Virus record (IMG/VR): IMGVR_UViG_3300030099_008323
Location: 1 to 64,000 of that record
Origin: a virus
DNA: 64,000 bases
Reading direction: 5' to 3' (one strand)
The notes under the pieces were generated by a model. The model saw only the letters and a list, made by a program, of their open reading frames with translations, did not search any database and was not told the origin of the DNA. Shown piece by piece: positions 1 to 64,000 of the stretch. Both the position numbers and the translations under genes were made by a program. Within the stretch, counting starts at the first letter, position 1; every line of letters starts with the position of its first letter.

Positions 1-89
1 TTAAAATAAGTATCTAAAACTGCACGTGCTTCATCAGCCTTAGAATGGAAATGGGTAAGCGCAGCCTTAAAATAAAGATTGTCTTGCAT
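1..89 (-). CDS. Hypothetical protein, cut by the left window edge
   Basis: An ATG at 89 opens a frame that runs off the window. The visible 29 residues start MQDNLYFKAALTHFH and look like a helical, soluble protein. The start overlaps the end of the DUF4385 gene by 23 bases, as expected in a tightly packed phage operon. Function is not recognised; too little is visible to test further. Confidence 0.55.
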   Translation of the reverse strand, partial: MQDNLYFKAALTHFHSKADEARAVLDTYF

Positions 90-546
90 TTTCCAACTCC
101 TTGTGGCTTTTTTTCATTTCTAAATAATCTTCGTTCTCTCTAGCTTTCTTCCATGCCTCGCGAAAGATAATCGCCGACACTGCTTTTTCGCATACCATAG
201 CATCAGGCTCCTGAGGTATCACAGAGCCATCCGAATCATATTTTCTGCCATCTCTATGGTTAGCATACCTTCTGGCTCTTGTGAAACCCATGTGCAGAAA
301 TTTTTTTGCCATATCAGCGCCAACAAAATCTCCACATCTAATATAATCATGAAACATTTTTAGTATTTGTGTGCTAGAATTAGTCGCCTCATGCGGTGTC
401 TTGAAACGCCAGTAAGCACAAATCTCCGACTTGTAAGGCTCGCATATAAGCACGCCTTGTTGACCTCTGCCAATAGTGTAAAGATGTGGGTTCTGGCGAT
501 AATCCACGCTTGGATTCCATTTTTTAAAATAGTCTTCACTAACCAT
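67..546 (-). CDS. DUF4385 family protein
   Basis: 159 residues. The stretch with GRGEQG-like GRGQQGVL (about residues 26-33), WRFKTP (about 46-51), the DFVGADMAKKFLHMGFTRAR region (about 73-92) and YANHRDGRKYD matches my memory of the DUF4385 family, found in phages and bacteria and without a known function. The start overlaps the stop of the upstream 55-residue gene, which suggests translational coupling. Family assignment rests on recalled motifs; biochemical role unknown. Confidence 0.75.
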   Translation of the reverse strand: MVSEDYFKKWNPSVDYRQNPHLYTIGRGQQGVLICEPYKSEICAYWRFKTPHEATNSSTQILKMFHDYIRCGDFVGADMAKKFLHMGFTRARRYANHRDGRKYDSDGSVIPQEPDAMVCEKAVSAIIFREAWKKARENEDYLEMKKSHKELENARQSLF

Positions 547-706
547 TTCGCCACCATTTTTTTGTTTTCTTAAGCTGGTTTTCGATTAAGATATTAAGTT
601 CTTCATCAGAAATCTCAGGAAAGTATTCCTTCGTTATTTTAAACGCTTCTTCAGCTGTAGCGTTGTGAAATAGAATTTGGTCTTTTACAACAAATTTCGC
701 ATCCAT
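539..706 (-). CDS. Small hypothetical protein (55 aa)
   Basis: Frame of 55 codons starting MDAKFVVKDQ and ending KKWWRNG. It is preceded by AGGAGA six bases before the ATG, and its TAG overlaps the ATG region of the DUF4385 gene by 8 bases. The middle is helical and acidic (PEISDEELNILIE), the end basic and aromatic. No family recognised. The good ribosome site and the coupling to the next gene support it as real. Confidence 0.65.
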   Translation of the reverse strand: MDAKFVVKDQILFHNATAEEAFKITKEYFPEISDEELNILIENQLKKTKKWWRNG

Positions 707-735
707 TTTATCTCTCCTATGTTAAATGTTTTATT

Positions 736-811
736 TGGTGCCCTCTGTAGGGTTCGAACCTACGACCTAGCGGTTAAAAGCCGCGTGCTCTACCAACTGA
801 GCTAAGAAGGC
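736..811 (-). tRNA. tRNA-Lys (anticodon TTT)
   Basis: 76 bases including an encoded CCA (736-738). Acceptor stem GCCTTCT pairs with AGAGGGC; the D loop has AGCTCAGTTGGTAGAGC, the anticodon loop reads CTTTTAA, and the T loop GGTTCGAACC is present. It reads AAA/AAG. It sits 5 bases from tRNA-Arg. Confidence 0.97.
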
Positions 812-816
812 GAAAG

Positions 817-893
817 TGGCACGCCCGACAGGATTCGAACCTGTGACCCTCGGCTTAGAAGGCCGATGCTCTATCCAGCTGAGCTACGGGCGC
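817..893 (-). tRNA. tRNA-Arg (anticodon TCT)
   Basis: 77 bases with encoded CCA (817-819). Acceptor GCGCCCG pairs with CGGGCGT; anticodon loop CTTCTAA; T loop GGTTCGAATCC. It reads AGA/AGG, codons common in this AT-rich phage. It forms a tandem pair with tRNA-Lys. Confidence 0.97.
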
Positions 894-900
894 TTATTGG

Positions 901-1032
901 CTATTTAACCATAAGATAAACTGCAAGCGACACAAACCATCCAGATAGTATCAACGTAAGGAGCAAAGTGTCAGCTGATCTCTCTGTTGACTTGTAGTTA
1001 AAGGTTTTTTTATACCATTGTTTTAATTTCAT
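901..1032 (-). CDS. Small single-pass membrane protein (43 aa)
   Basis: Starts MKLKQWYKKTFNYKS (basic) and continues into one hydrophobic span (about residues 21-42, TLLLTLILSGWFVSLAVYLM) ending in VK. The ATG overlaps the TGA of uvsE (ATGA), and GGAGG lies 5 bases upstream, so translation is probably coupled to uvsE. Basic N-terminus then one span predicts N-in topology. Role unknown. Confidence 0.7.
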   Translation of the reverse strand: MKLKQWYKKTFNYKSTERSADTLLLTLILSGWFVSLAVYLMVK

Positions 1033-1952
1033 GCTTCCTCCATAAGTTCGCGCATTCTGTAAAGCCCAATTTCTTTGTGCTTACATTCTAACATAACATC
1101 CAAGTCTAAATTGTAAAGATTAATCGGTGTCCAGTAAGAATCGGAGTGAGCGTTGGTTTTAATCTTTGGGTCGTTATGTTCAATAGCTCGGGACTGTGAA
1201 TAATGAACCACTGGACGGATATCACCCCACGTGGTGCATGCAGTTAATAAGGCTTCTTCTTCGTCCTGATCGCCGGTGCAGAACTTGTGATGGTGGTAGT
1301 CAAATACAATTGGTATACCAATCTTCTCATAGACACCTTCATAAAGCTCTTTGGTAGAGTATAGCGAAGCCTTGTCGTCATTCTCAACAGTGAGGCGAGA
1401 CTTAGCCGCTTCAGACAGACGATGATAGTTGCGATTAAAGTTAGCTAATGCCATTGGCTTATCGTTGTAGTGCGCTCCAACATGAATGTTTAGTTTGTTG
1501 TAGGGTGTGCGCGACAAACCAAGCATATCAAATACCTCGCCATGAATGTCTAGATCGCGGATAGTGTTGAGAACAACTTGTTCACGTGGCGAAGTCAACT
1601 TGTTAAATGGGCCTGGGTGAGCTGTAATCCGATGGCCATGATCCTCAATGAAATCACCCGCCTCTTGCAAAGCGGCGCAGATGTCTTCAAAATCTGGCAA
1701 ATCTGATAGCTTATACTCTGACGCCCATGGGAACAAATCAGATGAGATGCGAAAGAAGCGAATGTCTCTAGCTTCATTCCACTGCAAAATCTTAAGTAAA
1801 TCTCTACAGTTAGCTAGCGCTAGCTCAGAAGCGTAAGGCAAGCCCTTGGCATCAAAAGTCCTGCGAATCATCGAGCGGTTAGTCATGACACGCTTAGACT
1901 TTGGCTGCGATGAAAGTTGCATGTTGATACATGCATATCCTAAATTATACAT
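1029..1952 (-). CDS. uvsE: UV damage endonuclease UvsE/UVDE
   Basis: 307 residues from the ATG at 1952, chosen because GAGG lies upstream and the product then begins MYNLGYACIN as in the family; an ATG 20 codons earlier lacks this. Metal-binding motifs of the TIM-barrel enzyme are seen: FRISSDLFPW, ITAHPGPF, HVGAHY, ENDDK, FDYHHHKF, VHYSQSR, and AHSDSYW. The enzyme nicks DNA 5' to pyrimidine dimers, independent of photolyase or UvrABC. It probably repairs phage DNA damaged by sunlight. Confidence 0.93.
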   Translation of the reverse strand: MYNLGYACINMQLSSQPKSKRVMTNRSMIRRTFDAKGLPYASELALANCRDLLKILQWNEARDIRFFRISSDLFPWASEYKLSDLPDFEDICAALQEAGDFIEDHGHRITAHPGPFNKLTSPREQVVLNTIRDLDIHGEVFDMLGLSRTPYNKLNIHVGAHYNDKPMALANFNRNYHRLSEAAKSRLTVENDDKASLYSTKELYEGVYEKIGIPIVFDYHHHKFCTGDQDEEEALLTACTTWGDIRPVVHYSQSRAIEHNDPKIKTNAHSDSYWTPINLYNLDLDVMLECKHKEIGLYRMRELMEEA

Positions 1953-1977
1953 AATAACCTCAAATTTAAATATAGTA

Positions 1978-2484
1978 TCATCTATTAAGATAACAATCCC
2001 ATATGTTAACATTAGTTGTAATTTTATCTAAATATGACTTATAATCTAGTGGCCTAGGCGTCTTAAGAAGTCGGAAGCCAACCTGCTCTAGAGTCTTTGA
2101 GCCTTTCTTTTGATTACAGCTATGACATGACAAAACAATATTAGTCCATTCATGTCTGCCACCTCTAGATTTTGGCTTGATGTGGTCTATAGTTTCCTTA
2201 CCAAGAGGTATAGGGACTTGACAGTATTGGCACTGGCCATTATCTCTGATTCTTAAATTTTTAGTGGTGCAAGAGAAAGATCGCTTATGATTGACAACTT
2301 TATTTTTAAGGACAATTACCGCTGGTAAGTCAAAGCTTTGGCTTTGAGAATTAATCTTGCGATCATAGCACTCCAACATGTAGGTCTTACCAAGCATGCA
2401 AGATACTAGTGCTTGTGTTGAGGGCACAATGCCTATAGGTCTATAAGCTGCATCTAGTTTTAAAGCTTGGTATGAATTTAACAT
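1978..2484 (-). CDS. HNH endonuclease
   Basis: 168 residues. The C-terminal half holds an HNH nuclease: RDNGQCQYC, then TIDHIKPKSRGG with the catalytic His, the Asn in WTNIVLSC, and CHSCNQKK giving two CxxC zinc pairs. The N-terminal part (ALKLDAAYRPIG) is the pre-HNH region often found in this phage group. It sits between uvsE and a tRNA, with no interrupted gene visible, so it may be a free-standing homing-type or other phage nuclease. Confidence 0.85.
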   Translation of the reverse strand: MLNSYQALKLDAAYRPIGIVPSTQALVSCMLGKTYMLECYDRKINSQSQSFDLPAVIVLKNKVVNHKRSFSCTTKNLRIRDNGQCQYCQVPIPLGKETIDHIKPKSRGGRHEWTNIVLSCHSCNQKKGSKTLEQVGFRLLKTPRPLDYKSYLDKITTNVNIWDCYLNR

Positions 2485-2490
2485 GTCTAT

Positions 2491-2501
2491 TGTAAGTAGT
2501 A
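2491..2501 (-). promoter_or_regulatory. Weak match to the RACTAYTTANT late motif
   Basis: Coding strand TACTACTTACA, 6 bases before the HNH gene ATG. It differs from the consensus at the first base and near the end. It is the only such match noticed left of 25 kb and may be chance. Confidence 0.2.
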
Positions 2502-2503
2502 TC

Positions 2504-2580
2504 TGGTGGGCTCTCTCGGACTCGAACCGAGGACTACCCCGTTATGAGCGGGGGGCTCTAACCAACTGAGCTAAGAGCCC
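2504..2580 (-). tRNA. tRNA with CAT anticodon (Ile2 or Met)
   Basis: 77 bases with encoded CCA (2504-2506). Acceptor GGGCTCT pairs with AGAGCCC; anticodon loop CTCATAA; D arm AGCTCAGTTGGTTAGAGC; T loop GGTTCGAGTCC. It is an elongator type. The CAT anticodon may be Met or, after lysidine modification, Ile reading ATA. The other three tRNAs here read AAA, AGA and TTA, which favours Ile2, but this is inference. Confidence 0.93.
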
Positions 2581-2611
2581 TTAAATTTATCTCTCACGGC
2601 ATTATATAAGC

Positions 2612-2980
2612 TTACCACGGTGATTCAGGCAGTATACCGTCACTTGAGTATTGTTTATTAAATTTGATAATTACGTCTTTTTTCTCCAAACCACAGGCAT
2701 CGTTGACCTCTAAGTGAATATGATTGAATTTTTTATTCTTCATCCTTGAGGCAGATACGAATGTTCGACCATTAAAACTAATAATATCATACCTAATTTT
2801 TTTCTTCCCCTTTCCGTAAGAGGCTTTTGAGATATAGCACCTCACGATATTAATTTTGATATCGGGGCTATTAATATTTCTTTGCTTCATAGAAGCTTTG
2901 TGGGCAGGGATTTTGCTTTTTGAAAGCGACAGGATTCTAGTCCTGCCTTCTGTATCTTCTAGCACCATAGCGTAGCTCAT
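2612..2980 (-). CDS. Hypothetical protein (122 aa)
   Basis: Preceded by AGGAGGTATGAAAAG, a strong ribosome site. The protein is basic (many Lys in the centre, KGKKKIRYD) with alternating beta-like segments (KINIVRCYIS, IRYDIISFNG, HIHLEVND). It looks like a small soluble beta protein. No family recognised. It lies between tRNA-Leu and the CAT tRNA. Confidence 0.65.
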   Translation of the reverse strand: MSYAMVLEDTEGRTRILSLSKSKIPAHKASMKQRNINSPDIKINIVRCYISKASYGKGKKKIRYDIISFNGRTFVSASRMKNKKFNHIHLEVNDACGLEKKDVIIKFNKQYSSDGILPESPW

Positions 2981-3000
2981 CTTTTCATACCTCCTGAATA

Positions 3001-3087
3001 TGGTAGCCGAGGCGGGACTCGAACCCGCAAGCCCACATGGGCGACAGATTTTAAGTCTGTTGTGTATGCCAATTCCACCACTCGGCC
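3001..3087 (-). tRNA. tRNA-Leu (anticodon TAA)
   Basis: 87 bases with encoded CCA (3001-3003) and a long variable arm (GCCCATGTGGGC), typical of Leu. Acceptor GGCCGAG pairs with CTCGGCT with a terminal G-U. Anticodon loop CTTAAAA gives TAA, reading TTA/TTG. Confidence 0.95.
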
Positions 3088-3092
3088 AAAAT

Positions 3093-3107
3093 GGGCGCTA
3101 AGCGCCC
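3093..3107 (-). terminator. Possible weak hairpin terminator after the lipoprotein gene
   Basis: Coding strand GGGCG-CTTAG-CGCCC followed by ATTTT, 7 bases beyond the stop of the lipoprotein gene and 6 bases before the tRNA-Leu 5' end. The U tract is short, so it could equally be a processing site for the tRNA. Confidence 0.35.
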
Positions 3108-3113
3108 GGTGGA

Positions 3114-3449
3114 TTAAGGAACCTCTGGATTAAAGAAATGCGAACCCGGATTGGGGTTGCTCCTAAAACTAGTCGGATCCTCGTCCAATCGCTCTGACTC
3201 CTCTTCCTCACTGACATCAGGGCCCTGAACGGCGCTAACCTCTGCCTCTTCCTCCTCTACATTTACATCTAATGTAGCGACATCCTCAGCAGAGTCAATA
3301 CCAGAAACAGCGTCTTCACCAGATTCTTCACTGGTATCAACTGCAGTCGCTTGCGCTTCATTGTCAATTAGCTCATCTGAGTCGCTGCATCCCATAAAAA
3401 TAAATGAAGCAGCTAAAAAAACAGCAGATGCTTGCATAAGTAATTTCAT
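3114..3449 (-). CDS. Acidic lipoprotein
   Basis: 111 residues. N-terminal signal MKLLMQASAVFLAASFIFMGC with lipobox FMGC, Cys21. The mature part is strongly acidic (runs of Glu and Asp, residues 22-90), low in complexity and probably unfolded, ending SHFFNPEVP. It should be lipid-anchored in a Gram-negative envelope. Phage lipoproteins often block re-infection by masking receptors; that role here is inference. Ribosome site AAGGAG precedes the ATG. Confidence 0.75.
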   Translation of the reverse strand: MKLLMQASAVFLAASFIFMGCSDSDELIDNEAQATAVDTSEESGEDAVSGIDSAEDVATLDVNVEEEEAEVSAVQGPDVSEEEESERLDEDPTSFRSNPNPGSHFFNPEVP

Positions 3450-3507
3450 AATTTTCTCCTTATTTAATCATGAAGTTTAACTATAGCAACAGTTCTAAAA
3501 AAGTAAA

Positions 3508-3678
3508 TTATTCATCTTCTTTAAACATTTTCTTTAGTTTTTCTCTAATATCATCAACAATCTTAATTCTAGCGTTCACAGTGCCTGACTGATAGTCAAT
3601 AGCTTGTCTTAAAACGTAAAGATCTTGCAAAACCTCTCCAAGCAAACTATCTCTTTTATCTGGAACATAGACTCTCAT
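3508..3678 (-). CDS. Small hypothetical protein (56 aa)
   Basis: Starts MRVYVPDKRDSLL and ends KKMFKEDE. Ribosome site AGGAGA lies 6 bases before the ATG. The rest is predicted helical, with heptad-like spacing in GEVLQDLYVLRQAID and IVDDIREKLKKM, so a short coiled coil is possible. No family recognised. Confidence 0.6.
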   Translation of the reverse strand: MRVYVPDKRDSLLGEVLQDLYVLRQAIDYQSGTVNARIKIVDDIREKLKKMFKEDE

Positions 3679-3687
3679 AAAAATCTC

Positions 3688-3837
3688 CTATATATCGATA
3701 ACGATTACGCGCTTTGGTTCTTCAGATTCAAGCGCTTTGTCTTTCTTTTGACTCTCTTGCCAATCTTCAAAAGCTTTTTGTTCATCGTCCAAGGGCAAAG
3801 GCAATTGCTTCCATATATGTTGTGGCTCTTCCCTCAA
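3688..3837 (-). CDS. Small acidic hypothetical protein (49 aa), TTG start
   Basis: Open frame starting at TTG (TTG AGG GAA GAG) that overlaps the TGA of the upstream basic gene as TTGA, with AAGG just upstream. The product is acidic and helical, ending KRVIVIDI. There is no ATG in the frame. Coupled start and lack of another gene here support it, but it is less certain than its neighbours. Confidence 0.4.
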   Translation of the reverse strand: MREEPQHIWKQLPLPLDDEQKAFEDWQESQKKDKALESEEPKRVIVIDI

Positions 3838-4010
3838 CGTCCTTGGCCTCTATAAGCTTTCTTCCGTCTATGGGCTTTTGGCGGTGACGTACCAGCCCTG
3901 TGGCCACTATGGAAAGTCTCACCACCAGAATGAGACTTTTTACTGTAAGTCCCGGCACCAATCGTGGTCTTTTTTTTAGATGTGTTGTTTTTTTTATTAC
4001 TCTTAGCCAT
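3834..4010 (-). CDS. Small basic Gly/Lys-rich protein (58 aa)
   Basis: Starts MAKSNKKNNTSKKKTTIGAG and ends RRKKAYRGQGR. It is very basic and likely disordered, with a His/Gly-rich centre (HSGGETFHSGHRAG). Small basic proteins ending in a similar YRGQG(R/K) tail occur in other marine phages as far as I recall; function unknown, but RNA or ribosome binding is plausible. It overlaps the end of the deformylase gene by 8 bases. Confidence 0.55.
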   Translation of the reverse strand: MAKSNKKNNTSKKKTTIGAGTYSKKSHSGGETFHSGHRAGTSPPKAHRRKKAYRGQGR

Positions 4011-4455
4011 CAAATAACTCCTTTTCTACGGCTCGGTCGAACATCGTAATGCCATTTAAATGATCAATCTCGTGTTGCACGCATACACACTCAAGAGCAT
4101 TTTTCTTAAAAGAAAAAAACAATTGATTAGTGTGATTGTCATCGCTAATAACTATATCTGTCCACCTTTCAGTTAAAACATAGTCACCCTCGTATGATAG
4201 ACAACCCTCTTGAAAAAAACTTCGGCCGAACTTCCCCACAATCTTTGGATTTATGAGTATTATTGGCCTTGAAACTTTGACCACGCAAACACTAGAGTCT
4301 AGTCCAATTTGATTGGCTGCCAAGCCAACACCATCATTCTCTCCGGCTAAAATTTCAAGCAACTTATTGCCAATATATATTCCGTCAGCTTTTGATGGGC
4401 AAGGCTTACAGGGCTTTCTAAGGAGATCTAGATATTTCGCAAAAGAATAACTCAC
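4003..4455 (-). CDS. def: Peptide deformylase
   Basis: All three metalloenzyme motifs are present. Numbered from the ATG at 4476 they are GVGLAANQ (49-56), EGCLS (90-94, metal ligand Cys92) and HEIDH (135-139, ligands His135/His139, catalytic Glu136). I prefer the GTG at 4455, which has GGGGGG upstream and gives a normal N-terminus (SYSFAKYLDLLRKP); the ATG at 4476 lacks a ribosome site. The enzyme removes formyl from new proteins. Marine phages carry short versions without the C-terminal helix, as here. Confidence 0.92.
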   Translation of the reverse strand: MSYSFAKYLDLLRKPCKPCPSKADGIYIGNKLLEILAGENDGVGLAANQIGLDSSVCVVKVSRPIILINPKIVGKFGRSFFQEGCLSYEGDYVLTERWTDIVISDDNHTNQLFFSFKKNALECVCVQHEIDHLNGITMFDRAVEKELFDG

Positions 4456-4521
4456 TAAAGCCCCCCAAAATAACATCTACATAAGTAAATATGATCCTGG
4501 GGAGCCAAAACGATTTATTTG

Positions 4522-4944
4522 TTAATCAATCTTAACATTGATTGCTTGTGCCTCTGGTCTTGTAGGTAAGCTAATCGTCAATAAACCATTTTCATATTCT
4601 GCCTTCGCAGCCGTTAAGTCTAAATTGTTGTCGTAATTTACATAAGTTTTCTTAAAACTTCTGCGAGCAATACGTCGCTGTGTCTGAGCTGTAGTATCAG
4701 ACTGTGCAGAGACGGTAATAGTTCGCTCCTCTGGCTTAACCTCGACAGCTAGTTCATTCTTATCGAAGCCTGCTAAGGCAAACTCTAGAGTCGTTGTGCC
4801 ATCGTCATTTTTATAAATGTCAGCCACAGGATAGCCTTGTGTTGTCCTTTGCATTAGCTGTGGAAAGTCCAACATTGAATCAAAAATATCGTCAAAGACG
4901 CCTCGTCCTAAAAGATTTGGACGGTATGCAGTTAAAGTAGTCAT
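4522..4944 (-). CDS. hsp20: Small heat shock protein Hsp20
   Basis: 140 residues with an alpha-crystallin domain from about residue 36 to 130 (FALAGFDKNELAVEV, AEYENGLLTISLP) and a C-terminal I-x-I/V motif (AINVKI). It resembles IbpA-type Hsp20 proteins that are common in T4-like cyanophages. It holds unfolded proteins for refolding, perhaps by the GroEL system encoded nearby. Preceded by AGGAGA and by a promoter-like TTGACT-N10-TGTGCTTA element also found before groEL. Confidence 0.93.
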   Translation of the reverse strand: MTTLTAYRPNLLGRGVFDDIFDSMLDFPQLMQRTTQGYPVADIYKNDDGTTTLEFALAGFDKNELAVEVKPEERTITVSAQSDTTAQTQRRIARRSFKKTYVNYDNNLDLTAAKAEYENGLLTISLPTRPEAQAINVKID

Positions 4945-5007
4945 AACAATTTTCTCCTATTATAGCAAGTTATGTTCGATGGCCATAAAGCACCATCAAC
5001 TTAAAAT

Positions 5008-5031
5008 TAAGCACATATTAGCGCTAGTCAA
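5008..5031 (-). promoter_or_regulatory. Candidate promoter for hsp20
   Basis: Coding strand TTGACT-N10-TGTGCTTA followed by ATTT. The same TTGACT, same 10-base gap and same TGTGCTTA occur before groEL. TTGACT fits a -35 box; TAATTT about 16 bases on is a poor -10, so the shared TGTGC may act as an extended -10. No start site is known. Confidence 0.45.
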
Positions 5032-5039
5032 GAGAAAAT

Positions 5040-5405
5040 TTAATTTAATTCTAGAGAATATGATAGGCGCTTAAGTTCACCCGATGTATGATATCTTGTC
5101 AGCATGTAGCTCTGCATTGTCAGCAAGGTTTTTTCGTCAATCATAAACTCATCTTCCCCAGTCTCTTCATTAACATGACTTACTGGCTCACTAATAATAC
5201 CATCGACTATCTCCAGCATTGCATAGTTTACCCAAAGTAATTTAACAAAAGAGGGTATCACACCCTCTTTATTGGACTCTGGTGAAAAATAATCCACTAG
5301 CATATCCTTAAGGATTGATATTTGTTCATGGCTTTTATCGGCAAGATCATAAACATAATCTGCTGGCAAGGTGTAAAATTGAGTTTTTGGCTTCTCTTCA
5401 CTCAT
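5040..5405 (-). CDS. Hypothetical protein (121 aa)
   Basis: Soluble, acidic, mostly helical protein (residues 24-80 and 95-115). Its start overlaps the end of the glutaredoxin gene by 8 bases. No motif recognised. It is the last gene before the hsp20 promoter region. Confidence 0.6.
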   Translation of the reverse strand: MSEEKPKTQFYTLPADYVYDLADKSHEQISILKDMLVDYFSPESNKEGVIPSFVKLLWVNYAMLEIVDGIISEPVSHVNEETGEDEFMIDEKTLLTMQSYMLTRYHTSGELKRLSYSLELN

Positions 5406-5643
5406 TTTTAAGATACTTTACCAAATCAGTATAGCCACCAATAAATTTGCTATTACCTTTTTTATCTTTCTCAAATATCATCGGCACTGTACCCCATTCA
5501 TAAATTTTTTTGATTTCATTCAACACCTGCTCTTGAGATGGCTCAAAATTAACTTCACTGTAATCTAAACCATTATCTTGCAGCTGCTCTCTAGCCATTA
5601 CGCAATAAGGACAGCCATCCTTGACAAACAAAACATACTTCAC
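5398..5643 (-). CDS. grx: Glutaredoxin
   Basis: 81 residues with the dithiol motif CPYC at 11-14, the cis-proline TVPMIF near 53-58 and GGYTDL near 69-74. This is the full thioredoxin fold of a small phage glutaredoxin. A reductant for ribonucleotide reductase is the usual role; NrdJ in this window could be its partner. It overlaps the upstream gene by 4 bases (ATGA). Confidence 0.92.
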   Translation of the reverse strand: MKYVLFVKDGCPYCVMAREQLQDNGLDYSEVNFEPSQEQVLNEIKKIYEWGTVPMIFEKDKKGNSKFIGGYTDLVKYLKNE

Positions 5644-5945
5644 TTTAAGGCTCCGAGCGCGTTGGTCATGGCCTCAATAATTCTGCTGGGGTGACCGATA
5701 ACATTAATTTTGTGTGCATGAGTCCCACCCGTTGATACTGAAATCTCTGTGAATCTAGTTTTTTTGTTTAGCCCATCAATTATGTCTGACCTACAAAGCA
5801 GTTCATGTAGAGCAACATTCTCTTTCATTGCGATTATGAATTTAGGATTCACAAATGTCTCTCTTAAGTCATATTTAGATTTTACAGTAGCTAACTCTGC
5901 ATCATATTCCTTAGGAAGACAATATATCTCTGTAAACTTTACCAT
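5640..5945 (-). CDS. Hypothetical protein (101 aa)
   Basis: Mixed alpha/beta protein with beta-like segments at both ends (KFTEIYCLP, EISVSTGGTHAHKINVIG). ATGA overlap with the glutaredoxin gene implies coupled translation. No family recognised. Confidence 0.6.
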   Translation of the reverse strand: MVKFTEIYCLPKEYDAELATVKSKYDLRETFVNPKFIIAMKENVALHELLCRSDIIDGLNKKTRFTEISVSTGGTHAHKINVIGHPSRIIEAMTNALGALK

Positions 5946-5946
5946 T

Positions 5947-6171
5947 TCATTCTCCTATATTGGTATATACATTTTTTTTACCAACCAGCCAGTATTCACC
6001 ATCAAGATAGACCTCGTAGCACTTAGTTTCAACTTTAGTCACCAAAGCATTAGTTGGCTTTTTAATTCTTTTGTGCGCGCTGACTTGAGAGAACTCAAGA
6101 TCTTCGCCATTGAGCTGGTAAACCATGACTTGTGAAGGTATGTAAATTAAATCTCCAGCATCAATCTTCAC
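5947..6171 (-). CDS. Hypothetical small beta protein (74 aa)
   Basis: Predicted beta-rich, SH3-like pattern: DLIYIPSQVMVYQL, ALVTKVETKCYEVYL, EYWLVGKKNVY. The layout of short strands suggests a small barrel that may bind nucleic acid or protein, but no family is recognised. It overlaps the upstream 95-residue gene by 11 bases. Confidence 0.55.
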   Translation of the reverse strand: MKIDAGDLIYIPSQVMVYQLNGEDLEFSQVSAHKRIKKPTNALVTKVETKCYEVYLDGEYWLVGKKNVYTNIGE

Positions 6172-6448
6172 TTGTTGGCTCCTCAGGCAGCTGTTCGTTA
6201 TTGGGCTGATTAATCGCCTGCAGCCATCCAGAGGTAATATTAAGTGCGTCCTCTATTTTTGCTTCAATAAGCTGTAGATCTTGTATTGTACTGGTTAGAT
6301 TTTGTGCCATAATTTGATAATTAACTGGATTGAAATACAATTTTTGACTGCCATCTAGCATCTTCTTCCTGCACTCACTTAGTATGCCGTCAACAATTTT
6401 TGGTATCTCATCGATTGTTGAGGTATAAGAGACTTTTACTTTCATCAT
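6161..6448 (-). CDS. Hypothetical protein (95 aa)
   Basis: Helical protein with an acidic, proline-containing tail (EQLPEEPTSED). The start overlaps the groEL stop by 4 bases, so it is translated right after groEL. A GroEL-linked role cannot be shown; it does not look like GroES. Confidence 0.6.
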   Translation of the reverse strand: MMKVKVSYTSTIDEIPKIVDGILSECRKKMLDGSQKLYFNPVNYQIMAQNLTSTIQDLQLIEAKIEDALNITSGWLQAINQPNNEQLPEEPTSED

Positions 6449-8010
6449 GCCTCCACTATAGCATTATTTGTAGTTATCAATGTTGAGGCGACAGATACTG
6501 CATTCTGTAAAGCAACGCGGGTGACTTTCGCTGGATCAATAATACCTTTTTCTAGCATAGGAACAATCTCTTTCTTGCTAAAGTCATATCCAGTGTCCCG
6601 ATCTAAGCCGCTCAAGGAATTAATAATAATGTCACCAGATTCACCGGCGTTATACGCCATTTGCCTAATCGGCGCTTCGAGCGCGACGCGCACAATTTCG
6701 GCGCCTAATCTTTGGTCTTCATTTTCGTGCTCTACGACAAAATCGCGGCATCTCAGTAGCGCTGTTCCGCCGCCGGGAACAATACCCTCTTCTTGCGCAG
6801 CTGCAACAGCTTCGAGGGCGTCCTCAATTCTGTGCTTCTTCTCGATCATCTCTACCTCTGTTGGTGCTCCGACTTTAATTACAGCTACGCCACTCGAAAG
6901 CCTAGTGATTCTTGCTTGTAGCGAGCGAGCTTCCTCAAGATCGTCTGTCTGTTTTATTTCAGATTTAATTGAGTCAATCCTGCTTTCAATGGCTTCCCAA
7001 TCAGCCAAGCCATCAACAAAAATAGTATGGTTTTTTAGCACCTCGGCTTTCTTACACGATCCCAAATCAGCCAACTTTACGTCTTGCAAAGACTTACCAG
7101 AGTCTCTACTTATAAAAGTAGCGCCAACTGATAAACACAGGTCCTTCAGTAACTCCTTACGTTCTTTACCATATCCAGGCGCTTTAACTGCTGCAACCTT
7201 CATTGAACCTCGGACGGTGTTCATTATTAATGCGGCCAATGCTTGTCCTTCAACATGCTCAGCAACAATAATAAAAGGCCTAGATTCTCTTGCCACCAGC
7301 TCTAAAATTGGTAAAATATTTTTTACATTGTCTATTTTGTGATCTGTAACTAATACCAATAAATCCTCATATTGAATCGCGTTTTTTCGTTCATTAGTAA
7401 CAAATGCTTGCGCGAAATAACCTGAATTAAACTGAAAGCCTTCAATCACCTCTAAGCTAGTATCAGAAGACTTCGCTTCTTCAACTGTTATGGCACCGTC
7501 ATGACCAGCTTGGTCTGCTGCTGTTGAGATTAATTTACCAATTGACTGGTCTCCATTCGCTGATATCGTAGCTACATGCTGCACTTGCTCTTTTGAGACA
7601 ACCTCTTTGGAGATAGAGGCAATACTCTCAACAACTTTAGCTAAGGCCTTGTCCATCCCTCTTTTAAGCTCTATAGGTGAGCTGCCGGCAGCTAAGTATT
7701 TCTGGCTATCGCTGTACAAGGCGCGCGCAAGCACAGTTGAAGTTGTTGTCCCATCGCCTGCCAAGTTCGCAGTCTCGCTAGCAACTTGCTTAATTAATTG
7801 TGCTGCAGCATTTTCAAAAGGATCATCAAACTCAGTAAATTTAGCAACTGTTACACCGTCTTTTGTAACTATTGGATTACTGCCTTCCTTCGCCAGTAAG
7901 ACGTTCCTGCCTTTGGGTCCTAGAGTAGCGGCAACATTATTTGCCAGCTTGTTAATTCCAGATAATATTTTTTTTTGTAAATCTTCGTTGTCGCAATATT
8001 GTTTAGACAC
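6445..8010 (-). CDS. groEL: Chaperonin GroEL
   Basis: 521 residues. ATP-site motifs are intact: TLGPKG (29-34), TKDG (49-52), GDGTTT (85-90), and EDALEA before GGGTALL, which carries the ATPase aspartate. Length is slightly below bacterial GroEL (about 545), and the flexible GGM tail is missing: it ends TTNNAIVEA. It forms ring chambers that refold proteins, most likely phage capsid or enzyme proteins. A promoter-like element shared with hsp20 precedes it. No groES sits next to it, but a GroES-like gene lies at 19966. Confidence 0.97.
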   Translation of the reverse strand: MSKQYCDNEDLQKKILSGINKLANNVAATLGPKGRNVLLAKEGSNPIVTKDGVTVAKFTEFDDPFENAAAQLIKQVASETANLAGDGTTTSTVLARALYSDSQKYLAAGSSPIELKRGMDKALAKVVESIASISKEVVSKEQVQHVATISANGDQSIGKLISTAADQAGHDGAITVEEAKSSDTSLEVIEGFQFNSGYFAQAFVTNERKNAIQYEDLLVLVTDHKIDNVKNILPILELVARESRPFIIVAEHVEGQALAALIMNTVRGSMKVAAVKAPGYGKERKELLKDLCLSVGATFISRDSGKSLQDVKLADLGSCKKAEVLKNHTIFVDGLADWEAIESRIDSIKSEIKQTDDLEEARSLQARITRLSSGVAVIKVGAPTEVEMIEKKHRIEDALEAVAAAQEEGIVPGGGTALLRCRDFVVEHENEDQRLGAEIVRVALEAPIRQMAYNAGESGDIIINSLSGLDRDTGYDFSKKEIVPMLEKGIIDPAKVTRVALQNAVSVASTLITTNNAIVEA

Positions 8011-8032
8011 TTATACCTCTCTTAGTATAGAA

Positions 8033-8056
8033 TAAGCACATTATAATTTAAGTCAA
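8033..8056 (-). promoter_or_regulatory. Candidate promoter for groEL
   Basis: Coding strand TTGACT-N10-TGTGCTTA then TTCTATACT, matching the hsp20 element in sequence and spacing. A TATAAT is inside the 10-base gap but too close to TTGACT to be its partner. It lies 23 bases before the ATG. Confidence 0.45.
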
Positions 8057-8070
8057 CAGCTTTTTTAATA

Positions 8071-9618
8071 TTATTGCTCATCTTTTTGTCTAATGTATGT
8101 TCTCTGGCGCTGCTCAATTTGTCCAGCTGTCCTAGCAGCTTCAATTCCTTGAGACTTATCACCGCCAATGAAGTAGGCGTTAATCTCATTGGTTAGTTTT
8201 TCAACTCTAGAAAAAAGCTGGAAGATTTGCTCATTGAGAATCTCCACGTATTGTTCTGCTAATTCCCTCACGGCCTGCTGCCCAATCTTAATCTGTCCTA
8301 TGTAGCCAAAACCATCCTGATCATAACGCTTAGGCTTATAGTACCTAGAACTAACAACAAATTGAGTCTCTCCAGCTGAACCTTCATAGCCAGACGTCCT
8401 AGTAATCAATTGCCAAAAATCATTTGGACTCTTGTCCAGCGCGGCGCGCAGCATTGCAATTGACTCTCTATAGGAGCGGTAGCCCTCATAAGTCTTAGCG
8501 CCCTGTGTTTTCCATCTAGAATCACCAGCTGGCAGTTTTTCAAACTTAACAGGCTCGCCATCCTTGTAGAGCCTGAAAGTTTTACCACGTGGCTCGCGGC
8601 CCTCAAAGTCGTCGACATCCAATAACTCTGCGCCAGCAAATAGCTCTTTAACATAATCAGAGTCGTAAGAGTTTAAAATCTTCTTATACTGATTTAATCC
8701 TCCCGGGCCTCCCTTAGCCCAGCGCTTGGCCTCATCAGTGTCCATCGCTATTGGATTATAAGCCTCATCCTCAGTTGCCGGCTCACGTTCAGCGGGGTTA
8801 GAGGTTAAATCCTTGGGCAAAAGAAGGAGCAAGTAATTTTTCTTGTAAGATAACAGTGATTCCAAAAATGTTTGCGCGGTAAAATCAAACTGAAAGAATC
8901 TAATTGCTTGTGATTCTTCACCGGTTAGAGCTGCAGCAGAGCCGGCCTCTTTGAATGTCTTCAAGCCAACAATATAGCTCATCTTTCCATCGCCACCGGC
9001 CTGACCAACATACTGATCACTCTCTGGATCTTGTTTAAGTCCGGTAGGATCAATAAAGTGATCTACTAAGTCTCGGTAGCTACCATGCACGTCACCGGGA
9101 TTCTCACCCAGCAGCTTTAAGCTAACAGGATTCTTATCATTATCAACTAGATCTTGAATGCCTGCTGTACCAGCCGGCACCTGTGTACCACTTAATAGTG
9201 CAGCTAAGAAACCTTCAAATGCAAACCCTGCTGCAGATGCGTTAAAATGCAACAAAATATTAGTTAATGTGTCTAAAAGAACAATGTGCGAGAGAATCTC
9301 AGATACATCTTCAGTCACTGGTGGACTTTCAATAAATTCATTGATATATTGAATTTTTTCAGTCAAATTATTGCCCTTTGCAACAATCCTAGACAGCAAG
9401 TTTTGAATAATCTCTCTGTCCTTTGTGCCTTCTTTTCCCCACATTTTTTCAGAAATTCTGATGATTGGTAATCTTAGAGTTACATCTTTCTTTTGTTCGA
9501 TTAATAAACTAGAGCCAGCAACATGCTCAATCATCTCCATGATGCTTCCCAAGCTTACCTCGAAGGGCTCTGCTTTATAATAATTTTGTTTTAAAAAATT
9601 TAAATCTTCCTGATTCAT
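8071..9618 (-). CDS. Large hypothetical protein (515 aa)
   Basis: Not recognised by name. The centre has a block, AAGFAFEGFLAALL (about 131-144), then IQDLVDN and PVSLKLLGE, in which Glu, Asp and Ser-x-Lys are spaced as in PD-(D/E)xK nucleases; similar blocks recur in hypothetical proteins of marine myoviruses. The C-terminal 90 residues look like a coiled coil (VRELAEQYVEILNEQI). It could be a nuclease-fold protein or a virion component. It lies between groEL and clpP. Confidence 0.6.
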   Translation of the reverse strand: MNQEDLNFLKQNYYKAEPFEVSLGSIMEMIEHVAGSSLLIEQKKDVTLRLPIIRISEKMWGKEGTKDREIIQNLLSRIVAKGNNLTEKIQYINEFIESPPVTEDVSEILSHIVLLDTLTNILLHFNASAAGFAFEGFLAALLSGTQVPAGTAGIQDLVDNDKNPVSLKLLGENPGDVHGSYRDLVDHFIDPTGLKQDPESDQYVGQAGGDGKMSYIVGLKTFKEAGSAAALTGEESQAIRFFQFDFTAQTFLESLLSYKKNYLLLLLPKDLTSNPAEREPATEDEAYNPIAMDTDEAKRWAKGGPGGLNQYKKILNSYDSDYVKELFAGAELLDVDDFEGREPRGKTFRLYKDGEPVKFEKLPAGDSRWKTQGAKTYEGYRSYRESIAMLRAALDKSPNDFWQLITRTSGYEGSAGETQFVVSSRYYKPKRYDQDGFGYIGQIKIGQQAVRELAEQYVEILNEQIFQLFSRVEKLTNEINAYFIGGDKSQGIEAARTAGQIEQRQRTYIRQKDEQ

Positions 9619-9639
9619 AAACCTACCTCTTCTATGTAA

Positions 9640-10302
9640 TTAGACAATAATATCAGCAATTCCTAAATTAACGGCCTCTTCAGCATTAATATAAACGTTT
9701 GTCTTTTTATCCATTAGTTTTTTAATATGCTTCTTGGTCATATCTGTCTCTTCAGCCAATGCATTAATATACATACTTTGAGTCATTTTTGTCTCAGAAA
9801 ATTCATTTTCAATATCTGCTATATGACCATGCTGGCCAGCTACAACACCATGTATCATAACTCTGCAGTGTTTGCCAATCCTTCTTTCGCCCTTTGTGCC
9901 TGCTGCTAGCAGCAACACACCTGCTGACATTACTTTGCCTAAACCATGAGTGTGTATAGGAGTGCGCTCTCGAATCATCCTCATGGTGTCATAGACTGAA
10001 AACATCTCAGTTGCTTGGCCACCATATGTTGAAATATAGAAATCAATTGGATCAGCAATAAAGCTTTCAATTGTATTGTCTTCGGTGCTCATCTGAACTG
10101 TTGTGTTAGTTGAAAAATCCAAACTCAACAAAGCGTATACAACTTCAACGCATTTTTCTTCGTTAACATCTCCGTATAATGCTAAAGCCCTCATTTCAGG
10201 CCGCTCGGAGGCAACGCTTAGCATGGACAACAGTTCATCAGTTTCGTTGTCTTTTTTTTCTTTTTCCTTTTCTTTCTTTTTTTCCCCTAATTTAACGACC
10301 AT
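9640..10302 (-). CDS. clpP: ClpP-like serine protease
   Basis: 220 residues after a Lys/Glu-rich N-terminal tail (residues 6-22). The ClpP fold is clear: DFYISTYGGQ, GLGKVMSAGVLLLAAG with candidate nucleophile Ser126 (MSAG), RVMIHGVVAG with His151, and a candidate Asp198 before TNVYINAEEA. The usual Met-Ala or Met-Gly after Ser is Ala-Gly here. Phages use such proteases for protein turnover or head maturation; which applies here is unknown. No ClpX/ClpA is seen in the window. Confidence 0.88.
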   Translation of the reverse strand: MVVKLGEKKKEKEKEKKDNETDELLSMLSVASERPEMRALALYGDVNEEKCVEVVYALLSLDFSTNTTVQMSTEDNTIESFIADPIDFYISTYGGQATEMFSVYDTMRMIRERTPIHTHGLGKVMSAGVLLLAAGTKGERRIGKHCRVMIHGVVAGQHGHIADIENEFSETKMTQSMYINALAEETDMTKKHIKKLMDKKTNVYINAEEAVNLGIADIIV

Positions 10303-10332
10303 TTAATATACTCCTAATAAAATTAAAAAAAA

Positions 10333-10354
10333 AGGCAGAGGGTAACCTCTGCCT
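10333..10354 (-). terminator. Rho-independent terminator
   Basis: Coding strand AGGCAGAGG-TTAC-CCTCTGCCT followed by eight or more T's. A perfect 9-base-pair stem with a 4-base loop, 29 bases after the stop of the acidic protein gene. It separates that gene from clpP. Confidence 0.9.
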
Positions 10355-10382
10355 TGATATCCATCGTGCAACAAAATCCTAA

Positions 10383-11042
10383 TTAAGAATTTTTTCTACT
10401 GGCCTGAATTAGCCTTCGGGCAACGCGGCGTGTTACCTCATTCACAAATTCCTCACCTAAGGTATCATCTTCCTCTAAGGTGTAGTCCTCTTCCATAGGA
10501 GGCTTCTCTTCATCGTCTGGCGCGCCCATGTCTGGTGGAGGACCGCCTGCATCCATGTCCGTTTCCATGTCAGCGTCGGCGCGCGATAAGTCCATAGGAC
10601 TGTCTTCTATACCATCGACATCGTCTGCACCGTCAGCGTCGATCTCTGCCTCTGGCGCAGCGTCACCAAGTTTTGCTTTTGCAGCGTCCATGACCATATC
10701 TAAAATATCCATGACAATATCTTTTGCCATGTCTGGATCAACATCGACTGGCGCATCGTCAGCGCCACCTGCATCATCAAGACCGAGGTCATCGTCTGGT
10801 GCGTCGGCGTGCATATCTTCTGTCACGTCATCTTCATAAAGGGCCTCTTCAACAGGATCTTTATCTTTGCCAGCATGCTTCATCCCTTCAGCAGGGTCTT
10901 CATGCTTGTCCTCTTCAAGAGAGTCTTCTTCCATGCCGTAAGTCTCGTTGAGTCTAGAGATAACACCGCCAGCTAGTGGTGTCAAGTTAGCGATTTTCAT
11001 CATTTTGCGAATTTCTGATTCATTTAAAAGTTCTTTACTCAT
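10383..11042 (-). CDS. Acidic low-complexity protein (219 aa)
   Basis: The centre is rich in Asp, Ala and Glu and probably disordered. Conserved-looking helices cap each end: LNESEIRKMMKIANL (about 6-20) and EFVNEVTRRVARRLIQ (about 197-212). Similar helix-plus-acidic-linker proteins are found in marine phages near virion genes. A strong terminator follows, which suggests high expression. It may be a virion or scaffold-type protein; function not shown. Confidence 0.65.
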   Translation of the reverse strand: MSKELLNESEIRKMMKIANLTPLAGGVISRLNETYGMEEDSLEEDKHEDPAEGMKHAGKDKDPVEEALYEDDVTEDMHADAPDDDLGLDDAGGADDAPVDVDPDMAKDIVMDILDMVMDAAKAKLGDAAPEAEIDADGADDVDGIEDSPMDLSRADADMETDMDAGGPPPDMGAPDDEEKPPMEEDYTLEEDDTLGEEFVNEVTRRVARRLIQASRKNS

Positions 11043-11075
11043 TTTTGTTCTCCTAAAGATGCTTCTGGCAACATA

Positions 11076-11381
11076 TTAAATAGCTTCATCTTTTAATAAA
11101 TGACTTATTTTTTTCAACGCCTTATCTTGTATTTGTTTGACCCTCACAAAACTAATCCCTAGGCGATCAGCTATGTCTCTTAAAGTCATATCATCATTCT
11201 TATCTAGTGTTTCAATTAAACAATTATATTCTTTCTCATAGTCAATCCAATTTCTGCAACTTGAGTTCTCCTTTGGGCATGCCGTCTTCAGCTTTCGACA
11301 TGCCTTCAAACAGTCTCTCGCTACTTCGACCCCTGTTTGTGGAGTAACATTAAAAGATGAATATCTTTTCTTTGGCATCAT
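11076..11381 (-). CDS. Sigma-factor region 4-like DNA-binding protein
   Basis: 101 residues. The C-terminal third (MTLRDIADRLGISFVRVKQI then QDKALKKI) is a helix-turn-helix typical of sigma-70 region 4, which contacts the -35 box. The first half has three Cys (CLKACRKLKTACP) and could bind a metal. With region 4 only, it may be a transcription co-activator or a minimal sigma factor for phage promoters. It overlaps the upstream gene by 4 bases. Confidence 0.75.
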   Translation of the reverse strand: MMPKKRYSSFNVTPQTGVEVARDCLKACRKLKTACPKENSSCRNWIDYEKEYNCLIETLDKNDDMTLRDIADRLGISFVRVKQIQDKALKKISHLLKDEAI

Positions 11382-11716
11382 AAGCCTGTCTCCTGTTCTA
11401 TGGTATCAAATATATTCTCTATCTCATTTTCATTAATTGAAAATTTTTTTTCTATCTCAGCAGTTGATTTTCTTATTTTATTTATTTTTGCCCTTTTACT
11501 CTTGCCCTGAATCTGGTTGTCTTTTTTGTATCTTGTGATGAAAGAGTGTATAAGTTCATCATTATTTATATAACCAGTAACCATCATCCTAAAAAATTGT
11601 GATTGTGTAATTTCATCAAACTGACACCTTATTCTCAATTTTGTTTGACGATCTGGGCTATCATAAAACATTATTTTTTTTCTATTTTTAACGCTAGGCG
11701 CACTAGAGTCTCCCAA
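11378..11716 (-). CDS. Hypothetical protein (112 aa), possibly ribbon-helix-helix
   Basis: A beta-like stretch (TKLRIRCQFDEI, about 25-36) followed by two helices (TQSQFFRMMVTGYI, NDELIHSFITRY) resembles ribbon-helix-helix DNA-binding proteins. The rest is basic and coiled-coil-like. It is translated together with the sigma-like protein, so a transcription role is reasonable but unproven. Confidence 0.6.
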   Translation of the reverse strand: MGDSSAPSVKNRKKIMFYDSPDRQTKLRIRCQFDEITQSQFFRMMVTGYINNDELIHSFITRYKKDNQIQGKSKRAKINKIRKSTAEIEKKFSINENEIENIFDTIEQETGL

Positions 11717-11719
11717 TGT

Positions 11720-12760
11720 TTACTTCCTCCACAAAATATGTGTGTTACTCTCAAGCTGCGCAGCTGAAGATTGAATTACAAAGCTAGCTGAAGATCGTAA
11801 TTGCTGCAGCGTTCGTGCGCCGGTGTAAGATAGCCCACTTCTGATACCACCTATAATATCTGCAAAAACATCCTCAACTGATCCCCTGTAAGGAACAACG
11901 GTTGCAACTCCCTCCGGAGTAGAATTCTTACCTCGCCAGGCACGCTGTGCCTCCTTTGAGGCCATTCCCCGATACTCTTTAAACTTCTCGCCGCTAACAC
12001 TAGTAGAGATTTTGCCTGGAGTCTCATCTGTGCCAGCCAGGATGGATCCAACCATTACAAAATCTGCGCCTGCGGCGAGGGCTTTAACCATGTCTCCAGT
12101 GGTTTTAATACCGCCATCAGCAATAATTTTTGTGTCATAAGTTGATCTAGCGCAATCAAAAACACTTTGAAGCGTAGGTAAGCCATGCCCAGTGACTATT
12201 CTGGTTGAGCATATGGAGCCACCTCCAATACCAACACGAATTGAGCCTGCGCCCCAGCTAGCTAAATCATTAAATGCACCTAAAGTAGCTACATTGCCGG
12301 CCATTAAGTGTATCTCGCCAGAGAACATATCATTTAGATTTTTAAGGCAGCGCTCCATCAAGGCATGATGGCCATGGGCTACATCAATGCACAACACTTT
12401 TGCTCCAGATTTTACTAAGGCGTCTGCTCTCTCAATATAATCACCAGTCATGCCGATCGCCGCACCAACATTGCTAGCTCCAAGCAGCCAAGACTTGTAA
12501 ACTAAATCAGCCTGCTCTTCAATTGTATTATATCTGTGTATAATTCCTAGTCCACCATGTTTGTCTATGGCAGCTGCCATATCTGCGCCTGTAACCGTAT
12601 CCATAGGGCTAGAGATCAAAGGCATGTCCAGGCGTATAGAGTCCTCTAAACTACTCCCAATGTCTACCTCTGTTCTGCTTTGTATATCAGAGTATTTTGG
12701 TGTCAGCAATACGTCATCAAAAGAATATGTTTGTTGCATCTTATCTGTCCTAAAATCCAT
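11720..12760 (-). CDS. guaB: IMP dehydrogenase / GMP reductase family enzyme
   Basis: 346 residues. The catalytic loop [11 protein letters not shown] puts the nucleophile at Cys184, followed by RIVTGHGLP; the phosphate site [10 protein letters not shown] and the flap start [10 protein letters not shown] are present. The CBS regulatory pair normally inserted near residue 100 is absent, so length matches GMP reductase. Local details (ETPGK, TPEGV, the RIVTGHG loop) look more like IMPDH. Either way it shifts purine pools, and IMPDH would favour GTP/dGTP. It overlaps the dUTPase gene by 11 bases. Confidence 0.88.
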
Positions 12761-13316
12761 TTGGGGTCCACTCCTCTTCTTGTATTAGTTTAGCAATGCT
12801 ATCATTTTTTTTTGGATACTGATCTCGCACATCTAGTTCAGCGAAGCTATGAACATCCCTTTTGTCAGTGCTACCTAAAGCTCCAGAGCCTCGCTCTGAT
12901 ATAGTAATACCATGCCTATATAGATCTTTTTCGGGCACCAACTTGGGGCGAAAGTGAACAACCGGGACTAACACTAATTGTGCTATCTTTTCGTCTCTAG
13001 ATATATATTGTACCTTCCTGCCAATATTATGAAGGTCGATAAAAACTTCACCGTCATAGCCACTGTCAATAATATGCGCGCCGACAACCAATGATCTTTT
13101 AGCGCCCATGCTAGAACGATTGCAAACCTGCAGCATGTAGCCGTGAGGCACACCAAAGCTTAAGCCAGTTGGTAAAAGCATATTTTCACCCGGCTTAATC
13201 GATGCTGATGAAACTTGAGGGTCTTTTGGGCAATAAAAAACATCTAAGCCAGCGTCACTCGGATTTGCTCGATCCGGGCATTTCGCACCTTTCCTTCTCT
13301 TGTACTCTAAAATCAT
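12750..13316 (-). CDS. dut: dUTPase
   Basis: 188 residues. All five trimeric dUTPase motifs are visible: PSDAGLDV (19-26), NRSSMGAKR (66-74), GAHIIDSGYDGEV (79-91), KIAQLVLVPV (110-119), and RGSGALGST (142-150). It converts dUTP to dUMP, keeping uracil out of phage DNA. About 38 extra residues follow motif 5. The start (GAGGAG upstream) lies 62 bases inside the preceding zinc-finger gene. Confidence 0.95.
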   Translation of the reverse strand: MILEYKRRKGAKCPDRANPSDAGLDVFYCPKDPQVSSASIKPGENMLLPTGLSFGVPHGYMLQVCNRSSMGAKRSLVVGAHIIDSGYDGEVFIDLHNIGRKVQYISRDEKIAQLVLVPVVHFRPKLVPEKDLYRHGITISERGSGALGSTDKRDVHSFAELDVRDQYPKKNDSIAKLIQEEEWTPNGF

Positions 13317-13575
13317 TATTAAACTCCTCTATAATTTTGTTTGCTTTGCCCCAACATTTAGGGCAATATAATCTTACAACTTCCTCTCTTTCTCTTACAA
13401 CAACCTTCCAAGTCATAGCATGCTCCTTAGATTTTTTGTCGTAGGGCTCGCTGCATGCTGAACACTCGGTACCAAGCTTATCGAACATAAAAAGCTGCTG
13501 CTTCATCAGTTTTTCAATTTCTTTTTTTTCTTTTTTAGCTTTATTCCTAGCCACTTTTCTTTTTAAACTTCCCAT
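13255..13575 (-). CDS. Zinc-ribbon-like protein (106 aa)
   Basis: A basic coiled-coil N-terminus (KRKVARNKAKKEKKEIEKL) is followed by CSACSEP and YCPKCW, two CxxC pairs that likely bind one zinc ion. The last 20 codons overlap the dUTPase gene in another frame. The function is unknown; nucleic-acid binding is likely from the basic helix and zinc ribbon. Confidence 0.68.
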   Translation of the reverse strand: MGSLKRKVARNKAKKEKKEIEKLMKQQLFMFDKLGTECSACSEPYDKKSKEHAMTWKVVVREREEVVRLYCPKCWGKANKIIEEFNNDFRVQEKERCEMPGSSKSE

Positions 13576-14144
13576 TACTCGTATTCTTCTCTTAGAAAAT
13601 TAGTATAGGCAAACTCTCCATATCTCTTGATGGCTTCCTGGTCATATGCTCTAGCCGCTTCCTCTTTGGTAGAGAAGTACCCTAGTTCCTTTCGATTGCG
13701 AGAGCGGTGTCCAATTCGGGCCCGCCATCGATTGCCATTTTTATAGACACCTTTCAGGCCAGATTTTGAATTTTTTTGCGGAGGCTTGTTTGCATTATTT
13801 TGAGCATTTGTACATACGCGCAAGTTTTCTCTCCTGTTATCCAGGCCATTGCCATTGATGTGATCAACCTGCATATCTTCAGGCGGGCTCATCAACAGAC
13901 GATGAAGGAAGATAGCCTTTCTCCTTTTTCGAGTCTGGCCCGGGCGGTCGGAGCGAGGAATACGATCGCCTCTTGGGCAGTCGATGTGTGCTTTAACGTA
14001 CACTTTGTCACTACCCTTGTAGTGATTGAATTTTGCCCACCATTTATATTTGCTAACAATCGGCCAATCATCTTCGTCAATGATTGCAATTTGATCGCCG
14101 TACTTTGGACTCTTAAGAATGATTTCTCTGGTTTTGTTTTTCAT
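13575..14144 (-). CDS. HNH endonuclease with AP2 domain
   Basis: 189 residues. An HNH core (FLHRLLM, then VDHINGNGLDNRRENLRVCTN) sits at about 78-112, followed by an AP2 DNA-binding domain (SGLKGVYKNGNRWRARI, LGYFSTKEEAARAYDQEA) at about 126-170. This is the usual build of phage homing endonucleases. It lies directly downstream of dnaE (4-base gap) and does not interrupt it. Confidence 0.93.
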   Translation of the reverse strand: MKNKTREIILKSPKYGDQIAIIDEDDWPIVSKYKWWAKFNHYKGSDKVYVKAHIDCPRGDRIPRSDRPGQTRKRRKAIFLHRLLMSPPEDMQVDHINGNGLDNRRENLRVCTNAQNNANKPPQKNSKSGLKGVYKNGNRWRARIGHRSRNRKELGYFSTKEEAARAYDQEAIKRYGEFAYTNFLREEYE

Positions 14145-14148
14145 AGTT

Positions 14149-17100
14149 TTATCCTAATAGTTTAAATGTGTGACGAATAGATCTAGTGCTAAAGCCCCAT
14201 TCGTCACTGTGATCGAGCTTCGCTGCGTAAGGCCTATTAAGATGGATCTGGTCATCGTCTTTAATACCCCAACATTTAATTGCTGTTGTAGTCGACGTAT
14301 TGTCAATAACCTTCACAATCCAATAAGTCTTATCGTTTTTAGTTTTCTTTTGAATGACCTCTCTTGGTATGAACCAAGCCACCCCAAGAGCTTTATCCCA
14401 GTTGCCTAGAGCAGGCACACAATGCCTCTCAATTGACTCTCTAATTTGTCTAGTCAAAACAAGGTCAAACGGGAACATGCCTGTCAAATCAGAGACATAT
14501 TCAATTTTTTCTTCACGTGAAAAATCCTCCTCTGGAGAATACAGCTCAATATTTTCTAGTAATTTCTTCTCTGTCTTGGGTTTATCTTGCACACAAGACA
14601 TCCAAAAGTGCTTGCATCCATTAAATCTATCATCAATAATACAATCTAAAGCGCCAGACCTACAGAGAACATCCAAAGCCTTCTTACCTAGCTTTGCATG
14701 GACAACGTTTTTATTGAAGATGATATCCTCTATCTTGGTAAATGGCCTATTCTCTAGGATCTGATCGATAGCTTTGTCACCTAGGCCCTTAATAGAACTA
14801 AAAGGCTGAATTAAAGTAACGCCATCATCACCGATCTCCCAATGACGGTTGGAAGTATTAATATTAATGTTCTCAATGTAGAAACCCATTTTCTGTGCGA
14901 TCGCAATTGCAGCCTCCTTTTTAGACTCAGGCTCTTTATCCAAGAAAGCAGCAGTCCAGCACTCTGGGAAATAATTTAGGAGCCAAGCACACTGGTATGA
15001 TAGGATAGAATAAGAAACAGCATGAGACTTATTAAAGCCATATCCAGAAAAATATTCAAACTTTTGCCATAAGTCTTCTGCGTCTTCCTTAGCCATCCTG
15101 TGGCCAACGCAGCCCTTGATAAATCTATCTCTGATACTAATCTTCTCTTCATTGCCCTTACCTGTTCCTTTCTTTGTTAGAAGCTTTCTTAGCTTGTTGC
15201 CTTCCTCTAGAGTAATGCCATCACCCAGCTTGTGAGCCAGCAATGCAATTTGCTCTTGGAAAATAAGAAAGCCGTGTGTTTCTTTAGTTACTTCTTCAAT
15301 AATGTCATTGTGATAGAAAGTATCTCCGCTTCTCTTTGCCTTCACATAAAGCTTGTCGACTCCTGCACTTAGAGGCCCTGGACGATAAATAGATGTAATA
15401 GCAGAAATATCAATAATATCTGTTGGTTTTGACTTCATACTAAGTCTTTGCGCTCCAGTGTTAGTAAACTGGAAGACGCCAGCAAACTTGCCTTTATGAA
15501 AGATATTCTTGTATACCTTCTGGTCATTTAGATCGATCACATCGGGATGTAAATTCTCATCGTAATACTTCTTGACATCTTCAAACGCTGGGTTGGCAAT
15601 GTTTTGATATCTTTTGAGGACATGCCCAATAGCAGACTCAATCATCTCTAGTGTAGAAAGCCCAAGCAAATCAAATTTAATGTATCCTAAAGGTTCTAGG
15701 TGTCTGACATTCTGACCTTCAGACCAGGGAGTCTGAATCACGCCTCGTGAGCAAATCAGCGGCATATGCTTGTCTAAATCTTCGCCAATGACAACGCCAC
15801 CTGCATGCCTGCTAGTCGAGCGTACCTGACCAACAAGAGCCTGAACGTGAGTTTTGACGTCAGGATACCTCTCTAAGAATGAGATAAGAGATTCTGAATA
15901 TTTCATAACCTCCTCGAAGTTTGGTGTATACATGCCGGCTCGAATTCCACGGTCTGCCTTAGCTTTTGGCGTTGCCTCGCGGACCATCTTGCCAGTGACC
16001 GCATTAACCTCTTTAAAAGGAATGTCATAAAGCTTGCTGATATCTTTAATTAAAGATCGTAACTGCAGCGTATTAAAATTGGAGATAGGTACAACTGTAG
16101 TTTCGCCCCACTCATTAGCCAAAATTTCCTTAAGACCAAATGCGTCACTAACGTCATAATCAATATCTGGATAATCGGTTGCATCAGAACGCAGAAAGCG
16201 ACTGAATAGTAGACCGTACTTAATCGGATCAACCTGAGTAATTCCAAGAACATAGGCGACTAGAGAGCCTGCTGCAGAGCCTCTACCTGGACCTGCTAAC
16301 ATATGTTCGTTAGCAGTGTCGCTAATCGCCTTCATTGTTAAGAAGTATTTTGCAAATCCGCGCTCATTAATTACAACAAGCTCATGCTTCAAACGATCGA
16401 CATATTCCTGATTTTCCTCGTAGCCAAGCTTGCGCAAGCCTGAAATTGATTCCTTGATGAGAGTCTCCGCTGCAGAGGCGCCTTCTGGCACAACAAATCC
16501 TGGAAGACGAACTGTGTCGTCTGGCATAAAATCTTCGATACGATTATTGGCTATCCAGTGTGTCTTAACGATAGAGTCATAAACCAAGTCATCATTATAT
16601 ACGAACTCGCACTCTGCAGAGTATTTCTTGTATGCTTCCCACATTTGGTCGCCATTTTTTGGATACAGCTCCATGCCCATTTCGTCGACATCAATTGGAA
16701 GCTCTGATTTGGCCCACTCAGGAAGCTTTGAGCCCAGCCAACCTAAACGCTTGTAAAGCTCGCGGTCTTTCCAAGCCTCAGGGCTAGGATAGTGGCTATC
16801 AGCTGTTGAAATAAGCTCAATACCAAATTCTTCGTGCATCTGAATAACATATTGATTGAGCTTGTGCTGATTGGGTACATTGTTCCATTGAAGCTCGCCA
16901 TACCAGCGATCACCAAGCACCTCCATCATGCGCTTGGTTGTCTCACGCATAGCATTAAGGATAGCCTCTTCGCCATCTTCTTGATTATCCCAGAAGTTCC
17001 TAGCATAAACACCGCCTAGGCATGCCGATGAAGCAATGATGCCTTCGCCGTGCTCTTCAAGCATCTTATAATCTAGGCGAGGCTTGGTATAGAAATTGTC

Positions 17101-17589
17101 ACCACGATGTGAATCAGAGACAATCTTAAAGATATTGTTGAGGCCTGTCTGATTTATAGCTACCAGTACAATGTGACCCTTCGAGTTGACTTTGTTTTTA
17201 GTCTTGCTTTTTGAAGCGCTTTCGTCTTCAATAGAAACTTTATCCGTATCATTGATAATTTTTCGCGCCTTCTTTTTGTCCGCTTTAATTCTTTCATACT
17301 CTTCCTTCCACTCTTCGATCGAAGGCACAAAATATGCCTCAACGCCAAAGATTGGCTTGAAGTCTTTGCCTTCAGCTTTCATCTTTTTAGCATGCAAGAC
17401 TTGATAAGACATGCCATTCATGTTACCGTGATCAGTCAGAGCAAGAGCGTTCATGCCATTTTGATATGCATAATCCATATGATCTTGAGGATAGCCAAAC
17501 CCATCAAATACGGAGCCGGCCACACTATGCGCATGTAGGCCCACGAAGGGAATCTTGCTTTTTGTTCTTGCATTGTCTTGCATTGTCAT
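14149..17589 (-). CDS. dnaE: DNA polymerase III alpha subunit (C-family, DnaE)
   Basis: 1146 residues from the ATG at 17589, chosen for the AGAGG 5 bases upstream; an ATG 39 bases earlier has none. The N-terminal PHP domain keeps its metal motifs (LHAHS, LTDHGNMNG, GVEAYF, KGHIVLVA, DSHYPSP), so it may be an active proofreading exonuclease. Polymerase motifs: GPGRGSAAGSLVAY, PDIDYDVSD with two catalytic Asp, KFDLLGLSTL with the third. Helix-hairpin-helix and OB parts follow. A full replicative polymerase, unusual beside a family A polymerase. Confidence 0.95.
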   Translation of the reverse strand: MTMQDNARTKSKIPFVGLHAHSVAGSVFDGFGYPQDHMDYAYQNGMNALALTDHGNMNGMSYQVLHAKKMKAEGKDFKPIFGVEAYFVPSIEEWKEEYERIKADKKKARKIINDTDKVSIEDESASKSKTKNKVNSKGHIVLVAINQTGLNNIFKIVSDSHRGDNFYTKPRLDYKMLEEHGEGIIASSACLGGVYARNFWDNQEDGEEAILNAMRETTKRMMEVLGDRWYGELQWNNVPNQHKLNQYVIQMHEEFGIELISTADSHYPSPEAWKDRELYKRLGWLGSKLPEWAKSELPIDVDEMGMELYPKNGDQMWEAYKKYSAECEFVYNDDLVYDSIVKTHWIANNRIEDFMPDDTVRLPGFVVPEGASAAETLIKESISGLRKLGYEENQEYVDRLKHELVVINERGFAKYFLTMKAISDTANEHMLAGPGRGSAAGSLVAYVLGITQVDPIKYGLLFSRFLRSDATDYPDIDYDVSDAFGLKEILANEWGETTVVPISNFNTLQLRSLIKDISKLYDIPFKEVNAVTGKMVREATPKAKADRGIRAGMYTPNFEEVMKYSESLISFLERYPDVKTHVQALVGQVRSTSRHAGGVVIGEDLDKHMPLICSRGVIQTPWSEGQNVRHLEPLGYIKFDLLGLSTLEMIESAIGHVLKRYQNIANPAFEDVKKYYDENLHPDVIDLNDQKVYKNIFHKGKFAGVFQFTNTGAQRLSMKSKPTDIIDISAITSIYRPGPLSAGVDKLYVKAKRSGDTFYHNDIIEEVTKETHGFLIFQEQIALLAHKLGDGITLEEGNKLRKLLTKKGTGKGNEEKISIRDRFIKGCVGHRMAKEDAEDLWQKFEYFSGYGFNKSHAVSYSILSYQCAWLLNYFPECWTAAFLDKEPESKKEAAIAIAQKMGFYIENININTSNRHWEIGDDGVTLIQPFSSIKGLGDKAIDQILENRPFTKIEDIIFNKNVVHAKLGKKALDVLCRSGALDCIIDDRFNGCKHFWMSCVQDKPKTEKKLLENIELYSPEEDFSREEKIEYVSDLTGMFPFDLVLTRQIRESIERHCVPALGNWDKALGVAWFIPREVIQKKTKNDKTYWIVKVIDNTSTTTAIKCWGIKDDDQIHLNRPYAAKLDHSDEWGFSTRSIRHTFKLLG

Positions 17590-17644
17590 ATTACCTCTTG
17601 ATGTCATATGTAAAGATAATAAAAACAATACTAAATCAGTAAAT

Positions 17645-17845
17645 CTATTTATCTAATTCATTGTTTTTTTCGAACAGAAATAAGGCCATGGCATCAAGAT
17701 TATATCGATCAGGTATGCTAATTACTGGCAACAGCGCGTGTATCATAAAAATTAGTGAGGAGATTGATAATCTCCATGAGATACCCATGGCAAACAAAAA
17801 ATGCCCTAAATATGAGATTTCATTTTCTTTCAAGTGCTTAAACAT
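17645..17845 (-). CDS. Small membrane protein, DUF6356-like
   Basis: 66 residues with a hydrophobic centre (GHFLFAMGISWRLSISSLIFMIHALLP, about 14-40; one or two spans) and a polar end. The YLGHFLFA ... IHALLPVISI pattern resembles DUF6356, seen in phages and proteobacteria; that call is from memory and moderate. No ribosome site stronger than GGAG-like AAGAAATG. Role unknown. Confidence 0.5.
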   Translation of the reverse strand: MFKHLKENEISYLGHFLFAMGISWRLSISSLIFMIHALLPVISIPDRYNLDAMALFLFEKNNELDK

Positions 17846-17848
17846 TTC

Positions 17849-18697
17849 TTACTCCTCGTCATAGCCGATTTCATTCCATTCACGGCTCTTAAGTATTTTT
17901 GGTTTTGATATTTTACTTTGTGAAAGAAAGTAACAGTAATCAGCCCAATTATCTAGATTATAATAGCAGCCAATGCTTTCTTTTTTATAACCACTAATAT
18001 TTAGTGTCTCAAAGGTCTTTTTCATATCAAATTTTCCATAACAATATCTTTTTTCAACAGCTATTTTTTCCTCTCGTTTCTTGGGGTTCTGCCAGATCCC
18101 GTTTGATCTGGTATAAGCCTCGGAGATCAATTTCTCTACTTGACTTGAATCTAGGGTGAACCCCAAATAGAGGTTGTCGGTAAAGCAATCACCATTATAT
18201 TCTAAAGCGACACTATCTTTTGATATAACTTTTCTAATCTCCCTGGTAACACTTGGAGTGTAGTAGCCATAAGGCCAAGATATCCAAAACTGGTTGGGGG
18301 CTAAATGCGCGCTGACTTTACTTAATATCTTATTTGCTGAGTAAGCGCCATAGATTGCAGACCAAGATAAGCTATCCCTTTTGTTAAAGTCTCTAATATG
18401 CACTGGAATGTAATATATTCTAATTGGCCTTTTAAAATCTTGCTTGTTAAATTCAAAATGCCTGTAGTTGTAAACAGGATCTTGAACTAGCTCACCGACT
18501 TGATACCTAATTAGGGGAGTAACATCGTCAGCGCAGACAATCCATATTGTGCTGCAGCCAGCATATGCGCACTCAAGCACAGAACGTTCTATAGCAAGAT
18601 AGTTTGGTGCAATCGGCATGAGACTTTCATGCCATGGCATATTAAAATTAGTCTTAATCCCAGAGACCGGTATAATTCCTGCTAGCTGTTTTTTCAT
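17849..18697 (-). CDS. Conserved phage protein, nucleotidyltransferase-like N-terminus
   Basis: 282 residues. The start AGIIPVSG, then MPWHESLMPIAPNYLAIERSV and CAYAGCSTIWIV resembles the nucleotide-binding start of sugar nucleotidyltransferases (IIPVAG...PWP..L.PI), and close relatives occur in T4-like marine phages as hypothetical proteins. The usual GxGTR loop is not preserved, so activity is doubtful. It overlaps the upstream gene by 4 bases. Confidence 0.65.
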   Translation of the reverse strand: MKKQLAGIIPVSGIKTNFNMPWHESLMPIAPNYLAIERSVLECAYAGCSTIWIVCADDVTPLIRYQVGELVQDPVYNYRHFEFNKQDFKRPIRIYYIPVHIRDFNKRDSLSWSAIYGAYSANKILSKVSAHLAPNQFWISWPYGYYTPSVTREIRKVISKDSVALEYNGDCFTDNLYLGFTLDSSQVEKLISEAYTRSNGIWQNPKKREEKIAVEKRYCYGKFDMKKTFETLNISGYKKESIGCYYNLDNWADYCYFLSQSKISKPKILKSREWNEIGYDEE

Positions 18698-19350
18698 TTG
18701 TAAACTGGGTAAATGTCCCTTTTCCAGAGTGTCATCCTAAGATTTTCAATGCCTCTTTTCTTAAAAAGATCAAAAATCTTAAACTTTGCCATTGTATCAC
18801 TGTAATCAAAGCTTTTTAACTGCTTAGCAGTTAAAAATGATTCACTTAATAGGTCCAAGTATTTCTGATTGCCGTCGATGCGCCGGCTTTTAAAAAGTTT
18901 AATATTATTAACAAATTTATCTTGTGTGTGAATTGTGTCATACGACAAATCATATAAGCCCTGACAGTCGAACCAATCTACAACACGATACTCCGAGAGC
19001 GCGCGTTCCAGAAAGACACCCTCAACATTTTGATCATCAAGTAAAATAATTTCTTCATAAGCTACATAAAATGTGCTTTGCTCAGTGATAACTTTTATAA
19101 TTTTTTCTTGCTCATCAACCCTCAAAAGATTTGGAAGTTGAAAAAATGGGCATAAGCCTAAATTGTAAAGGTCATACACTTTGCTTGCCCATTCTTGCTC
19201 AATGTCGGCTTCATAAGAGTGATGGTGTGGGGCTCTGTTTTTAAATAGAAAGTATTTATTTTGCCAGGCTAGTTTTACAGCGTTAAGATCTGAGCCGATC
19301 ACAACGGTTTTGACTGTAAAATCAACATCCGGACTTTTTATTTCGCTCAT
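18694..19350 (-). CDS. Hypothetical protein (218 aa)
   Basis: Start taken at the ATG 19350 (MSEIKSPDVDFTVK), which shares the leader AGTAGCTATG with two other genes here. An upstream ATG at 19416 would add 22 residues with a lipobox-like FFTGC, but it lies inside the lytic enzyme gene and has no ribosome site. The N-terminus KTVVIGSDLNAVKLA looks like a nucleotide-binding beta-alpha unit. Function not recognised; it is coupled to the transferase-like gene. Confidence 0.6.
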   Translation of the reverse strand: MSEIKSPDVDFTVKTVVIGSDLNAVKLAWQNKYFLFKNRAPHHHSYEADIEQEWASKVYDLYNLGLCPFFQLPNLLRVDEQEKIIKVITEQSTFYVAYEEIILLDDQNVEGVFLERALSEYRVVDWFDCQGLYDLSYDTIHTQDKFVNNIKLFKSRRIDGNQKYLDLLSESFLTAKQLKSFDYSDTMAKFKIFDLFKKRGIENLRMTLWKRDIYPVYK

Positions 19351-19963
19351 AGCTACTTGACTTTCTAATGTTTGAGTGCCATTTTTTGAGCACCCTGTAA
19401 AAAAGAGGGCGCTCATTGCAGCGGCCGCCTTTTTTTGGTGCCCGGATTGCAGTGGCCCAGGCAGCTAGCCATCTTTTCGTATTATTTTTAATTTTACACT
19501 GATTGGAGACTTTAAAGTACATCTTTCGCACGTGTTTCATATATGCATTTGCAGCAGGAGTAACATCCCTCCTATTAATCTTATAGGCCTTCTCCCACCA
19601 TGGCCACATCTGAAAGAGTCCAATTGCCATAGCGCGTTTTTTTCTGAAATCTCCCTGGGCAGCTGCCTCATAGCCAGATTCATGGCATGCTGCAGCCAAA
19701 AGCATGCCTCTAAGTTCATTAGGAAGGTTATACTTCTTCTCAATCTCTATCAAAGTTGCCACGATTTTTTCTTTTTCTTTATCAATTTTTTTTGCCCATG
19801 GGCAATTAAAAATAGCTTCATCGCGTATTTCATCGTATGTGATCACATCTTGAGTTGTTTTTAAGTTTTTCTCTATTGGCTTCAAAAAATGATTAGCATA
19901 TATACTTGAAGGCGTTAGCACGATAAGTGCAAAAAGTAAAATTAATAATGGTTTCTTAAACAT
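19322..19963 (-). CDS. Lysozyme-like lytic transglycosylase with signal peptide
   Basis: 213 residues. A Sec signal (MFKKPLLILLFALIVL to about residue 23) is followed by an SLT/lysozyme-like fold: LLAAACHESGY with catalytic Glu95, then AIGLFQMWPWW (113-123). It should cut the cell-wall glycan in the periplasm and is the best lysis-enzyme candidate in the window. The 3' end overlaps the next gene. It could instead be a virion-carried muralytic enzyme. Confidence 0.8.
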   Translation of the reverse strand: MFKKPLLILLFALIVLTPSSIYANHFLKPIEKNLKTTQDVITYDEIRDEAIFNCPWAKKIDKEKEKIVATLIEIEKKYNLPNELRGMLLAAACHESGYEAAAQGDFRKKRAMAIGLFQMWPWWEKAYKINRRDVTPAANAYMKHVRKMYFKVSNQCKIKNNTKRWLAAWATAIRAPKKGGRCNERPLFYRVLKKWHSNIRKSSSYERNKKSGC

Positions 19964-19965
19964 AG

Positions 19966-20232
19966 CTACTCTTTTGAATAAAATCCTATCACGTTGTTTT
20001 CAGTAATTAAATAGTACGTTTCGCCGAAAAAGGACGCCTGTTCGAGCAAGTGTGCCGGCACCAGCACCTTCATGCCAGATCGCAAGATAGAATTTGCATT
20101 TGGTTCTACAATTGTGACCAGTTTATAAGGCCTAGCATCTACCTCTACGTCCTCCGGGACAAGGACAGCGACTTGCTGCTTTTCCTCCTCTATAGGCTCA
20201 ACAACTAAATATTTTCCTAAAGGATAAAGCAT
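19966..20232 (-). CDS. GroES-like co-chaperonin
   Basis: 88 residues. It begins YPLGKYLVVEPIEEE and continues to VAVLVPED, like the GroES start P-L-x-D-R-V-x-V and the hydrophobic tripeptide (IVL) of the mobile loop that docks on GroEL. It then has strand-rich segments with GMKVLVP and ends YYLITENNVIGFYSKE, like the ...ILIMSESDILAIVE end of GroES. Length fits the 90-97 residue family. Identity is divergent, so the call is by pattern. It would cap the phage or host GroEL. Confidence 0.6.
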   Translation of the reverse strand: MLYPLGKYLVVEPIEEEKQQVAVLVPEDVEVDARPYKLVTIVEPNANSILRSGMKVLVPAHLLEQASFFGETYYLITENNVIGFYSKE

Positions 20233-20233
20233 T

Positions 20234-20479
20234 TTAAACCCCTACATTCTTTGAAAGCTGGTCAAAGAACTCGCTAAACTGATCGATATTATCGCCTTTA
20301 GACAACATCCTAAACGCACGCACAGCTTGCCTCATCTCATCTTTTGTGAGCCAGCCATTCTGCACATAGTTTTTACGTAAATCTCTTTTATGTTCTTTAA
20401 AAGGCTCCATTTCGTCCTCTACTGCTTTAAATGCCTTAATAAACTCTACTACATAATCTTTTGTTGTTAAATCACTCAT
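20234..20479 (-). CDS. Hypothetical helical protein (81 aa)
   Basis: Helical and charged, with MEPFKEHKRDLRKNYVQNGW, LTKDEMRQAVRAFRML as its core. Proteins with this pattern occur in other marine T4-like phages beside replication genes as I recall, without known function. Strong ribosome site AGGAGGAGTATA precedes the ATG. A GTGCTTATATT element lies upstream. Confidence 0.6.
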   Translation of the reverse strand: MSDLTTKDYVVEFIKAFKAVEDEMEPFKEHKRDLRKNYVQNGWLTKDEMRQAVRAFRMLSKGDNIDQFSEFFDQLSKNVGV

Positions 20480-20507
20480 TATACTCCTCCTTTGTGAGTC
20501 TTAAATA

Positions 20508-20518
20508 ATATAAGCACG
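20508..20518 (-). promoter_or_regulatory. Possible promoter element GTGCTTATATT
   Basis: Coding strand CGTGCTTATAT, 29 bases before the ATG of the 81-residue gene and just after nrdJ. It shares GTGCTTA with the hsp20 and groEL elements but lacks their TTGACT box. Confidence 0.3.
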
Positions 20519-20529
20519 AAAAATTAAAA

Positions 20530-22386
20530 TTAAAATATTTCACAAGCTCCGCCTGCACAAGCTAACTCGCCAGATAAATTAGTGTCATCTTCAATCTCCA
20601 TAATGTTCTCTGTGTTGATATCTTTCAAAGAGTTTAAAAGAACCTGAAATTTTTCTAAAGAACAATCTTCAAAGGGTGCTTGCTTATAAGTGTGGTCTGA
20701 GTATGGTAACACTGATAGACCATTGTAGAAATTTCTATTTTCCCACATCCACTCGCCCACATCAATCCACTCGGCGTCTTTTATCGAAATGGTTGCCGAA
20801 ACATTATGAGTGTTTTGTCCTCTTCTGTGACCAGGTTGAACCCACTCCTCTGTCACTCGTTTAACTCTTTTCAATAACTGCAGTGCGCTTTCAGATCTTG
20901 TTATTGCACTATCAGGAGATTTTTGGGGCACTTGAATGACTGCAGTGTCATGAGGACGAAAATACTCGTCCTCAATTAATTCTGGATGGTACATCGAGAG
21001 ATAATTATATATTGCCTCATTCTTCCCAACCCTTAATCTCCGGATATAGTAATCACTATGCCACGCATGAATGCCTGAGCTAGTACCTAAAGTTAGAGAA
21101 GTTGTCCCAGCCGGCTTAACACAGGTGGTCCTAGCTGCTGGCTTGATACCAATCTTTTCAGCTACGCGCTTATTTTCTTTCTTGATCACTAGTGAAGCTG
21201 CCTTCATATCAAGTTCTAGAACCTTACCAGACGCAATTCCAGTCATGGAAACACCGATTAGTGCATCTTTCTCAGTATTTCTTCTCCATATGTCACGTAA
21301 ATAATGAAAATCAGTATAGCCTGCTTGCAAGGTGCCTATAAAAGCTGCTACGCGGGCTCGATTCTCATACTCTTGCTGAGTTTCTAGATCAGAGGCATTG
21401 ATTTCTGTTAAGTTACAAAACTGGTATGGACGCAAAGCGATTTCGCAGCAAGGATTTGTGCCCCAGTCTTTATCGTTAGACAAATAAAAGCCAGGCTCAC
21501 CAGATCCAGCCTCTTTAATCCGCTCCCAAATATCCATGAAAAACTCGCGAGTGATAAGATGCCTCATCAATGCAACTGAATTGTTTGCTCTGCCTCTTTG
21601 GGGATTTGCTTCCCACCAGTTACCAGCTTTTGCGGCAAGCATCTCTTCATCGTCTGCGGAAAAAAGTGAAATAAGAGCAGCCCTACGGATCCCCCCGGCA
21701 AGAACAGCATCAGCAATATGGCAAATGATATCATGTACTTCGATAGGTTCAAGCTTGTCACCATTATCCTTTTCTTCAAGTATGCCCTGCACCTTGAGGA
21801 GACATTCTTTTAACGGCTGAGGGCCGGGAGCTTTACCTCCACTTGTAACTAGTCTGCTACCCTTCGGACGGATATCAGAAAAATCAAATTTTATTCTTGA
21901 GCCGCCTTTAAAATAAGATTGCATTAAAATTTTTATTGAATCGGCCCATCCTTCGATTGAATCTCCGATAAGAAATCTTCTACTGCGTTTTGAATTCGGT
22001 TTCTGAATTTCCGGGAGCTTATCAACATGATGCCTTTGGACAGAATATCCAACGCCAGTGCCCCCAAGAAGGAGAAACATGCACTCAGAAAAAGCAGAGA
22101 GATGATCGACAGGCATGTAAGCACAGTTGTATACCCGGTTAGGTGCCACTTCAATTGGCTTGCCCCCAAACTGCATGGAGCGCATTGACGGTAATACTTT
22201 TTTTTCATAGACATAATTATATGCATCTTCTATTTCCTTCCTCATATGAGGATACTTTTTAATATGCATCTTTTTATTTCTGGTAACTAATTCCTGCCAA
22301 GTCTCTCTTCTATTGAGATCTGGTATATACCTAGAATATTTCATGTGTACTGTAATATCTGATAAAATTTTATTTTGTAATTCCAC
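20530..22386 (-). CDS. nrdJ: Ribonucleotide reductase class II (B12-dependent, monomeric)
   Basis: 618 residues, GTG start at 22386 with AAGGAG upstream. Family marks: YNCAYMP, GGTGVGYSVQ, GGIRRAALISLF, NPCCEIALRPYQFCNL, VKPAGTTSLTLG, and the redox tail ACAGGACEIF with two Cys five apart. The enzyme makes deoxynucleotides from ribonucleotides using adenosylcobalamin and needs no oxygen. It resembles the single-chain RTPR type used by many marine phages. Host or salvaged B12 would be needed; glutaredoxin may supply electrons. Confidence 0.96.
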   Translation of the reverse strand: MELQNKILSDITVHMKYSRYIPDLNRRETWQELVTRNKKMHIKKYPHMRKEIEDAYNYVYEKKVLPSMRSMQFGGKPIEVAPNRVYNCAYMPVDHLSAFSECMFLLLGGTGVGYSVQRHHVDKLPEIQKPNSKRSRRFLIGDSIEGWADSIKILMQSYFKGGSRIKFDFSDIRPKGSRLVTSGGKAPGPQPLKECLLKVQGILEEKDNGDKLEPIEVHDIICHIADAVLAGGIRRAALISLFSADDEEMLAAKAGNWWEANPQRGRANNSVALMRHLITREFFMDIWERIKEAGSGEPGFYLSNDKDWGTNPCCEIALRPYQFCNLTEINASDLETQQEYENRARVAAFIGTLQAGYTDFHYLRDIWRRNTEKDALIGVSMTGIASGKVLELDMKAASLVIKKENKRVAEKIGIKPAARTTCVKPAGTTSLTLGTSSGIHAWHSDYYIRRLRVGKNEAIYNYLSMYHPELIEDEYFRPHDTAVIQVPQKSPDSAITRSESALQLLKRVKRVTEEWVQPGHRRGQNTHNVSATISIKDAEWIDVGEWMWENRNFYNGLSVLPYSDHTYKQAPFEDCSLEKFQVLLNSLKDINTENIMEIEDDTNLSGELACAGGACEIF

Positions 22387-22399
22387 TATAATACTCCTT

Positions 22400-23758
22400 T
22401 TAATATCTTTTTTTTACTGATTGTTTATATTTGGTTTTTAAAGCGTCGGCTAAATCTCCAGGACTCATTGCTGGTGATACGATCGGTGATTCTACTTTTG
22501 CCAAAACTTTTATTTGCACATTGCTGGTGTCCATAAAAATAGGAAAAACTAATCCATCAGGACCATTACGATTTTTTGCTATAAACATCCTACCAGTGTT
22601 GGAGTTTCTGTCTTTAATTGTTCGTGATATTGAACAAATAAAATCAGACACAAAACACTTATTAAATGCTTCAGATATTGATTCCATAGTCACCACTTCT
22701 GCGTTCAATCCCGTCCTATTTGTTTGGGAGGCTGTCCATATCGGACATTTAAATTCTTGTGCAATTGCCCTTAGGTTTTCATAAATAGACTCTAATTCAT
22801 TGCGCTTCTCTTTAAAATTTGTCACGGGTCGAAGCAAATCAGCGTAATCTACTAGAATCATATCGATTTTGTGATTTGTTTTTTTTAATTTTTCTAGATG
22901 CGATCGTATAGTATTTGTTGAGGCGGTTTTTGTTGGATATTCTTTAATGATCAATGATCCTTGCAGGTCGCTAATTGCCTCCAATACTTCATCTTTTTGG
23001 CCGAACAAAGAGCTAAGAGGCACAGAGCTAATACAGCTATCGTAACGCTGGCCTGTAACGGCTTCTGACAGCTCTAGCGTGTAGTGTACAACATTCTTGC
23101 CATTTTTAAGTGCTTGGGCGCCTAGATGAGCTAACACCATAGATTTGCCGGCGCCTGTGGGGGCAATGACAACTCCTAACTCACCAGAACCCAGTCCTTT
23201 TTTAGTTAAAGCATCAATCTTCTCCCATCCAGTTGATATGGGATTTCTTGCTTTTATCTCATATCTTGTCTCGAAGTCTTTTATAAAGTCATGTCCAAAA
23301 TCATTGTCCATACCAAGATTAAGCGCTTCATCAATTACCTTACGAACCTGATCATATGAAGAGTTCTGAATCAAATCAACGGATTTCATTAAGGCCTCTT
23401 TTAGCTTCTGCTTTTTGCAAAAATCTAAGCTGGTGTCTTTAATATACTGTTCATCTTGTACGCGTTTAATACATGTCCTGGCAAAATAGTCCCGTACCTG
23501 TTTTTTTACCGCATCATTGCATTCTTCTAATTCATTCCTTAGAATACTAGGCAAGATACTATTTGTTGGGTGCACTCCATATTTTCTACGATATTCATAT
23601 ATTTTTCTTACAAAAACTCTAAGATATGAAAGCTCAAAAAATTTTGTATCCAAGACCTCCTCGATCTGATCTGCAAAAGGTCGGTCTTCTAAAATTAATT
23701 GTGCCAATGTCTCTTGGAACTGCTTCCCATATTTTGAGAAGTCCACTTCTCTAGTCAT
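22400..23758 (-). CDS. Replicative DNA helicase (DnaB/gp41-like)
   Basis: 452 residues. RecA-type motor: Walker A APTGAGKS (199-206), YTLELSE, Walker B MILVDYADLL, TASQTNRT, and FIAKNRNGPDG with the arginine finger region. The N-terminal 180 residues are helical like the DnaB/gp41 collar. It unwinds DNA ahead of the phage polymerase. No primase is seen in the window. Confidence 0.93.
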   Translation of the reverse strand: MTREVDFSKYGKQFQETLAQLILEDRPFADQIEEVLDTKFFELSYLRVFVRKIYEYRRKYGVHPTNSILPSILRNELEECNDAVKKQVRDYFARTCIKRVQDEQYIKDTSLDFCKKQKLKEALMKSVDLIQNSSYDQVRKVIDEALNLGMDNDFGHDFIKDFETRYEIKARNPISTGWEKIDALTKKGLGSGELGVVIAPTGAGKSMVLAHLGAQALKNGKNVVHYTLELSEAVTGQRYDSCISSVPLSSLFGQKDEVLEAISDLQGSLIIKEYPTKTASTNTIRSHLEKLKKTNHKIDMILVDYADLLRPVTNFKEKRNELESIYENLRAIAQEFKCPIWTASQTNRTGLNAEVVTMESISEAFNKCFVSDFICSISRTIKDRNSNTGRMFIAKNRNGPDGLVFPIFMDTSNVQIKVLAKVESPIVSPAMSPGDLADALKTKYKQSVKKRY

Positions 23759-23797
23759 AAATTTTTTCCTCGCTTGTTTAAATACTTTAGGAACATT

Positions 23798-24775
23798 TCA
23801 TCTATTGTCTAATGAGATTCTATTAAAGTCTTGGAACAACTCAATAAAGTTTATCTCCCCAAAGCCATCTTTCAGCATCATCTTCAATAACTCAGTTTTG
23901 TTAAATGATAAATCTGGGTCGCCTAAAGTCTCTTTTATTATATTTTTTGAGTTTATAGATAATGAAGGCGCATAAAGTTGCATCATCTTATAATTCCTGC
24001 TAATCATATCTTTTGACTCCAAGATCTTAGTGTAAAGCTTAAGCTGCTTCTCCTCAAGCATTTCTTCACAGTGAGCATAGATATCTGTTGTTGTTGCTGC
24101 ATCTATATTCTTTAAGAAGGGAAATCTGTTAGCTACAACCTTGAGGCCGGCTCCGGGGACGCCTTCGATATTGTCAGATTTATCACCAACAATGGCGCGC
24201 GCTAAGGCAAAATTATTAGGGTGTATTTTAAATTTATCCACAATGGAATTTTCATTTAAGATCTCTTTTTGAATTGGGCGGTATTGAACCGTCTTAGAAT
24301 TCAAAAGTTGAAAAAAATCTTTATCACTGGATATAATTAATTTTTCATAATCCTCAAACGCCTTAAACTGCGATATATACGCAATGATATCATCCGCCTC
24401 GGTTGAATCAAACATAAATTGAATAACGGGCATTTGATTAAAGTATTCGATTAGTCTAGATTGCTGCCAAAATTTATTCTCCATCTCTTGCTCGGGAGAC
24501 ATGTTTCTGACTGCTCGGTTAAGTCTGATTGGCTTACGGCCAGCTTTGTAGTCTTTTTTGAGCTTCTTGCGTTTTGCAGATCCTCCAGCACCATCCCAGC
24601 AAATTATAATTAAGTCAACTGGTTTTGCTTCCCTGCAAATTTTTTGTATGCTCTGGATACAACCTTTAAGGGCACCGATTGGTGCACCATTAAGTGATAA
24701 GCTGGGATTAACAATATAGTTTCGAAAAAATAAATTTAGCTGATCAATAATCAGCACCCTCTTCTTAGCATGCAT
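23798..24775 (-). CDS. 5'-3' exonuclease / RNase H (FEN family)
   Basis: 325 residues of the FEN/T4 RNase H type. Metal-site acidic residues appear in LIIDQLNLFFR, WDGAGGSAKRKKLKKDYKAGR, DSTEADDIIAY, ISSDKDFFQLL, and GDKSDNIEGVPGAGLKVV with the helix-hairpin-helix. It removes RNA primers and 5' flaps. The family A polymerase in this window lacks such a domain, so this gene may serve it. Confidence 0.93.
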   Translation of the reverse strand: MHAKKRVLIIDQLNLFFRNYIVNPSLSLNGAPIGALKGCIQSIQKICREAKPVDLIIICWDGAGGSAKRKKLKKDYKAGRKPIRLNRAVRNMSPEQEMENKFWQQSRLIEYFNQMPVIQFMFDSTEADDIIAYISQFKAFEDYEKLIISSDKDFFQLLNSKTVQYRPIQKEILNENSIVDKFKIHPNNFALARAIVGDKSDNIEGVPGAGLKVVANRFPFLKNIDAATTTDIYAHCEEMLEEKQLKLYTKILESKDMISRNYKMMQLYAPSLSINSKNIIKETLGDPDLSFNKTELLKMMLKDGFGEINFIELFQDFNRISLDNR

Positions 24776-24814
24776 TAAATACCTTCTTGTAAATTATTTC
24801 TCTCTGGCGCCGAA

Positions 24815-25171
24815 TCAATTAGCTTCCGGCCTGTAGATTCTGCTAACAACTTTATTCCATCTCACCGGAATAAAAGAAAACACACCATCTATTTTCCTAG
24901 CATCATTTGACATCCTGGCTAGATGCTGCTTGATTGAGCCAGGATGCACCTTAAAAAACTTAACTTTTAAAATAGTGCGCTCTGCAGTTGAGCTAACAGA
25001 TTTTGCTGGGCCGGCGACTGTAACAACTGTAATTCCGCATACACCACGTAAGTTATCTGTTACTTTGGTGATATTTTTATCTCTATGGGAGCGTAGTACA
25101 ACATCAGCTTCCCATAGTATTTCTTGAAAAGCTTCTTTCACTAGGCTTTTTAATTTATTTTTCATGCTCAT
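24815..25171 (-). CDS. Hypothetical protein (118 aa)
   Basis: Starts MSMKNKLKSLVKEAFQEIL, an amphipathic helix like those opening two other proteins here (53370 and 61780). The centre is beta-rich (GVCGITVVTVAG, RTILKVKFFKVH). A late-motif match lies 12 bases upstream of the ATG, with AGGAGG between. It may be a virion-linked protein, by these signs only. Confidence 0.55.
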   Translation of the reverse strand: MSMKNKLKSLVKEAFQEILWEADVVLRSHRDKNITKVTDNLRGVCGITVVTVAGPAKSVSSTAERTILKVKFFKVHPGSIKQHLARMSNDARKIDGVFSFIPVRWNKVVSRIYRPEAN

Positions 25172-25182
25172 CCTCCTAACAG

Positions 25183-25193
25183 AATAAGTAGTT
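25183..25193 (-). promoter_or_regulatory. Candidate late promoter (RACTAYTTANT)
   Basis: Coding strand AACTACTTATT, 12 bases before the ATG of the 118-residue gene. Confidence 0.4.
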
Positions 25194-25241
25194 TAAAGTT
25201 TGTACATTTTTATACTACCTTCATTAGTAATTTATTAAGCA

Positions 25242-26354
25242 CTACTCTTCCTGATCAATATCATAGAAATCTTCCGCTTTACCTTGCTTGCTTTCAAAAC
25301 GCATAATCACTTCCTCATCCATGATTTGAAGAATCCGATTTCTAAATTTTTCACCCTGAAGCTTTTCTTTCCATTTGGATGCTTGGAACTTTTCACTAGA
25401 GCCATCTTCATGAATTAAATTATACCAGGCGCCAGCTTGTTTAAGATTGTCAGATCCTTTCACGGCCTCAAACCAACTTTCTTCATCTTGGATTCCTACT
25501 TCACTACCCCATAGAATTTTAAAAGTACACTGACGCCCTTCTGTACCAAACCTACTTTTGTTAAGAGTTACTTTAACTTCTGACCCAACTCTATATCCAT
25601 TGTCATCAATGATATATGAAGCTTTTGCTTTTCTTTTGGTTAGCCAGATTCGCAATGAGTATGCATAGTGCATCGCTTTGCCACCGGGGGTAACATAAGG
25701 AGTGGTCATAGCCTCTGCAATATTGCTAGTGATATTTGTTTTAAGCTGGTTAAGCACCAAAAAAGTAGATTTAGAAGCAGCAATAGGGACTGTTAGTTTT
25801 GACATGCCCTTTGCAAGGATCCTAGGTTTGACTGCCATTGATGATTGAGGGTTAAAATCACCCTCAACGTCACTAATAGAAGGAGTTAGGGCTAGACTAT
25901 CCCAAATAAAAAGCATTTTATTTTCATGCGACCCAAGAAGCTCTTCTATTGTTTCTAGCACATATTCAACGCTTGGTGGATTTAAATACAATAAGTTATG
26001 AATATTGCATCCAGCGCTCTCCAAAAATTCAGAGGAGATAGCAGCTTCTGCATCAAAATATACAACATCGATGCCCATTTTTTGAGCATTGGCAGCAATC
26101 TGTGCAGCCATATAAGATTTGCCTGATCCCTCTAATCCGGCAATTTCAACAATTTTTCCTGTTGGGATCCCAGCTAGTTGGCCTCTGCATATCATGCTAT
26201 CTAACCAGCGAGATCCGGTTGGGATCCACTCCGTTACATCTGTTGGATTATCTTTTGATAGGTCAAAAGCAACTTGAATGCCTGCCTTCTTGTTGATGAG
26301 ACTTCGCATCTCATCTATACTTAATCTTCCCAATTTTTTTTGTTTTTTAGCCAT
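25242..26354 (-). CDS. uvsX: UvsX/RecA-like recombinase
   Basis: 370 residues. Walker A GLEGSGKS (73-80), a Walker-B-like LFIWDSLAL, and the L1/L2 DNA loops near SSMAVKPRILAKG and NQLKTNITSN, then TPGGKAMHYA. It resembles T4 UvsX in having a short C-terminus. It pairs homologous strands for recombination-dependent replication and repair. AAGGAAA lies before the ATG, which is inside the end of the upstream gene by 34 bases. Confidence 0.94.
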   Translation of the reverse strand: MAKKQKKLGRLSIDEMRSLINKKAGIQVAFDLSKDNPTDVTEWIPTGSRWLDSMICRGQLAGIPTGKIVEIAGLEGSGKSYMAAQIAANAQKMGIDVVYFDAEAAISSEFLESAGCNIHNLLYLNPPSVEYVLETIEELLGSHENKMLFIWDSLALTPSISDVEGDFNPQSSMAVKPRILAKGMSKLTVPIAASKSTFLVLNQLKTNITSNIAEAMTTPYVTPGGKAMHYAYSLRIWLTKRKAKASYIIDDNGYRVGSEVKVTLNKSRFGTEGRQCTFKILWGSEVGIQDEESWFEAVKGSDNLKQAGAWYNLIHEDGSSEKFQASKWKEKLQGEKFRNRILQIMDEEVIMRFESKQGKAEDFYDIDQEE

Positions 26355-26623
26355 GTTATTTCCTTTGCTGCTGGTATCTCCATAGTTACGTCTGGGTCTT
26401 GCAACTCATACATAACTGGTGTATATGTATTATAATCACGATTTAGCTGATCAGCTAATGAAATAAGCACAGGCTCTATTTTTTTTATTTGCCTTGTTAC
26501 CTCTAATCGGTCTTGCTGGAGTTCAGATTTTATGCGTAACAATCTATTCTCCAGTATGGCACCAGCAGCTAAGCCTAAACAAAACAAAGATATCGCGACA
26601 CCAGTGAAAAGTAAAGATTCCAT
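26321..26623 (-). CDS. Single-pass membrane protein with coiled coil (100 aa)
   Basis: One hydrophobic span (MESLLFTGVAISLFCLGLAAGAIL, about 4-24), then a charged heptad-like helix (IKSELQQDRLEVTRQIKKIE) and a soluble end. N-out/C-in or the reverse cannot be decided. It has no Shine-Dalgarno but shares the leader AGTAGCTATG with two other envelope-related genes. Role unknown. Confidence 0.6.
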   Translation of the reverse strand: MESLLFTGVAISLFCLGLAAGAILENRLLRIKSELQQDRLEVTRQIKKIEPVLISLADQLNRDYNTYTPVMYELQDPDVTMEIPAAKEITWLKNKKNWED

Positions 26624-26656
26624 AGCTACTAGTAACTAGTGTGCTATTTCTAAATT

Positions 26657-26688
26657 AAGACACCTGTAGACCCGTGCCTTCCTGCGGT
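26657..26688 (-). ncRNA. Conserved hairpin element, copy B (after lipoprotein gene)
   Basis: Coding strand ACCGCAGG, then stem AAGGCAC, loop GGGTCTACAG, stem GTGTCTT. It starts 10 bases after the lipoprotein stop. Copy A after ssb has the same flank and loop but a different stem sequence that still pairs. No U tract follows here, so it is not a plain terminator. Confidence 0.6.
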
Positions 26689-26697
26689 ATTATCTGA

Positions 26698-26994
26698 CTA
26701 GTTGTCAGTAACACCAGTAGAAGTGTTGTTGGTATTACTGTTGCCAGTAGTGCCTTCAACATTTGTTGTGGTGTTGGTTGTTGTACTATTGGTATTGTTA
26801 GTATTAGTCGTTGTACCTGTTGTAGTTCCAGTGTTGGTGGTTGTATTAACAGGCGTAGTTGTAACATTGCCAGTAGTAGTGGTAGCATTACCAGTTGTAT
26901 TAACAGTATTTGCACCATCATTATTTGTAGGTGTGCAACCTACAAGCAAAGCACCCGTAGCCATAACAGCCAAAATTCTCTTCATTAAAATCAT
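26698..26994 (-). CDS. Thr/Asn-rich lipoprotein
   Basis: 98 residues. Signal MILMKRILAVMATGALLVGC with lipobox LVGC, Cys20. The mature part is almost only Thr, Asn, Gly, Val and Ser in imperfect short repeats (TTNTGTTTGTTT and similar), probably an extended surface chain. ATG at 26994 has AAGGAA upstream. A surface lipoprotein in a phage suggests exclusion of other phages or an envelope change; this is inference. Confidence 0.7.
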   Translation of the reverse strand: MILMKRILAVMATGALLVGCTPTNNDGANTVNTTGNATTTTGNVTTTPVNTTTNTGTTTGTTTNTNNTNSTTTNTTTNVEGTTGNSNTNNTSTGVTDN

Positions 26995-27018
26995 AGTAAA
27001 TTCCTTATATAAAAAAAT

Positions 27019-27050
27019 GAGGCCTCTGTAAACCCAGGCCTCCCTGCGGT
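27019..27050 (-). terminator. Conserved hairpin element, copy A (terminator after ssb)
   Basis: Coding strand ACCGCAGG, then stem GAGGCCT, loop GGGTTTACAG, stem AGGCCTC, followed by A and seven T's. It starts 7 bases after the ssb stop. It works as a rho-independent terminator by form, and shares flank and loop with copy B at 26657. Confidence 0.8.
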
Positions 27051-27056
27051 GGAGGA

Positions 27057-27806
27057 CTATGTTCCTAAAAGCTCCGTAAAGGCACGGTCAACCTGGCTAC
27101 TAACCTTGTTGCCCTCATACTTAACGGTCTCAGATGACATTTCTTCAGCGTCTTCCTCGGACAATAGATATTCATCTAGCATAGACTGCACTTGTTGTGG
27201 CGACTTGCGCTCAAAAACCTCATCAAAGTCAGGGATTGATTCCAAATAAGTATTAATTGTGTCGTTTGATTTTGACAACGGAGATGATTTTCTCCTAGGA
27301 ATAATTGTAGTTTGCGGAAATTGCGCGCCTGCAGGCTTACCATAGTTAATCGTAAGGTCTGTGCCTTCTTTAACATCAGTGATATCTCCATATTCTGGAT
27401 TTAAAACTAAATTGAGAAGCTCTTTATATGCAGTCTTTCCAAAGCCCCACAGGCGTACGCCTTTATCTTCTTCGCCTCGGACAACAACTGGCGCAAAGAA
27501 TCGCTGACGAGCAGATAAGTTCTTAGCCATGCGGACTGAATCATCTGAGCCGTCCTTATAAAGTTGACGGATAAAATCATTCAGCGGATCATCTTCGCCA
27601 AAATTTTTCTTTGGGCTCAGAAAGCCTGGGTTCTTCCCCAAATTATAATGGAACCAATATTCTTTAAATGGATCGCCATCAGAGGTTGGTACGATTCGAA
27701 TCGTTTGTTCGCCATCCTCTGGTTTCCAGAAGACGCTTTTGTTACTCCCGCCACGATTCTCTAGCGCTTCGCGCTTTGCTCTCATTTTTTCTAAATCTAA
27801 AGCCAT
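27057..27806 (-). CDS. ssb: Single-stranded DNA-binding protein (gp32-like)
   Basis: 249 residues of the T4 gp32 type. N-terminal basic LAST-like region (MRAKREALENRG), OB-fold core with FWKPEDGEQTIRIVP, KEYWFHYNLG, RFFAPVVVRG, VRLWGFGKTAYKEL. The Cys/His zinc site of gp32 is not evident, and the acidic tail is moderate (LLSEEDAEEMSSE), not terminal. It coats ssDNA for the phage polymerase, UvsX and helicase. A hairpin in its leader and a terminator after it suggest its own control. Confidence 0.9.
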   Translation of the reverse strand: MALDLEKMRAKREALENRGGSNKSVFWKPEDGEQTIRIVPTSDGDPFKEYWFHYNLGKNPGFLSPKKNFGEDDPLNDFIRQLYKDGSDDSVRMAKNLSARQRFFAPVVVRGEEDKGVRLWGFGKTAYKELLNLVLNPEYGDITDVKEGTDLTINYGKPAGAQFPQTTIIPRRKSSPLSKSNDTINTYLESIPDFDEVFERKSPQQVQSMLDEYLLSEEDAEEMSSETVKYEGNKVSSQVDRAFTELLGT

Positions 27807-27839
27807 TTTCTTCTCCTTTTTTTGCTATAAGCTATAGTA

Positions 27840-27861
27840 CAGTCAGCTAATGTCCTGACTG
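27840..27861 (-). promoter_or_regulatory. Hairpin in the ssb leader
   Basis: Coding strand CAGTCAG-GACATTAG-CTGACTG, a perfect 7-base-pair stem 34 bases before the ssb ATG. T4 gp32 represses its own mRNA at a leader pseudoknot; this hairpin could play a similar part, which is inference. Confidence 0.45.
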
Positions 27862-27912
27862 GCTTGATTTACACACACATAATAAAAACTTATTTTTGAG
27901 TGTAAATAAAAA

Positions 27913-28740
27913 TTAAACATATTCCTGTATAAAAGATGCACAGTGCTCAGAATAAACGTAATTTATATCATATGAGGTAGAATATATTGAAAAACCAGAA
28001 TCTATATTATCATCTGCTTTATTTTGTATAAAACACCTTATATCATGAAGAGCATCTTTATCGCTTTCTACCCTATTAGAGCTTAAGCCAAAAAAATATT
28101 TCCGCGCTCTTGGATATTGCAAATCATATAATAACTTTTCTTTCTTTGTTTCATAATTAACAACCCCTAAAGTGCGTATATTTGAAGTAACGCCGGCCTG
28201 CGGCATACTGTTGAGAAGCGGCTCAGTATTCTTGAAAACATTAATCATATGGTAAGTGCTAGATATGACATTATTCATATCTTGCCAATAATTCTGTAAA
28301 GATACGCTCTCTAAAATATCCTCAACATTTTTATTGCATACCACGTACATCATGTCAAGTGCTGCAGATCTAACATATTGTTGTAGAATCCCATAAGTTG
28401 CTCTCTCATAGAGGCGTTTTTCGCCGGCTAGCTCACCATTATCAGGTTTTATATATAAAATAGTGACACTTCTATCTTTCATCTGTTCTAGAAGTCTTAG
28501 CGCGCATCCACTTATTTTGCTAGCGCCTGAAAGTATAAGAGTTATGTCACCTTTACATTTACGCAGGTTAAGGTTTTTATAATTTTTTTCATAATCTTCA
28601 TGTGTCTCTTGATTGGCGATATGAATAAAGTTGCTATATCCCTTATCTTCAGAGGCGATTGAAAATATCTTGTATTGTGCATAATTACTAAAACTGTTAG
28701 CTAGTGCGCTACCTGCATCACCTAATCCTATTATGTTCAC
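27913..28740 (-). CDS. Conserved phage protein, possibly tubulin/FtsZ-like
   Basis: 275 residues. The start NIIGLGDAGSALANSF resembles the FtsZ/tubulin first loop (GVGGAGxN), and TLILSGASKISGCALRLLEQM followed by VTILYIKPD sits where the Gly-rich tubulin signature and next strand would be, but the GGGTGTG motif is not kept. Relatives occur in other marine T4-like phages as hypothetical proteins from memory. It overlaps the polymerase gene by 4 bases, so it is made with replication proteins. Confidence 0.6.
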   Translation of the reverse strand: MNIIGLGDAGSALANSFSNYAQYKIFSIASEDKGYSNFIHIANQETHEDYEKNYKNLNLRKCKGDITLILSGASKISGCALRLLEQMKDRSVTILYIKPDNGELAGEKRLYERATYGILQQYVRSAALDMMYVVCNKNVEDILESVSLQNYWQDMNNVISSTYHMINVFKNTEPLLNSMPQAGVTSNIRTLGVVNYETKKEKLLYDLQYPRARKYFFGLSSNRVESDKDALHDIRCFIQNKADDNIDSGFSIYSTSYDINYVYSEHCASFIQEYV

Positions 28741-29915
28741 CTTAACCTCTTCATACTTCCATAATCTAAGCCAATGCTAATATTAGTCTTAAATTTTCCT
28801 AACTTAGTAGTTGAAAAAATATCTACCGCCTTAGTGATTATATCTTTATCTTCTTTGGCTAAGTCTAATATTAAACTATCGTGAACGCAAAAAGAAACAA
28901 AAGATCTCCTGCCCTTTAAAAATTTATCTACCTTTATCATCGATGTTAAAAATAAATCACTAGCAGTGCTTTGAATTAAATAATTCAAGGCTTTGGATTG
29001 GTCAACTTGTATTTGTCTATTATAAGGCGTTTTTACATGCCCGTTAACATAATATTTTTTTAAAGCTAACTCGCGGTTGAACCTATCATTTAGTTTTTTG
29101 TTAGATGCCTTTGGATTATATAGCCATGCAAATACTTTCTTTTTAGTCTGCTCTCTGGAATATTTATCAGAAAAGACGTCTTTTGCTATCCATGAGTGTA
29201 AATCATTTTTTGGCTGTAGTTCACCGACTAAGCCCAAGAATGCGCGTAGCTCAGCTGAGTTGTAATCCAGCTCAAGCAACAAATCATTTTTCGGCTTAAT
29301 GGCGCTGCGTAACTCACGATTTAAAGTTAATATTGGGAAGCTGTTTGCTTTTGTTGCCAATCGACCGGTAACTGTCTTCCAAGGGCAATATGATATATTC
29401 TTTGATGAGTTTTTTATTTTAGGGAAACTATTTCTAACCTTTGGGTTATAAAAATTAAGTTTATCATATTCCAAATTTAAACTTTGCTTGTTTATTTTCT
29501 TAAGCAAAATAATTAAATCTCGCATTAAATCATGGTTATCAGGCTTCTTATAGTTTAAAAAAACCCAATCAATTATTTGTTCACGAATGCTATAAAAATC
29601 AATTAAAAACTGTGCTGGTACTGTGTCGTAGAGGCAAATATCATCTAAATTTATCTTTGATATCTTGATAGACCTCATCATGGCCCGGGCTTTTTTATTA
29701 ATCTCGTCCCAATCATCCTTAATGTGATCAGGGCAAACCTGGCTTAAGCTTTTTCCAGCAGCCCAAACCTGAGCATATTGAATTTTGTCATGCATAAAAT
29801 TATTCGTGGGAGCCCATGTTCTAGTTAGGGTGTGCTGGTCATAATCTTGGATAACTTTGCCATTACAAAATATACCATGACATTCTTTTTTTGAATCTAG
29901 TGTTTGAAAAAGCAA
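28737..29915 (-). CDS. Family A DNA polymerase, short form
   Basis: 392 residues. Motif A LLLELDYNSAELR with catalytic Asp217; motif B REQTKKKVFAWLYN (Arg254, Lys258, Phe262, Tyr266, then Asn where Gly is usual); motif C CVHDSLIL with Asp346 but Ser347 in place of Glu. No 3'-5' or 5'-3' exonuclease domain is present. The two catalytic Asp are kept, so activity is likely. It may fill gaps or work in repair beside the DnaE polymerase, or be the main copying enzyme with help. Confidence 0.9.
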   Translation of the reverse strand: MLFQTLDSKKECHGIFCNGKVIQDYDQHTLTRTWAPTNNFMHDKIQYAQVWAAGKSLSQVCPDHIKDDWDEINKKARAMMRSIKISKINLDDICLYDTVPAQFLIDFYSIREQIIDWVFLNYKKPDNHDLMRDLIILLKKINKQSLNLEYDKLNFYNPKVRNSFPKIKNSSKNISYCPWKTVTGRLATKANSFPILTLNRELRSAIKPKNDLLLELDYNSAELRAFLGLVGELQPKNDLHSWIAKDVFSDKYSREQTKKKVFAWLYNPKASNKKLNDRFNRELALKKYYVNGHVKTPYNRQIQVDQSKALNYLIQSTASDLFLTSMIKVDKFLKGRRSFVSFCVHDSLILDLAKEDKDIITKAVDIFSTTKLGKFKTNISIGLDYGSMKRLR

Positions 29916-29923
29916 TTTTACCT

Positions 29924-31270
29924 CTAAGTTGTTTTGCCTTTGGTGCCCGTTATGATTGTATCCCGTGAGTTTGTTGAATTAAAGGATACGCTCTCTTGTC
30001 GCAAGCGCTGGGTATAAATATCATCACCCACGCCATACCAATATTTTCCTCTTCTTAGAAACTTAGAAACCGGGGCGCCTTTAGTTAAATTATTAATGTA
30101 GTTTAAAGGTGCGTCATTGCCTAAATTTCTTTTGTGGTCAATCAACTCTTTAGATGCTATTCTGAAATACTTATCAATATTCTCATGGTCTGTTTCATAC
30201 ATCCTAGCCAACAACAAATATTTTGTAAAGTACTCATCATATTCTTGACTATCCAGATCCTCAAAAAAAGGAGGAGGTGCTTTATCTTTCCTTGTTAGCG
30301 TAATTTTTTTAGTTCGGCAGTCGGCGCCGGATGCTGGACGGTTATATTCTAATCTTTCATAAGTTCTATTTGATAGGTAATAAGCAGTGTAAAATTTTAA
30401 AAGCAGATCTTTTAGATTATATAGATCCTCCATGTGTGTCTTTGTGTAACAAAAATTAAATATACTATCAAAATCTAAACCATAAGAGGAGAGATATTTC
30501 TTGCCTCCTCTATGATCATCACCTGGACTAGCTGGAGTTGTATTATTCGGGTCACCGAGACCTGAGGCAATATTGAACACTAGCCTCCATGGCGCATTGA
30601 TATCCACCATAAAACCAAACTTTCTAGATTCTGTCCTAATAAAACCAAAATTAGGGTCTGTCACATATTCTGTTATTTGCTTGTTGTTCTGTACCCCATG
30701 GGATCCCGGGGCTATCTCAATCATCAAGCCACTAACATAAGGTGGGCAGTGTTGAGACAACACATAGCCGGTCTTGGTGATTGGAAAATAATATGCATTT
30801 TCTGAGAAATATTTCATAAAAGATGAGCAAAAGGCTCTAAAGTCAATAATTTTCTCATGTTTCCTATCCTTCTTAAGATAAGAGTTTGTGAACTCATCGT
30901 ATAACTTATTCTTATAGTGATGATAATTATACTCAATATCCCCTTGTTTGTAAGCTTTTTTAACAAGAATATCACTACTGTAAACACTTGAAGCGTCAAG
31001 ATCTTGTGTATAAACTCTGGCTCTATAGTAGTTACGAAAATCTTGAAATGCATCAGAAACAAAATTTAAAGCAAGGTTAGTACTCTTGCCTCCGGATCTG
31101 GTGGCTTTAAGATTTGTCTCCTCAACTATTACTGCATCACCCGATCGGTCTATCTTACCATACAGAAAATGTTTTCTATGCAAATCAAAATACTTGACGG
31201 CCGGAGAATAAGGGAAGAAATCATTTAATTTTTTTTTGCTATCAAATATAGACTCGACAAGACCTGCCAT
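29924..31270 (-). CDS. Probable virion structural protein (448 aa)
   Basis: Not recognised. It is rich in aromatic residues and lies in the baseplate cluster just downstream of the 910-residue protein, so a tail role is inferred from position. Mixed alpha/beta with blocks such as GFMVDINAPWRLVFNIASGLG (about 218-238). No signal peptide or membrane span. Confidence 0.55.
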   Translation of the reverse strand: MAGLVESIFDSKKKLNDFFPYSPAVKYFDLHRKHFLYGKIDRSGDAVIVEETNLKATRSGGKSTNLALNFVSDAFQDFRNYYRARVYTQDLDASSVYSSDILVKKAYKQGDIEYNYHHYKNKLYDEFTNSYLKKDRKHEKIIDFRAFCSSFMKYFSENAYYFPITKTGYVLSQHCPPYVSGLMIEIAPGSHGVQNNKQITEYVTDPNFGFIRTESRKFGFMVDINAPWRLVFNIASGLGDPNNTTPASPGDDHRGGKKYLSSYGLDFDSIFNFCYTKTHMEDLYNLKDLLLKFYTAYYLSNRTYERLEYNRPASGADCRTKKITLTRKDKAPPPFFEDLDSQEYDEYFTKYLLLARMYETDHENIDKYFRIASKELIDHKRNLGNDAPLNYINNLTKGAPVSKFLRRGKYWYGVGDDIYTQRLRQESVSFNSTNSRDTIITGTKGKTT

Positions 31271-31282
31271 TTGTTTTCCTCC

Positions 31283-34015
31283 TTAAGCAATTAACCTTCC
31301 ACCTATGGCACCATGGCCCTCAAAAAATCCTTTAAGTTTTGTCTCAAAACCTCTTTTATCTATCTTCATTATTACGTTCTCAGCAAAATTATAACCACCT
31401 AGGTTTAGCTTGTGAGCAACAGAGTTTGAATTTCTTATATCTCCTAAGCCAAGCAAACTAGGATTAATATAATATCGCATGCCGGGTGTGTATATCGGTA
31501 TACCAATTAATGTCACATCTGAATTGTAAGGAAAAACTAACTGCTCTAATTGATCTGAGTCTTGTGATTCAGCCATTGCGTGCAGCTCCTCAGCTCTAAA
31601 AGGATAAGTTACCTTCCTGAAAGATATATCTTTTAGCATGCCCATGTCTGAACCAATACTAAAGTGCAATATGCCATCTTTTTCATCTTCCACAGGACTT
31701 CCAGTTCTTTTTACTAGATGAGTAGTCGTGCTGACTTGAAATAACAAATAGTCAAAAGAAGTTTTTAAGCGAGCTTCAGAATTACCAAAAGAAATTAGTT
31801 TATTATAGTAATTGTTTATAAATTCAGGACCGTTAACATCAATATGTGTGCGTAAGGGCAAAAGCTCTTTAAATCTATAGCCTTTTCTGCCCATAACGTT
31901 GTCAACGGGGGGCCCTTTAGATTGTTTGCCGGCTAAAGTTAAAGTATGGAAAGAGACAGTTGACTCGCCAACTCTATGGCTTTCTCTGACAGCTCCACCA
32001 AGCGATGGGACAACCAAATCTTCAATTAGCTTCTTAACAAACACATATAAGCGCATTTTTGTTTCTTTTCTATTAACGATATTCTTCAAAAACCAAGCAC
32101 GAAATAAATTGAATGCTATTGGAAATTGCGCGAGTCCCATTGTCTTAATTTGCCTTTGTGCGTTATAATACTCTAAGGGACCAAATAACATTCTCATATT
32201 CATTAAAGAATATTCTAAGCTATCGTAATCAACAGCATTATATTTGCTTGGTTCATAGGGCCATGGTTTATTTTTGGTGTCTGCTGGGAGATCCAGTTGT
32301 TGAAGCCCAGAATTTCTTGCTGCAAGCTCTACAATATCACCTAGAAAAAGGAAATAATATTGATGGCCATCGTCTGGAGTATCCAGAACTGTCCTTAGGC
32401 TTTCGGGTGCAGATCTTTCTCTCTGTGTTTCTTTTACTAAGCTTTCTGCCTCTGCAGCTGCAGTCCCTGCAGATTCGGCGCTGACGTCCTCTATTGTTAT
32501 TATACGATCACCTCTTGTTACTCTGGCTGCAGTAGAGGTTTCCGGACTTCCTTCTTCAGGTGGAGACGCAGCATCGTCTTCTTCTCCCTCAGGATAGAAT
32601 AGGCCCAGAGCATCTTCAATTTCAGCTGGATTAGCATTAATTTTGAGCAATCTGCTGCCAGATCCAGTATTGTTTCCATCTTCAGAAAAGCCAACTATTA
32701 AGTCTCTTGTAAAGGACGGATAAACTTGACTTTTGAATTCAATGGTTTTTTGTTTTATGACCTCCATCAATCTTTTAGATTTTCTCTTATTGCTTATTGT
32801 TCTAATGATTTTGTCTTCTCCGCTACCGGTGATGCGTGCCCCAGAACGTCCACGCTTGACGCCAGCAGCACTTAAATTGCTACTAAATGCCTTAACATAA
32901 CATTGAAAAAAGAATTGATCGGTCTGAATCAAATTGTATATTTTTTCCTGTATTTCCCTATTATTTTTAATGCTTTTTTGCGCTTCGACAAGGAGAATTC
33001 TCATATCTCTAACTTTTTGCATATTGCTGCTATTATCTCCAGCTTCCGACTGAGCAACGGGCTCTAGAGAGCCGTCGTCTCTGACATTAAAACTATCTAG
33101 AAATATGCTTGTACTAGAAGCATCAGCAAGGTTTGCATCTATAAAAGATTTGTATTTAATACTAACAGTTACAGAGCCATCTTTAGCAATTTTTATATCA
33201 TAATCTTGCAGCAACAAAGAAAGCATCATGTTCATATTCTCTATTTTTCTAATGTCTGATACTTCTGAAGGGCTCAGGCTTAAGCCATTTAGCTGCTCTA
33301 AAGATGGACTAGTCCAGCCAATCAGTATTTTGATCTGATAATGTTTTGGATTGTAAGTTTCCGTTGCGTCTGTGCCACCTATAATTGCACCAGGGAAAGC
33401 AAAAAGATCAAAATATCGCAGGCCACCTTTTTCAGGTGAGGGTTCGCCAGGAGGTTGAGCTTGTATGTCTTTTAGGGACTTAAAAGAAATTTCAAGCTTT
33501 GCGTTAATTTCTTTCTGAAAGGGACCATAATTAGCGCCTAAACTCTCCATCTGGAAAGACTTTAGCCCCACATTCCTAAAAGAAGGTCTGGTGCTTTCAT
33601 ATGCCAAATAATCTCTTGGGCTGGCAGCTGTTTCAATACCGAAGTTATCAGAAAATTTAAATTCCCTATAACAAGGGATTGGTAGCTTCACAGTCTTCAT
33701 AGTTGAGCTGCCTTCTGTGATAGGCTTCTCTTCAACATAGCTTACCTTATAAATTCTTATCTTGGGCTGCATTAAAGATAGCACCGATGTCTTTATTCTT
33801 TTAAAAACTGAAAGATCCGGCATGCCACGTAGTTTGGAAATTATCTCATGTGATTCCCCCTGCATTTGTCTAAATGTTCTATAGACAAAACGATCGCTAT
33901 TGCTATTATGCCAATTCATAATTTGATCTAAGTTTTTAGTTAAAATAAATTGTTCTAAGTTGTCTCCATTAAACTCAGAAATAGAATTAATTTTATTCTT
34001 TAAAGGTTCGGTCAT
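31283..34015 (-). CDS. Large probable baseplate/tail structural protein (910 aa)
   Basis: Sits between the LysM-like baseplate gene and the 448-residue protein. Long mixed protein with a disordered, acidic middle (about 480-540, ASPPEEGSPET) and beta-rich flanks (YQIKILIGWTSPS). No known domain recognised. Size, position and the lack of enzyme motifs suggest a baseplate hub or wedge protein. Confidence 0.6.
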   Translation of the reverse strand: MTEPLKNKINSISEFNGDNLEQFILTKNLDQIMNWHNSNSDRFVYRTFRQMQGESHEIISKLRGMPDLSVFKRIKTSVLSLMQPKIRIYKVSYVEEKPITEGSSTMKTVKLPIPCYREFKFSDNFGIETAASPRDYLAYESTRPSFRNVGLKSFQMESLGANYGPFQKEINAKLEISFKSLKDIQAQPPGEPSPEKGGLRYFDLFAFPGAIIGGTDATETYNPKHYQIKILIGWTSPSLEQLNGLSLSPSEVSDIRKIENMNMMLSLLLQDYDIKIAKDGSVTVSIKYKSFIDANLADASSTSIFLDSFNVRDDGSLEPVAQSEAGDNSSNMQKVRDMRILLVEAQKSIKNNREIQEKIYNLIQTDQFFFQCYVKAFSSNLSAAGVKRGRSGARITGSGEDKIIRTISNKRKSKRLMEVIKQKTIEFKSQVYPSFTRDLIVGFSEDGNNTGSGSRLLKINANPAEIEDALGLFYPEGEEDDAASPPEEGSPETSTAARVTRGDRIITIEDVSAESAGTAAAEAESLVKETQRERSAPESLRTVLDTPDDGHQYYFLFLGDIVELAARNSGLQQLDLPADTKNKPWPYEPSKYNAVDYDSLEYSLMNMRMLFGPLEYYNAQRQIKTMGLAQFPIAFNLFRAWFLKNIVNRKETKMRLYVFVKKLIEDLVVPSLGGAVRESHRVGESTVSFHTLTLAGKQSKGPPVDNVMGRKGYRFKELLPLRTHIDVNGPEFINNYYNKLISFGNSEARLKTSFDYLLFQVSTTTHLVKRTGSPVEDEKDGILHFSIGSDMGMLKDISFRKVTYPFRAEELHAMAESQDSDQLEQLVFPYNSDVTLIGIPIYTPGMRYYINPSLLGLGDIRNSNSVAHKLNLGGYNFAENVIMKIDKRGFETKLKGFFEGHGAIGGRLIA

Positions 34016-34025
34016 GTTTTATACC

Positions 34026-34358
34026 TTAATATCCTATGTAATACATTACAGTCTCCAGAGGCACAGGAATGTAAATAATATCTCCATATTTTGCATGAAA
34101 CTCTGTTGGTTTTTGATTGTATAGCGCGATGACCCACCACATTTTTGGGTCGTTGTAATACTGATCCGCTAGTTTAAAATATCTATCCCCAGTGGTCCAA
34201 ATATGGTTTTTAACTTGAAAGTTTACTGTATCTTCTGAAGTCGGGTGTCTAAAAGTTGGAGTGGCATATTGTGTAATATTATCCTTACCTCTGCTTTTTA
34301 GATATCTCCTATAAGCCTCGGCAACATTTGTAAATATATCTTGATTAAAATATCTCAT
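34026..34358 (-). CDS. gp53/LysM-like baseplate protein
   Basis: 110 residues. The C-terminal half TGDRYFKLADQYYNDPKMWW, then IALYNQKPTE and GDIIYIPVPLE, is the LysM-like pattern of phage baseplate wedge proteins (gp53-like and gpX-like). Such proteins bind peptidoglycan or staple the wedge. Its position among baseplate genes agrees. Confidence 0.72.
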   Translation of the reverse strand: MRYFNQDIFTNVAEAYRRYLKSRGKDNITQYATPTFRHPTSEDTVNFQVKNHIWTTGDRYFKLADQYYNDPKMWWVIALYNQKPTEFHAKYGDIIYIPVPLETVMYYIGY

Positions 34359-34372
34359 TAAATATTTCCTCC

Positions 34373-35236
34373 TTATCCTAGCGCGCCACTAAAACTCTCG
34401 CCAGCTCGGGCGTCTGGACTGCCAGGGGTATTTTGGCCAGAGGTGCTAGTTGGTACCGGATCAGTTTGTCTCTGCAGGCCAAAACCATATGGATATTTGC
34501 CAGCAGCTATACCACCTCGCCATTCCCCCGTTGCGTGATCCCAGCCTAGCTGATGATCATGAACAACATCAAGTTGCAAACTAAGAGTAATCAACTTTGA
34601 AATTTGTATAGACTCTCCCTCCGAAATAGAATTTTGAAAGCCTCCAGATTTAAGTATATTAGCATCTACATTAGAAGCAGAGGATCCTATATTGGCTGGA
34701 TCGATAAAAATATATCCTTTATCGTGTTTGTGTACGACATTTGCACTTTTTATCACACACAAGACACCCTGACCATCTTGTGTTCTAGAGGCTATTATGT
34801 TTGAGTATCTAACTCTGAACAAAGGTGTCGCAGATATTGAAGTGGCAGACTCGGCTTCTTTATAAGTCGGGTATAAAGAAGCGAGAAGCCAACTTAAATT
34901 ATTTAAATTATCTAAAGCCTTAGCTTTGTTAGATGATGGTATATCCAAATTAACTGAAATATTTCTCTTGGACGACTTCCAGATATAATAAGGATCTGTA
35001 CGGCCAAATGGCTGCTCTTCGGTATACTGCGAATTAAATGTATCGGAAATGTCTTTTAGGAAAGCCATAAACTGTATGACGGGAGGATTTCTAATATGCA
35101 CAGGGATAATCTCTAACAGTGTACCTTGCCCTGCACCTTCAGAATTTTCAAAATTATTTTTTTTGAAATTTACATTATTAAGGCCGTGCTTCTCACCAGC
35201 ATGTGCGGCTATTTCATATGGAAAAAATTTTGACAT
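34373..35236 (-). CDS. Probable baseplate/tail protein (287 aa)
   Basis: Lies between the tape measure and the LysM-like gene, where tube-initiator (gp48/gp54-like) or hub genes normally lie. It has a beta-rich core (RNISVNLDIPSS, PLFRVRYSNIIAS) and a Gly/Pro/Ser tail. The ribosome site is AAAGGGGGG. Exact counterpart not recognised. Confidence 0.6.
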   Translation of the reverse strand: MSKFFPYEIAAHAGEKHGLNNVNFKKNNFENSEGAGQGTLLEIIPVHIRNPPVIQFMAFLKDISDTFNSQYTEEQPFGRTDPYYIWKSSKRNISVNLDIPSSNKAKALDNLNNLSWLLASLYPTYKEAESATSISATPLFRVRYSNIIASRTQDGQGVLCVIKSANVVHKHDKGYIFIDPANIGSSASNVDANILKSGGFQNSISEGESIQISKLITLSLQLDVVHDHQLGWDHATGEWRGGIAAGKYPYGFGLQRQTDPVPTSTSGQNTPGSPDARAGESFSGALG

Positions 35237-35253
35237 CTAATACAATCCCCCCT

Positions 35254-37530
35254 TTACCTTAGTCTTTCAACTAGTCTTTTCTTAATATTTTCAAACGTGG
35301 CATCGCCAATAGTATCACCATCAAGCTCATTGATGATTTTTATTACGTCTCCTCTAGCCATGCCGGCGGCGACCATCTTTTCAACCATGCTATCTGAAAG
35401 CTGCTCAATATTCTCTAATCTTCTTGTCTCCTCTGCGCCGACAAGTCTGTCGATGGCGTCTTGGTTCGCTTTCCTTATGGCCTGGCTTATAGCTATTGAA
35501 TCTTTGATTCTTGCCAGTCCCTCTGCACCACCTTCTGGCGTGGCTCTATCAGTGGCAGCGCTTCTGCCAATATCTGCCTCTGTGAGGGTAGCGTCGTCCC
35601 GAACGACCCTTTTTGCGATTCTAAGCGCTTCCTCTTTATCGTTGTTCTCAAAAGCCTCACGCATCAGGCGCTTGTCGACTTCGCTAGCTTTATTGTATAC
35701 ATCGACACCAACAAAACCTATTACTCCAGTGCCAATTCCTATTGCGCCGGCTACAGTTTTTAATGAGTCAGCCACTGTCTTGAGTCTGGTTGCTAATATG
35801 CCAGCTGTGCCTTGCATGCCTTTAAAGGCTAAAAGCATGCCAATTGCAGCCTTTTCGCCATCTTGAGTTTCTTTTTTTGCTTGTATGAAACCTTTTGCAA
35901 TCGCTTTTGATCCTTTTTCTGCTAAATCTCTAGTTCTTGCAGTGAATTTTGCAAAGCCGGCGCCTTGTCTTGAAACTGAAGCAGTTACTAATTCCATTTG
36001 TGTCATCGTCTCACGGAGCTTTGTTCTTAGCTCACCAGTTGACATTGCGCTGGTTTTTATTGATTCATTTGCTTCTTCAAAATCATCTTTTGCGTTTAGA
36101 AGTCTCGCGGCCATCTCGACACTTTCGACACCCAAAGCAGCTGCTGTAGCCAATTTCTGAAATTTTCCAAATTCATTAAAGCTTTTGCCACTTTTAGCAA
36201 AGGCTGTCTGTATAGCAGTTATTTTATCTGGCAAATCCATCTTTGCTAGTTCAATGCCAGACACGTACATACCACCTAATTGTGCATTAAATCTTTGCGC
36301 AAATTCTGCTGCGCCCTTAAAAGTATCAAGTTTTTTTGCAAACCCATTTAATTTACCAACCTCAATTCCCGTTGCACGAGCTTGAGCTGCCATCCTAGCA
36401 AAAACTTCTACAGCATCATCACCATACGTAGCAAGGTCTGGCATGAGAGAGGTAAAATCTTTAACAGCTTGACCGGCAGACATGTTTAAAGATTCAGCTA
36501 AAGTTAGCAAAGATCTGGTTGACTTCATGGCCATTCTTGGTGTAGCGCCCAAGGCTTTGACAAACTGATCGATTGCTTTACCTGAATCAGCCTCTGCAAC
36601 GCCCATTTTTTTGAGGCCGGCGACCATGTTAAGCATTGCTTTTGTTGTGGTTTTGTCTGATGAACTTAATTGCTGTCTAAAGGTCGCAACGTTTTGTATT
36701 AACACACTCATTGCCGCAGAAACGTCTTTAGACTTTAAGCCTATATCTTGCAGGCCAGCCGCAGTATAGCCAATTGGCTCATCTGCTTTATTAAACGCTT
36801 CTGTTAAGCCTTCAACCGATGTGGGGTCAAACGCGCCAATGAACGCATCTTTCATATCCGAACCTAAGAAACCAGTTGTTTTTGCGACTGCTCTAAGACT
36901 GTCATCAAATGATTTAAATTCAGTCTCCATCGCCTCCAAAACCTTTAAAGGACCAAGCTCTGGCTTGAATATAGCCAACGTTGTTAAAGCTGGGCCGGCT
37001 TCATTAAGGATTGTCTTAAGGCCGCCCACCGCACCTTTAGCAGCAGATACTGCAAAATCTCTTACATCTGCTGCTGCAGCTTTGTTTTCTAAGGCTCTGC
37101 GTCGACGCTCACTGGCTAATGATTCCTCTGATTCATTGATCTTGCGATTAGATTCTTCAATCGCGCGGGAAAGGTCCTCTGCCTCTTCTCGGCCAGACAT
37201 CTGAAGTTCTGACAGTTTGTCTTGAGTTTCCTCATAGTCTTTTGCCCTTTGCTTATAATATTCAGCTAGACGTTCTTGATCCCTAGCTTCTGCGTCAGCG
37301 CTCTCGCGCCGGAGTTCAGCAGCTTTTCTCTCGGCTTCTGCCGCTAATGATTCAGATTCTTGTTTAAGTCGAACATATTCATCTAATTGATCTGAATTTT
37401 GTCTCAGTGCTGCTCTTAATTCTTTTGCCCGAGCAATTTGAGCGTCATTATATTTCTTGTCAACTTCATTTAGCTTTTTAAGCTCTTTGATTAAATTTTG
37501 TACTTCTTCTGGTGTTCTTGGAAGAGACAT
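35254..37530 (-). CDS. Tail tape measure protein
   Basis: 758 residues. N-terminal 155 residues are a long charged coiled coil (EELKKLNEVDKKY, ESLAAEAERKAAELRRE). The remainder is Ala-rich helix with a hydrophobic segment near GAIGIGTGVIGFVGVD (about 620). Its length sets tail length; it sits in the tube lumen and may enter the host envelope. Position just after the tail-assembly genes is typical. Confidence 0.82.
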   Translation of the reverse strand: MSLPRTPEEVQNLIKELKKLNEVDKKYNDAQIARAKELRAALRQNSDQLDEYVRLKQESESLAAEAERKAAELRRESADAEARDQERLAEYYKQRAKDYEETQDKLSELQMSGREEAEDLSRAIEESNRKINESEESLASERRRRALENKAAAADVRDFAVSAAKGAVGGLKTILNEAGPALTTLAIFKPELGPLKVLEAMETEFKSFDDSLRAVAKTTGFLGSDMKDAFIGAFDPTSVEGLTEAFNKADEPIGYTAAGLQDIGLKSKDVSAAMSVLIQNVATFRQQLSSSDKTTTKAMLNMVAGLKKMGVAEADSGKAIDQFVKALGATPRMAMKSTRSLLTLAESLNMSAGQAVKDFTSLMPDLATYGDDAVEVFARMAAQARATGIEVGKLNGFAKKLDTFKGAAEFAQRFNAQLGGMYVSGIELAKMDLPDKITAIQTAFAKSGKSFNEFGKFQKLATAAALGVESVEMAARLLNAKDDFEEANESIKTSAMSTGELRTKLRETMTQMELVTASVSRQGAGFAKFTARTRDLAEKGSKAIAKGFIQAKKETQDGEKAAIGMLLAFKGMQGTAGILATRLKTVADSLKTVAGAIGIGTGVIGFVGVDVYNKASEVDKRLMREAFENNDKEEALRIAKRVVRDDATLTEADIGRSAATDRATPEGGAEGLARIKDSIAISQAIRKANQDAIDRLVGAEETRRLENIEQLSDSMVEKMVAAGMARGDVIKIINELDGDTIGDATFENIKKRLVERLR

Positions 37531-37552
37531 GGCGCACCCTCGCGAGATATAC

Positions 37553-37563
37553 TATAAATAGTT
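37553..37563 (-). promoter_or_regulatory. Candidate late promoter (RACTAYTTANT)
   Basis: Coding strand AACTATTTATA, 23 bases before the tape measure ATG. Confidence 0.45.
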
Positions 37564-37594
37564 ACAGCCAGAAATTAATTTGGATGTGACTGAA

Positions 37595-37783
37595 TTAGCT
37601 TTTTGCTATTTCTTCGTTTCTTCTTTTAATTTCTTGAGTGAGACGCTCAAGAAACCACTTGCGCAGACCAATTGGCAAACTATACGCTTCTTGAAAGCTC
37701 CAGCCACCATAATACTTTAGAAGAAAAAACTGCTCATAAACAGTTTCCATATATGCTTCACTCAGGCCAAAAAAACCCCGCAT
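37595..37783 (-). CDS. Tail assembly chaperone-like small protein (62 aa)
   Basis: Starts MRGFFGLSEAYMETVYEQFF and continues KYYGGWSFQEAYSLPIGLRKWF. AAGGAGGT lies 8 bases before the ATG (a TTG three bases earlier is less likely). It overlaps the gp26-like gene by 26 bases in the +1 frame and lies just before the tape measure, the usual place of the second tail assembly chaperone frame. It could also be made as a fusion by frameshift at a T7 run. Confidence 0.7.
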   Translation of the reverse strand: MRGFFGLSEAYMETVYEQFFLLKYYGGWSFQEAYSLPIGLRKWFLERLTQEIKRRNEEIAKS

Positions 37784-38609
37784 CAAGCGGGACCTCCTTC
37801 ATGCTCACAAACCCACAATGTGCGCACTGAAATTCCTGCTTTAAGTCAATGCTCGGAATTATTTCAACATATAATTTTCTAAGAAATTTTGAGTCTGATG
37901 CCGGCATATGCTCGACAAAAGATCTAACTTGCTCTCGATCAAAACTGCCCTGCACTGATACAATTAACTTTGATAAAGTTTGAGTGACAGTGCTATTTGG
38001 ATGCACATCATCGAACGTGTCAAAATCTTGTCCAGTCATCATTCTAAACCCAACAGTTATCTGACTATTTGGTAATGTTAAGACAAAAATTCTGTTTTCT
38101 TCATCAAATGTTAGGTTGTGCTTGCTTAAGTACTTAGCGTCAGTAAATTTGGTGTTTATAACGCCTTTTTTTAGATTAAATTCAAACTCTTCTGTAACTT
38201 TTCCACACTCTGTACATGGAACAGATGCAGTGTAATTAGCTCCATAAGCTGATACCCTTGAAGCAATCATAATCGCGTTCCTATCACCAACCAGTAGTGT
38301 TCTAGGATTAATTCTTTTGTCTACGATTAAACTTTCTATGAGTCTCTCAACTAGCAATCCATTACGAAATAGCTCTTCTGAAGCTAATAGATCCTCTTCT
38401 TTAGCAGTCATATACTTAATTTCTATTTCTTGCTTTTCAAAAAGTGGATGATCTTGTGGATAGAACTTGCCTTTTGATGGAAGACGCACGAACTCCGTAG
38501 GCACGGAGTAAAGCGGTTGCGGTGCTGCGTCTTGACTAGCAAACTGAGCTGCAGGTTGAGCTGCAGGTGACCCAGGTACATGCCCGAGTCTAGTTTGGTT
38601 GTTGCGCAT
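37758..38609 (-). CDS. T4 gp26-like baseplate/tail assembly protein
   Basis: 283 residues. Pattern LPSKGKFYP (about 44-52), EIEIKYMTAKEEDLL, LLVGDRNAIMIASRVSAYG, and two Cys pairs (CTEC near 137 and CAHC near 265) match the T4 baseplate protein gp26 family (PF12322, from memory). The N-terminal 30 residues are Ala/Gln/Pro-rich. The C-terminus overlaps the next gene with a hairpin and a run of seven T's. Confidence 0.75.
   Translation of the reverse strand: MRNNQTRLGHVPGSPAAQPAAQFASQDAAPQPLYSVPTEFVRLPSKGKFYPQDHPLFEKQEIEIKYMTAKEEDLLASEELFRNGLLVERLIESLIVDKRINPRTLLVGDRNAIMIASRVSAYGANYTASVPCTECGKVTEEFEFNLKKGVINTKFTDAKYLSKHNLTFDEENRIFVLTLPNSQITVGFRMMTGQDFDTFDDVHPNSTVTQTLSKLIVSVQGSFDREQVRSFVEHMPASDSKFLRKLYVEIIPSIDLKQEFQCAHCGFVSMKEVPLDAGFFWPE
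37769..37791 (-). promoter_or_regulatory. Hairpin plus T7 run at the gene overlap
   Basis: Coding strand CCCGC-TTGAT-GCGGG-G-TTTTTTT. The ATG of the small tail gene lies in the loop and 3' stem. It looks like an intrinsic terminator within coding sequence, or a frameshift site: moving +1 (or -2) after the two Phe codons joins the two frames. Confidence 0.5.
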
Positions 38610-38629
38610 TTAAGCCTCTCTTGTTAAAT

Positions 38630-39208
38630 TTATGCTATGATCTCACCGACATTGCTTCGATATTCAGCAAAGTCATACTTGAGCGTTAGATCTACAGTTA
38701 CCAAATCATTGCTACTGTAATCCAATCCCTCACCGAACTTACAACTAGTAATCCAAGCATTAATAAGCTCCCACTCATCAACAACATTTGGATTTAATTG
38801 AGTTGCTCCGGAGCCTGCCTCTTGCAAGCCAACGACGCCGCCGCCATCGAGCTGGCGAATTACAACACCGCCGATAGCACCGACCGAAGTTTGCTTGGTT
38901 ACAGCGCCTTTGTATTGGTCAATCGTACTAGGCAATAAATAGCCCATGTTTATCAAAGTATCATAGAACTTGCTACCTATATTTGGCTCGACAGCATCTA
39001 CAAAACTAATAGAAACATCTTGCCACTGGACAATGTTTGGAAACTTAAATTCATGATTTAAAAATCTGTGTGAGGTAGACTCAATATTATAACTGGGCTT
39101 TTGCGCAGTTTTTGCCATGAAAACGAGATCTTCACCTAGATCGCGAAAATGAACTGAAAATCTAAATTTCCTTTTAGGTTGAAAATTGTTAGCTGTGAAA
39201 AATGGCAT
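38630..39208 (-). CDS. Tail tube protein (gp19-like)
   Basis: 192 residues. FRFSVHFRDLGEDLVFMAKTAQKPSY and the ending LTLKYDFAEY follow the T4-type tube pattern (N-terminal strand pair, AxxxxxPS..., final YDxAEY). It is next to the sheath gene. It stacks in rings to form the DNA channel. An insertion of about 40 Gly-rich residues (GAIGGVVIRQLDGGG) is present near the middle. Confidence 0.88.
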   Translation of the reverse strand: MPFFTANNFQPKRKFRFSVHFRDLGEDLVFMAKTAQKPSYNIESTSHRFLNHEFKFPNIVQWQDVSISFVDAVEPNIGSKFYDTLINMGYLLPSTIDQYKGAVTKQTSVGAIGGVVIRQLDGGGVVGLQEAGSGATQLNPNVVDEWELINAWITSCKFGEGLDYSSNDLVTVDLTLKYDFAEYRSNVGEIIA

Positions 39209-39228
39209 TGATTTTGGTCTCCTGTTAA

Positions 39229-39239
39229 ATTAAATAGTT
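39229..39239 (-). promoter_or_regulatory. Candidate late promoter (RACTAYTTANT)
   Basis: Coding strand AACTATTTAAT, 21 bases before the tube ATG, with AGGAG between. Confidence 0.45.
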
Positions 39240-39250
39240 TTTAAATCATT

Positions 39251-42200
39251 TTAATCATCAAAAGAAGCGCCGCTTCTGGTGATAATAAAGTCGAGTGCAA
39301 TAAATTCAATCGCACGTGCAGGCTTCAAGAAGATCTTCGCATATAGAATGTTGCGGTCAATTAAATCTTCTGTTGTCGTTGTCTCGTCAAGAACAACTCT
39401 GAAATCTGTTAAGCCTAATCCTGACTTAACACCATCAAGGAAAGGCTTGACCTGTCCCACAAAACGGTCCCAAGTAGATTGTACGTTCTGATCGAACAAG
39501 ACTCTAGATGCAATTCTAGAAACCTCTTTCTTGACATGAATCAGAAGTCTTCTAACGTTGATCCTATCAAGAGCAGATGGCGTAACCTGTAGCGTCTTCT
39601 GGCCGAAGATAACCACACCCTCTGCAGGGAAAGAAGCAATCGGATTAATATTTGCATCATATAGCTTGTCTCTGTCGTCAGAGGTAAGTCTTTGCCTTAC
39701 ATTAAGAACTGGGATGCCTGCAGAACCCTCGCTTAAGCCACCCCGTGTAAATCCAGCTGGTGCAAACCACACAGCTGATCTTCTCTGCGCGCTGGACATC
39801 GTGCCAAGTGCGACTACTGAAGGTGGAACAAACAATATAGAGTCATTAATTAAGTCTCGTATTTGAACGAAGGGGTAGAAGGCAGCGCCGTAGCTACTAT
39901 TCAAATTCAAGCCCTTTAAGTTTGACACTGCACTAGATACAGTACCAATCCTAGCACTCTCTGCAGTTTTATCCTCCTCGGCAGGCTGAAAATCACCTTT
40001 AAGGTCAATAATTGCTAGGGCATCACCTCTAGTCTCGCACGTATCAACTAGATGATTACAGAGGGCGCCATTTGTAAGACCAGGGATGGTTGCTAGATCA
40101 AACTCGATAAACTCATTATCTGATATCATATCGATAGCTTTTTTAATCGTATGATAAGCATAGTTAGTTGTCTCTGCACCATTCTCTAAGAAAGTATTAC
40201 GAAGCGGATTCTTCTCAGTAATATCAAATCCATCAAAACCTCCAACTAAAGGAGTTGTGAAGCGATTGTAATTTAAATCTAGAGGAGAGCTAGATCCATT
40301 CTGAGCTGAAAGCGAGGTGCCGCTAGCTCTAGAGCCTGAAGTGTGCACAGCGTGATTTGAATCTGCGGGGTCGACTCTTACATCGTCTAATGTAAAGACC
40401 CAGGAGTATTGATACTGTGAAAAATCGCTAATCTTTTCGCCTGCACCGGTGCCATTGAAACTAGCCGGAGCGCCTCGAAGAAGATCTAAGTTAGTGTGAT
40501 CAAATCTTTTCGTGCCCTCAATATTAGATTGATACCCAAAGAAAGCTTGCGTACCCTTAATTAGGCCTCCTTCTGAAGAAGAAACTCTCATTCTAGTGAC
40601 CGGGAACTCAATTGAGGCAGACGTAGCGAGACTTGGAAGTGCGGCGCCGTGATGCACTAACCCATCTGAAGCTACAACATGGCTAGCCGCCAGAGATGCT
40701 GACGGATAAGTGCTTCCTCCACCGATAACATAATCTTTAACTGCTGCACCGCTATCATCAGTCAAGCCTGCTGCAGCCGAACCGCTCAAAAGTCTAAATG
40801 TCTTAGCCACAGCTGGGCCATATACACCATATGGGTGCAGGCCTTCAGCCTCTCGAAGCTCTACTAGATCAGTAACCTCGACTCTCACATACTTTGACTG
40901 ATTTTCGTAGAGGCCCTCTTGCTTAAGGACGTTTGTTGCGGCATCAAAAGTAAACTTGACGTCACCGATAACTCTACGGATGTAATTAGCAGATTTAGGA
41001 TCTAAATTAACTCCACTAAACCTCTCTAGGATTTCCATATTATTGTCATTGTCGGTGGCTCTTCTCACTAAGACAGTAAAGCTTCCATAAGTATTGAAGT
41101 TGTCTGATGGAGCCTTAATATCCATTAACGAGATTTTAATGTCTCTACTTCCGGCTTCGCCACTATCTAATGCGTGGAACTTGAACAATCTCTCTGTGTG
41201 TGCGGTTGGGTCAAAGCTGGCTGTTGTGGTGCCTCTTGTATCCTGAGAGAAGAACCAGCCTGTTGTGGCAGCTTGATTATTCTGAAGGCGATTCCACCAA
41301 TCAAAATCTGCTTGGTTGCTAATTCCATCTAGGCCTAGGATAACGCCTAGGAAGTCTCCAGTTGATGAAACCTTAGAGCCTGTAACTGCAAGATTCTTTT
41401 GAACGTTTGTATCAAAAGTCTCGCCTAGCCAGTAATGCTCTACATCAGCAGCTGCGAACAAGTCACCATTTGTTTTTGTTGGGTTTGTGTTAAAAACCTT
41501 TCTAATGTATAGATCTGAATCTCTGTCAAAGTTAAATGTGGCTGACTTGACAACATTTGAAGTACTTGTGCCATCCTTAACTATCTTAGCAGTAAATCTT
41601 TGATTTGTCGACTTGATTGTCACTGCAGAGCCAGAAGTTGTTGTGCCGGCTCTATCGGTGCCTTCCAACAATACGGCGCCGTCGTTGACATACCAAATTG
41701 CTGCAAGAGTACCTGTAACCTCGTGATTTGCGCCTCCGGCTAAGAAACTTGTCTTTGTTGCTGTTGTCTTAAGAGTGCTCGTTGACAAGTGAGCTATGGA
41801 AGAACTAAGCTTAATGTTGTTACCTAGAGGTCCTGCGGTCTCTGCCTGAGTTGTCACTGTGAGGCCAGAAGCCAGTGAAGCAGTAACACCTGGCACACCA
41901 TTTGTTGCGCCGGCGCCGTATTTGATGCCTGCGCGGACTGCAGAAAGGCCTTCGATGAGGCCGCTGTCTTGGTCTGGATATCCATTGATTGCATGAACAA
42001 TTGCCTTGCGCAAATCAAGATTGCTTGCGCCGGAAACATGAATAGTATTTGCAGCCACAGTCGTCACACCACCAGAGCCTGTGAGCGAACCAGTAACAAG
42101 TAGTTTAATCCCAGATGCCGAAGCTGCAGAACCAATCGATTTTGGTACGGTAATCATAAGATATTCGCCATCGAGAGCTGAGCCTGAGAGGTTCACATAT

Positions 42201-42715
42201 GTACCGGTATCAGCAAAATTACCACTAACTTCAATTGTTGTAGAAGTAGCAGTAGCTTTCGTATAAGAGTCCGGGTTTGGCATAACAAAAAGACCATACG
42301 CGCCACCTGCTGAAGCAATGTCGTTTGCTGGTATGTTTGTTGTGCGCCAGCCAGCCTCGGATTTTGTATTTGAACTATAACCCACCTTATTTGTTGGGTG
42401 TTTTCCTAACAATCGGATAACTGTGCAAGGGGAGTTATTTCTCAACCAAGCTTGCGCAGCGTAAGCAGCATAAGTTGGGGCAGTCAGCCCATTAGTTCTC
42501 CAAATTTCACCAGCTGGAGTACCATCTGATGGGTTACCAAATACTTGAACTAATTCCTTGAAAGATTCAACTCTAACAGGCCTGTTCGAAGGTCCTTTAT
42601 TGAAACGCCCGACAATTACAGGCCCCATTCTCTCAGGTAAAACTGGCACCTGGGATTCATCAATCTCATCGATGAAAATACCAGGAGAAACAAATTTAAA
42701 TTTATCAACCGACAT
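39251..42715 (-). CDS. Tail sheath protein (gp18-like)
   Basis: 1154 residues, much longer than T4 gp18 (659). The N-terminus FVSPGIFIDEIDESQVP, GPVIVGRFNKGP, FKELVQVFGNP and the C-terminus GVVIFGQKTLQVTPSALDRINVRRLLIHVKK with GLTDFRVV are the conserved sheath polymerisation domains. The roughly 600 residues between are Ser/Thr/Gly-rich and are probably surface-exposed insert domains. It contracts to drive the tube into the host. Confidence 0.94.
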   Translation of the reverse strand: MSVDKFKFVSPGIFIDEIDESQVPVLPERMGPVIVGRFNKGPSNRPVRVESFKELVQVFGNPSDGTPAGEIWRTNGLTAPTYAAYAAQAWLRNNSPCTVIRLLGKHPTNKVGYSSNTKSEAGWRTTNIPANDIASAGGAYGLFVMPNPDSYTKATATSTTIEVSGNFADTGTYVNLSGSALDGEYLMITVPKSIGSAASASGIKLLVTGSLTGSGGVTTVAANTIHVSGASNLDLRKAIVHAINGYPDQDSGLIEGLSAVRAGIKYGAGATNGVPGVTASLASGLTVTTQAETAGPLGNNIKLSSSIAHLSTSTLKTTATKTSFLAGGANHEVTGTLAAIWYVNDGAVLLEGTDRAGTTTSGSAVTIKSTNQRFTAKIVKDGTSTSNVVKSATFNFDRDSDLYIRKVFNTNPTKTNGDLFAAADVEHYWLGETFDTNVQKNLAVTGSKVSSTGDFLGVILGLDGISNQADFDWWNRLQNNQAATTGWFFSQDTRGTTTASFDPTAHTERLFKFHALDSGEAGSRDIKISLMDIKAPSDNFNTYGSFTVLVRRATDNDNNMEILERFSGVNLDPKSANYIRRVIGDVKFTFDAATNVLKQEGLYENQSKYVRVEVTDLVELREAEGLHPYGVYGPAVAKTFRLLSGSAAAGLTDDSGAAVKDYVIGGGSTYPSASLAASHVVASDGLVHHGAALPSLATSASIEFPVTRMRVSSSEGGLIKGTQAFFGYQSNIEGTKRFDHTNLDLLRGAPASFNGTGAGEKISDFSQYQYSWVFTLDDVRVDPADSNHAVHTSGSRASGTSLSAQNGSSSPLDLNYNRFTTPLVGGFDGFDITEKNPLRNTFLENGAETTNYAYHTIKKAIDMISDNEFIEFDLATIPGLTNGALCNHLVDTCETRGDALAIIDLKGDFQPAEEDKTAESARIGTVSSAVSNLKGLNLNSSYGAAFYPFVQIRDLINDSILFVPPSVVALGTMSSAQRRSAVWFAPAGFTRGGLSEGSAGIPVLNVRQRLTSDDRDKLYDANINPIASFPAEGVVIFGQKTLQVTPSALDRINVRRLLIHVKKEVSRIASRVLFDQNVQSTWDRFVGQVKPFLDGVKSGLGLTDFRVVLDETTTTEDLIDRNILYAKIFLKPARAIEFIALDFIITRSGASFDD

Positions 42716-42732
42716 GTTATATGCTCCTTAAA

Positions 42733-42743
42733 TACAAATAGTC
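42733..42743 (-). promoter_or_regulatory. Candidate late promoter, proximal sheath copy
   Basis: Coding strand GACTATTTGTA, 18 bases before the sheath ATG. Confidence 0.35.
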
Positions 42744-42767
42744 CAAATTATACAGAACTTTTCCTTT

Positions 42768-42778
42768 AATAAATAGTC
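42768..42778 (-). promoter_or_regulatory. Candidate late promoter, distal sheath copy
   Basis: Coding strand GACTATTTATT, 53 bases before the sheath ATG; a second copy lies nearer the gene. Confidence 0.45.
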
Positions 42779-42797
42779 TTGCATCGCTTGAAAGTAC

Positions 42798-43661
42798 TTA
42801 AAATCTAAAATCTCCATCGTTGTCTGGGTCCATGATAACTCTTTCTCTGGCAAATCTTATCTGTACAGCATTTTCACGGCGTACAACGCGCGGTTGAGTT
42901 TGATTTTTTCCATCGCCAATTAAATACCCAATAACCTCAATTGGAACTGTAGCTTCGTACTTTCTTTCATTTGACTCATAGTTCACGATCGTATTTTTGA
43001 CGCCAAAGTCGGCGCCGATAAAGCCCTCATACTGATTGTGATTGTGCGTCAATATTACTCTGTGGTGTGCATTAGAAACTCTTGCGAATGGTGTAAGCAT
43101 ATCATTCATTTGCTCTTGATACTCTGCTTTTAGATGTATTTTATAATTTATATCAACATATATTGGGAGAGGAATTGTTATTGTCTCATACACAATTTTT
43201 TTATTTTTATCTCCGTGCCTGTATAGAGGCGCATGAAGCTGCTTTTTGCGACGATAAGCATCAGCATTTGCAAAATTACTAGTTTTGTCTTGCTTTATTA
43301 CTTTATTTATTGTTATAGCGCCGCCTTTTATATCACCTCTTGGGTCTACCATTGCATAAGGCAGCGTGCGTTTATTAATTGTTTTTTTTACTGTTTCGCG
43401 CTCTACAACTATTATTGGATATTTTACCATACCCATGTTATCTCTTTCTATTGTTTCGTTTTTTGCGCTAAAAGCTCTCTCGGCGCCTGCCCAAACTACA
43501 GGCACCTTTTTAAAGCCCTCATTTGAACTGGAAAATATATCCAATCTGTCATTAACAAAATTATACACAGAAAAATCAATATCCTCAAGCTCAGATTTAT
43601 AAATAATTACATCTCTGGAGGTGTGCTCTTCATTTTTTGGATTATCACTATGTGCCATCAA
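42798..43661 (-). CDS. Tail completion / sheath terminator protein (gp15-like)
   Basis: 287 residues (MMAHSDNPKN...). Position between the gp14-like gene and the sheath and the segment IYVDINYKIHLKAEYQEQMN, then TPFARVSNAH fits the T4 gp15 fold that caps the sheath. The ATG region overlaps the upstream gene by 14 bases. Sequence similarity to gp15 is weak, so context carries most of the call. Confidence 0.62.
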   Translation of the reverse strand: MMAHSDNPKNEEHTSRDVIIYKSELEDIDFSVYNFVNDRLDIFSSSNEGFKKVPVVWAGAERAFSAKNETIERDNMGMVKYPIIVVERETVKKTINKRTLPYAMVDPRGDIKGGAITINKVIKQDKTSNFANADAYRRKKQLHAPLYRHGDKNKKIVYETITIPLPIYVDINYKIHLKAEYQEQMNDMLTPFARVSNAHHRVILTHNHNQYEGFIGADFGVKNTIVNYESNERKYEATVPIEVIGYLIGDGKNQTQPRVVRRENAVQIRFARERVIMDPDNDGDFRF

Positions 43662-44142
43662 ATATACCTCTTCTAGCCTGCAAACACTCAGCTACAATTT
43701 CAATTCTGCGATCAGCTTGGCCAAAAAGCTCTTTTGGCTGTGTTAGTTTAACTATCTCATAAAAATTTTCGCCATAAGATATAAAATCCCCTTCTCTCAC
43801 AAACAAATCTTGATCTTCAGTTAGCCTTTTTTTGTGAAAATGAGCCTGCAGCTTAGTCACTTTATCGATGCCATAAGCATCTGTTCTTGTTTCCTCACCT
43901 TTAAAATCAATCAAGGCATATACTCTTATAGGAGGTAAAAAAGACTTAACAATCGCCTCATTATATAGAGGGTGAAAATTTGTTCTCTCCAGATCGATTG
44001 GATAGTATGCAATTACTTGACCAATAACCCTCTCAATCAATTCATCGTTGACCTGCTTTACTAAATCTCTCTCTTTCTCACCAAGAAACAGTGGTGGAGG
44101 AGGATTACTAGGTTGCGACCATTTATCTTTTTCATTAGCCAT
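43648..44142 (-). CDS. Neck protein (gp14-like)
   Basis: 164 residues. The C-terminal part VREGDFISYGENFYEIVKLT, ELFGQADRR, CLQARRGIFDG aligns by eye with the T4 gp14 end (EGDLIYFP..LFEI..., QLGQ..., YSGEEI). Order gp13-gp14-gp15-sheath is kept as in T4. It joins head to tail. Confidence 0.68.
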   Translation of the reverse strand: MANEKDKWSQPSNPPPPLFLGEKERDLVKQVNDELIERVIGQVIAYYPIDLERTNFHPLYNEAIVKSFLPPIRVYALIDFKGEETRTDAYGIDKVTKLQAHFHKKRLTEDQDLFVREGDFISYGENFYEIVKLTQPKELFGQADRRIEIVAECLQARRGIFDGT

Positions 44143-44148
44143 TTAATA

Positions 44149-45438
44149 TTATCCTTGATAAATAAAGTAAGGGTATGTATTGGCCATTTCTTGAACTGTT
44201 TTGGCCATGCTGGTCTGCATTTCAGTAATTTTTTGATAAGTTAGCTCATCTAATACTTTCTGCAACTCCTCTCTAAGCATTTTTTGCTCTTCTCGCGCTT
44301 CTGTTATTAATTTGTCTCCATTTAAATTAACATTGTTCCCTGGGATTGGTATCGCACCAAATTTAGATCTAATCTGGCCTAGCATTTCTTTTGATATTGA
44401 CAATGCAAACCTTCGAATCCACTGTTTTCCAACCGAATTGATATTCTTAAAGGGAATATTTGCTAAAGGCAGTGTGTTCATGTTATTGACACCAGATACT
44501 CCAGAGTCTCTGTCAGTTTGATCTTCCCAAGGATCTTCATCGATTGTAAACTCAAACCAGTATTTATCAGGAGATACGCTGGTCGGCATAGGAAAAATCT
44601 TAAGATTGTTATTCTTAATTTCATAAGAATAATGAGAATTTCTAGTATATATGGCATCCTCATATGCCATGGCTTGAAGCTTGTTGTGCCATGGTGGAAT
44701 TAGCTCGTATGTGGAATCATCTGCATACATGCCGTAAGTTGATAAATTACCAACGGTGTTCATGCCGCCATAATATCCATAAAAACGCCACATTGCATGT
44801 GGTGTTTTATAGTATACTCTTCGAATTAGAATTCTCTTATTACCAACTTTGTTGTAAAAGCTTACATCACTGTCATTTGCAGATTGTGAAACAATTGCCT
44901 GCAAATCATAAGTTTGCTTTGAAGAAGACACAGTAAAAGAAGCAGAATATATGGGAGTTGTTCCGCCTAGGCCTATTTCAGTGACTGTGTTGTCCATTAT
45001 CCTTTTGGCATAACCAAATTTAAATTTTGGATACTTTGTCTCTACACTGCTTCCACTCAACAAATCAGTTCTCTGGCCATCAGAATCAAATGTACCTGTT
45101 GTAGATCCTAGAGAACTATGTAAGACATTCTTAGATTGGTGGACATTAATTATATACGAATATTCTAATACTGCCTCTTCGTAAGAAGCGTATATATTGC
45201 CAACTGTCAGCTCAATATCTAGAACGTCACCTCCAAGCTTCTTAAAGGTATAAGAAACTTGATCTGCGGCTCCAGTTACAAAGTTATTATCATAGAGGGT
45301 GTCACCGGTTGTTACATAAAGCCCAAAAGGGTAAAGTCCAGTGTTGCCGGCTCCGTCAGTTCCAGTGCCTAGCGTGCCTGTTGAAGGCAGTCTAACCGAT
45401 GATATCTGTGAGCCGGGTGTTAAAGTGGGTGTCGCCAT
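44149..45438 (-). CDS. Neck protein (gp13-like)
   Basis: 429 residues. The C-terminal helical part GKQWIRRFALSISKEMLGQI, then IPIPGNNVNLNGDKLITEAREE, KMLREELQKVLDE resembles the T4 gp13 end (RQWGQNL...LPGGVQLNGEQIYNEA). The first 200 residues are Gly/Ser/Thr-rich and beta-like, longer than in T4. Preceded by AGGAG and a relaxed late-motif match. Confidence 0.68.
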   Translation of the reverse strand: MATPTLTPGSQISSVRLPSTGTLGTGTDGAGNTGLYPFGLYVTTGDTLYDNNFVTGAADQVSYTFKKLGGDVLDIELTVGNIYASYEEAVLEYSYIINVHQSKNVLHSSLGSTTGTFDSDGQRTDLLSGSSVETKYPKFKFGYAKRIMDNTVTEIGLGGTTPIYSASFTVSSSKQTYDLQAIVSQSANDSDVSFYNKVGNKRILIRRVYYKTPHAMWRFYGYYGGMNTVGNLSTYGMYADDSTYELIPPWHNKLQAMAYEDAIYTRNSHYSYEIKNNNLKIFPMPTSVSPDKYWFEFTIDEDPWEDQTDRDSGVSGVNNMNTLPLANIPFKNINSVGKQWIRRFALSISKEMLGQIRSKFGAIPIPGNNVNLNGDKLITEAREEQKMLREELQKVLDELTYQKITEMQTSMAKTVQEMANTYPYFIYQG

Positions 45439-45459
45439 TCATATGATCTCCTATCACAG

Positions 45460-45470
45460 TATAATTAGTT
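45460..45470 (-). promoter_or_regulatory. Relaxed late-motif match before gp13-like gene
   Basis: Coding strand AACTAATTATA, 22 bases before the ATG. It differs from RACTAYTTANT by A at the sixth position. Confidence 0.3.
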
Positions 45471-45487
45471 GTGAAACAATGAATTAG

Positions 45488-45808
45488 CTACTTCTTATTG
45501 GCATTGGCTTCACGCGCTTCTCTTTTGGTCTTAACCAGCTCTCTTACACGAATTGAAACTTCTCTAGCATTTCTGATTTTGTCTAGAGGTGTTTGAAAGT
45601 CAATATTCTTTTTGGTTACAGTATCTTCAACCTCATGGTTGGCAATTGCTATGGTAGCATCTAAAATAGAGTTTTTTGCCTCTTCAAGTTGTTGCTTATC
45701 TTGCTCAGAGAACTTTTCTTTTTTTTTGGCTGAGCCTATGAAAGATTGTAACTTTTGAAATTGCTGTGCCAACATATGATATTTTCCGTTTTTTATATCT
45801 TCTGACAT
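45488..45808 (-). CDS. Helical virion-region protein (106 aa)
   Basis: Charged, helical, probably coiled coil (residues 10-55 and 70-100), ending in Lys/Arg/Ala-rich residues. Its start shares one base with the stop of the basic protein upstream, so the two are coupled. No family recognised; a head or neck role is inferred from place. Confidence 0.55.
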   Translation of the reverse strand: MSEDIKNGKYHMLAQQFQKLQSFIGSAKKKEKFSEQDKQQLEEAKNSILDATIAIANHEVEDTVTKKNIDFQTPLDKIRNAREVSIRVRELVKTKREAREANANKK

Positions 45809-46206
45809 TATTTCACTTTTTTAGAAGTTGATTTTTTAGTTCTACTAGATGCAGGCGCTTTTCTAGCCGGAGCCTTCTTTACTGCTTTAGGCTTCTTAAG
45901 AGTTGCCTTGGGGCTGGCTGCTTTAGGCGCTTCGACCACCACAGGATCCGGAACGCTCTCTACTTCTACTTTTTCCTCTTCAACGACAGGAGTAGTGCTT
46001 ACAGTTTTTTCTTGTAAAGCCTCAACTGCAATTGCTTCAACAACTTCTTTCTTTGCTACTTCTATTTCTTGCTGCTCTTGTTCTGTCACAACACCATCTG
46101 CTACTGCATCCTCAACAACACCTCTTAGGCGATTGTAGGTTTCTCTAACAGAAGCATATTTTTTAGCGTATTTTGGACTGTGTAGTCTTCTCTTCCTTTT
46201 ACCCAT
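45808..46206 (-). CDS. Basic protein with histone-like Lys/Ala/Pro tail (132 aa)
   Basis: N-terminus MGKRKRRLHSPKYAKKYASV is basic; the middle is acidic helix (AVADGVVTEQEQQEIEVAKKE); the last 40 residues are Lys/Ala/Pro/Ser repeats (KKPKAVKKAPARKAPASS), like the tails of H1-type DNA-binding proteins. It may bind DNA in the head, or pack into the virion with the MCP operon. No family recognised. Confidence 0.58.
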   Translation of the reverse strand: MGKRKRRLHSPKYAKKYASVRETYNRLRGVVEDAVADGVVTEQEQQEIEVAKKEVVEAIAVEALQEKTVSTTPVVEEEKVEVESVPDPVVVEAPKAASPKATLKKPKAVKKAPARKAPASSRTKKSTSKKVK

Positions 46207-46228
46207 AGTATAACTCCCAAGTTACTAA

Positions 46229-46239
46229 TATAAATAGTA
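46229..46239 (-). promoter_or_regulatory. Candidate late promoter
   Basis: Coding strand TACTATTTATA, 23 bases before the basic protein ATG, right after the terminator of the preceding gene. Such terminator-promoter order suggests a new transcript starts here. Confidence 0.5.
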
Positions 46240-46250
46240 TATAAAATAAA

Positions 46251-46277
46251 AAGCCCTTTGTTAAGAACAAAGGGCTT
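46251..46277 (-). terminator. Strong rho-independent terminator
   Basis: Coding strand AAGCCCTTTGTT-CTT-AACAAAGGGCTT followed by TTTATTTTAT. A perfect 12-base-pair stem with a 3-base loop, 28 bases after the 143-residue gene. Confidence 0.92.
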
Positions 46278-46304
46278 AGTATTGATAAGGCTGTTTATCT
46301 TCTA

Positions 46305-46736
46305 TTAAGAAATGGCCATGCAGCCGTCAAGCTTGGTTTGTCCGTGAAAATAAAACTTTGATCCGTCACAAATAAACTCAACGAAGTCTCCAACCGTATC
46401 TGCAGCGTTTGCTATAGTTATTTGAGTTGCGCCTGTTGTACTTGGGCCGTCGTCGTCGGTGTCTACTTCAAGCTCATTAATTCCACCAACAAGCACATCA
46501 GTGTCTACGGATGTCTTTTCTGTAATAACAAGTGTGTTAGAGGCAACGTTGGTGCCGATGACAAATCTCACCCACCAACCGTTGCCAGCCTCTGCAACTG
46601 ATGGTAAGGTAACCGTGCACCCAGCAGCGGCGTTGAGCATCATCAAAGTACCACAATCGTGCACCTCTAGTTGTTTCGAAGCAGTAATCGATTCAACTTT
46701 TTTTCTATCTGCGCTATATCTTCCTAATTTAGCCAT
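46305..46736 (-). CDS. Small beta-rich virion protein (143 aa)
   Basis: Starts MAKLGRYSADRKKVESI; the rest is beta-rich (GCTVTLPSVAEAGNGWWVRF, ATQITIANA, GDFVEFICDGSKFYFHG). Similar small proteins follow the capsid gene in other marine phages. It stands alone between two strong terminators with its own late motif, so it is likely made in large amounts, as a head decoration or fibre protein would be. Exact role unproven. Confidence 0.68.
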   Translation of the reverse strand: MAKLGRYSADRKKVESITASKQLEVHDCGTLMMLNAAAGCTVTLPSVAEAGNGWWVRFVIGTNVASNTLVITEKTSVDTDVLVGGINELEVDTDDDGPSTTGATQITIANAADTVGDFVEFICDGSKFYFHGQTKLDGCMAIS

Positions 46737-46781
46737 GTTCGTTTTCTCCTTTTATAGAAGGCAATGCGCCTTATCAATCAT

Positions 46782-46792
46782 AGTAAATAGTT
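46782..46792 (-). promoter_or_regulatory. Candidate late promoter
   Basis: Coding strand AACTATTTACT, 46 bases before the ATG of the 143-residue protein and 28 bases after the MCP terminator. Confidence 0.48.
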
Positions 46793-46819
46793 GTATAATA
46801 CTTTAAGTTCCAAATAAAA

Positions 46820-46851
46820 AACCCCGCCAAGAGAAAACTCAAGGCGGGGTT
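46820..46851 (-). terminator. Rho-independent terminator after the MCP gene
   Basis: Coding strand AACCCCGCC then a 14-base loop region (with a GAG/CTC inner pairing) and GGCGGGGTT followed by TTTTATTTGG. It lies 20 bases after the MCP stop. Confidence 0.9.
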
Positions 46852-46870
46852 AGTTTAGCTAGCTTTTATC

Positions 46871-48727
46871 TTAGCTTGCGCCAGCTTCGCCAAGGAGGCC
46901 GCGACATACGACAAGACCGTACATATCAGGACGGACCATCTTCTTAGCGTAACGGGTCATGACACCCTTACGTGGCACGAAGTCTTCCGTACCAAAGATG
47001 GTAGGAGTGACCTGTAGCGGGACGTAAGGAGCGTAAACAAATCCGCTCTCCAAGAAGCTTCCACCTTTACGACCAACGAGAATAAGATTTCTCATGAAAT
47101 AAGGATCAACATAAACATCGAACTTCTTCGAAATCGATCCAACATTCACAGCACCAACAGTGCCACGATCTGCATCGGCGGTGACGCTAGCACGGAAACC
47201 AGCAGTAAACTCAAGGATATTAGCAACTTCAGGTGATGTCACCAAGAAGTTAGCTCCACCACGAAGAGTCTTTCTGTGGATCTGGGCTGAAACGTCATTA
47301 ATGGTCTCAATAAGAGTCTCGTACCACTCGCTAACCGTACCAGTGAAGTCAGGAGCAGCTGCCGTAGCACCAAGCTCTGCACCGGTTAGGCGGTTAACAA
47401 ATAGACCAGGTGAGCGTGACCAGTAGTAAGTACCAGCGGTTGCACCCTGAACGAGATCATTGAGAATCTCACGATCGATCTCTAAAGCAATCTGCTCAGA
47501 GAGGATCTGGGTAAGCTCAACCTCAGCGTCGAGATTGTGGTAAGCATTGAGGTCCTGACCAAGTTCAGGAGTCCACTTTGCCTTGAGCTTTTTGGTGACA
47601 GCGGTAACAGCGATGCTGTCAACCTTGATGTCAATCTCAGGGATATCATCGTTAACATTCACGCCATTGAACAATGAACTATTGCCTTCTCCGGCACCTT
47701 CAAGTCCCCAGTGAGCCGTACCAACAACGGCGCCGAGTGCGTCGCCTTTTGCAAACGCATCAGCTAGTGGGTAAGACAAGTGACAGTCAACTGCAGCAAC
47801 GTCTGCGCTAGAATCAAACGCGTTATCACCATGAAGGGTAAAGAGAATTCTCTTTGTACCATCAGAGGAAATGTGAGTTCTAGTAAGACGACGAACAATG
47901 CGAGCGTCCTCATTGCCCTGCTGACCAAATGCTGTACCATCAGAACCTGAAGGAGTCAAATTAAGAGCGATTGGGTTGTTGTGGTTGATTGAATTCCAGA
48001 CAGCGTCTGTAACTGTAACCATAACCTGAGCAACTTTGTCAGTGCCCTCAGCGGCGAGAAGATCAGGATCGTAACGAAGCTGCTTCTTCTGTGCCTCAGA
48101 GAGCGCATTAATGTTGGTCTCAGTTTGGAGATCAGCAGTAATATCGCCATATCCCGCTGCGGCTGTTGTAGCATCTGCAACAAGAACAGCTGAATTAGCA
48201 ATGATAATAGAACCAGTCGGTGATGCATAGCCGTTATTTAAGTTGTAGAAACTCTTATCAGCATTGTCACCATCATAAAGGAGGTTGCCGTCTCTCGCCT
48301 CTTGGCTAAGATCGACACCACCAGTAAGCTGGCTACCAACAACTCCACCACCGTACAAGGACTGATCTGCACGTGCATTAGTTCTAGTATCAGTGAAAGT
48401 GAAGTCCATGAAGAAAATGAGGCCGGAGGGCAAGCTCATTGGCTGCACGGAAACAAGCTCGTTGGCCAAAAGACCACCGAACACACGACGAACGATTGGG
48501 AATGCAACAGATGCAAAACCTTCAACGTCGCCACCAGCCATCGAGGAAGCCTCTTTAAGAAGCTGCGCGGCTTGGTTTTCTAATAGACGGGCCATGCCCT
48601 GTCTCTTGCTATCGTTTTCGATACCCTCAAGAAGTCCAGTGCGCTCCCACTTTTCTAGCAAAGCAGCACCCTCTTTCTGTAGGCTTCTCTCAACGATGCC
48701 TTCAGTTAATTTTTTTAAAACAGACAT
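46871..48727 (-). CDS. Major capsid protein (gp23-like)
   Basis: 618 residues. The N-terminal propeptide (LLEKWERTGLLEG, ARLLENQAAQLLKEA) and the segment VAFPIVRRVFGGLLANELVS, QPMSLPSGLIFFMDF match T4 gp23 (RR...LIA..L..VQPM..PTGLIF). A likely prohead-protease cut is after DVE69. The C-terminus SGFVYAPYVPLQVTPT and MVRPDMYGLV fits the HK97 fold. It is longer than gp23 (521), with an insert. Confidence 0.95.
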   Translation of the reverse strand: MSVLKKLTEGIVERSLQKEGAALLEKWERTGLLEGIENDSKRQGMARLLENQAAQLLKEASSMAGGDVEGFASVAFPIVRRVFGGLLANELVSVQPMSLPSGLIFFMDFTFTDTRTNARADQSLYGGGVVGSQLTGGVDLSQEARDGNLLYDGDNADKSFYNLNNGYASPTGSIIIANSAVLVADATTAAAGYGDITADLQTETNINALSEAQKKQLRYDPDLLAAEGTDKVAQVMVTVTDAVWNSINHNNPIALNLTPSGSDGTAFGQQGNEDARIVRRLTRTHISSDGTKRILFTLHGDNAFDSSADVAAVDCHLSYPLADAFAKGDALGAVVGTAHWGLEGAGEGNSSLFNGVNVNDDIPEIDIKVDSIAVTAVTKKLKAKWTPELGQDLNAYHNLDAEVELTQILSEQIALEIDREILNDLVQGATAGTYYWSRSPGLFVNRLTGAELGATAAAPDFTGTVSEWYETLIETINDVSAQIHRKTLRGGANFLVTSPEVANILEFTAGFRASVTADADRGTVGAVNVGSISKKFDVYVDPYFMRNLILVGRKGGSFLESGFVYAPYVPLQVTPTIFGTEDFVPRKGVMTRYAKKMVRPDMYGLVVCRGLLGEAGAS

Positions 48728-48741
48728 TTTGAAATCTCCTA

Positions 48742-48752
48742 TAATATTAGTT
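48742..48752 (-). promoter_or_regulatory. Relaxed late-motif match before MCP
   Basis: Coding strand AACTAATATTA, 15 bases before the MCP ATG with AGGAG between. It overlaps the last codon region of the scaffold gene. Confidence 0.3.
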
Positions 48753-49823
48753 TTTGTCTATTCCAGCAAGGAATTTCCAACGATTATACGTTGGGTTATC
48801 TTTTTGTCTACTGGCTCTCTCTCTGCCAGCCGACAATATCATTGAAGATTGCTTTTGTACTGCTTCGCCTAGTGATTTTGGCCGCGATTTGCGAGAGGTG
48901 CTGCCCACAGTGCCTTGAAGTGTATCAAAAATTACTTTTGCTTCTTCAACAGTTTCAGCGTTTGTAACAGCTTCGACAAGTTTTTGTTTTTGCCGCTCAT
49001 TTAAGGAGTCGCTGTTAAGCGCTTTGTTTTGATATAATAACTTTGCTTTTGATAAGTTTGTTGTCTCTAGTTTTTCTTTTAACAACATTGTCACTTCTTT
49101 AAGCTTTTCAATTTGCAAAGTTTTTTGCTCTAGCAAGTTTGTTAAATCATTATTTTTCTTACTTAAGCTTTCGTTAGTTATTTTCATTTTTGCAGCTGCA
49201 TCTCTCATGGCAGCGCGCTCTTCGCGAACTTTCGAATCTTGTTCTAGTGCCAGCAATTCTTCCTCAGCTAACTCTAAAACAGAAGCCGGTGTGCGCATCC
49301 AGCCAGTTTTTTGTGGCTTCATGTCAACAATAAGCTCCTCAACAATTTCTTGCAGGTCGCCCTCTTCTAATTCGATGCCCTCTTCTTCTAAGTCTTCGTC
49401 TAGACTCTCTTCTTCTAATTCGATACCCTCTTGCTCTAAATCTTCGTCTAGGTTCTCTTCTTCTAAAGCATCTTCTTCGTTTAGCAAGCTTCTTTTTAAA
49501 GCATCTATTTCCTCTGTTAACTTGTCTAAAGGAATTTCTACCACATCATCAGATTCTAAAGTGGCGGCTACTGGAATATGGGCTAAAACTGAAGATTCTT
49601 CAAAATTTGAGCCGCCGGCTTGCTCTTCCTGGTTAAACGGATCTTCCATGTCTCCCAAACCAGGTATTTCGAGAGATGGAGTTTCTTCTTGCTCTAAAAG
49701 ACTTTCTACGGCTTCTTTAATTTGACCTGAAAATTTTTCCAATACTAAGGTCTCTGCATTTTTCACTGCAGCTGTTCTTAAGGCCTGAGCGTCAATTATC
49801 GCTTTTTCTAACATTTCAGACAT
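48747..49823 (-). CDS. Prohead scaffold/core protein (gp22-like)
   Basis: 358 residues, highly acidic and helical. Residues about 120-155 hold two near-identical units (LDEDLEQEGIELEE and LDEDLEEEGIELEE). A coiled coil follows (about 195-265), and the end is basic (KSRPKSLGEAV, YNRWKFLAGI). Position just before the MCP and composition fit the T4 gp22 scaffold that is degraded on maturation. Confidence 0.82.
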   Translation of the reverse strand: MSEMLEKAIIDAQALRTAAVKNAETLVLEKFSGQIKEAVESLLEQEETPSLEIPGLGDMEDPFNQEEQAGGSNFEESSVLAHIPVAATLESDDVVEIPLDKLTEEIDALKRSLLNEEDALEEENLDEDLEQEGIELEEESLDEDLEEEGIELEEGDLQEIVEELIVDMKPQKTGWMRTPASVLELAEEELLALEQDSKVREERAAMRDAAAKMKITNESLSKKNNDLTNLLEQKTLQIEKLKEVTMLLKEKLETTNLSKAKLLYQNKALNSDSLNERQKQKLVEAVTNAETVEEAKVIFDTLQGTVGSTSRKSRPKSLGEAVQKQSSMILSAGRERASRQKDNPTYNRWKFLAGIDKN

Positions 49824-49850
49824 AGAGATGCTCCTGAGGGTTTATATCAT

Positions 49851-49861
49851 AATAAGTAGTC
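49851..49861 (-). promoter_or_regulatory. Candidate late promoter
   Basis: Coding strand GACTACTTATT, 28 bases before the scaffold ATG. It could drive scaffold plus MCP. Confidence 0.45.
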
Positions 49862-49900
49862 GTAAAATATAGAAAATTCCTTTCAAATATTATCAGAGCT

Positions 49901-52627
49901 TTAGAGAGCGACCCAATTAACAGTTACCTTGCTGTCATTTCCAACAGTACCGCCAGTTTGGTTGGCTATTGTAACAACGCATGCGCCGTTTTGCACATTG
50001 GTGACAAAAGGCAAGAGTCCAGTATTAACACCAAGCGATGCACTAGCAATCGATGCCACAACTGTGTCTACTTGTCTGATTTGGTTGCTTATAAGCGTGA
50101 AGAATATTGCGGAGCCGGCTGATAAAGAACCATTGGTTGTTAATGTGACCTGGCCTTTTCTGGTATGTTGGGTGATCGAGGCTCCAGATCCTAAATCTAA
50201 GCTTCCAGTTGAAAATCCGTTGACAAATATGCCACCTGAAACATGCAAAGATCCTGTCATGACAAAACCGCCGGCACTTGAGACTGTTAGGACATCTGCT
50301 GAGCTAACCTCTAAGACAACTACGTCGTCGCCGACTGCCCTAAGAGAAGTATCCCCATCTTCATCTAAAAATATTCTTCCTTGCCCATTTAAATCAATAT
50401 CATCAACATATAATTTTTTCCAGGCCACCCCATCGCCGCCTAGGTCATCTGTGCTGTCAGAGCCTGGAAGCACATTATTGCCAGCTGGGTCAAGAATAAT
50501 ATCTCCACCAGAAGCAATCGTAAAATCTCCAGCAGCTGCATGGGTAAATGTGGTCGTATCCGCCGCGTCGTCGCCTTGGTCGGCACTGAGCGTTAGTACT
50601 GCATTACCGGCTTCAGCACCTGCTATGGTTAATCCTGAGCCAGTTATTGTTAAAGTGCCGCCGGCTGCTATTGTTGTGTCGCCACCATCAACAACAGTTA
50701 TGGTTGTTGAGTCTGCTGCATCATCACCTTGATCTCCCTTTAACGTCAAGACTGCAGCACCAGCCTCCATGGCTGTTAAAGTAATGCCAGATCCACTAAC
50801 ATGCACACTACCAGTAACACTGAGGCCTCCAGCCAGTACAAGATTATTGCCGTCGAAAGTTAAATCAGCTTCTGCGTTCATCCCATCAGTACCAGTAGCT
50901 GTTACAACTCTATTATTAACACCATTGGTCATAAAATCGCTGACATCAACCGCAATTGCATTTGTAGAAACATCGATACCTGTGCCGGCGCCAACTGTTA
51001 GTGTTACAGCACCCGAATCACCACCACCTGTAAGGCCGTTGCCGGCTGTAACACCAGTAATGTCTCCATCACCACCAGAAGAAGCGGTTAAAACAACTTG
51101 CCCAGCTGATGTAACACCCAGATAGCTTCCTGGGCCGGCAAGTGAGCCACTCTCTACAGTGTCTGTATCAAATATAAGTTTTGAGCCGCTGAGTACAAGG
51201 CCTGCAGCAGATCCTGAAATGATCATCATATCGTCAACAGAGTCTCTAAACACTATATGGCAATCTGTTGCTGTATTTGTGCCAAAGCCCAATTTTTGAT
51301 CTTCGACAACTCTAATTTCACCAGTATTTTTAACACGGAACACATAATTTCCGGCGCCATTTAAAACAAAGAAGGAGTGATCTGAGCCAGTGTTATCTTT
51401 ATCTAGCTCAACATTAAAACTTCTATCAGAGGCTAATCTAAAATTAGCTGATTCTGGACCGACAATATCGCCGCCCTGTACAGTCAAATCTCCAGAGATT
51501 GTTGCAGGAGAATCAATAAACATTGATGTGCCAGACAAGAAAATGCCTTGTGATGCAGAGATAGTTAGATTGCCACTATCAGCAACAGTAAATGTTGTGC
51601 TATCTAATACATCATCACCTTGATCAGCCTTTAAGGTCAGAACAGCAGATTGAGCTTCCCCAGCTGTTATAGTAACACCAGTGCCGCTGACATGCAAGCT
51701 TCCCGTTAGCATCAGTGCATTGCCATCAAAAAGTAAATTAGCTTCAGCGTTTTGAGCGTCGGTTCCAGTCGCTGTTACAACTCTATTATTAGCCCCATTT
51801 GCCATAAAATCGCTTACATCGACAGATATATCATCTGATCCAACGTCAATACCAGTTCCAGCTCCAACGTTCAAGGTCACTGTGCCAGTGGCTCCGCCGC
51901 CCGTAAGACCATTACCAGCTGTAACACCCTCGATATCTCCTGAGCCGCCGCCAGAGGATGCTGTTAAAACTATTTGACCTGTGGCTGTAACGCCTAAATA
52001 GCTGCCCGGACCTGCAATAGATCCGCTAGCCACGCTGCCAGGATCAACTACAATTTTTGAACCACTTAATACCAAGCCGGCTGAGGATCCGGATATAGTC
52101 AAGAAATCATCGATAGACTCTCTGTAATGAATAAAAGAATCATCTGCGTTTCCAAAATAAATTTTCTTGTCATCGCCAACATGCATATTGCCAGTCAGGA
52201 GAACACTACTATTGTTGTAATTAAAGGTAAAATTATTTGAGCCGCTATGCTGGGAGCCAGTTGCAAAAATAATATGTTTATCGTTAGCAACACCCATGTG
52301 AAAAACTGATTCACTAAGATCGCCTATGACAACTGATGCCATAGTGTCTAAAAATGACAATCTTATCCATGCTGACCCACTGTACACACACCAATCATTT
52401 GCAGTCCAGCTGCTGGTACCATTAATATTAGTGTTACCTGCAGTTGATACTTGCCAATAATCTCCTGCAGCTGCTGTTAAGTTAGTACTAGAGTGGTAGC
52501 CATTACTGGTTAGAAGAGTGCCATATTTTGTAGTGCCATTGCTAGCAGTACCGTCATTGCGCGCTGCGTCCCAATTACCTTGGTACCTTGCTGCGCCTAT
52601 AAATGCTAAACTTCCCGTTGCCGGCAT
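49901..52627 (-). CDS. Fibre-like virion protein with internal duplications (908 aa)
   Basis: Gly/Ser/Thr-rich and beta-repetitive throughout. A unit of about 130 residues containing AGLVLSGSK, GPGSYLGVT, GDI-GVTAGNGLTGGG, GAGTGIDV and NNRVVTATGTD occurs twice; a 25-residue unit (VLTLKADQGDD and relatives) occurs three times. Such repeats build trimeric fibre shafts. It lies inside the head gene cluster, between bS21-like/157-residue genes and scaffold, which is unusual for a tail fibre; a head fibre is possible. Confidence 0.75.
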   Translation of the reverse strand: MPATGSLAFIGAARYQGNWDAARNDGTASNGTTKYGTLLTSNGYHSSTNLTAAAGDYWQVSTAGNTNINGTSSWTANDWCVYSGSAWIRLSFLDTMASVVIGDLSESVFHMGVANDKHIIFATGSQHSGSNNFTFNYNNSSVLLTGNMHVGDDKKIYFGNADDSFIHYRESIDDFLTISGSSAGLVLSGSKIVVDPGSVASGSIAGPGSYLGVTATGQIVLTASSGGGSGDIEGVTAGNGLTGGGATGTVTLNVGAGTGIDVGSDDISVDVSDFMANGANNRVVTATGTDAQNAEANLLFDGNALMLTGSLHVSGTGVTITAGEAQSAVLTLKADQGDDVLDSTTFTVADSGNLTISASQGIFLSGTSMFIDSPATISGDLTVQGGDIVGPESANFRLASDRSFNVELDKDNTGSDHSFFVLNGAGNYVFRVKNTGEIRVVEDQKLGFGTNTATDCHIVFRDSVDDMMIISGSAAGLVLSGSKLIFDTDTVESGSLAGPGSYLGVTSAGQVVLTASSGGDGDITGVTAGNGLTGGGDSGAVTLTVGAGTGIDVSTNAIAVDVSDFMTNGVNNRVVTATGTDGMNAEADLTFDGNNLVLAGGLSVTGSVHVSGSGITLTAMEAGAAVLTLKGDQGDDAADSTTITVVDGGDTTIAAGGTLTITGSGLTIAGAEAGNAVLTLSADQGDDAADTTTFTHAAAGDFTIASGGDIILDPAGNNVLPGSDSTDDLGGDGVAWKKLYVDDIDLNGQGRIFLDEDGDTSLRAVGDDVVVLEVSSADVLTVSSAGGFVMTGSLHVSGGIFVNGFSTGSLDLGSGASITQHTRKGQVTLTTNGSLSAGSAIFFTLISNQIRQVDTVVASIASASLGVNTGLLPFVTNVQNGACVVTIANQTGGTVGNDSKVTVNWVAL
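50850..51248 (-). repeat. Fibre module, copy 2
   Basis: Encodes about 130 residues from SVDDMMIISGSAAGLVLSG to NAEADLTFDGN, closely like copy 1 at 51725-52130. Limits are approximate. Confidence 0.8.
51725..52130 (-). repeat. Fibre module, copy 1
   Basis: Encodes about 130 residues from SIDDFLTISGSSAGLVLSG to NAEANLLFDGN. The two copies differ at many third codon positions, so the duplication is not recent. Limits are approximate. Confidence 0.8.
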
Positions 52628-52640
52628 ACTTCATCCTCTT

Positions 52641-53114
52641 TTATTCAGTTATTCCGGATCCAGTTAAATGTGGCATTCTTCTTTTTGGAATATTTGTTAA
52701 CTCTGCTAGCACCTGATATCTTAAATTATTTGTACCACTAGTATTAGAAATATATAGTTTTGTAAATTTTGCAGTCAACTCTAAGCTAGTGTTTTGCGGT
52801 ACAGACATAAAATGAAGGCCTTCAAGCACATCACAGCCTGCAGTAATCGTCTGAGCGCCTGCCTCGCCAGGAACGGTCACAGCTGTTGCAGAGCCACTTT
52901 GAAAGTGCACTTGTATGTTTTTATTATCAGTACTGACATTGACAACTCTAACTTTTTTTGCCACATACGGCACTTCGACCATGTGAACTTTTCCGTTATC
53001 TAAGTTCAGCGAGCCAGTTATAAATGGATATCCCGCTGCTTGGTAAGAGCCAACATTACTTAACCCAACACTAGGCGCTCCGGGGTATATAACATTATTA
53101 TTTGGGTCTTTCAT
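52641..53114 (-). CDS. Small beta-rich virion-region protein (157 aa)
   Basis: Beta-rich (KKVRVVNVSTDNKNIQVHFQSG, LELTAKFTKLYISNT) without signal peptide. It precedes the fibre-like gene by 13 bases and likely forms part of the virion. It resembles small head-decoration or fibre-tip proteins in composition only; family not recognised. Confidence 0.58.
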   Translation of the reverse strand: MKDPNNNVIYPGAPSVGLSNVGSYQAAGYPFITGSLNLDNGKVHMVEVPYVAKKVRVVNVSTDNKNIQVHFQSGSATAVTVPGEAGAQTITAGCDVLEGLHFMSVPQNTSLELTAKFTKLYISNTSGTNNLRYQVLAELTNIPKRRMPHLTGSGITE

Positions 53115-53123
53115 AATTTTCTC

Positions 53124-53360
53124 CTACTTTATATCTAGTTTTTGATTTCTTTCTTGTTCGGCCTTTCTTGCATTGCGTATTTTTTTAGCCTTTTCCCTGC
53201 GTTTTTTTGAAGATGGCTTTTCATAAAATCTTCTATCTAAATAGTCTTCTAATATTCTTTCTTTTTTGACCTTCTTCATAAATTTGCGTATCAATCTAGT
53301 GATATCGCCCTTCGTTTCTCTTATATGTACTGATACATTTACTGCTTTTTTATTTGACAT
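53124..53360 (-). CDS. rpsU: Ribosomal protein bS21 homologue
   Basis: 78 residues, very basic. RLIRKFMKKVKKERIL then YLDRRFYEKPSSKKRREKAKK (RRFYEKPS at 43-50) matches bacterial S21 (LRRFKRSCEKAGVL...RRREFYEKPTTERKRAKA). S21 binds near the 16S 3' end and affects mRNA selection; phage copies are known to enter host ribosomes in some marine phages. It is placed in the head operon, so it would be made late. A basic virion protein is a less likely alternative. Confidence 0.82.
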   Translation of the reverse strand: MSNKKAVNVSVHIRETKGDITRLIRKFMKKVKKERILEDYLDRRFYEKPSSKKRREKAKKIRNARKAEQERNQKLDIK

Positions 53361-53369
53361 GTGAATTCT

Positions 53370-53768
53370 CTATATTAAATGCTTCCATCTACCTTTTGAC
53401 AACTTCTCAATATTTGATATATCAACTCCTGCGTCGACCGGAGATACTCCTGCCAGTGCTGAAGATGGTGAACCATCTGCTATTTGCTTTGTACCTTCAA
53501 AAACGTCGGCGCCAAGTTTAGATTTTGCAGATTCGTTTAGTCTTCTTATTCTTTCCTGTCTGTTCCTCTCATATTCTTCAGCTTTTGCTTGTTGGTCCGC
53601 GGTTGAGAGATTGCTTGCTTTGGCCTCAACAACTAAATTACCCTGCAGTCCGCGGGCGACCTCCTGAACTATACCGGATAATATACCCTCTTCTAATATA
53701 ACCTCTTTAACTGTTTGCTTAATTAGCGGCTTAAGTATTTTTTTAAAATCAGAAGTTTTCATTCTCAC
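53370..53768 (-). CDS. Prohead-associated helical protein (132 aa)
   Basis: Starts MRMKTSDFKKILKPLIKQTV with KEVILEEGILSGIVQEVARGL, an amphipathic N-terminal helix followed by a Gln/Arg/Glu-rich helix (about 58-85). It overlaps the protease gene by 20 bases. Proteins of this kind sit beside the prohead protease in marine myoviruses; a core protein or protease substrate is likely. Confidence 0.6.
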   Translation of the reverse strand: MRMKTSDFKKILKPLIKQTVKEVILEEGILSGIVQEVARGLQGNLVVEAKASNLSTADQQAKAEEYERNRQERIRRLNESAKSKLGADVFEGTKQIADGSPSSALAGVSPVDAGVDISNIEKLSKGRWKHLI

Positions 53769-54396
53769 CTCGTGTTAATATTTTCTCAAATAAGTTATCT
53801 AAATCACTATTTTTTGATTCATTTATATATAAATTAATTTTATTATCCATTTGTGTGTTAGCACTTAATGTTTTGTCTAAGTAAGCGCCAGGTGTTGATG
53901 GCTCCGACACAATGTCAAAGCAAATTAATTGAAAGTCGTCCTCAACAATCGTTTTACCTTTTTCTTGTTTTACAGAACCTAGGCCTCTAGAGGATATTCC
54001 TAATTTAACATTTGCTTTTACAAGATCTTTTAAGATCTGTCCAGATGGCGTATCTAAAACCTCAATTTTTCCCATCACATCATTGCCCTGCCACCATGTC
54101 TTAGTAACAAGGTGCGAAGCATTTTTGAGATTGATAACAGAATCATCAGGATGGTCTAGTTCACCTAAAGATCTACGCTCACTAATTGATTTTTGATAAT
54201 TAGCGACTTCTCTCTCTAGAGTTTCTTTTCGATAAACACGACCATTGCCGTTTTTTGTACCGGCTTTTTGAATGATGCCAACAAGATAGACTGCTCCGTC
54301 CATAACATTTCTCTTTTCTGATTCGTTAAGAGCATGCACGGGACATCTACCTTCAGGGCATAGTTCAAAATATTCCTGAAGAAGCTGTTTACTCAT
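53749..54396 (-). CDS. Prohead core protease (gp21-like)
   Basis: 215 residues. The herpes-type serine protease marks are present: NGNGRVYRKETL (49-60), GELDHPD with catalytic His82, and GISSRGLG with Ser135/Ser136. It matures the head by cutting scaffold and capsid proteins. The last 40 residues are Asn/Lys-rich and may be removed by self-cleavage. Confidence 0.92.
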   Translation of the reverse strand: MSKQLLQEYFELCPEGRCPVHALNESEKRNVMDGAVYLVGIIQKAGTKNGNGRVYRKETLEREVANYQKSISERRSLGELDHPDDSVINLKNASHLVTKTWWQGNDVMGKIEVLDTPSGQILKDLVKANVKLGISSRGLGSVKQEKGKTIVEDDFQLICFDIVSEPSTPGAYLDKTLSANTQMDNKINLYINESKNSDLDNLFEKILTRGENENF

Positions 54397-54401
54397 ATTA
54401 T

Positions 54402-54536
54402 TTACTTACCCTTTTTACCAGATTTAGCTTTTGCAGGCTTTCCAAAATTGCCTGGTGTTTTTGGGCATTGATTTTCTACCTTACCTTTAACACCAAAAGT
54501 GCCTGTGCCTGGTCCGTGTCCTTTTGTACCTTTCAT
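54402..54536 (-). CDS. Small basic Gly/Lys-rich protein (44 aa)
   Basis: Starts MKGTKGHGPGTGTFGVKGK, ends KAKSGKKGK. AAGGAAA precedes the ATG by 8 bases. It is Gly/Lys-rich, with one Cys, and likely disordered. It resembles in style the 58-residue basic protein at 3834. It may bind nucleic acid in the head; no family recognised. Confidence 0.5.
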   Translation of the reverse strand: MKGTKGHGPGTGTFGVKGKVENQCPKTPGNFGKPAKAKSGKKGK

Positions 54537-54561
54537 AGTTTTTTTTCCTTATAAAAATTAA

Positions 54562-54580
54562 TGCAGGGCTCACCCCTGCA
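54562..54580 (-). terminator. Hairpin, possible terminator
   Basis: Coding strand TGCAGGG-GTGAG-CCCTGCA followed by TTAATTTTT. A 7-base-pair stem with a broken U tract. It spans the end of the 21-residue frame and precedes the 44-residue gene. Confidence 0.5.
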
Positions 54581-54635
54581 CGTAATAGCTACCATTACAA
54601 CAACGTCTAACTTCTGGCTTGTTTTGCCGTTTCAT
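54570..54635 (-). CDS. Micropeptide candidate (21 aa)
   Basis: Frame MKRQNKPEVRRCCNGSYYVQG, overlapping the stop of the membrane gene (AATGA). Its ribosome site AAAAGGAGGTGAT is a full match to the usual 16S anti-Shine-Dalgarno, stronger than any neighbour. It is basic with a Cys-Cys pair. It could be a real peptide or just a leader for the downstream genes. Confidence 0.4.
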   Translation of the reverse strand: MKRQNKPEVRRCCNGSYYVQG

Positions 54636-54946
54636 TGTTCATCACCTCCTTTTGTATTTCTAAATTTTAAACCAAAATCGTCCAATATTGAGCTTAAGAA
54701 ATAACTTGTCCCAGCGGATAAGCACCCTAGAAGCAAGCCGTTTATCAAGTTGTAATCATAAGTAAATAGTTCTGTAAAACAATTGATACTCCACAAAAAA
54801 ACGCCTGCCCAAAACCCTGTACAAAGAGGACAGTGAAAAAGCTCTCCTAGTTTGCCATTTATTGGCCTTATGGGGTTAAATATCGAGCCGTAAACTAGGA
54901 TATACGTCAAGCCATAGGCACACAAAACAAAATATAAAAGTTCCAC
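54632..54946 (-). CDS. Membrane protein, DUF1360-like (104 aa)
   Basis: Hydrophobic spans at about 1-20, 43-60 and 68-90. The motif FHCPLCTGFWAG (about 37-48) is the CxxCxGFW signature of DUF1360-type proteins seen in phages and bacteria. Function unknown. It lies between head genes. Confidence 0.65.
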   Translation of the reverse strand: MELLYFVLCAYGLTYILVYGSIFNPIRPINGKLGELFHCPLCTGFWAGVFLWSINCFTELFTYDYNLINGLLLGCLSAGTSYFLSSILDDFGLKFRNTKGGDEQ

Positions 54947-54953
54947 ATATCAC

Positions 54954-55481
54954 CTATAATCTGTATATAGCCCCGATTCCGTAATTTAACTTAGCTGGAC
55001 GCAGAGATCCTTTTTCTGGGGCATGCCGGTCTGCGTCAAACTCACTATACTCATCAGGCTCTGGCTCAAGAAGATTTTTTTCAACTTCCTGCTCATATTC
55101 TTGTTGATCTTTATAAAAAGGCAATTCTTCTTCAATAAATTGAGCAATTGCATATAATAGCAATTGAATTTTGTCACCGTCCTGAGCATCTGGAATAGCA
55201 GCTTCCGAAGACATGAACAAATCTCCACCCTGAAAAGTTCCAAAATCAACAACGCCTCTACCACATAAATTTTTGTAAAGCCTCTTTTGTGTATCATATA
55301 TTTCATCATCCATCTCGGATTTAGGTATCATGACTAATTTACTTTTTTTAGATAAAACCATGATATCTATTTCAGGATGATCTGAAATAATTATGTTACC
55401 ATCTATTGTCTTTTTAGCCTTCAATAATATTTTTTCTATTATTTTACCAGGCGTTAATTGAATTTTAATTTTATATGACAT
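54954..55481 (-). CDS. Hypothetical virion-region protein (175 aa)
   Basis: Start at the ATG 55481 (MSYKIKIQLTPGK); an ATG 21 bases earlier is inside the upstream gene. Mixed alpha/beta, acidic C-terminal part (EPEPDEYSEFDAD). It is in the packaging-head cluster. No family recognised; neither start has a strong ribosome site. Confidence 0.55.
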   Translation of the reverse strand: MSYKIKIQLTPGKIIEKILLKAKKTIDGNIIISDHPEIDIMVLSKKSKLVMIPKSEMDDEIYDTQKRLYKNLCGRGVVDFGTFQGGDLFMSSEAAIPDAQDGDKIQLLLYAIAQFIEEELPFYKDQQEYEQEVEKNLLEPEPDEYSEFDADRHAPEKGSLRPAKLNYGIGAIYRL

Positions 55482-56283
55482 TTCTTTGTAACTCTTTAAC
55501 AACTGATTGAATTCTAAATATATCGAATATTAGACTTTCATCCAGCTTTCTCTCTCTGTAAGTTTCTATTTTTTCTAATACTTTTTGAATTTTGCTTGAT
55601 GTGTTGTCATCATAAGAATTTTTGTTTTCTGACAAAAAAGATTTTATATTGTCCATCTGCTCATATAGATAAGCCTTAAACTCTAAGTTGTTTTCATCTG
55701 TAGAGTTAACATAGTTAAAAACTAATCTTTTTTGGTCTTCACTCAGCACAGAAGAATATTTTTCATTAAATTTTTCAACAAAATTTTTCATCGCCAGGTT
55801 GTTAACTTTTGGAAACTTATTGTTTTCTTTTTTAATATCCACATACGATGACAGAATTTTCTGTTCTAACAATACTTGCTTCTTAGGAGGATTTTTTTGC
55901 ACCAATATTTGGTTAATCGTCGCAAGGTTCTTGTAGTTTGGCACAAAGTTGTTCCACATTTTATCATCTAAATTATTAATTTCCTGTATTATACTATTTT
56001 GTATTTTAAAGATCTTCTCCCTGTTTAGAGATAAAAATTGTTTTTTTGCTTCTAAAAGAATTTTTTCTTGTAAGGGACGTTCAATATCATCCAAAGTTGC
56101 TATGGACTTATAGATCTCTAGATCTTCTTTTAATAACTTTCCTCTGGAGAAATATTTTGTAATAATCTCTACAATGCCTTGTTTTTTCTTTATATTTTCG
56201 CTCAACGAGGCTTTTGTCAGCTCTCTTATCAGGACTTCAAAAACAAAAGCTGTATTTCTTTTTTTATTATGGCTATACTTCAT
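55471..56283 (-). CDS. Helical virion-region protein (270 aa)
   Basis: All-helical, Lys/Asn-rich, starting KYSHNKKRNTAFVFEVLIRELTKA. Proteins with an NTAFxxExLxRELTK start occur beside the portal in other marine phages as I recall. It overlaps the portal gene by 11 bases. A head assembly role is inferred from place. Confidence 0.58.
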   Translation of the reverse strand: MKYSHNKKRNTAFVFEVLIRELTKASLSENIKKKQGIVEIITKYFSRGKLLKEDLEIYKSIATLDDIERPLQEKILLEAKKQFLSLNREKIFKIQNSIIQEINNLDDKMWNNFVPNYKNLATINQILVQKNPPKKQVLLEQKILSSYVDIKKENNKFPKVNNLAMKNFVEKFNEKYSSVLSEDQKRLVFNYVNSTDENNLEFKAYLYEQMDNIKSFLSENKNSYDDNTSSKIQKVLEKIETYRERKLDESLIFDIFRIQSVVKELQRNVI

Positions 56284-58270
56284 CTGTGGATCTCTCCAGT
56301 GATTCTATTAATCTTTTTACTTCAGTGCTCTCAGAGAAGATATTTTTCTCTTCTTGATCATAATAATTAGAAGCTAAATCTTCTGAAAGACCTTTATAAG
56401 AAAAGCGAGTTAATTCTGCTCCAGGTAAATAAGATCTTGGGCTAGTGCCTGTGTACTGCTGTCCTCCAGAGGCTTGCGCACTTCTTTTGTAAGCACCCAA
56501 AGATCTTTTATCAGACGGCTCGCGAACATACCTTTTGCCTTTTGACCTCTCAGTTACGTATCCATCATCTCTTTTACCAGGGGGCGGAGTTGGTGCGGCA
56601 GCATCTCCACCTGGACTAGCTAAAAGAGGGCCGGCGTCGTCTGCTCCACCTGCAGCAGGCGTATCGGCTCCTGGCTCAGGAGTTTCTGGTGCTGGAGCAT
56701 CAGGAGGAGTATCTGGAGCGTCACCCGGTGCGTCTAAATCTAATCCGGCGCCGAGATTTCCACCGAGATCAGCAGCACCGCCACCGCCTCCGGCCGCAGC
56801 TGCTGCTTCAGCAACTTGCTCTAGGGCAAAATCATGCTTCCTATCGTAGAACATCTCATGTTGCATACGCTCAAACTCTTCCTCATTAACATTAAGGATG
56901 TTTTTGGCAACCCATCTTCTGCTAAAGTATCCTTCAGTAGCCTCAGCTGCGGCAGCAAATCTAGATTTCCAATGCTCTAGCTCTTGAAGCTCAGCTAATT
57001 TTGAAGGATTGTTTAGATTTAGCTTAAATGATAGCAAGTCATTGCCACGATAGCCTAAAGTAAATAAATGAATAATACAGATTTTTTCTAATTCAGAAAT
57101 AATCGATCTTTGTAGCCTCTGTACAGTTCTAGCAAAACGTATATCTTTTTGTGCTAAAGTAGATTTATCTTCGCTAGCGCCTTCACCGTTAGAGAGGTAT
57201 GCCATAGGTATCTTCAAAGCGCTAAAAAGCTTATCTCTTAAATATTTAATATCCTCAATATCACCGGTGTAGCTTCCGCCGCCCAAGCTTTCTATTTTTG
57301 TGCTGGAAGCGCCGCCTCTAACAGGTATGTAATAATCTTCCTCCACACTTAAAGGGTTATATCTTAAATCAACTCTTCCAGAGTTAACATCAACAATTTG
57401 ATTTCTTTTCATCTGTGTCATGACACGCTGCATATATTGCTCTATGTCTTCAGGTGGAATATTGCCAACATCAATATAAAATACTCTTCTTTCAGGCGAT
57501 CGAACAATTCTATAAGCCATCACTGCATCTTCTAATAATGTTAATTGGCGCCATATTCTTCGGGCAGGCTCAAGTATTGAAGTACCATATGGTGCAAACT
57601 TGTCATTACCCAAAACTCTAAAATGGCCGACTTGCCAGTTCTCTAATGTTAGGCCGGCAGTATTCCATTGGTATTGAATATAGTTTGGATTATTTTTATC
57701 TTCGCCCTCGATTCTTTCTACTTCATTTGTTGGTAACCCTATGACATTCTTGATTCCCTCATCCTCTTCAATATCAAGATATAAGAAAAAATCACCATAT
57801 TTGCACATTGAGCGGCTCCAACCATATAAATTAAACTCTATGTTAAGAACATTATGAAGAAGGGTATCTATGACAGTTTTTATTTCTTGATTGGTACACA
57901 AAATGTTAATAATTGGCCTGTAGACTGAAGAAGTGGTCATTTCATCAGCATATATATCCAATGCAGAAGCTATTTCAGGGGTATATTCCATTTGATCAAA
58001 ATCAATATATCTGTCAACCCTGCTTTGATTAGCATACATATCTGCTTGCAGTGAATCGTAAACGTCGTAAGAAGATAGTTTAAATTCTTGACCGCTGGCA
58101 GATCTAAAGCGAGTTTTATATTTATCTAGCTGTCTTCTTTTTAATCTTTTTGTATCTTGCCTTCTATACTTAACTAAAGGTCCTGAAAGGAGCTTTGTTA
58201 ACTGACGGAATAGAGGACTAGTCTCATTCCTAGGATTATGTTTTTTGCCTTTTCTATATGGTTGAACCAT
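56273..58270 (-). CDS. Portal protein (gp20-like)
   Basis: 665 residues. Core features of T4-type portals: RVDRYIDFDQMEYTPEIASALDIYADE, AYRIVRSPERRVFYIDVGN, YYIPVRGG, YLSNGEGASEDKSTLAQKDIRFARTVQRLQ. An unusual C-terminal region (about 483-560) is made of Ala, Gly, Asp and Pro (APETPEPGADTPAAGG) before a final charged part. It forms the dodecameric vertex through which DNA enters. Confidence 0.94.
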   Translation of the reverse strand: MVQPYRKGKKHNPRNETSPLFRQLTKLLSGPLVKYRRQDTKRLKRRQLDKYKTRFRSASGQEFKLSSYDVYDSLQADMYANQSRVDRYIDFDQMEYTPEIASALDIYADEMTTSSVYRPIINILCTNQEIKTVIDTLLHNVLNIEFNLYGWSRSMCKYGDFFLYLDIEEDEGIKNVIGLPTNEVERIEGEDKNNPNYIQYQWNTAGLTLENWQVGHFRVLGNDKFAPYGTSILEPARRIWRQLTLLEDAVMAYRIVRSPERRVFYIDVGNIPPEDIEQYMQRVMTQMKRNQIVDVNSGRVDLRYNPLSVEEDYYIPVRGGASSTKIESLGGGSYTGDIEDIKYLRDKLFSALKIPMAYLSNGEGASEDKSTLAQKDIRFARTVQRLQRSIISELEKICIIHLFTLGYRGNDLLSFKLNLNNPSKLAELQELEHWKSRFAAAAEATEGYFSRRWVAKNILNVNEEEFERMQHEMFYDRKHDFALEQVAEAAAAAGGGGGAADLGGNLGAGLDLDAPGDAPDTPPDAPAPETPEPGADTPAAGGADDAGPLLASPGGDAAAPTPPPGKRDDGYVTERSKGKRYVREPSDKRSLGAYKRSAQASGGQQYTGTSPRSYLPGAELTRFSYKGLSEDLASNYYDQEEKNIFSESTEVKRLIESLERSTDEV

Positions 58271-58273
58271 TTT

Positions 58274-59860
58274 TTACCCCTTTAGCAACCAAGAGAAGTT
58301 TTCATACTGTTCTCTTTGTTTGTCAATTTTTTTATCTCGTCGCAACTTATCATATCCTATCATACCTGGTATGCTCGTGTTCAACTTTCTATCCGTAGAA
58401 GACAAAGAAGAAAGAAAAGCTTTTTGATATTGAATATCCCTTTGGTTAACATCATATGCTACTTCCCTAACCCAACACCCAATCGCACAAGCCATGATCA
58501 AATCATCATTATATTTTTTCATAGCCTGTGGTTTGCCGTTGTGCCAAACAAATGTCCTCATTTCATCATGTAATCTTTTTGATTTTATATTAATTAGTTT
58601 ATTTCTAACAAACTCTTCTAATTTAGCGACGATCAAAGGTCTTGTCTTCATTGTAGTTGAAAAGCCAGGTACAACAGAATTCATTCCTTCAGCCTGTAAT
58701 GGATCAACATATTCGTGTGTGGATTTTTTAGAATAATACACATTAGGATATCCTACCTCAATCAGTTTATTTACAACTGTCCAGCCAACAGTGTTGTTCT
58801 CAACTACAATCATACAATTTCCAAATTCTCTACCAATTGATAGAAGCATGTCAGAAAAAACATCTGGAGTGGGCTTTCCTTGATATTCTGCAATTATTTC
58901 ATTTGTTTCAATTTTAAATATCATGAAAGTTGAATAATCTTTTCCGTCTCCTCTAGCTACATCTGCAGCTAGCATATAGTTGCTCTCATTTTCATATTCT
59001 TCCCATATCCACAAATTTCTATCAAAGCCTGTTTTATACTTTGGCTCGCATATATCTTTAGAGATTATTTCTAAATCCTCTGGGTGAAAGACAGTCTCAC
59101 CAGACATGTTGAAATTACATTCAAGCTCTTGTGCGATTTGACGTCGAGACATGTTTCTAGTTTCTTTCTCAAACCAAGATTTGTCTCTTTCAGGATGCAC
59201 ATCCCAAGGTAAAGTTGTGATGTAGAAGTTATTTTTTTCAGACTGCGCATCAACACAAGTTTGGTGAAACCAGTTTCCTACACCATTCGGCGTTGACAAA
59301 GCAATACAGCGCCCACCAGTTGAGAGAGTTGGATAGAGGCCTGTCCATAATTCATCCAAACCTTCAACATGTGCTGCCTCATCAATGACAAGCAAAGATA
59401 AAGCCTCAGAGCGACCAGCATCTGAGCTTGTAGAACTAGCTTTTATTTGTGATCCATTTGATAACTCAAAAGAAGTTCTATTATCAATTGAAATGTTTGA
59501 TATGCGCATCCAGTTTGGTAAATTTTTGTGTATTGATTTTACTTTCTTTACCAAGTTTGCAGCAGTGCCAAATTTTGTGGCTATGACTAGAACATTTTTG
59601 TCGCGGTGAAACAGCATCAGCCAAGCAATATAAGCAGCAGATATAGTAGATATACCTAACTGGCGCGCCTTCAAAACAACGTTAAAGCGATGATCATTAA
59701 AATCATGTAGAAGTGTGGTCTGAAAATCGTAAGTCTTAAAAGGAATTAATCCATGCATCGGATGAGATATTTTAGCATAGTTGTTTATAAAATAAACAGG
59801 ATCCTTGCCAGATTTTAAGATTTCCTTTACTATATCATCTTTTGTTAGCTGAAAAGACAT
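58274..59860 (-). CDS. Terminase large subunit (TerL, gp17-like)
   Basis: 528 residues. Walker A-like KARQLGIST (64-72), Walker B LLVIDEAAH (156-164), coupling motif LSTPNGVGNWF. The RNase-H-type nuclease domain has MLAADVARGDGKDYSTF and VENNTVGWTV, with an Asp near the C-terminus (KYNDDLIMA). It packs and cuts phage DNA. Ends 3 bases before the portal gene. Confidence 0.96.
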   Translation of the reverse strand: MSFQLTKDDIVKEILKSGKDPVYFINNYAKISHPMHGLIPFKTYDFQTTLLHDFNDHRFNVVLKARQLGISTISAAYIAWLMLFHRDKNVLVIATKFGTAANLVKKVKSIHKNLPNWMRISNISIDNRTSFELSNGSQIKASSTSSDAGRSEALSLLVIDEAAHVEGLDELWTGLYPTLSTGGRCIALSTPNGVGNWFHQTCVDAQSEKNNFYITTLPWDVHPERDKSWFEKETRNMSRRQIAQELECNFNMSGETVFHPEDLEIISKDICEPKYKTGFDRNLWIWEEYENESNYMLAADVARGDGKDYSTFMIFKIETNEIIAEYQGKPTPDVFSDMLLSIGREFGNCMIVVENNTVGWTVVNKLIEVGYPNVYYSKKSTHEYVDPLQAEGMNSVVPGFSTTMKTRPLIVAKLEEFVRNKLINIKSKRLHDEMRTFVWHNGKPQAMKKYNDDLIMACAIGCWVREVAYDVNQRDIQYQKAFLSSLSSTDRKLNTSIPGMIGYDKLRRDKKIDKQREQYENFSWLLKG

Positions 59861-60406
59861 CTAGGACTTAGGGCTTTTTTGATTTTTATTGACTGGGCCA
59901 CTTCCCCAAGCGCCTTGGTCTAAAAAATCTTTAAAGTTTTTCTCAAGCTCTTCGCGGCTAGGATCTAAAACGTCTAACACATCACCCATATTACCAATGC
60001 TGTATAGACATCTGGCAGTTGCCCAACAACGCACTCGACTTGAAGACTCAACTCTAATTTTAACATCACCTTGTTTAGTCAAAGTTAGGTTACTGTTTGT
60101 GTTGGCCTTAAATCTTTTTTTAAGTTCAGACACTATCTTATTCATCATTTTTTGAGTTTCCGCTTCAAAATCCTGGCTATAGATTTCTTTTAGTTTAATA
60201 TCAGAATGATATGATAATATTAAAGTCTTACCGGATACTCCAATGTTAAATCCATCCATAACCCGGGAATCATATATAGGGTGGCCAGTATGTCTTTTCA
60301 TGCCAAAATCAAGAGGCTCACCGTCAGCAGTGAGGGCGCCATCATAGCCAATATCCGCTGCGGCTTGAGCGATCCCTTCTAGAATTTCAAGTACTTTTTT
60401 CGACAT
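59861..60406 (-). CDS. Hypothetical protein upstream of TerL (181 aa)
   Basis: Basic to neutral alpha/beta protein. KRHTGHPIYDSRVMDGFNIG and VSGKTLILSYHSDIKLKEIYS are well-formed segments that I associate with a conserved marine-phage protein. Being just before TerL, it is a candidate small terminase or head-completion protein, but no helix-turn-helix is seen. Confidence 0.58.
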   Translation of the reverse strand: MSKKVLEILEGIAQAAADIGYDGALTADGEPLDFGMKRHTGHPIYDSRVMDGFNIGVSGKTLILSYHSDIKLKEIYSQDFEAETQKMMNKIVSELKKRFKANTNSNLTLTKQGDVKIRVESSSRVRCWATARCLYSIGNMGDVLDVLDPSREELEKNFKDFLDQGAWGSGPVNKNQKSPKS

Positions 60407-60421
60407 TTTTTAATCTCCAAT

Positions 60422-60787
60422 TTATTTATTATTTTTGCAAGGGACATGTCTTTCATATTTTTCTATATAACATCTCTCACAGCACAAGTACTTAATCATG
60501 TAAATATCGTCATTAATTGATTTAATTCTTGTATTACACAGAGTACAATTTAATTTTCTCTCTTTATTAAGTAGTTTGCGGGTTATTAAAACACCGTCAA
60601 CATTTTCTAGTTCAGACGTGTGCTCAAAAGACTTCTCTTTATCAATACGCTCTTGTAATTGTTGTATATATTCTTCTTCTTTATCTCTGTTCCAATAACT
60701 AGCTGGATTCTGTATAGCCTCTTCACCATATTTTTTTTTAATTGCCTTTTCAAGACCAGCTATATAATTTAGATCTTTTTTGCTCAT
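60422..60787 (-). CDS. Zinc-finger-like hypothetical protein (121 aa)
   Basis: ATG at 60787 overlaps the TGA of the upstream gene (ATGA), so it is preferred over an ATG at 60865. The protein has a helical Lys/Glu-rich first half and a C-terminal CTLCN ... YLCCERCYI that likely binds zinc. Function unknown. Confidence 0.62.
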   Translation of the reverse strand: MSKKDLNYIAGLEKAIKKKYGEEAIQNPASYWNRDKEEEYIQQLQERIDKEKSFEHTSELENVDGVLITRKLLNKERKLNCTLCNTRIKSINDDIYMIKYLCCERCYIEKYERHVPCKNNK

Positions 60788-61242
60788 CTTGCAATTTCCA
60801 CGCTGGCGTAAAATACCGCCACAGATAATAATATTCCAATTGTTACTCCTCCTAATACCCACCACTCTGTGTGGCTGGGCTTCATTTCTTCTTTCAACAT
60901 TAAATTTAAATCGTTTATCTGCTGCTCTTTTATTTTAATTGTTTCTTCATGTATCTTCTTTAACGAATCATGGTCAATCCTTAGAAGATCGTAAGCCATT
61001 CTTTTATCAGCTAAATCTTTTTGAAACTCTTTCCTTAGCTCCAGCTCAATTTCCATGCGAAGATACTTCTGATCTACAATCATCTTTGATGCCGCAACAG
61101 AATCAAGTAAAACACCAGCAAATGGCGCTTCCTCATCGATAGCAAGAGAAGTTACTCTACCATCTAGCCCTTCAGCATTAGCTTGAAGGGGGAATACAAA
61201 AATAGCCAACGCCACAAATAAAGATATTATTTTTCTTAGCAT
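60784..61242 (-). CDS. Envelope protein with signal peptide, coiled coil and C-terminal span (152 aa)
   Basis: Signal-like MLRKIISLFVALAIFVFPLQANA (1-23), then a charged coiled coil (about 60-115: RMEIELELRKEFQKD, IHEETIKIKEQQI), then one C-terminal span (WWVLGGVTIGILLSVAVFYA, about 127-146). The layout recalls phage spanin-type lysis proteins, but order differs from Rz. It lies beside two other small membrane genes, a possible lysis cluster. Confidence 0.6.
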   Translation of the reverse strand: MLRKIISLFVALAIFVFPLQANAEGLDGRVTSLAIDEEAPFAGVLLDSVAASKMIVDQKYLRMEIELELRKEFQKDLADKRMAYDLLRIDHDSLKKIHEETIKIKEQQINDLNLMLKEEMKPSHTEWWVLGGVTIGILLSVAVFYASVEIAR

Positions 61243-61245
61243 ATA

Positions 61246-61647
61246 TCACCCTTTTTTTAAGAACTCTGAACTTAAAATTTTTGCAATGTCCTCTGCTAAC
61301 TTTTCAGGTCTATCTTTGTTTTTTTCAATTGTTTCTGCAAGCTCTTTTTGCTTTTCAATTTCAAGCTCTTCAACTTTGATATCATGTTCTTCTTCAATTT
61401 TTCTGATTTCTTCAACGTGTTCTTCAACAGCTTGCTCTTTTTTAACGTCTTTTTGTTCATTGACTTCCTTTATAACTTTTATTTCTTTTTCGTAATTCTC
61501 TTTAGACTTCATCAAAAGACCAAAAAGCTTCTCTTTCAAGCCTTTACTGGACACCATTGAAAATATCAACAATATTATTATAGCAGGCCAATACCAATAA
61601 TGTTTAACCCAAGTCCAAACTTTTTTCCAAAAAAGTGCGGAAAGCAT
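61246..61647 (-). CDS. Membrane-anchored coiled-coil protein (133 aa)
   Basis: ATG at 61647 (MLSALFWKKVWTW) overlaps the TAA of the Cys-rich peptide as TAATG, so coupled start. One span (YWYWPAIIILLIFSMVS, about 16-32) is followed by a long Glu/Lys coiled coil (EKEIKVIKEVNEQ, EEHVEEIRKIEEEHD). An inner-membrane spanin-like layout (N-in, C-out) is possible. An earlier frame-mate ATG at 61719 lies in the Cys-rich gene. Confidence 0.62.
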   Translation of the reverse strand: MLSALFWKKVWTWVKHYWYWPAIIILLIFSMVSSKGLKEKLFGLLMKSKENYEKEIKVIKEVNEQKDVKKEQAVEEHVEEIRKIEEEHDIKVEELEIEKQKELAETIEKNKDRPEKLAEDIAKILSSEFLKKG

Positions 61648-61763
61648 TAGCAACCACCGCAACTCACACACTTGCAGCAAGCGCAGCAAGCTTTGCAGCA
61701 TTCTTCTATGCAGCAGCATGCTCTCTTAAATAAGTTTAAAAATTTCTGTAATAATGATTTCAT
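61647..61763 (-). CDS. Cysteine-rich micropeptide (38 aa, 12 Cys)
   Basis: Frame with GGAGAAAACAA before the ATG. The first 15 residues form an amphipathic helix (MKSLLQKFLNLFKRA); the rest is CCC, CC, CC, CC and three single Cys with few other residues. The stop overlaps the next ATG (TAATG). Cys clusters like these bind metal or become lipid-linked in other systems; none is recognised here. Confidence 0.65.
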   Translation of the reverse strand: MKSLLQKFLNLFKRACCCIEECCKACCACCKCVSCGGC

Positions 61764-61779
61764 TTGTTTTCTCCTGTAA

Positions 61780-62064
61780 TTATTGATTAAAGCGCCCTAG
61801 TCGATGGATAATTCTATCCAAATGTACTTCAGTTTTCATATCTCTAAGAGAACTCAAGGCTAAATCCATGCTATCATATTTCAAGCCTCTTGCTCCTTTT
61901 CTAAGACCCTCAAGTACTTGCTTTAGCCTTGCAGCTGCCATTTGTATTTGTTTGGCGGCTTCGATTCCCTCCTCGGGACTAAAAGCAGACTCAGCATTCT
62001 CCAGCTCTTCTTTAATAATTTGTTTTAATTTTGATCTTGTAATCTTCACTTTCCGTGCCTCCAT
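61780..62064 (-). CDS. Hypothetical helical protein (94 aa)
   Basis: Starts MEARKVKITRSKLKQIIKEELENAE, an N-terminal amphipathic helix of a kind common in marine phage proteins. The rest is helical (GIEAAKQIQMAAARLKQVLEGL). It overlaps the holin-like gene by 19 bases. No function recognised. Confidence 0.6.
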   Translation of the reverse strand: MEARKVKITRSKLKQIIKEELENAESAFSPEEGIEAAKQIQMAAARLKQVLEGLRKGARGLKYDSMDLALSSLRDMKTEVHLDRIIHRLGRFNQ

Positions 62065-62240
62065 TGTGTTGCGAGGTCGACAAGTGCTTGTGACCCAATA
62101 TAAGCTAATGTGACTGCAACCCAGTCCTCGCTAGTCAAAGCGTTCATATAAACGAGATACGTAGCTGTACCCCACGCTAAAAACTTTCTTGAAATAAATC
62201 GCTCGACGTGTTTGTCAAGCCATGCTCTTACTTGTGACAT
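62046..62240 (-). CDS. Small membrane protein, holin-like (64 aa)
   Basis: Basic N-terminus (VRAWLDKHVERFISRKF), then one or two spans (LAWGTATYLVYMNALTSEDWVAVTLAYIGSQALV) and a short basic tail. Small size and placement near other membrane genes suggest a holin; homology is not shown. A late motif lies 20 bases upstream. Confidence 0.5.
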   Translation of the reverse strand: MSQVRAWLDKHVERFISRKFLAWGTATYLVYMNALTSEDWVAVTLAYIGSQALVDLATQWRHGK

Positions 62241-62259
62241 AATATAGACCCCCTAACAT

Positions 62260-62270
62260 ACTAAATAGTT
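62260..62270 (-). promoter_or_regulatory. Candidate late promoter
   Basis: Coding strand AACTATTTAGT, 20 bases before the ATG of the holin-like gene, in a short gene-free gap. Confidence 0.48.
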
Positions 62271-62296
62271 TAAATTTTACTAATAAGCCACATCTC

Positions 62297-62695
62297 TTAA
62301 AGACCTGTGAATGTAATTCTTTCACGATCGATACCCATATTATTTTTCCTAAGAAGATCTTGTATACTATCTCGCACAGCTTCTTTTTGTGAGTCCGTAA
62401 TTTTCTTATATGTATCGCGCAGTTCATCATCTGTCATGCTAGTTTTAGTTAGAGATCTCATAAGATCAATGAAAATTTCAGGTGTGACCTGTATGTTATT
62501 AACAACTTTTACAACCGGCCTTATCTTTATCTGCTCTTCTTCTGACTCCGGCGGGAGCTGTGGCGTCGACACATCTAAACTTTGGCCTCCAATCGTTGAT
62601 CCATGGTCTTGGTCAGAATATGGAAGAGATCTACCTCCGCGAGTAGCTTCAGACTCACTAACATATCTTCTCCAATTTTCAAACAATTGTTTCAT
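62297..62695 (-). CDS. Hypothetical protein (132 aa), MKQLFENWRRYV start
   Basis: Starts MKQLFENWRRYVSES, an N-terminus I associate with many marine phage proteins of unrelated content. The middle is polar and likely disordered; the last 70 residues are helical (TPEIFIDLMRSLTKTSM, DELRDTYKKIT). No ribosome site is seen; a late motif ends 4 bases before the ATG. Confidence 0.62.
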   Translation of the reverse strand: MKQLFENWRRYVSESEATRGGRSLPYSDQDHGSTIGGQSLDVSTPQLPPESEEEQIKIRPVVKVVNNIQVTPEIFIDLMRSLTKTSMTDDELRDTYKKITDSQKEAVRDSIQDLLRKNNMGIDRERITFTGL

Positions 62696-62698
62696 AGT

Positions 62699-62709
62699 TA
62701 TAAATAGTC
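62699..62709 (-). promoter_or_regulatory. Candidate late promoter abutting the start codon
   Basis: Coding strand GACTATTTATA with only 3 bases (ACT) between it and the ATG of the 132-residue protein, and no Shine-Dalgarno. Confidence 0.45.
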
Positions 62710-62730
62710 ATACTTTTGCTCTTTTACCAG

Positions 62731-63774
62731 TTATGTTGTGGTATCATATTCCCATACGCATGTTACAAAAGTATCGTTCATGCCAGCATTAGGGTTAATA
62801 CTAACTGCCAAAGTATCACCAGCAGAAAAACTATGTGACTGAGATGTAAAATCAAATGTTTGAGTTGTATCAACTGCCAAAGATGCAGTCACAGCTGCGA
62901 CTGCGGCAGAGTTTTCATTGACCTCTAATCCAACTGCAGTCGCACCAGATGCTCCACCTCCAGACGCTCCAGCACACTTTATTAAAACTTTTACTAGCTT
63001 TCCATCATAGGGCGCAATCCAGTGGGTCCATTCACTAGCAGCGTGGCTTGATGCATTAACATCTGATGTAGTGTTAATAGGTAAATAGCGAAGAACAGAA
63101 GAGTTCCCATCGTTAAAAGAGTGATGAGTAAAATAATAATATTTAGCTTTTATAGTACTGGAAAAGCGAAATTCAGCTTCATCTTCCATCCAAGTTATTG
63201 TGCCATCATTACTATTTGCATTGAAGGTTAAAACAACATCCGTATCTCCGCCCTCGCCAATGCTAACGGCATCAGACTGCAAATCAATTAAAGTACCAGC
63301 GTCTAAGACAATATCTGTAGCTACAATCTCTAAATCATTTGCAGTTGGCGAGTTAATAAAAGAGTTAGTATCTCTAAAATTAATTTTGCCTGCGGCTCCA
63401 AGCGTCAAGTCTGTGCCATCAAAAGTAAGACTAGATTCAACAGCAAAAGTATTATCACTAGTGACCCAAGAGATAATTCCATTATCGGTATCACCCGAAA
63501 CAGACCTTGCGGACCCGCCGGCGCCTGAGGCCGTTGTCTTAATAACTCTATTATCTGAGTTTAAGGCTAAAAAACTAGCAGTATTCGCGATGGATCCAGC
63601 AGCGATATTTTGAAAATTAACGCCACCTTCAACTTTTAGATCCCCGCCCACGTGAAGAGTCGACTGTGGTTTTGTTTTGCCAACACCAATTCTAGTGTTT
63701 TTTTCATCTAAAAATAAAGTTTTGCCATCATTTAATAGCTTCTGAAGTTCTCTTTTTTTAGATGGAGTAGGCAT
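62731..63774 (-). CDS. Fibre-like virion protein (347 aa)
   Basis: Starts MPTPSKKRELQKLLNDGKT. Residues 25-200 are Gly/Ser/Thr-rich beta repeats (TRIGVGKTKPQSTLHVGGDL, SSLTFDGTDLTLGAAGKINF), related in style to the 908-residue fibre-like protein. The last 130 residues form a separate globular beta domain (WIAPYDGKLVKVLIKCAG) that may be the receptor-binding tip. Confidence 0.7.
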   Translation of the reverse strand: MPTPSKKRELQKLLNDGKTLFLDEKNTRIGVGKTKPQSTLHVGGDLKVEGGVNFQNIAAGSIANTASFLALNSDNRVIKTTASGAGGSARSVSGDTDNGIISWVTSDNTFAVESSLTFDGTDLTLGAAGKINFRDTNSFINSPTANDLEIVATDIVLDAGTLIDLQSDAVSIGEGGDTDVVLTFNANSNDGTITWMEDEAEFRFSSTIKAKYYYFTHHSFNDGNSSVLRYLPINTTSDVNASSHAASEWTHWIAPYDGKLVKVLIKCAGASGGGASGATAVGLEVNENSAAVAAVTASLAVDTTQTFDFTSQSHSFSAGDTLAVSINPNAGMNDTFVTCVWEYDTTT

Positions 63775-63776
63775 GT

Positions 63777-63787
63777 AATAAATAGTC
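63777..63787 (-). promoter_or_regulatory. Candidate late promoter abutting the start codon
   Basis: Coding strand GACTATTTATT, two bases (AC) before the ATG of the fibre-like gene, with no Shine-Dalgarno. Same arrangement as at 62699. It overlaps the stop region of the ATPase gene by one base. Confidence 0.45.
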
Positions 63788-64000
63788 TACTCATTAACAT
63801 ATGCCTTGCCTTCTATTTTCTCAATCATAATTTGCCTGTCGACAATATCCTTCAGAGAATCTAAGTGTGATATTAAAAGCACAGTTTTAAACTGAGTTTT
63901 GATCATATCTAAAATTCTAATAAATCCTTCCATATTTTCAGCATCCAAAGCAGTGCCTGGCTCATCCAAGATGAATATGTCACCTTTTGGAAGTGTTGAT
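63787..64000 (-). CDS. gp46/SbcC-like recombination ATPase, C-terminal end (cut by window edge)
   Basis: About 70 residues are visible: LPKGDIFILDEPGTALDAEN, then VLLISHLDSLKDIVD. FILDEP is the ABC/SMC Walker B with catalytic Glu, GTALD the D loop, and LISH the switch His. This is the end of the Rad50/SbcC/T4 gp46 head, which with a gp47 nuclease processes DNA ends for recombination. The rest lies beyond the window. Confidence 0.85.
   Translation of the reverse strand, partial: STLPKGDIFILDEPGTALDAENMEGFIRILDMIKTQFKTVLLISHLDSLKDIVDRQIMIEKIEGKAYVNE

Follow-up and report, generated by a model that had tools for sequence, protein, structure and literature searches.

Two copies of a 32-nt RNA element are found on the minus strand of the window, by which we mean the whole 64,000-nucleotide stretch of IMG/VR virus record IMGVR_UViG_3300030099_008323 that was analysed. 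Judged by covariation among its relatives, the element is an H-type pseudoknot with a 3-bp stem (S1) and a 7-bp stem (S2). It most often follows the gene for a phage single-strand DNA-binding protein (ssb), and stands in for a terminator-like hairpin that related phages have at the same site. We propose that it is probably an intercistronic 3′-boundary element for the preceding gene, acting as a decay block, a leaky terminator or both. The features of the region, in the order in which they are transcribed, are:

27057..27806, minus strand: ssb, a gp32-like single-strand DNA-binding protein (phrog_1192), the gene before copy A
27019..27050, minus strand: pseudoknot copy A (sequence and model R1, 55 bits)
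27048-27050 with 27032-27034: S1 of copy A, ACC with loop GGU
27036-27042 with 27019-27025: S2 of copy A, GAGGCCU/AGGCCUC; its L1 is GCAGG and its L3 UUACAG
26698..26994, minus strand: small Thr/Asn-rich putative lipoprotein between copies A and B (LVGC lipobox in the sequence)
26657..26688, minus strand: pseudoknot copy B, with the anatomy of copy A (model R1, 50 bits); stem AAGGCAC/GUGUCUU, loop GGGUCUACAG
26321..26623, minus strand: small membrane-anchored protein with no PHROG match, the first gene past copy B, starting 33 nt after it
25242..26354, minus strand: UvsX-like recombinase (phrog_97, E 1.9e-53), the last gene of the ssb-uvsX block

Copy A reads ACCGCAGG-GAGGCCT-GGGTTTACAG-AGGCCTC and is followed by ATTTTTTTATAT; copy B reads ACCGCAGG-AAGGCAC-GGGTCTACAG-GTGTCTT and is followed by AATTTAGAAA. 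Both are sense to the window genes, copy A lying 6 nt beyond the ssb stop codon and copy B 9 nt beyond that of the lipoprotein. The initial annotation had described them as two minus-strand hairpins with compensating differences, and the sequence bears this out: pairs 1, 6 and 7 of the stem are altered on both sides with pairing kept, and pair 4 is G-C in copy A and G-U in copy B. A third copy is absent from the 186-kb record, with up to 3 mismatches allowed. Neither copy is unusually stable in single-sequence folding (z of -0.84 for A and -0.20 for B), and the case therefore rests on the relatives.

Two further observations were made in this region. The gene order at 20530-29915 (minus strand) is PolA-like polymerase, ssb, uvsX, 5′-3′ exonuclease and DnaB-like helicase, which is like that of Flavobacterium phage immuto and of LysYB1, and unlike that of T4. 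There is also a separate 7-bp hairpin (27840-27861, minus strand, CAGUCAG-GACAUUAG-CUGACUG) 33 nt before the start codon of ssb; it may be an operator in the leader of that gene.

The core pattern ACCGCAGG-N4-10-GGGTYTACAG is present in at least 120 IMG/VR stretches, and reversed-sequence controls gave 0 or 1 matches. The arms are 7 nt long in 119 of 126 distinct matches, with 7/7 or 6/7 pairing in 117. Altogether there are at least 315 non-redundant occurrences in at least 246 loci, all copy counts being lower bounds. The carriers are uncultured phage contigs, mostly marine, and the large contigs have 1–3 copies per genome, mostly within about 1 kb.

The earlier claim that the covariation points to a selected RNA structure is strongly upheld, since copies exist in relatives and their stems pair. 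The flank and loop shared by the two hairpins are indeed conserved, but a hairpin is only part of the structure, because the flank ACC pairs with the loop GGU. More generally, the element is assigned as an H-type pseudoknot because changes in the 5′ NCC (of NCCGCAGG) are matched by changes in the loop GGN′. The 32-nt consensus is 5′-NCC-RCAGG-[RRGGCNY]-G-GGN′-YUANAG-[stem]-3′, in which S1 is 3 bp, L1 is RCAGG, S2 is 7 bp, L2 is a single G and L3 is YUANAG.

Covariation was analysed in 125 distinct 32-mers; further scans had brought the set to 126, from which one (L341) was dropped as chance. Pair 1-19 is A-U in 51 copies, C-G in 24, G-C in 12, U-A in 7, U-G in 10, G-U in 5 and unpaired in 16. 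It has double-sided changes in 53 copies, and on a tree of 137 ssb proteins it changes at least 29 times. Pair 2-18 is C-G in 113 copies and G-C in 12, the latter all double-sided changes. Most of these G-C forms were fetched by a pattern that required a difference on both sides, and the whole of IMG/VR (2.9 million contigs) was therefore searched for one-sided changes, with C replaced and G kept or G replaced and C kept: there were none. A swap at pair 3-17 gave 19 pattern matches, with a convincing stem in none except possibly L502. S2 has double-sided changes at four pairs. Over all pairs there are 197 double-changed cells, compared to 61 in shuffles, with 97.9% paired. G-U pairs are tolerated in both stems (36 at pair 12-29 and 15 at pair 1-19). 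The unpaired bases R4 C5 A6 G7 G8, G16, A22, A24 and G25 are nearly invariant. A C-rich tract 5′ of the element (UCCUCC, CCCCC) was considered as a pairing partner of the stem and rejected: such tracts are found mostly near ssb, and by eye they do not vary in step with the stem.

Several variants of the element were seen. L3 has lost one base in L473, gained five in the third copy of L477 and gained about 31 in L476 (G003 151900-152300), where the copy lies 5 nt 5′ of a tRNA-Thr gene. The two phages L478 and L479 have a second conserved site, where the pseudoknot takes a GGC...GC(U/C) form and its loop is shortened; the gene preceding this site ends in GKS(N/T)ES. Seven loci (L212, L221, L222, L227, L230, L244 and L265) have UAGUUGACCnnCA 5′ of the pseudoknot and UCC...GGA 3′ of it, possibly forming an extra small helix.

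Rfam was searched, as had been suggested, with the window and ten divergent loci. No Rfam 15 family reached its gathering threshold at the element or in the ten loci, and the window gave tRNAs only. There were no copies among 50,697 named phage records, and the pseudoknot is absent from the immuto, Mel-JY01, SPO1 and LysYB1 loci. Matches of four variants in named phages by blastn were chance only, the one inspected lying within a gene for RNA polymerase. Named relatives of the ssb protein reach an identity of about 40% at most. Among bacterial and archaeal genomes (84,980 species) the exact ACC form is found in one contig (L200), which is 5.6 kb long, belongs to a Flavobacteriales MAG and is probably from a phage. 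No earlier description of the pseudoknot was found in the literature searched.

The position of the element with respect to genes is well defined. The copies are nearly always in the sense orientation: judged by simple frame calls, on which all the context counts rest, 228 of 285 copies have the end of a sense frame of 80 codons or more no farther than 30 nt away, compared to 32 for the opposite strand. Apparent antisense or divergent contexts are few, and those inspected are mostly antisense frames of low-complexity lipoprotein genes. The stop codon is mostly 6–9 nt 5′ of the pseudoknot (median 9 nt), with a sharp edge at 5, and the next start is 22–29 nt beyond it (median 26 nt). These limits agree with the footprints of one ribosome that terminates and another that initiates, and the knot would therefore just fit between the two. 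Stimulation of stop-codon readthrough or frameshifting was also considered, the 5–9 nt spacing being suggestive, but the spacings are not periodic in 3 nt and each of the three stop codons occurs.

The gene before the copy is ssb in 150 of 295 cases. Among the other upstream genes are those for a cold-shock protein, RecA and a Cas4-like exonuclease, and in a GC-rich phage a SU10-type major capsid protein gene lies upstream, 56 nt away. The downstream proteins fall into 76 clusters, of which UvsX (68) and an FKBP isomerase (31) are foremost. Five copies are followed after 5–8 nt by a tRNA gene, with no ribosome-binding site there, and in one case (L313) the next gene is convergent. Nearly all copies are between co-directional genes and not at the ends of transcription units. 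In L030, L046, L180, L184 and L082, tandem copies about 39 nt apart share the same two flanking genes.

In order to compare loci irrespective of the element, 80 ssb loci were picked solely by protein similarity. The pseudoknot is present in 67, with 106 model matches, all sense. It is directly behind ssb in 46 of these and farther downstream in 21, where the nearest copy is usually behind a tightly coupled next gene. The remaining 13 loci have a strong hairpin between ssb and the next gene (GGGGGGCUUCGGCCCCCCUUUUUUU, GGGGGGCGAAAGCCCCCCUUUUUU or longer), followed by a U-run in 11 and by a poor one in L195 and L198; several are near-identical, so that about eight are independent. Parsimony on the ssb tree requires at least three changes between the pseudoknot and hairpin states. 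Terminator-like hairpins are likewise found directly behind the ssb-like gene of the cultured Bacillus and Lysinibacillus phages SPO1 (L487 3985-4055) and LysYB1 (L489 3805-3872); in immuto and Mel-JY01, ssb and the next gene nearly abut. Because the pseudoknot-less ssb loci, SPO1 and LysYB1 all bear a hairpin there, the conclusion is that the pseudoknot stands in for a terminator-like hairpin at the same site.

It is of interest to ask how far the element is itself a terminator. It could be a plain intrinsic terminator (a leaky attenuator), with the pseudoknot replacing the GC hairpin as the pause and release structure and having no role in decay. Besides the hairpin and U-run found in its place, the tail would fit: in AT-rich phages it is A-N-UUUU, with at least 4 U at +2 to +8 in 67% of copies. 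However, in loci of more than 50% GC such a U-run is present in only 1 of 9 copies, where the tail is often AC-rich (ACACCACACACC) and still G-free. The property of the tail that is constant across phages is that G is almost lacking at +2 to +8, and the U-run is therefore not a defining part. The initial annotation had concluded from the tails that copy B is not a simple terminator. This is right for copy B, whose U-run is poor, and for the GC-rich phages, but since the element replaces terminator-like hairpins in relatives, a connection with mRNA 3′ ends should be kept in view. A terminator hairpin also does not require the conserved S1 and loop bases, the copies are almost always inside co-directional blocks, and a promoter would not fit before the next start. 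We thus regard termination as the sole function as rather unlikely.

The other explanations are less likely again. A translational operator in the style of T4 gene 32, where ssb nucleates on the knot, spreads over the linker and silences the downstream gene, might be suggested by the ssb association and by the layout: as described for T4 and RB69 (PMC535899, PMC3014915), the H-type pseudoknot gives way to a G-poor, unstructured linker and then to a Shine-Dalgarno site. Yet the element is never 5′ of ssb itself (0 of 275 downstream genes); there are also the copies before tRNA genes, before a convergent gene and after a capsid gene, and terminator-like hairpins take its place, all of which make this improbable. 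A riboswitch or small self-cleaving ribozyme controlling the downstream genes would suit a compact pseudoknot with about ten nearly invariant unpaired bases, but we consider it very unlikely, given that the downstream genes share no common pathway and are not a set of related genes with a common leader, that some are tRNA genes, that tandem copies occur 39 nt apart and that nothing in Rfam matches. Least credible of all is a DNA-level site for recombination or mobility, by which gene cassettes would spread, with the RNA structure secondary. Copies do flank exchangeable small genes, and duplicates occur side by side, but the G-U pairs in both stems and an orientation that follows transcription point to RNA.

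On the basis of these observations, we favour the 3′-boundary element. The next gene starts only a few tens of bases on, and complete termination would keep it from being transcribed. A block to 3′-5′ decay is preferred, with leaky termination where there is a U-run. We hypothesise that 3′-5′ exonucleases would degrade the rest of the transcript as far as the pseudoknot, which would then form a protected 3′ end for the ssb mRNA. In AT-rich phages, polymerase stopping in the U-rich stretch behind the pseudoknot would give the same protected end, while the downstream genes, among them the lipoprotein gene and uvsX, would be expressed to a lesser extent from readthrough transcripts. There are precedents: in E. 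coli, parts of operons are protected by internal structures that follow upstream genes (PMC5927463), and the gene 32 mRNA is the most stable mRNA of T4 (PMC3014915). The proposal is also supported by the anchoring of the element on its upstream side, together with the diversity of the downstream genes. Against it, the spacing on the side of the next start is no less tight than on the side of the stop codon, and an effect on downstream translation may also be present. The nearest copy is farther from ssb in the 21 loci noted above, and the strict conservation of the unpaired bases is more than a generic exonuclease block needs. A more speculative reading, which we put forward with some reserve, is that a dedicated factor (a phage protein, host nuclease or polymerase) recognises the invariant bases of L1 and L3, or that these bases form a tertiary fold which by itself withstands bacterial exonucleases. 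If so, the element would be a phage-made and possibly switchable 3′-end signal, and a bacterial-virus counterpart of exonuclease-resistant RNAs. Alternatively, the L1 and L3 bases may do no more than build base triples.

The pseudoknot is compact and very well supported. Most members sampled from one uncultured phage lineage carry it, and unrelated GC-rich phages have it as well. At a fixed regulatory site, phages have here exchanged an ordinary hairpin for a conserved pseudoknot, and with its 32 nt the element is easy to test as an exonuclease block, as a terminator and for binding of proteins.

Intercistronic hairpins and leaky intrinsic terminators are familiar in phage operons, as exemplified by the CUUCGG hairpins of T4. 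Such hairpins, including the 3′ hairpin of SPO1 gp32.4, resemble the pseudoknot in lying behind ssb and ahead of the next gene, in interchanging with it among close relatives, and in the U-rich tail in AT-rich phages. They differ in that the element is a pseudoknot of conserved sequence, not a tetraloop hairpin, and needs no U-run in GC-rich phages. The L17 downstream element (RF01708), which follows the genes for ribosomal protein L17 in bacteria (PMC2864571), is similarly a structured RNA in the potential 3′ UTR of one kind of gene, but the Rfam search did not match the phage element to that family. The protective internal 3′ structures of E. coli (PMC5927463) are also alike, being stable structures within an operon, behind a favoured gene and without a terminator U-run, and the phage element similarly lies just behind its upstream gene. 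Those structures are unrelated hairpins, whereas the phage element is one conserved, homologous class. Finally, the autoregulatory pseudoknot of gene 32 in T4, T2 and RB69 (PMC535899, PMC3014915) is likewise H-type, both stems covarying in the phage element, with a link to phage ssb and an unstructured stretch and ribosome-binding site after it. The element described here differs from it in lying behind ssb and not before it, in its strict sequence conservation, and in having many copies away from ssb.
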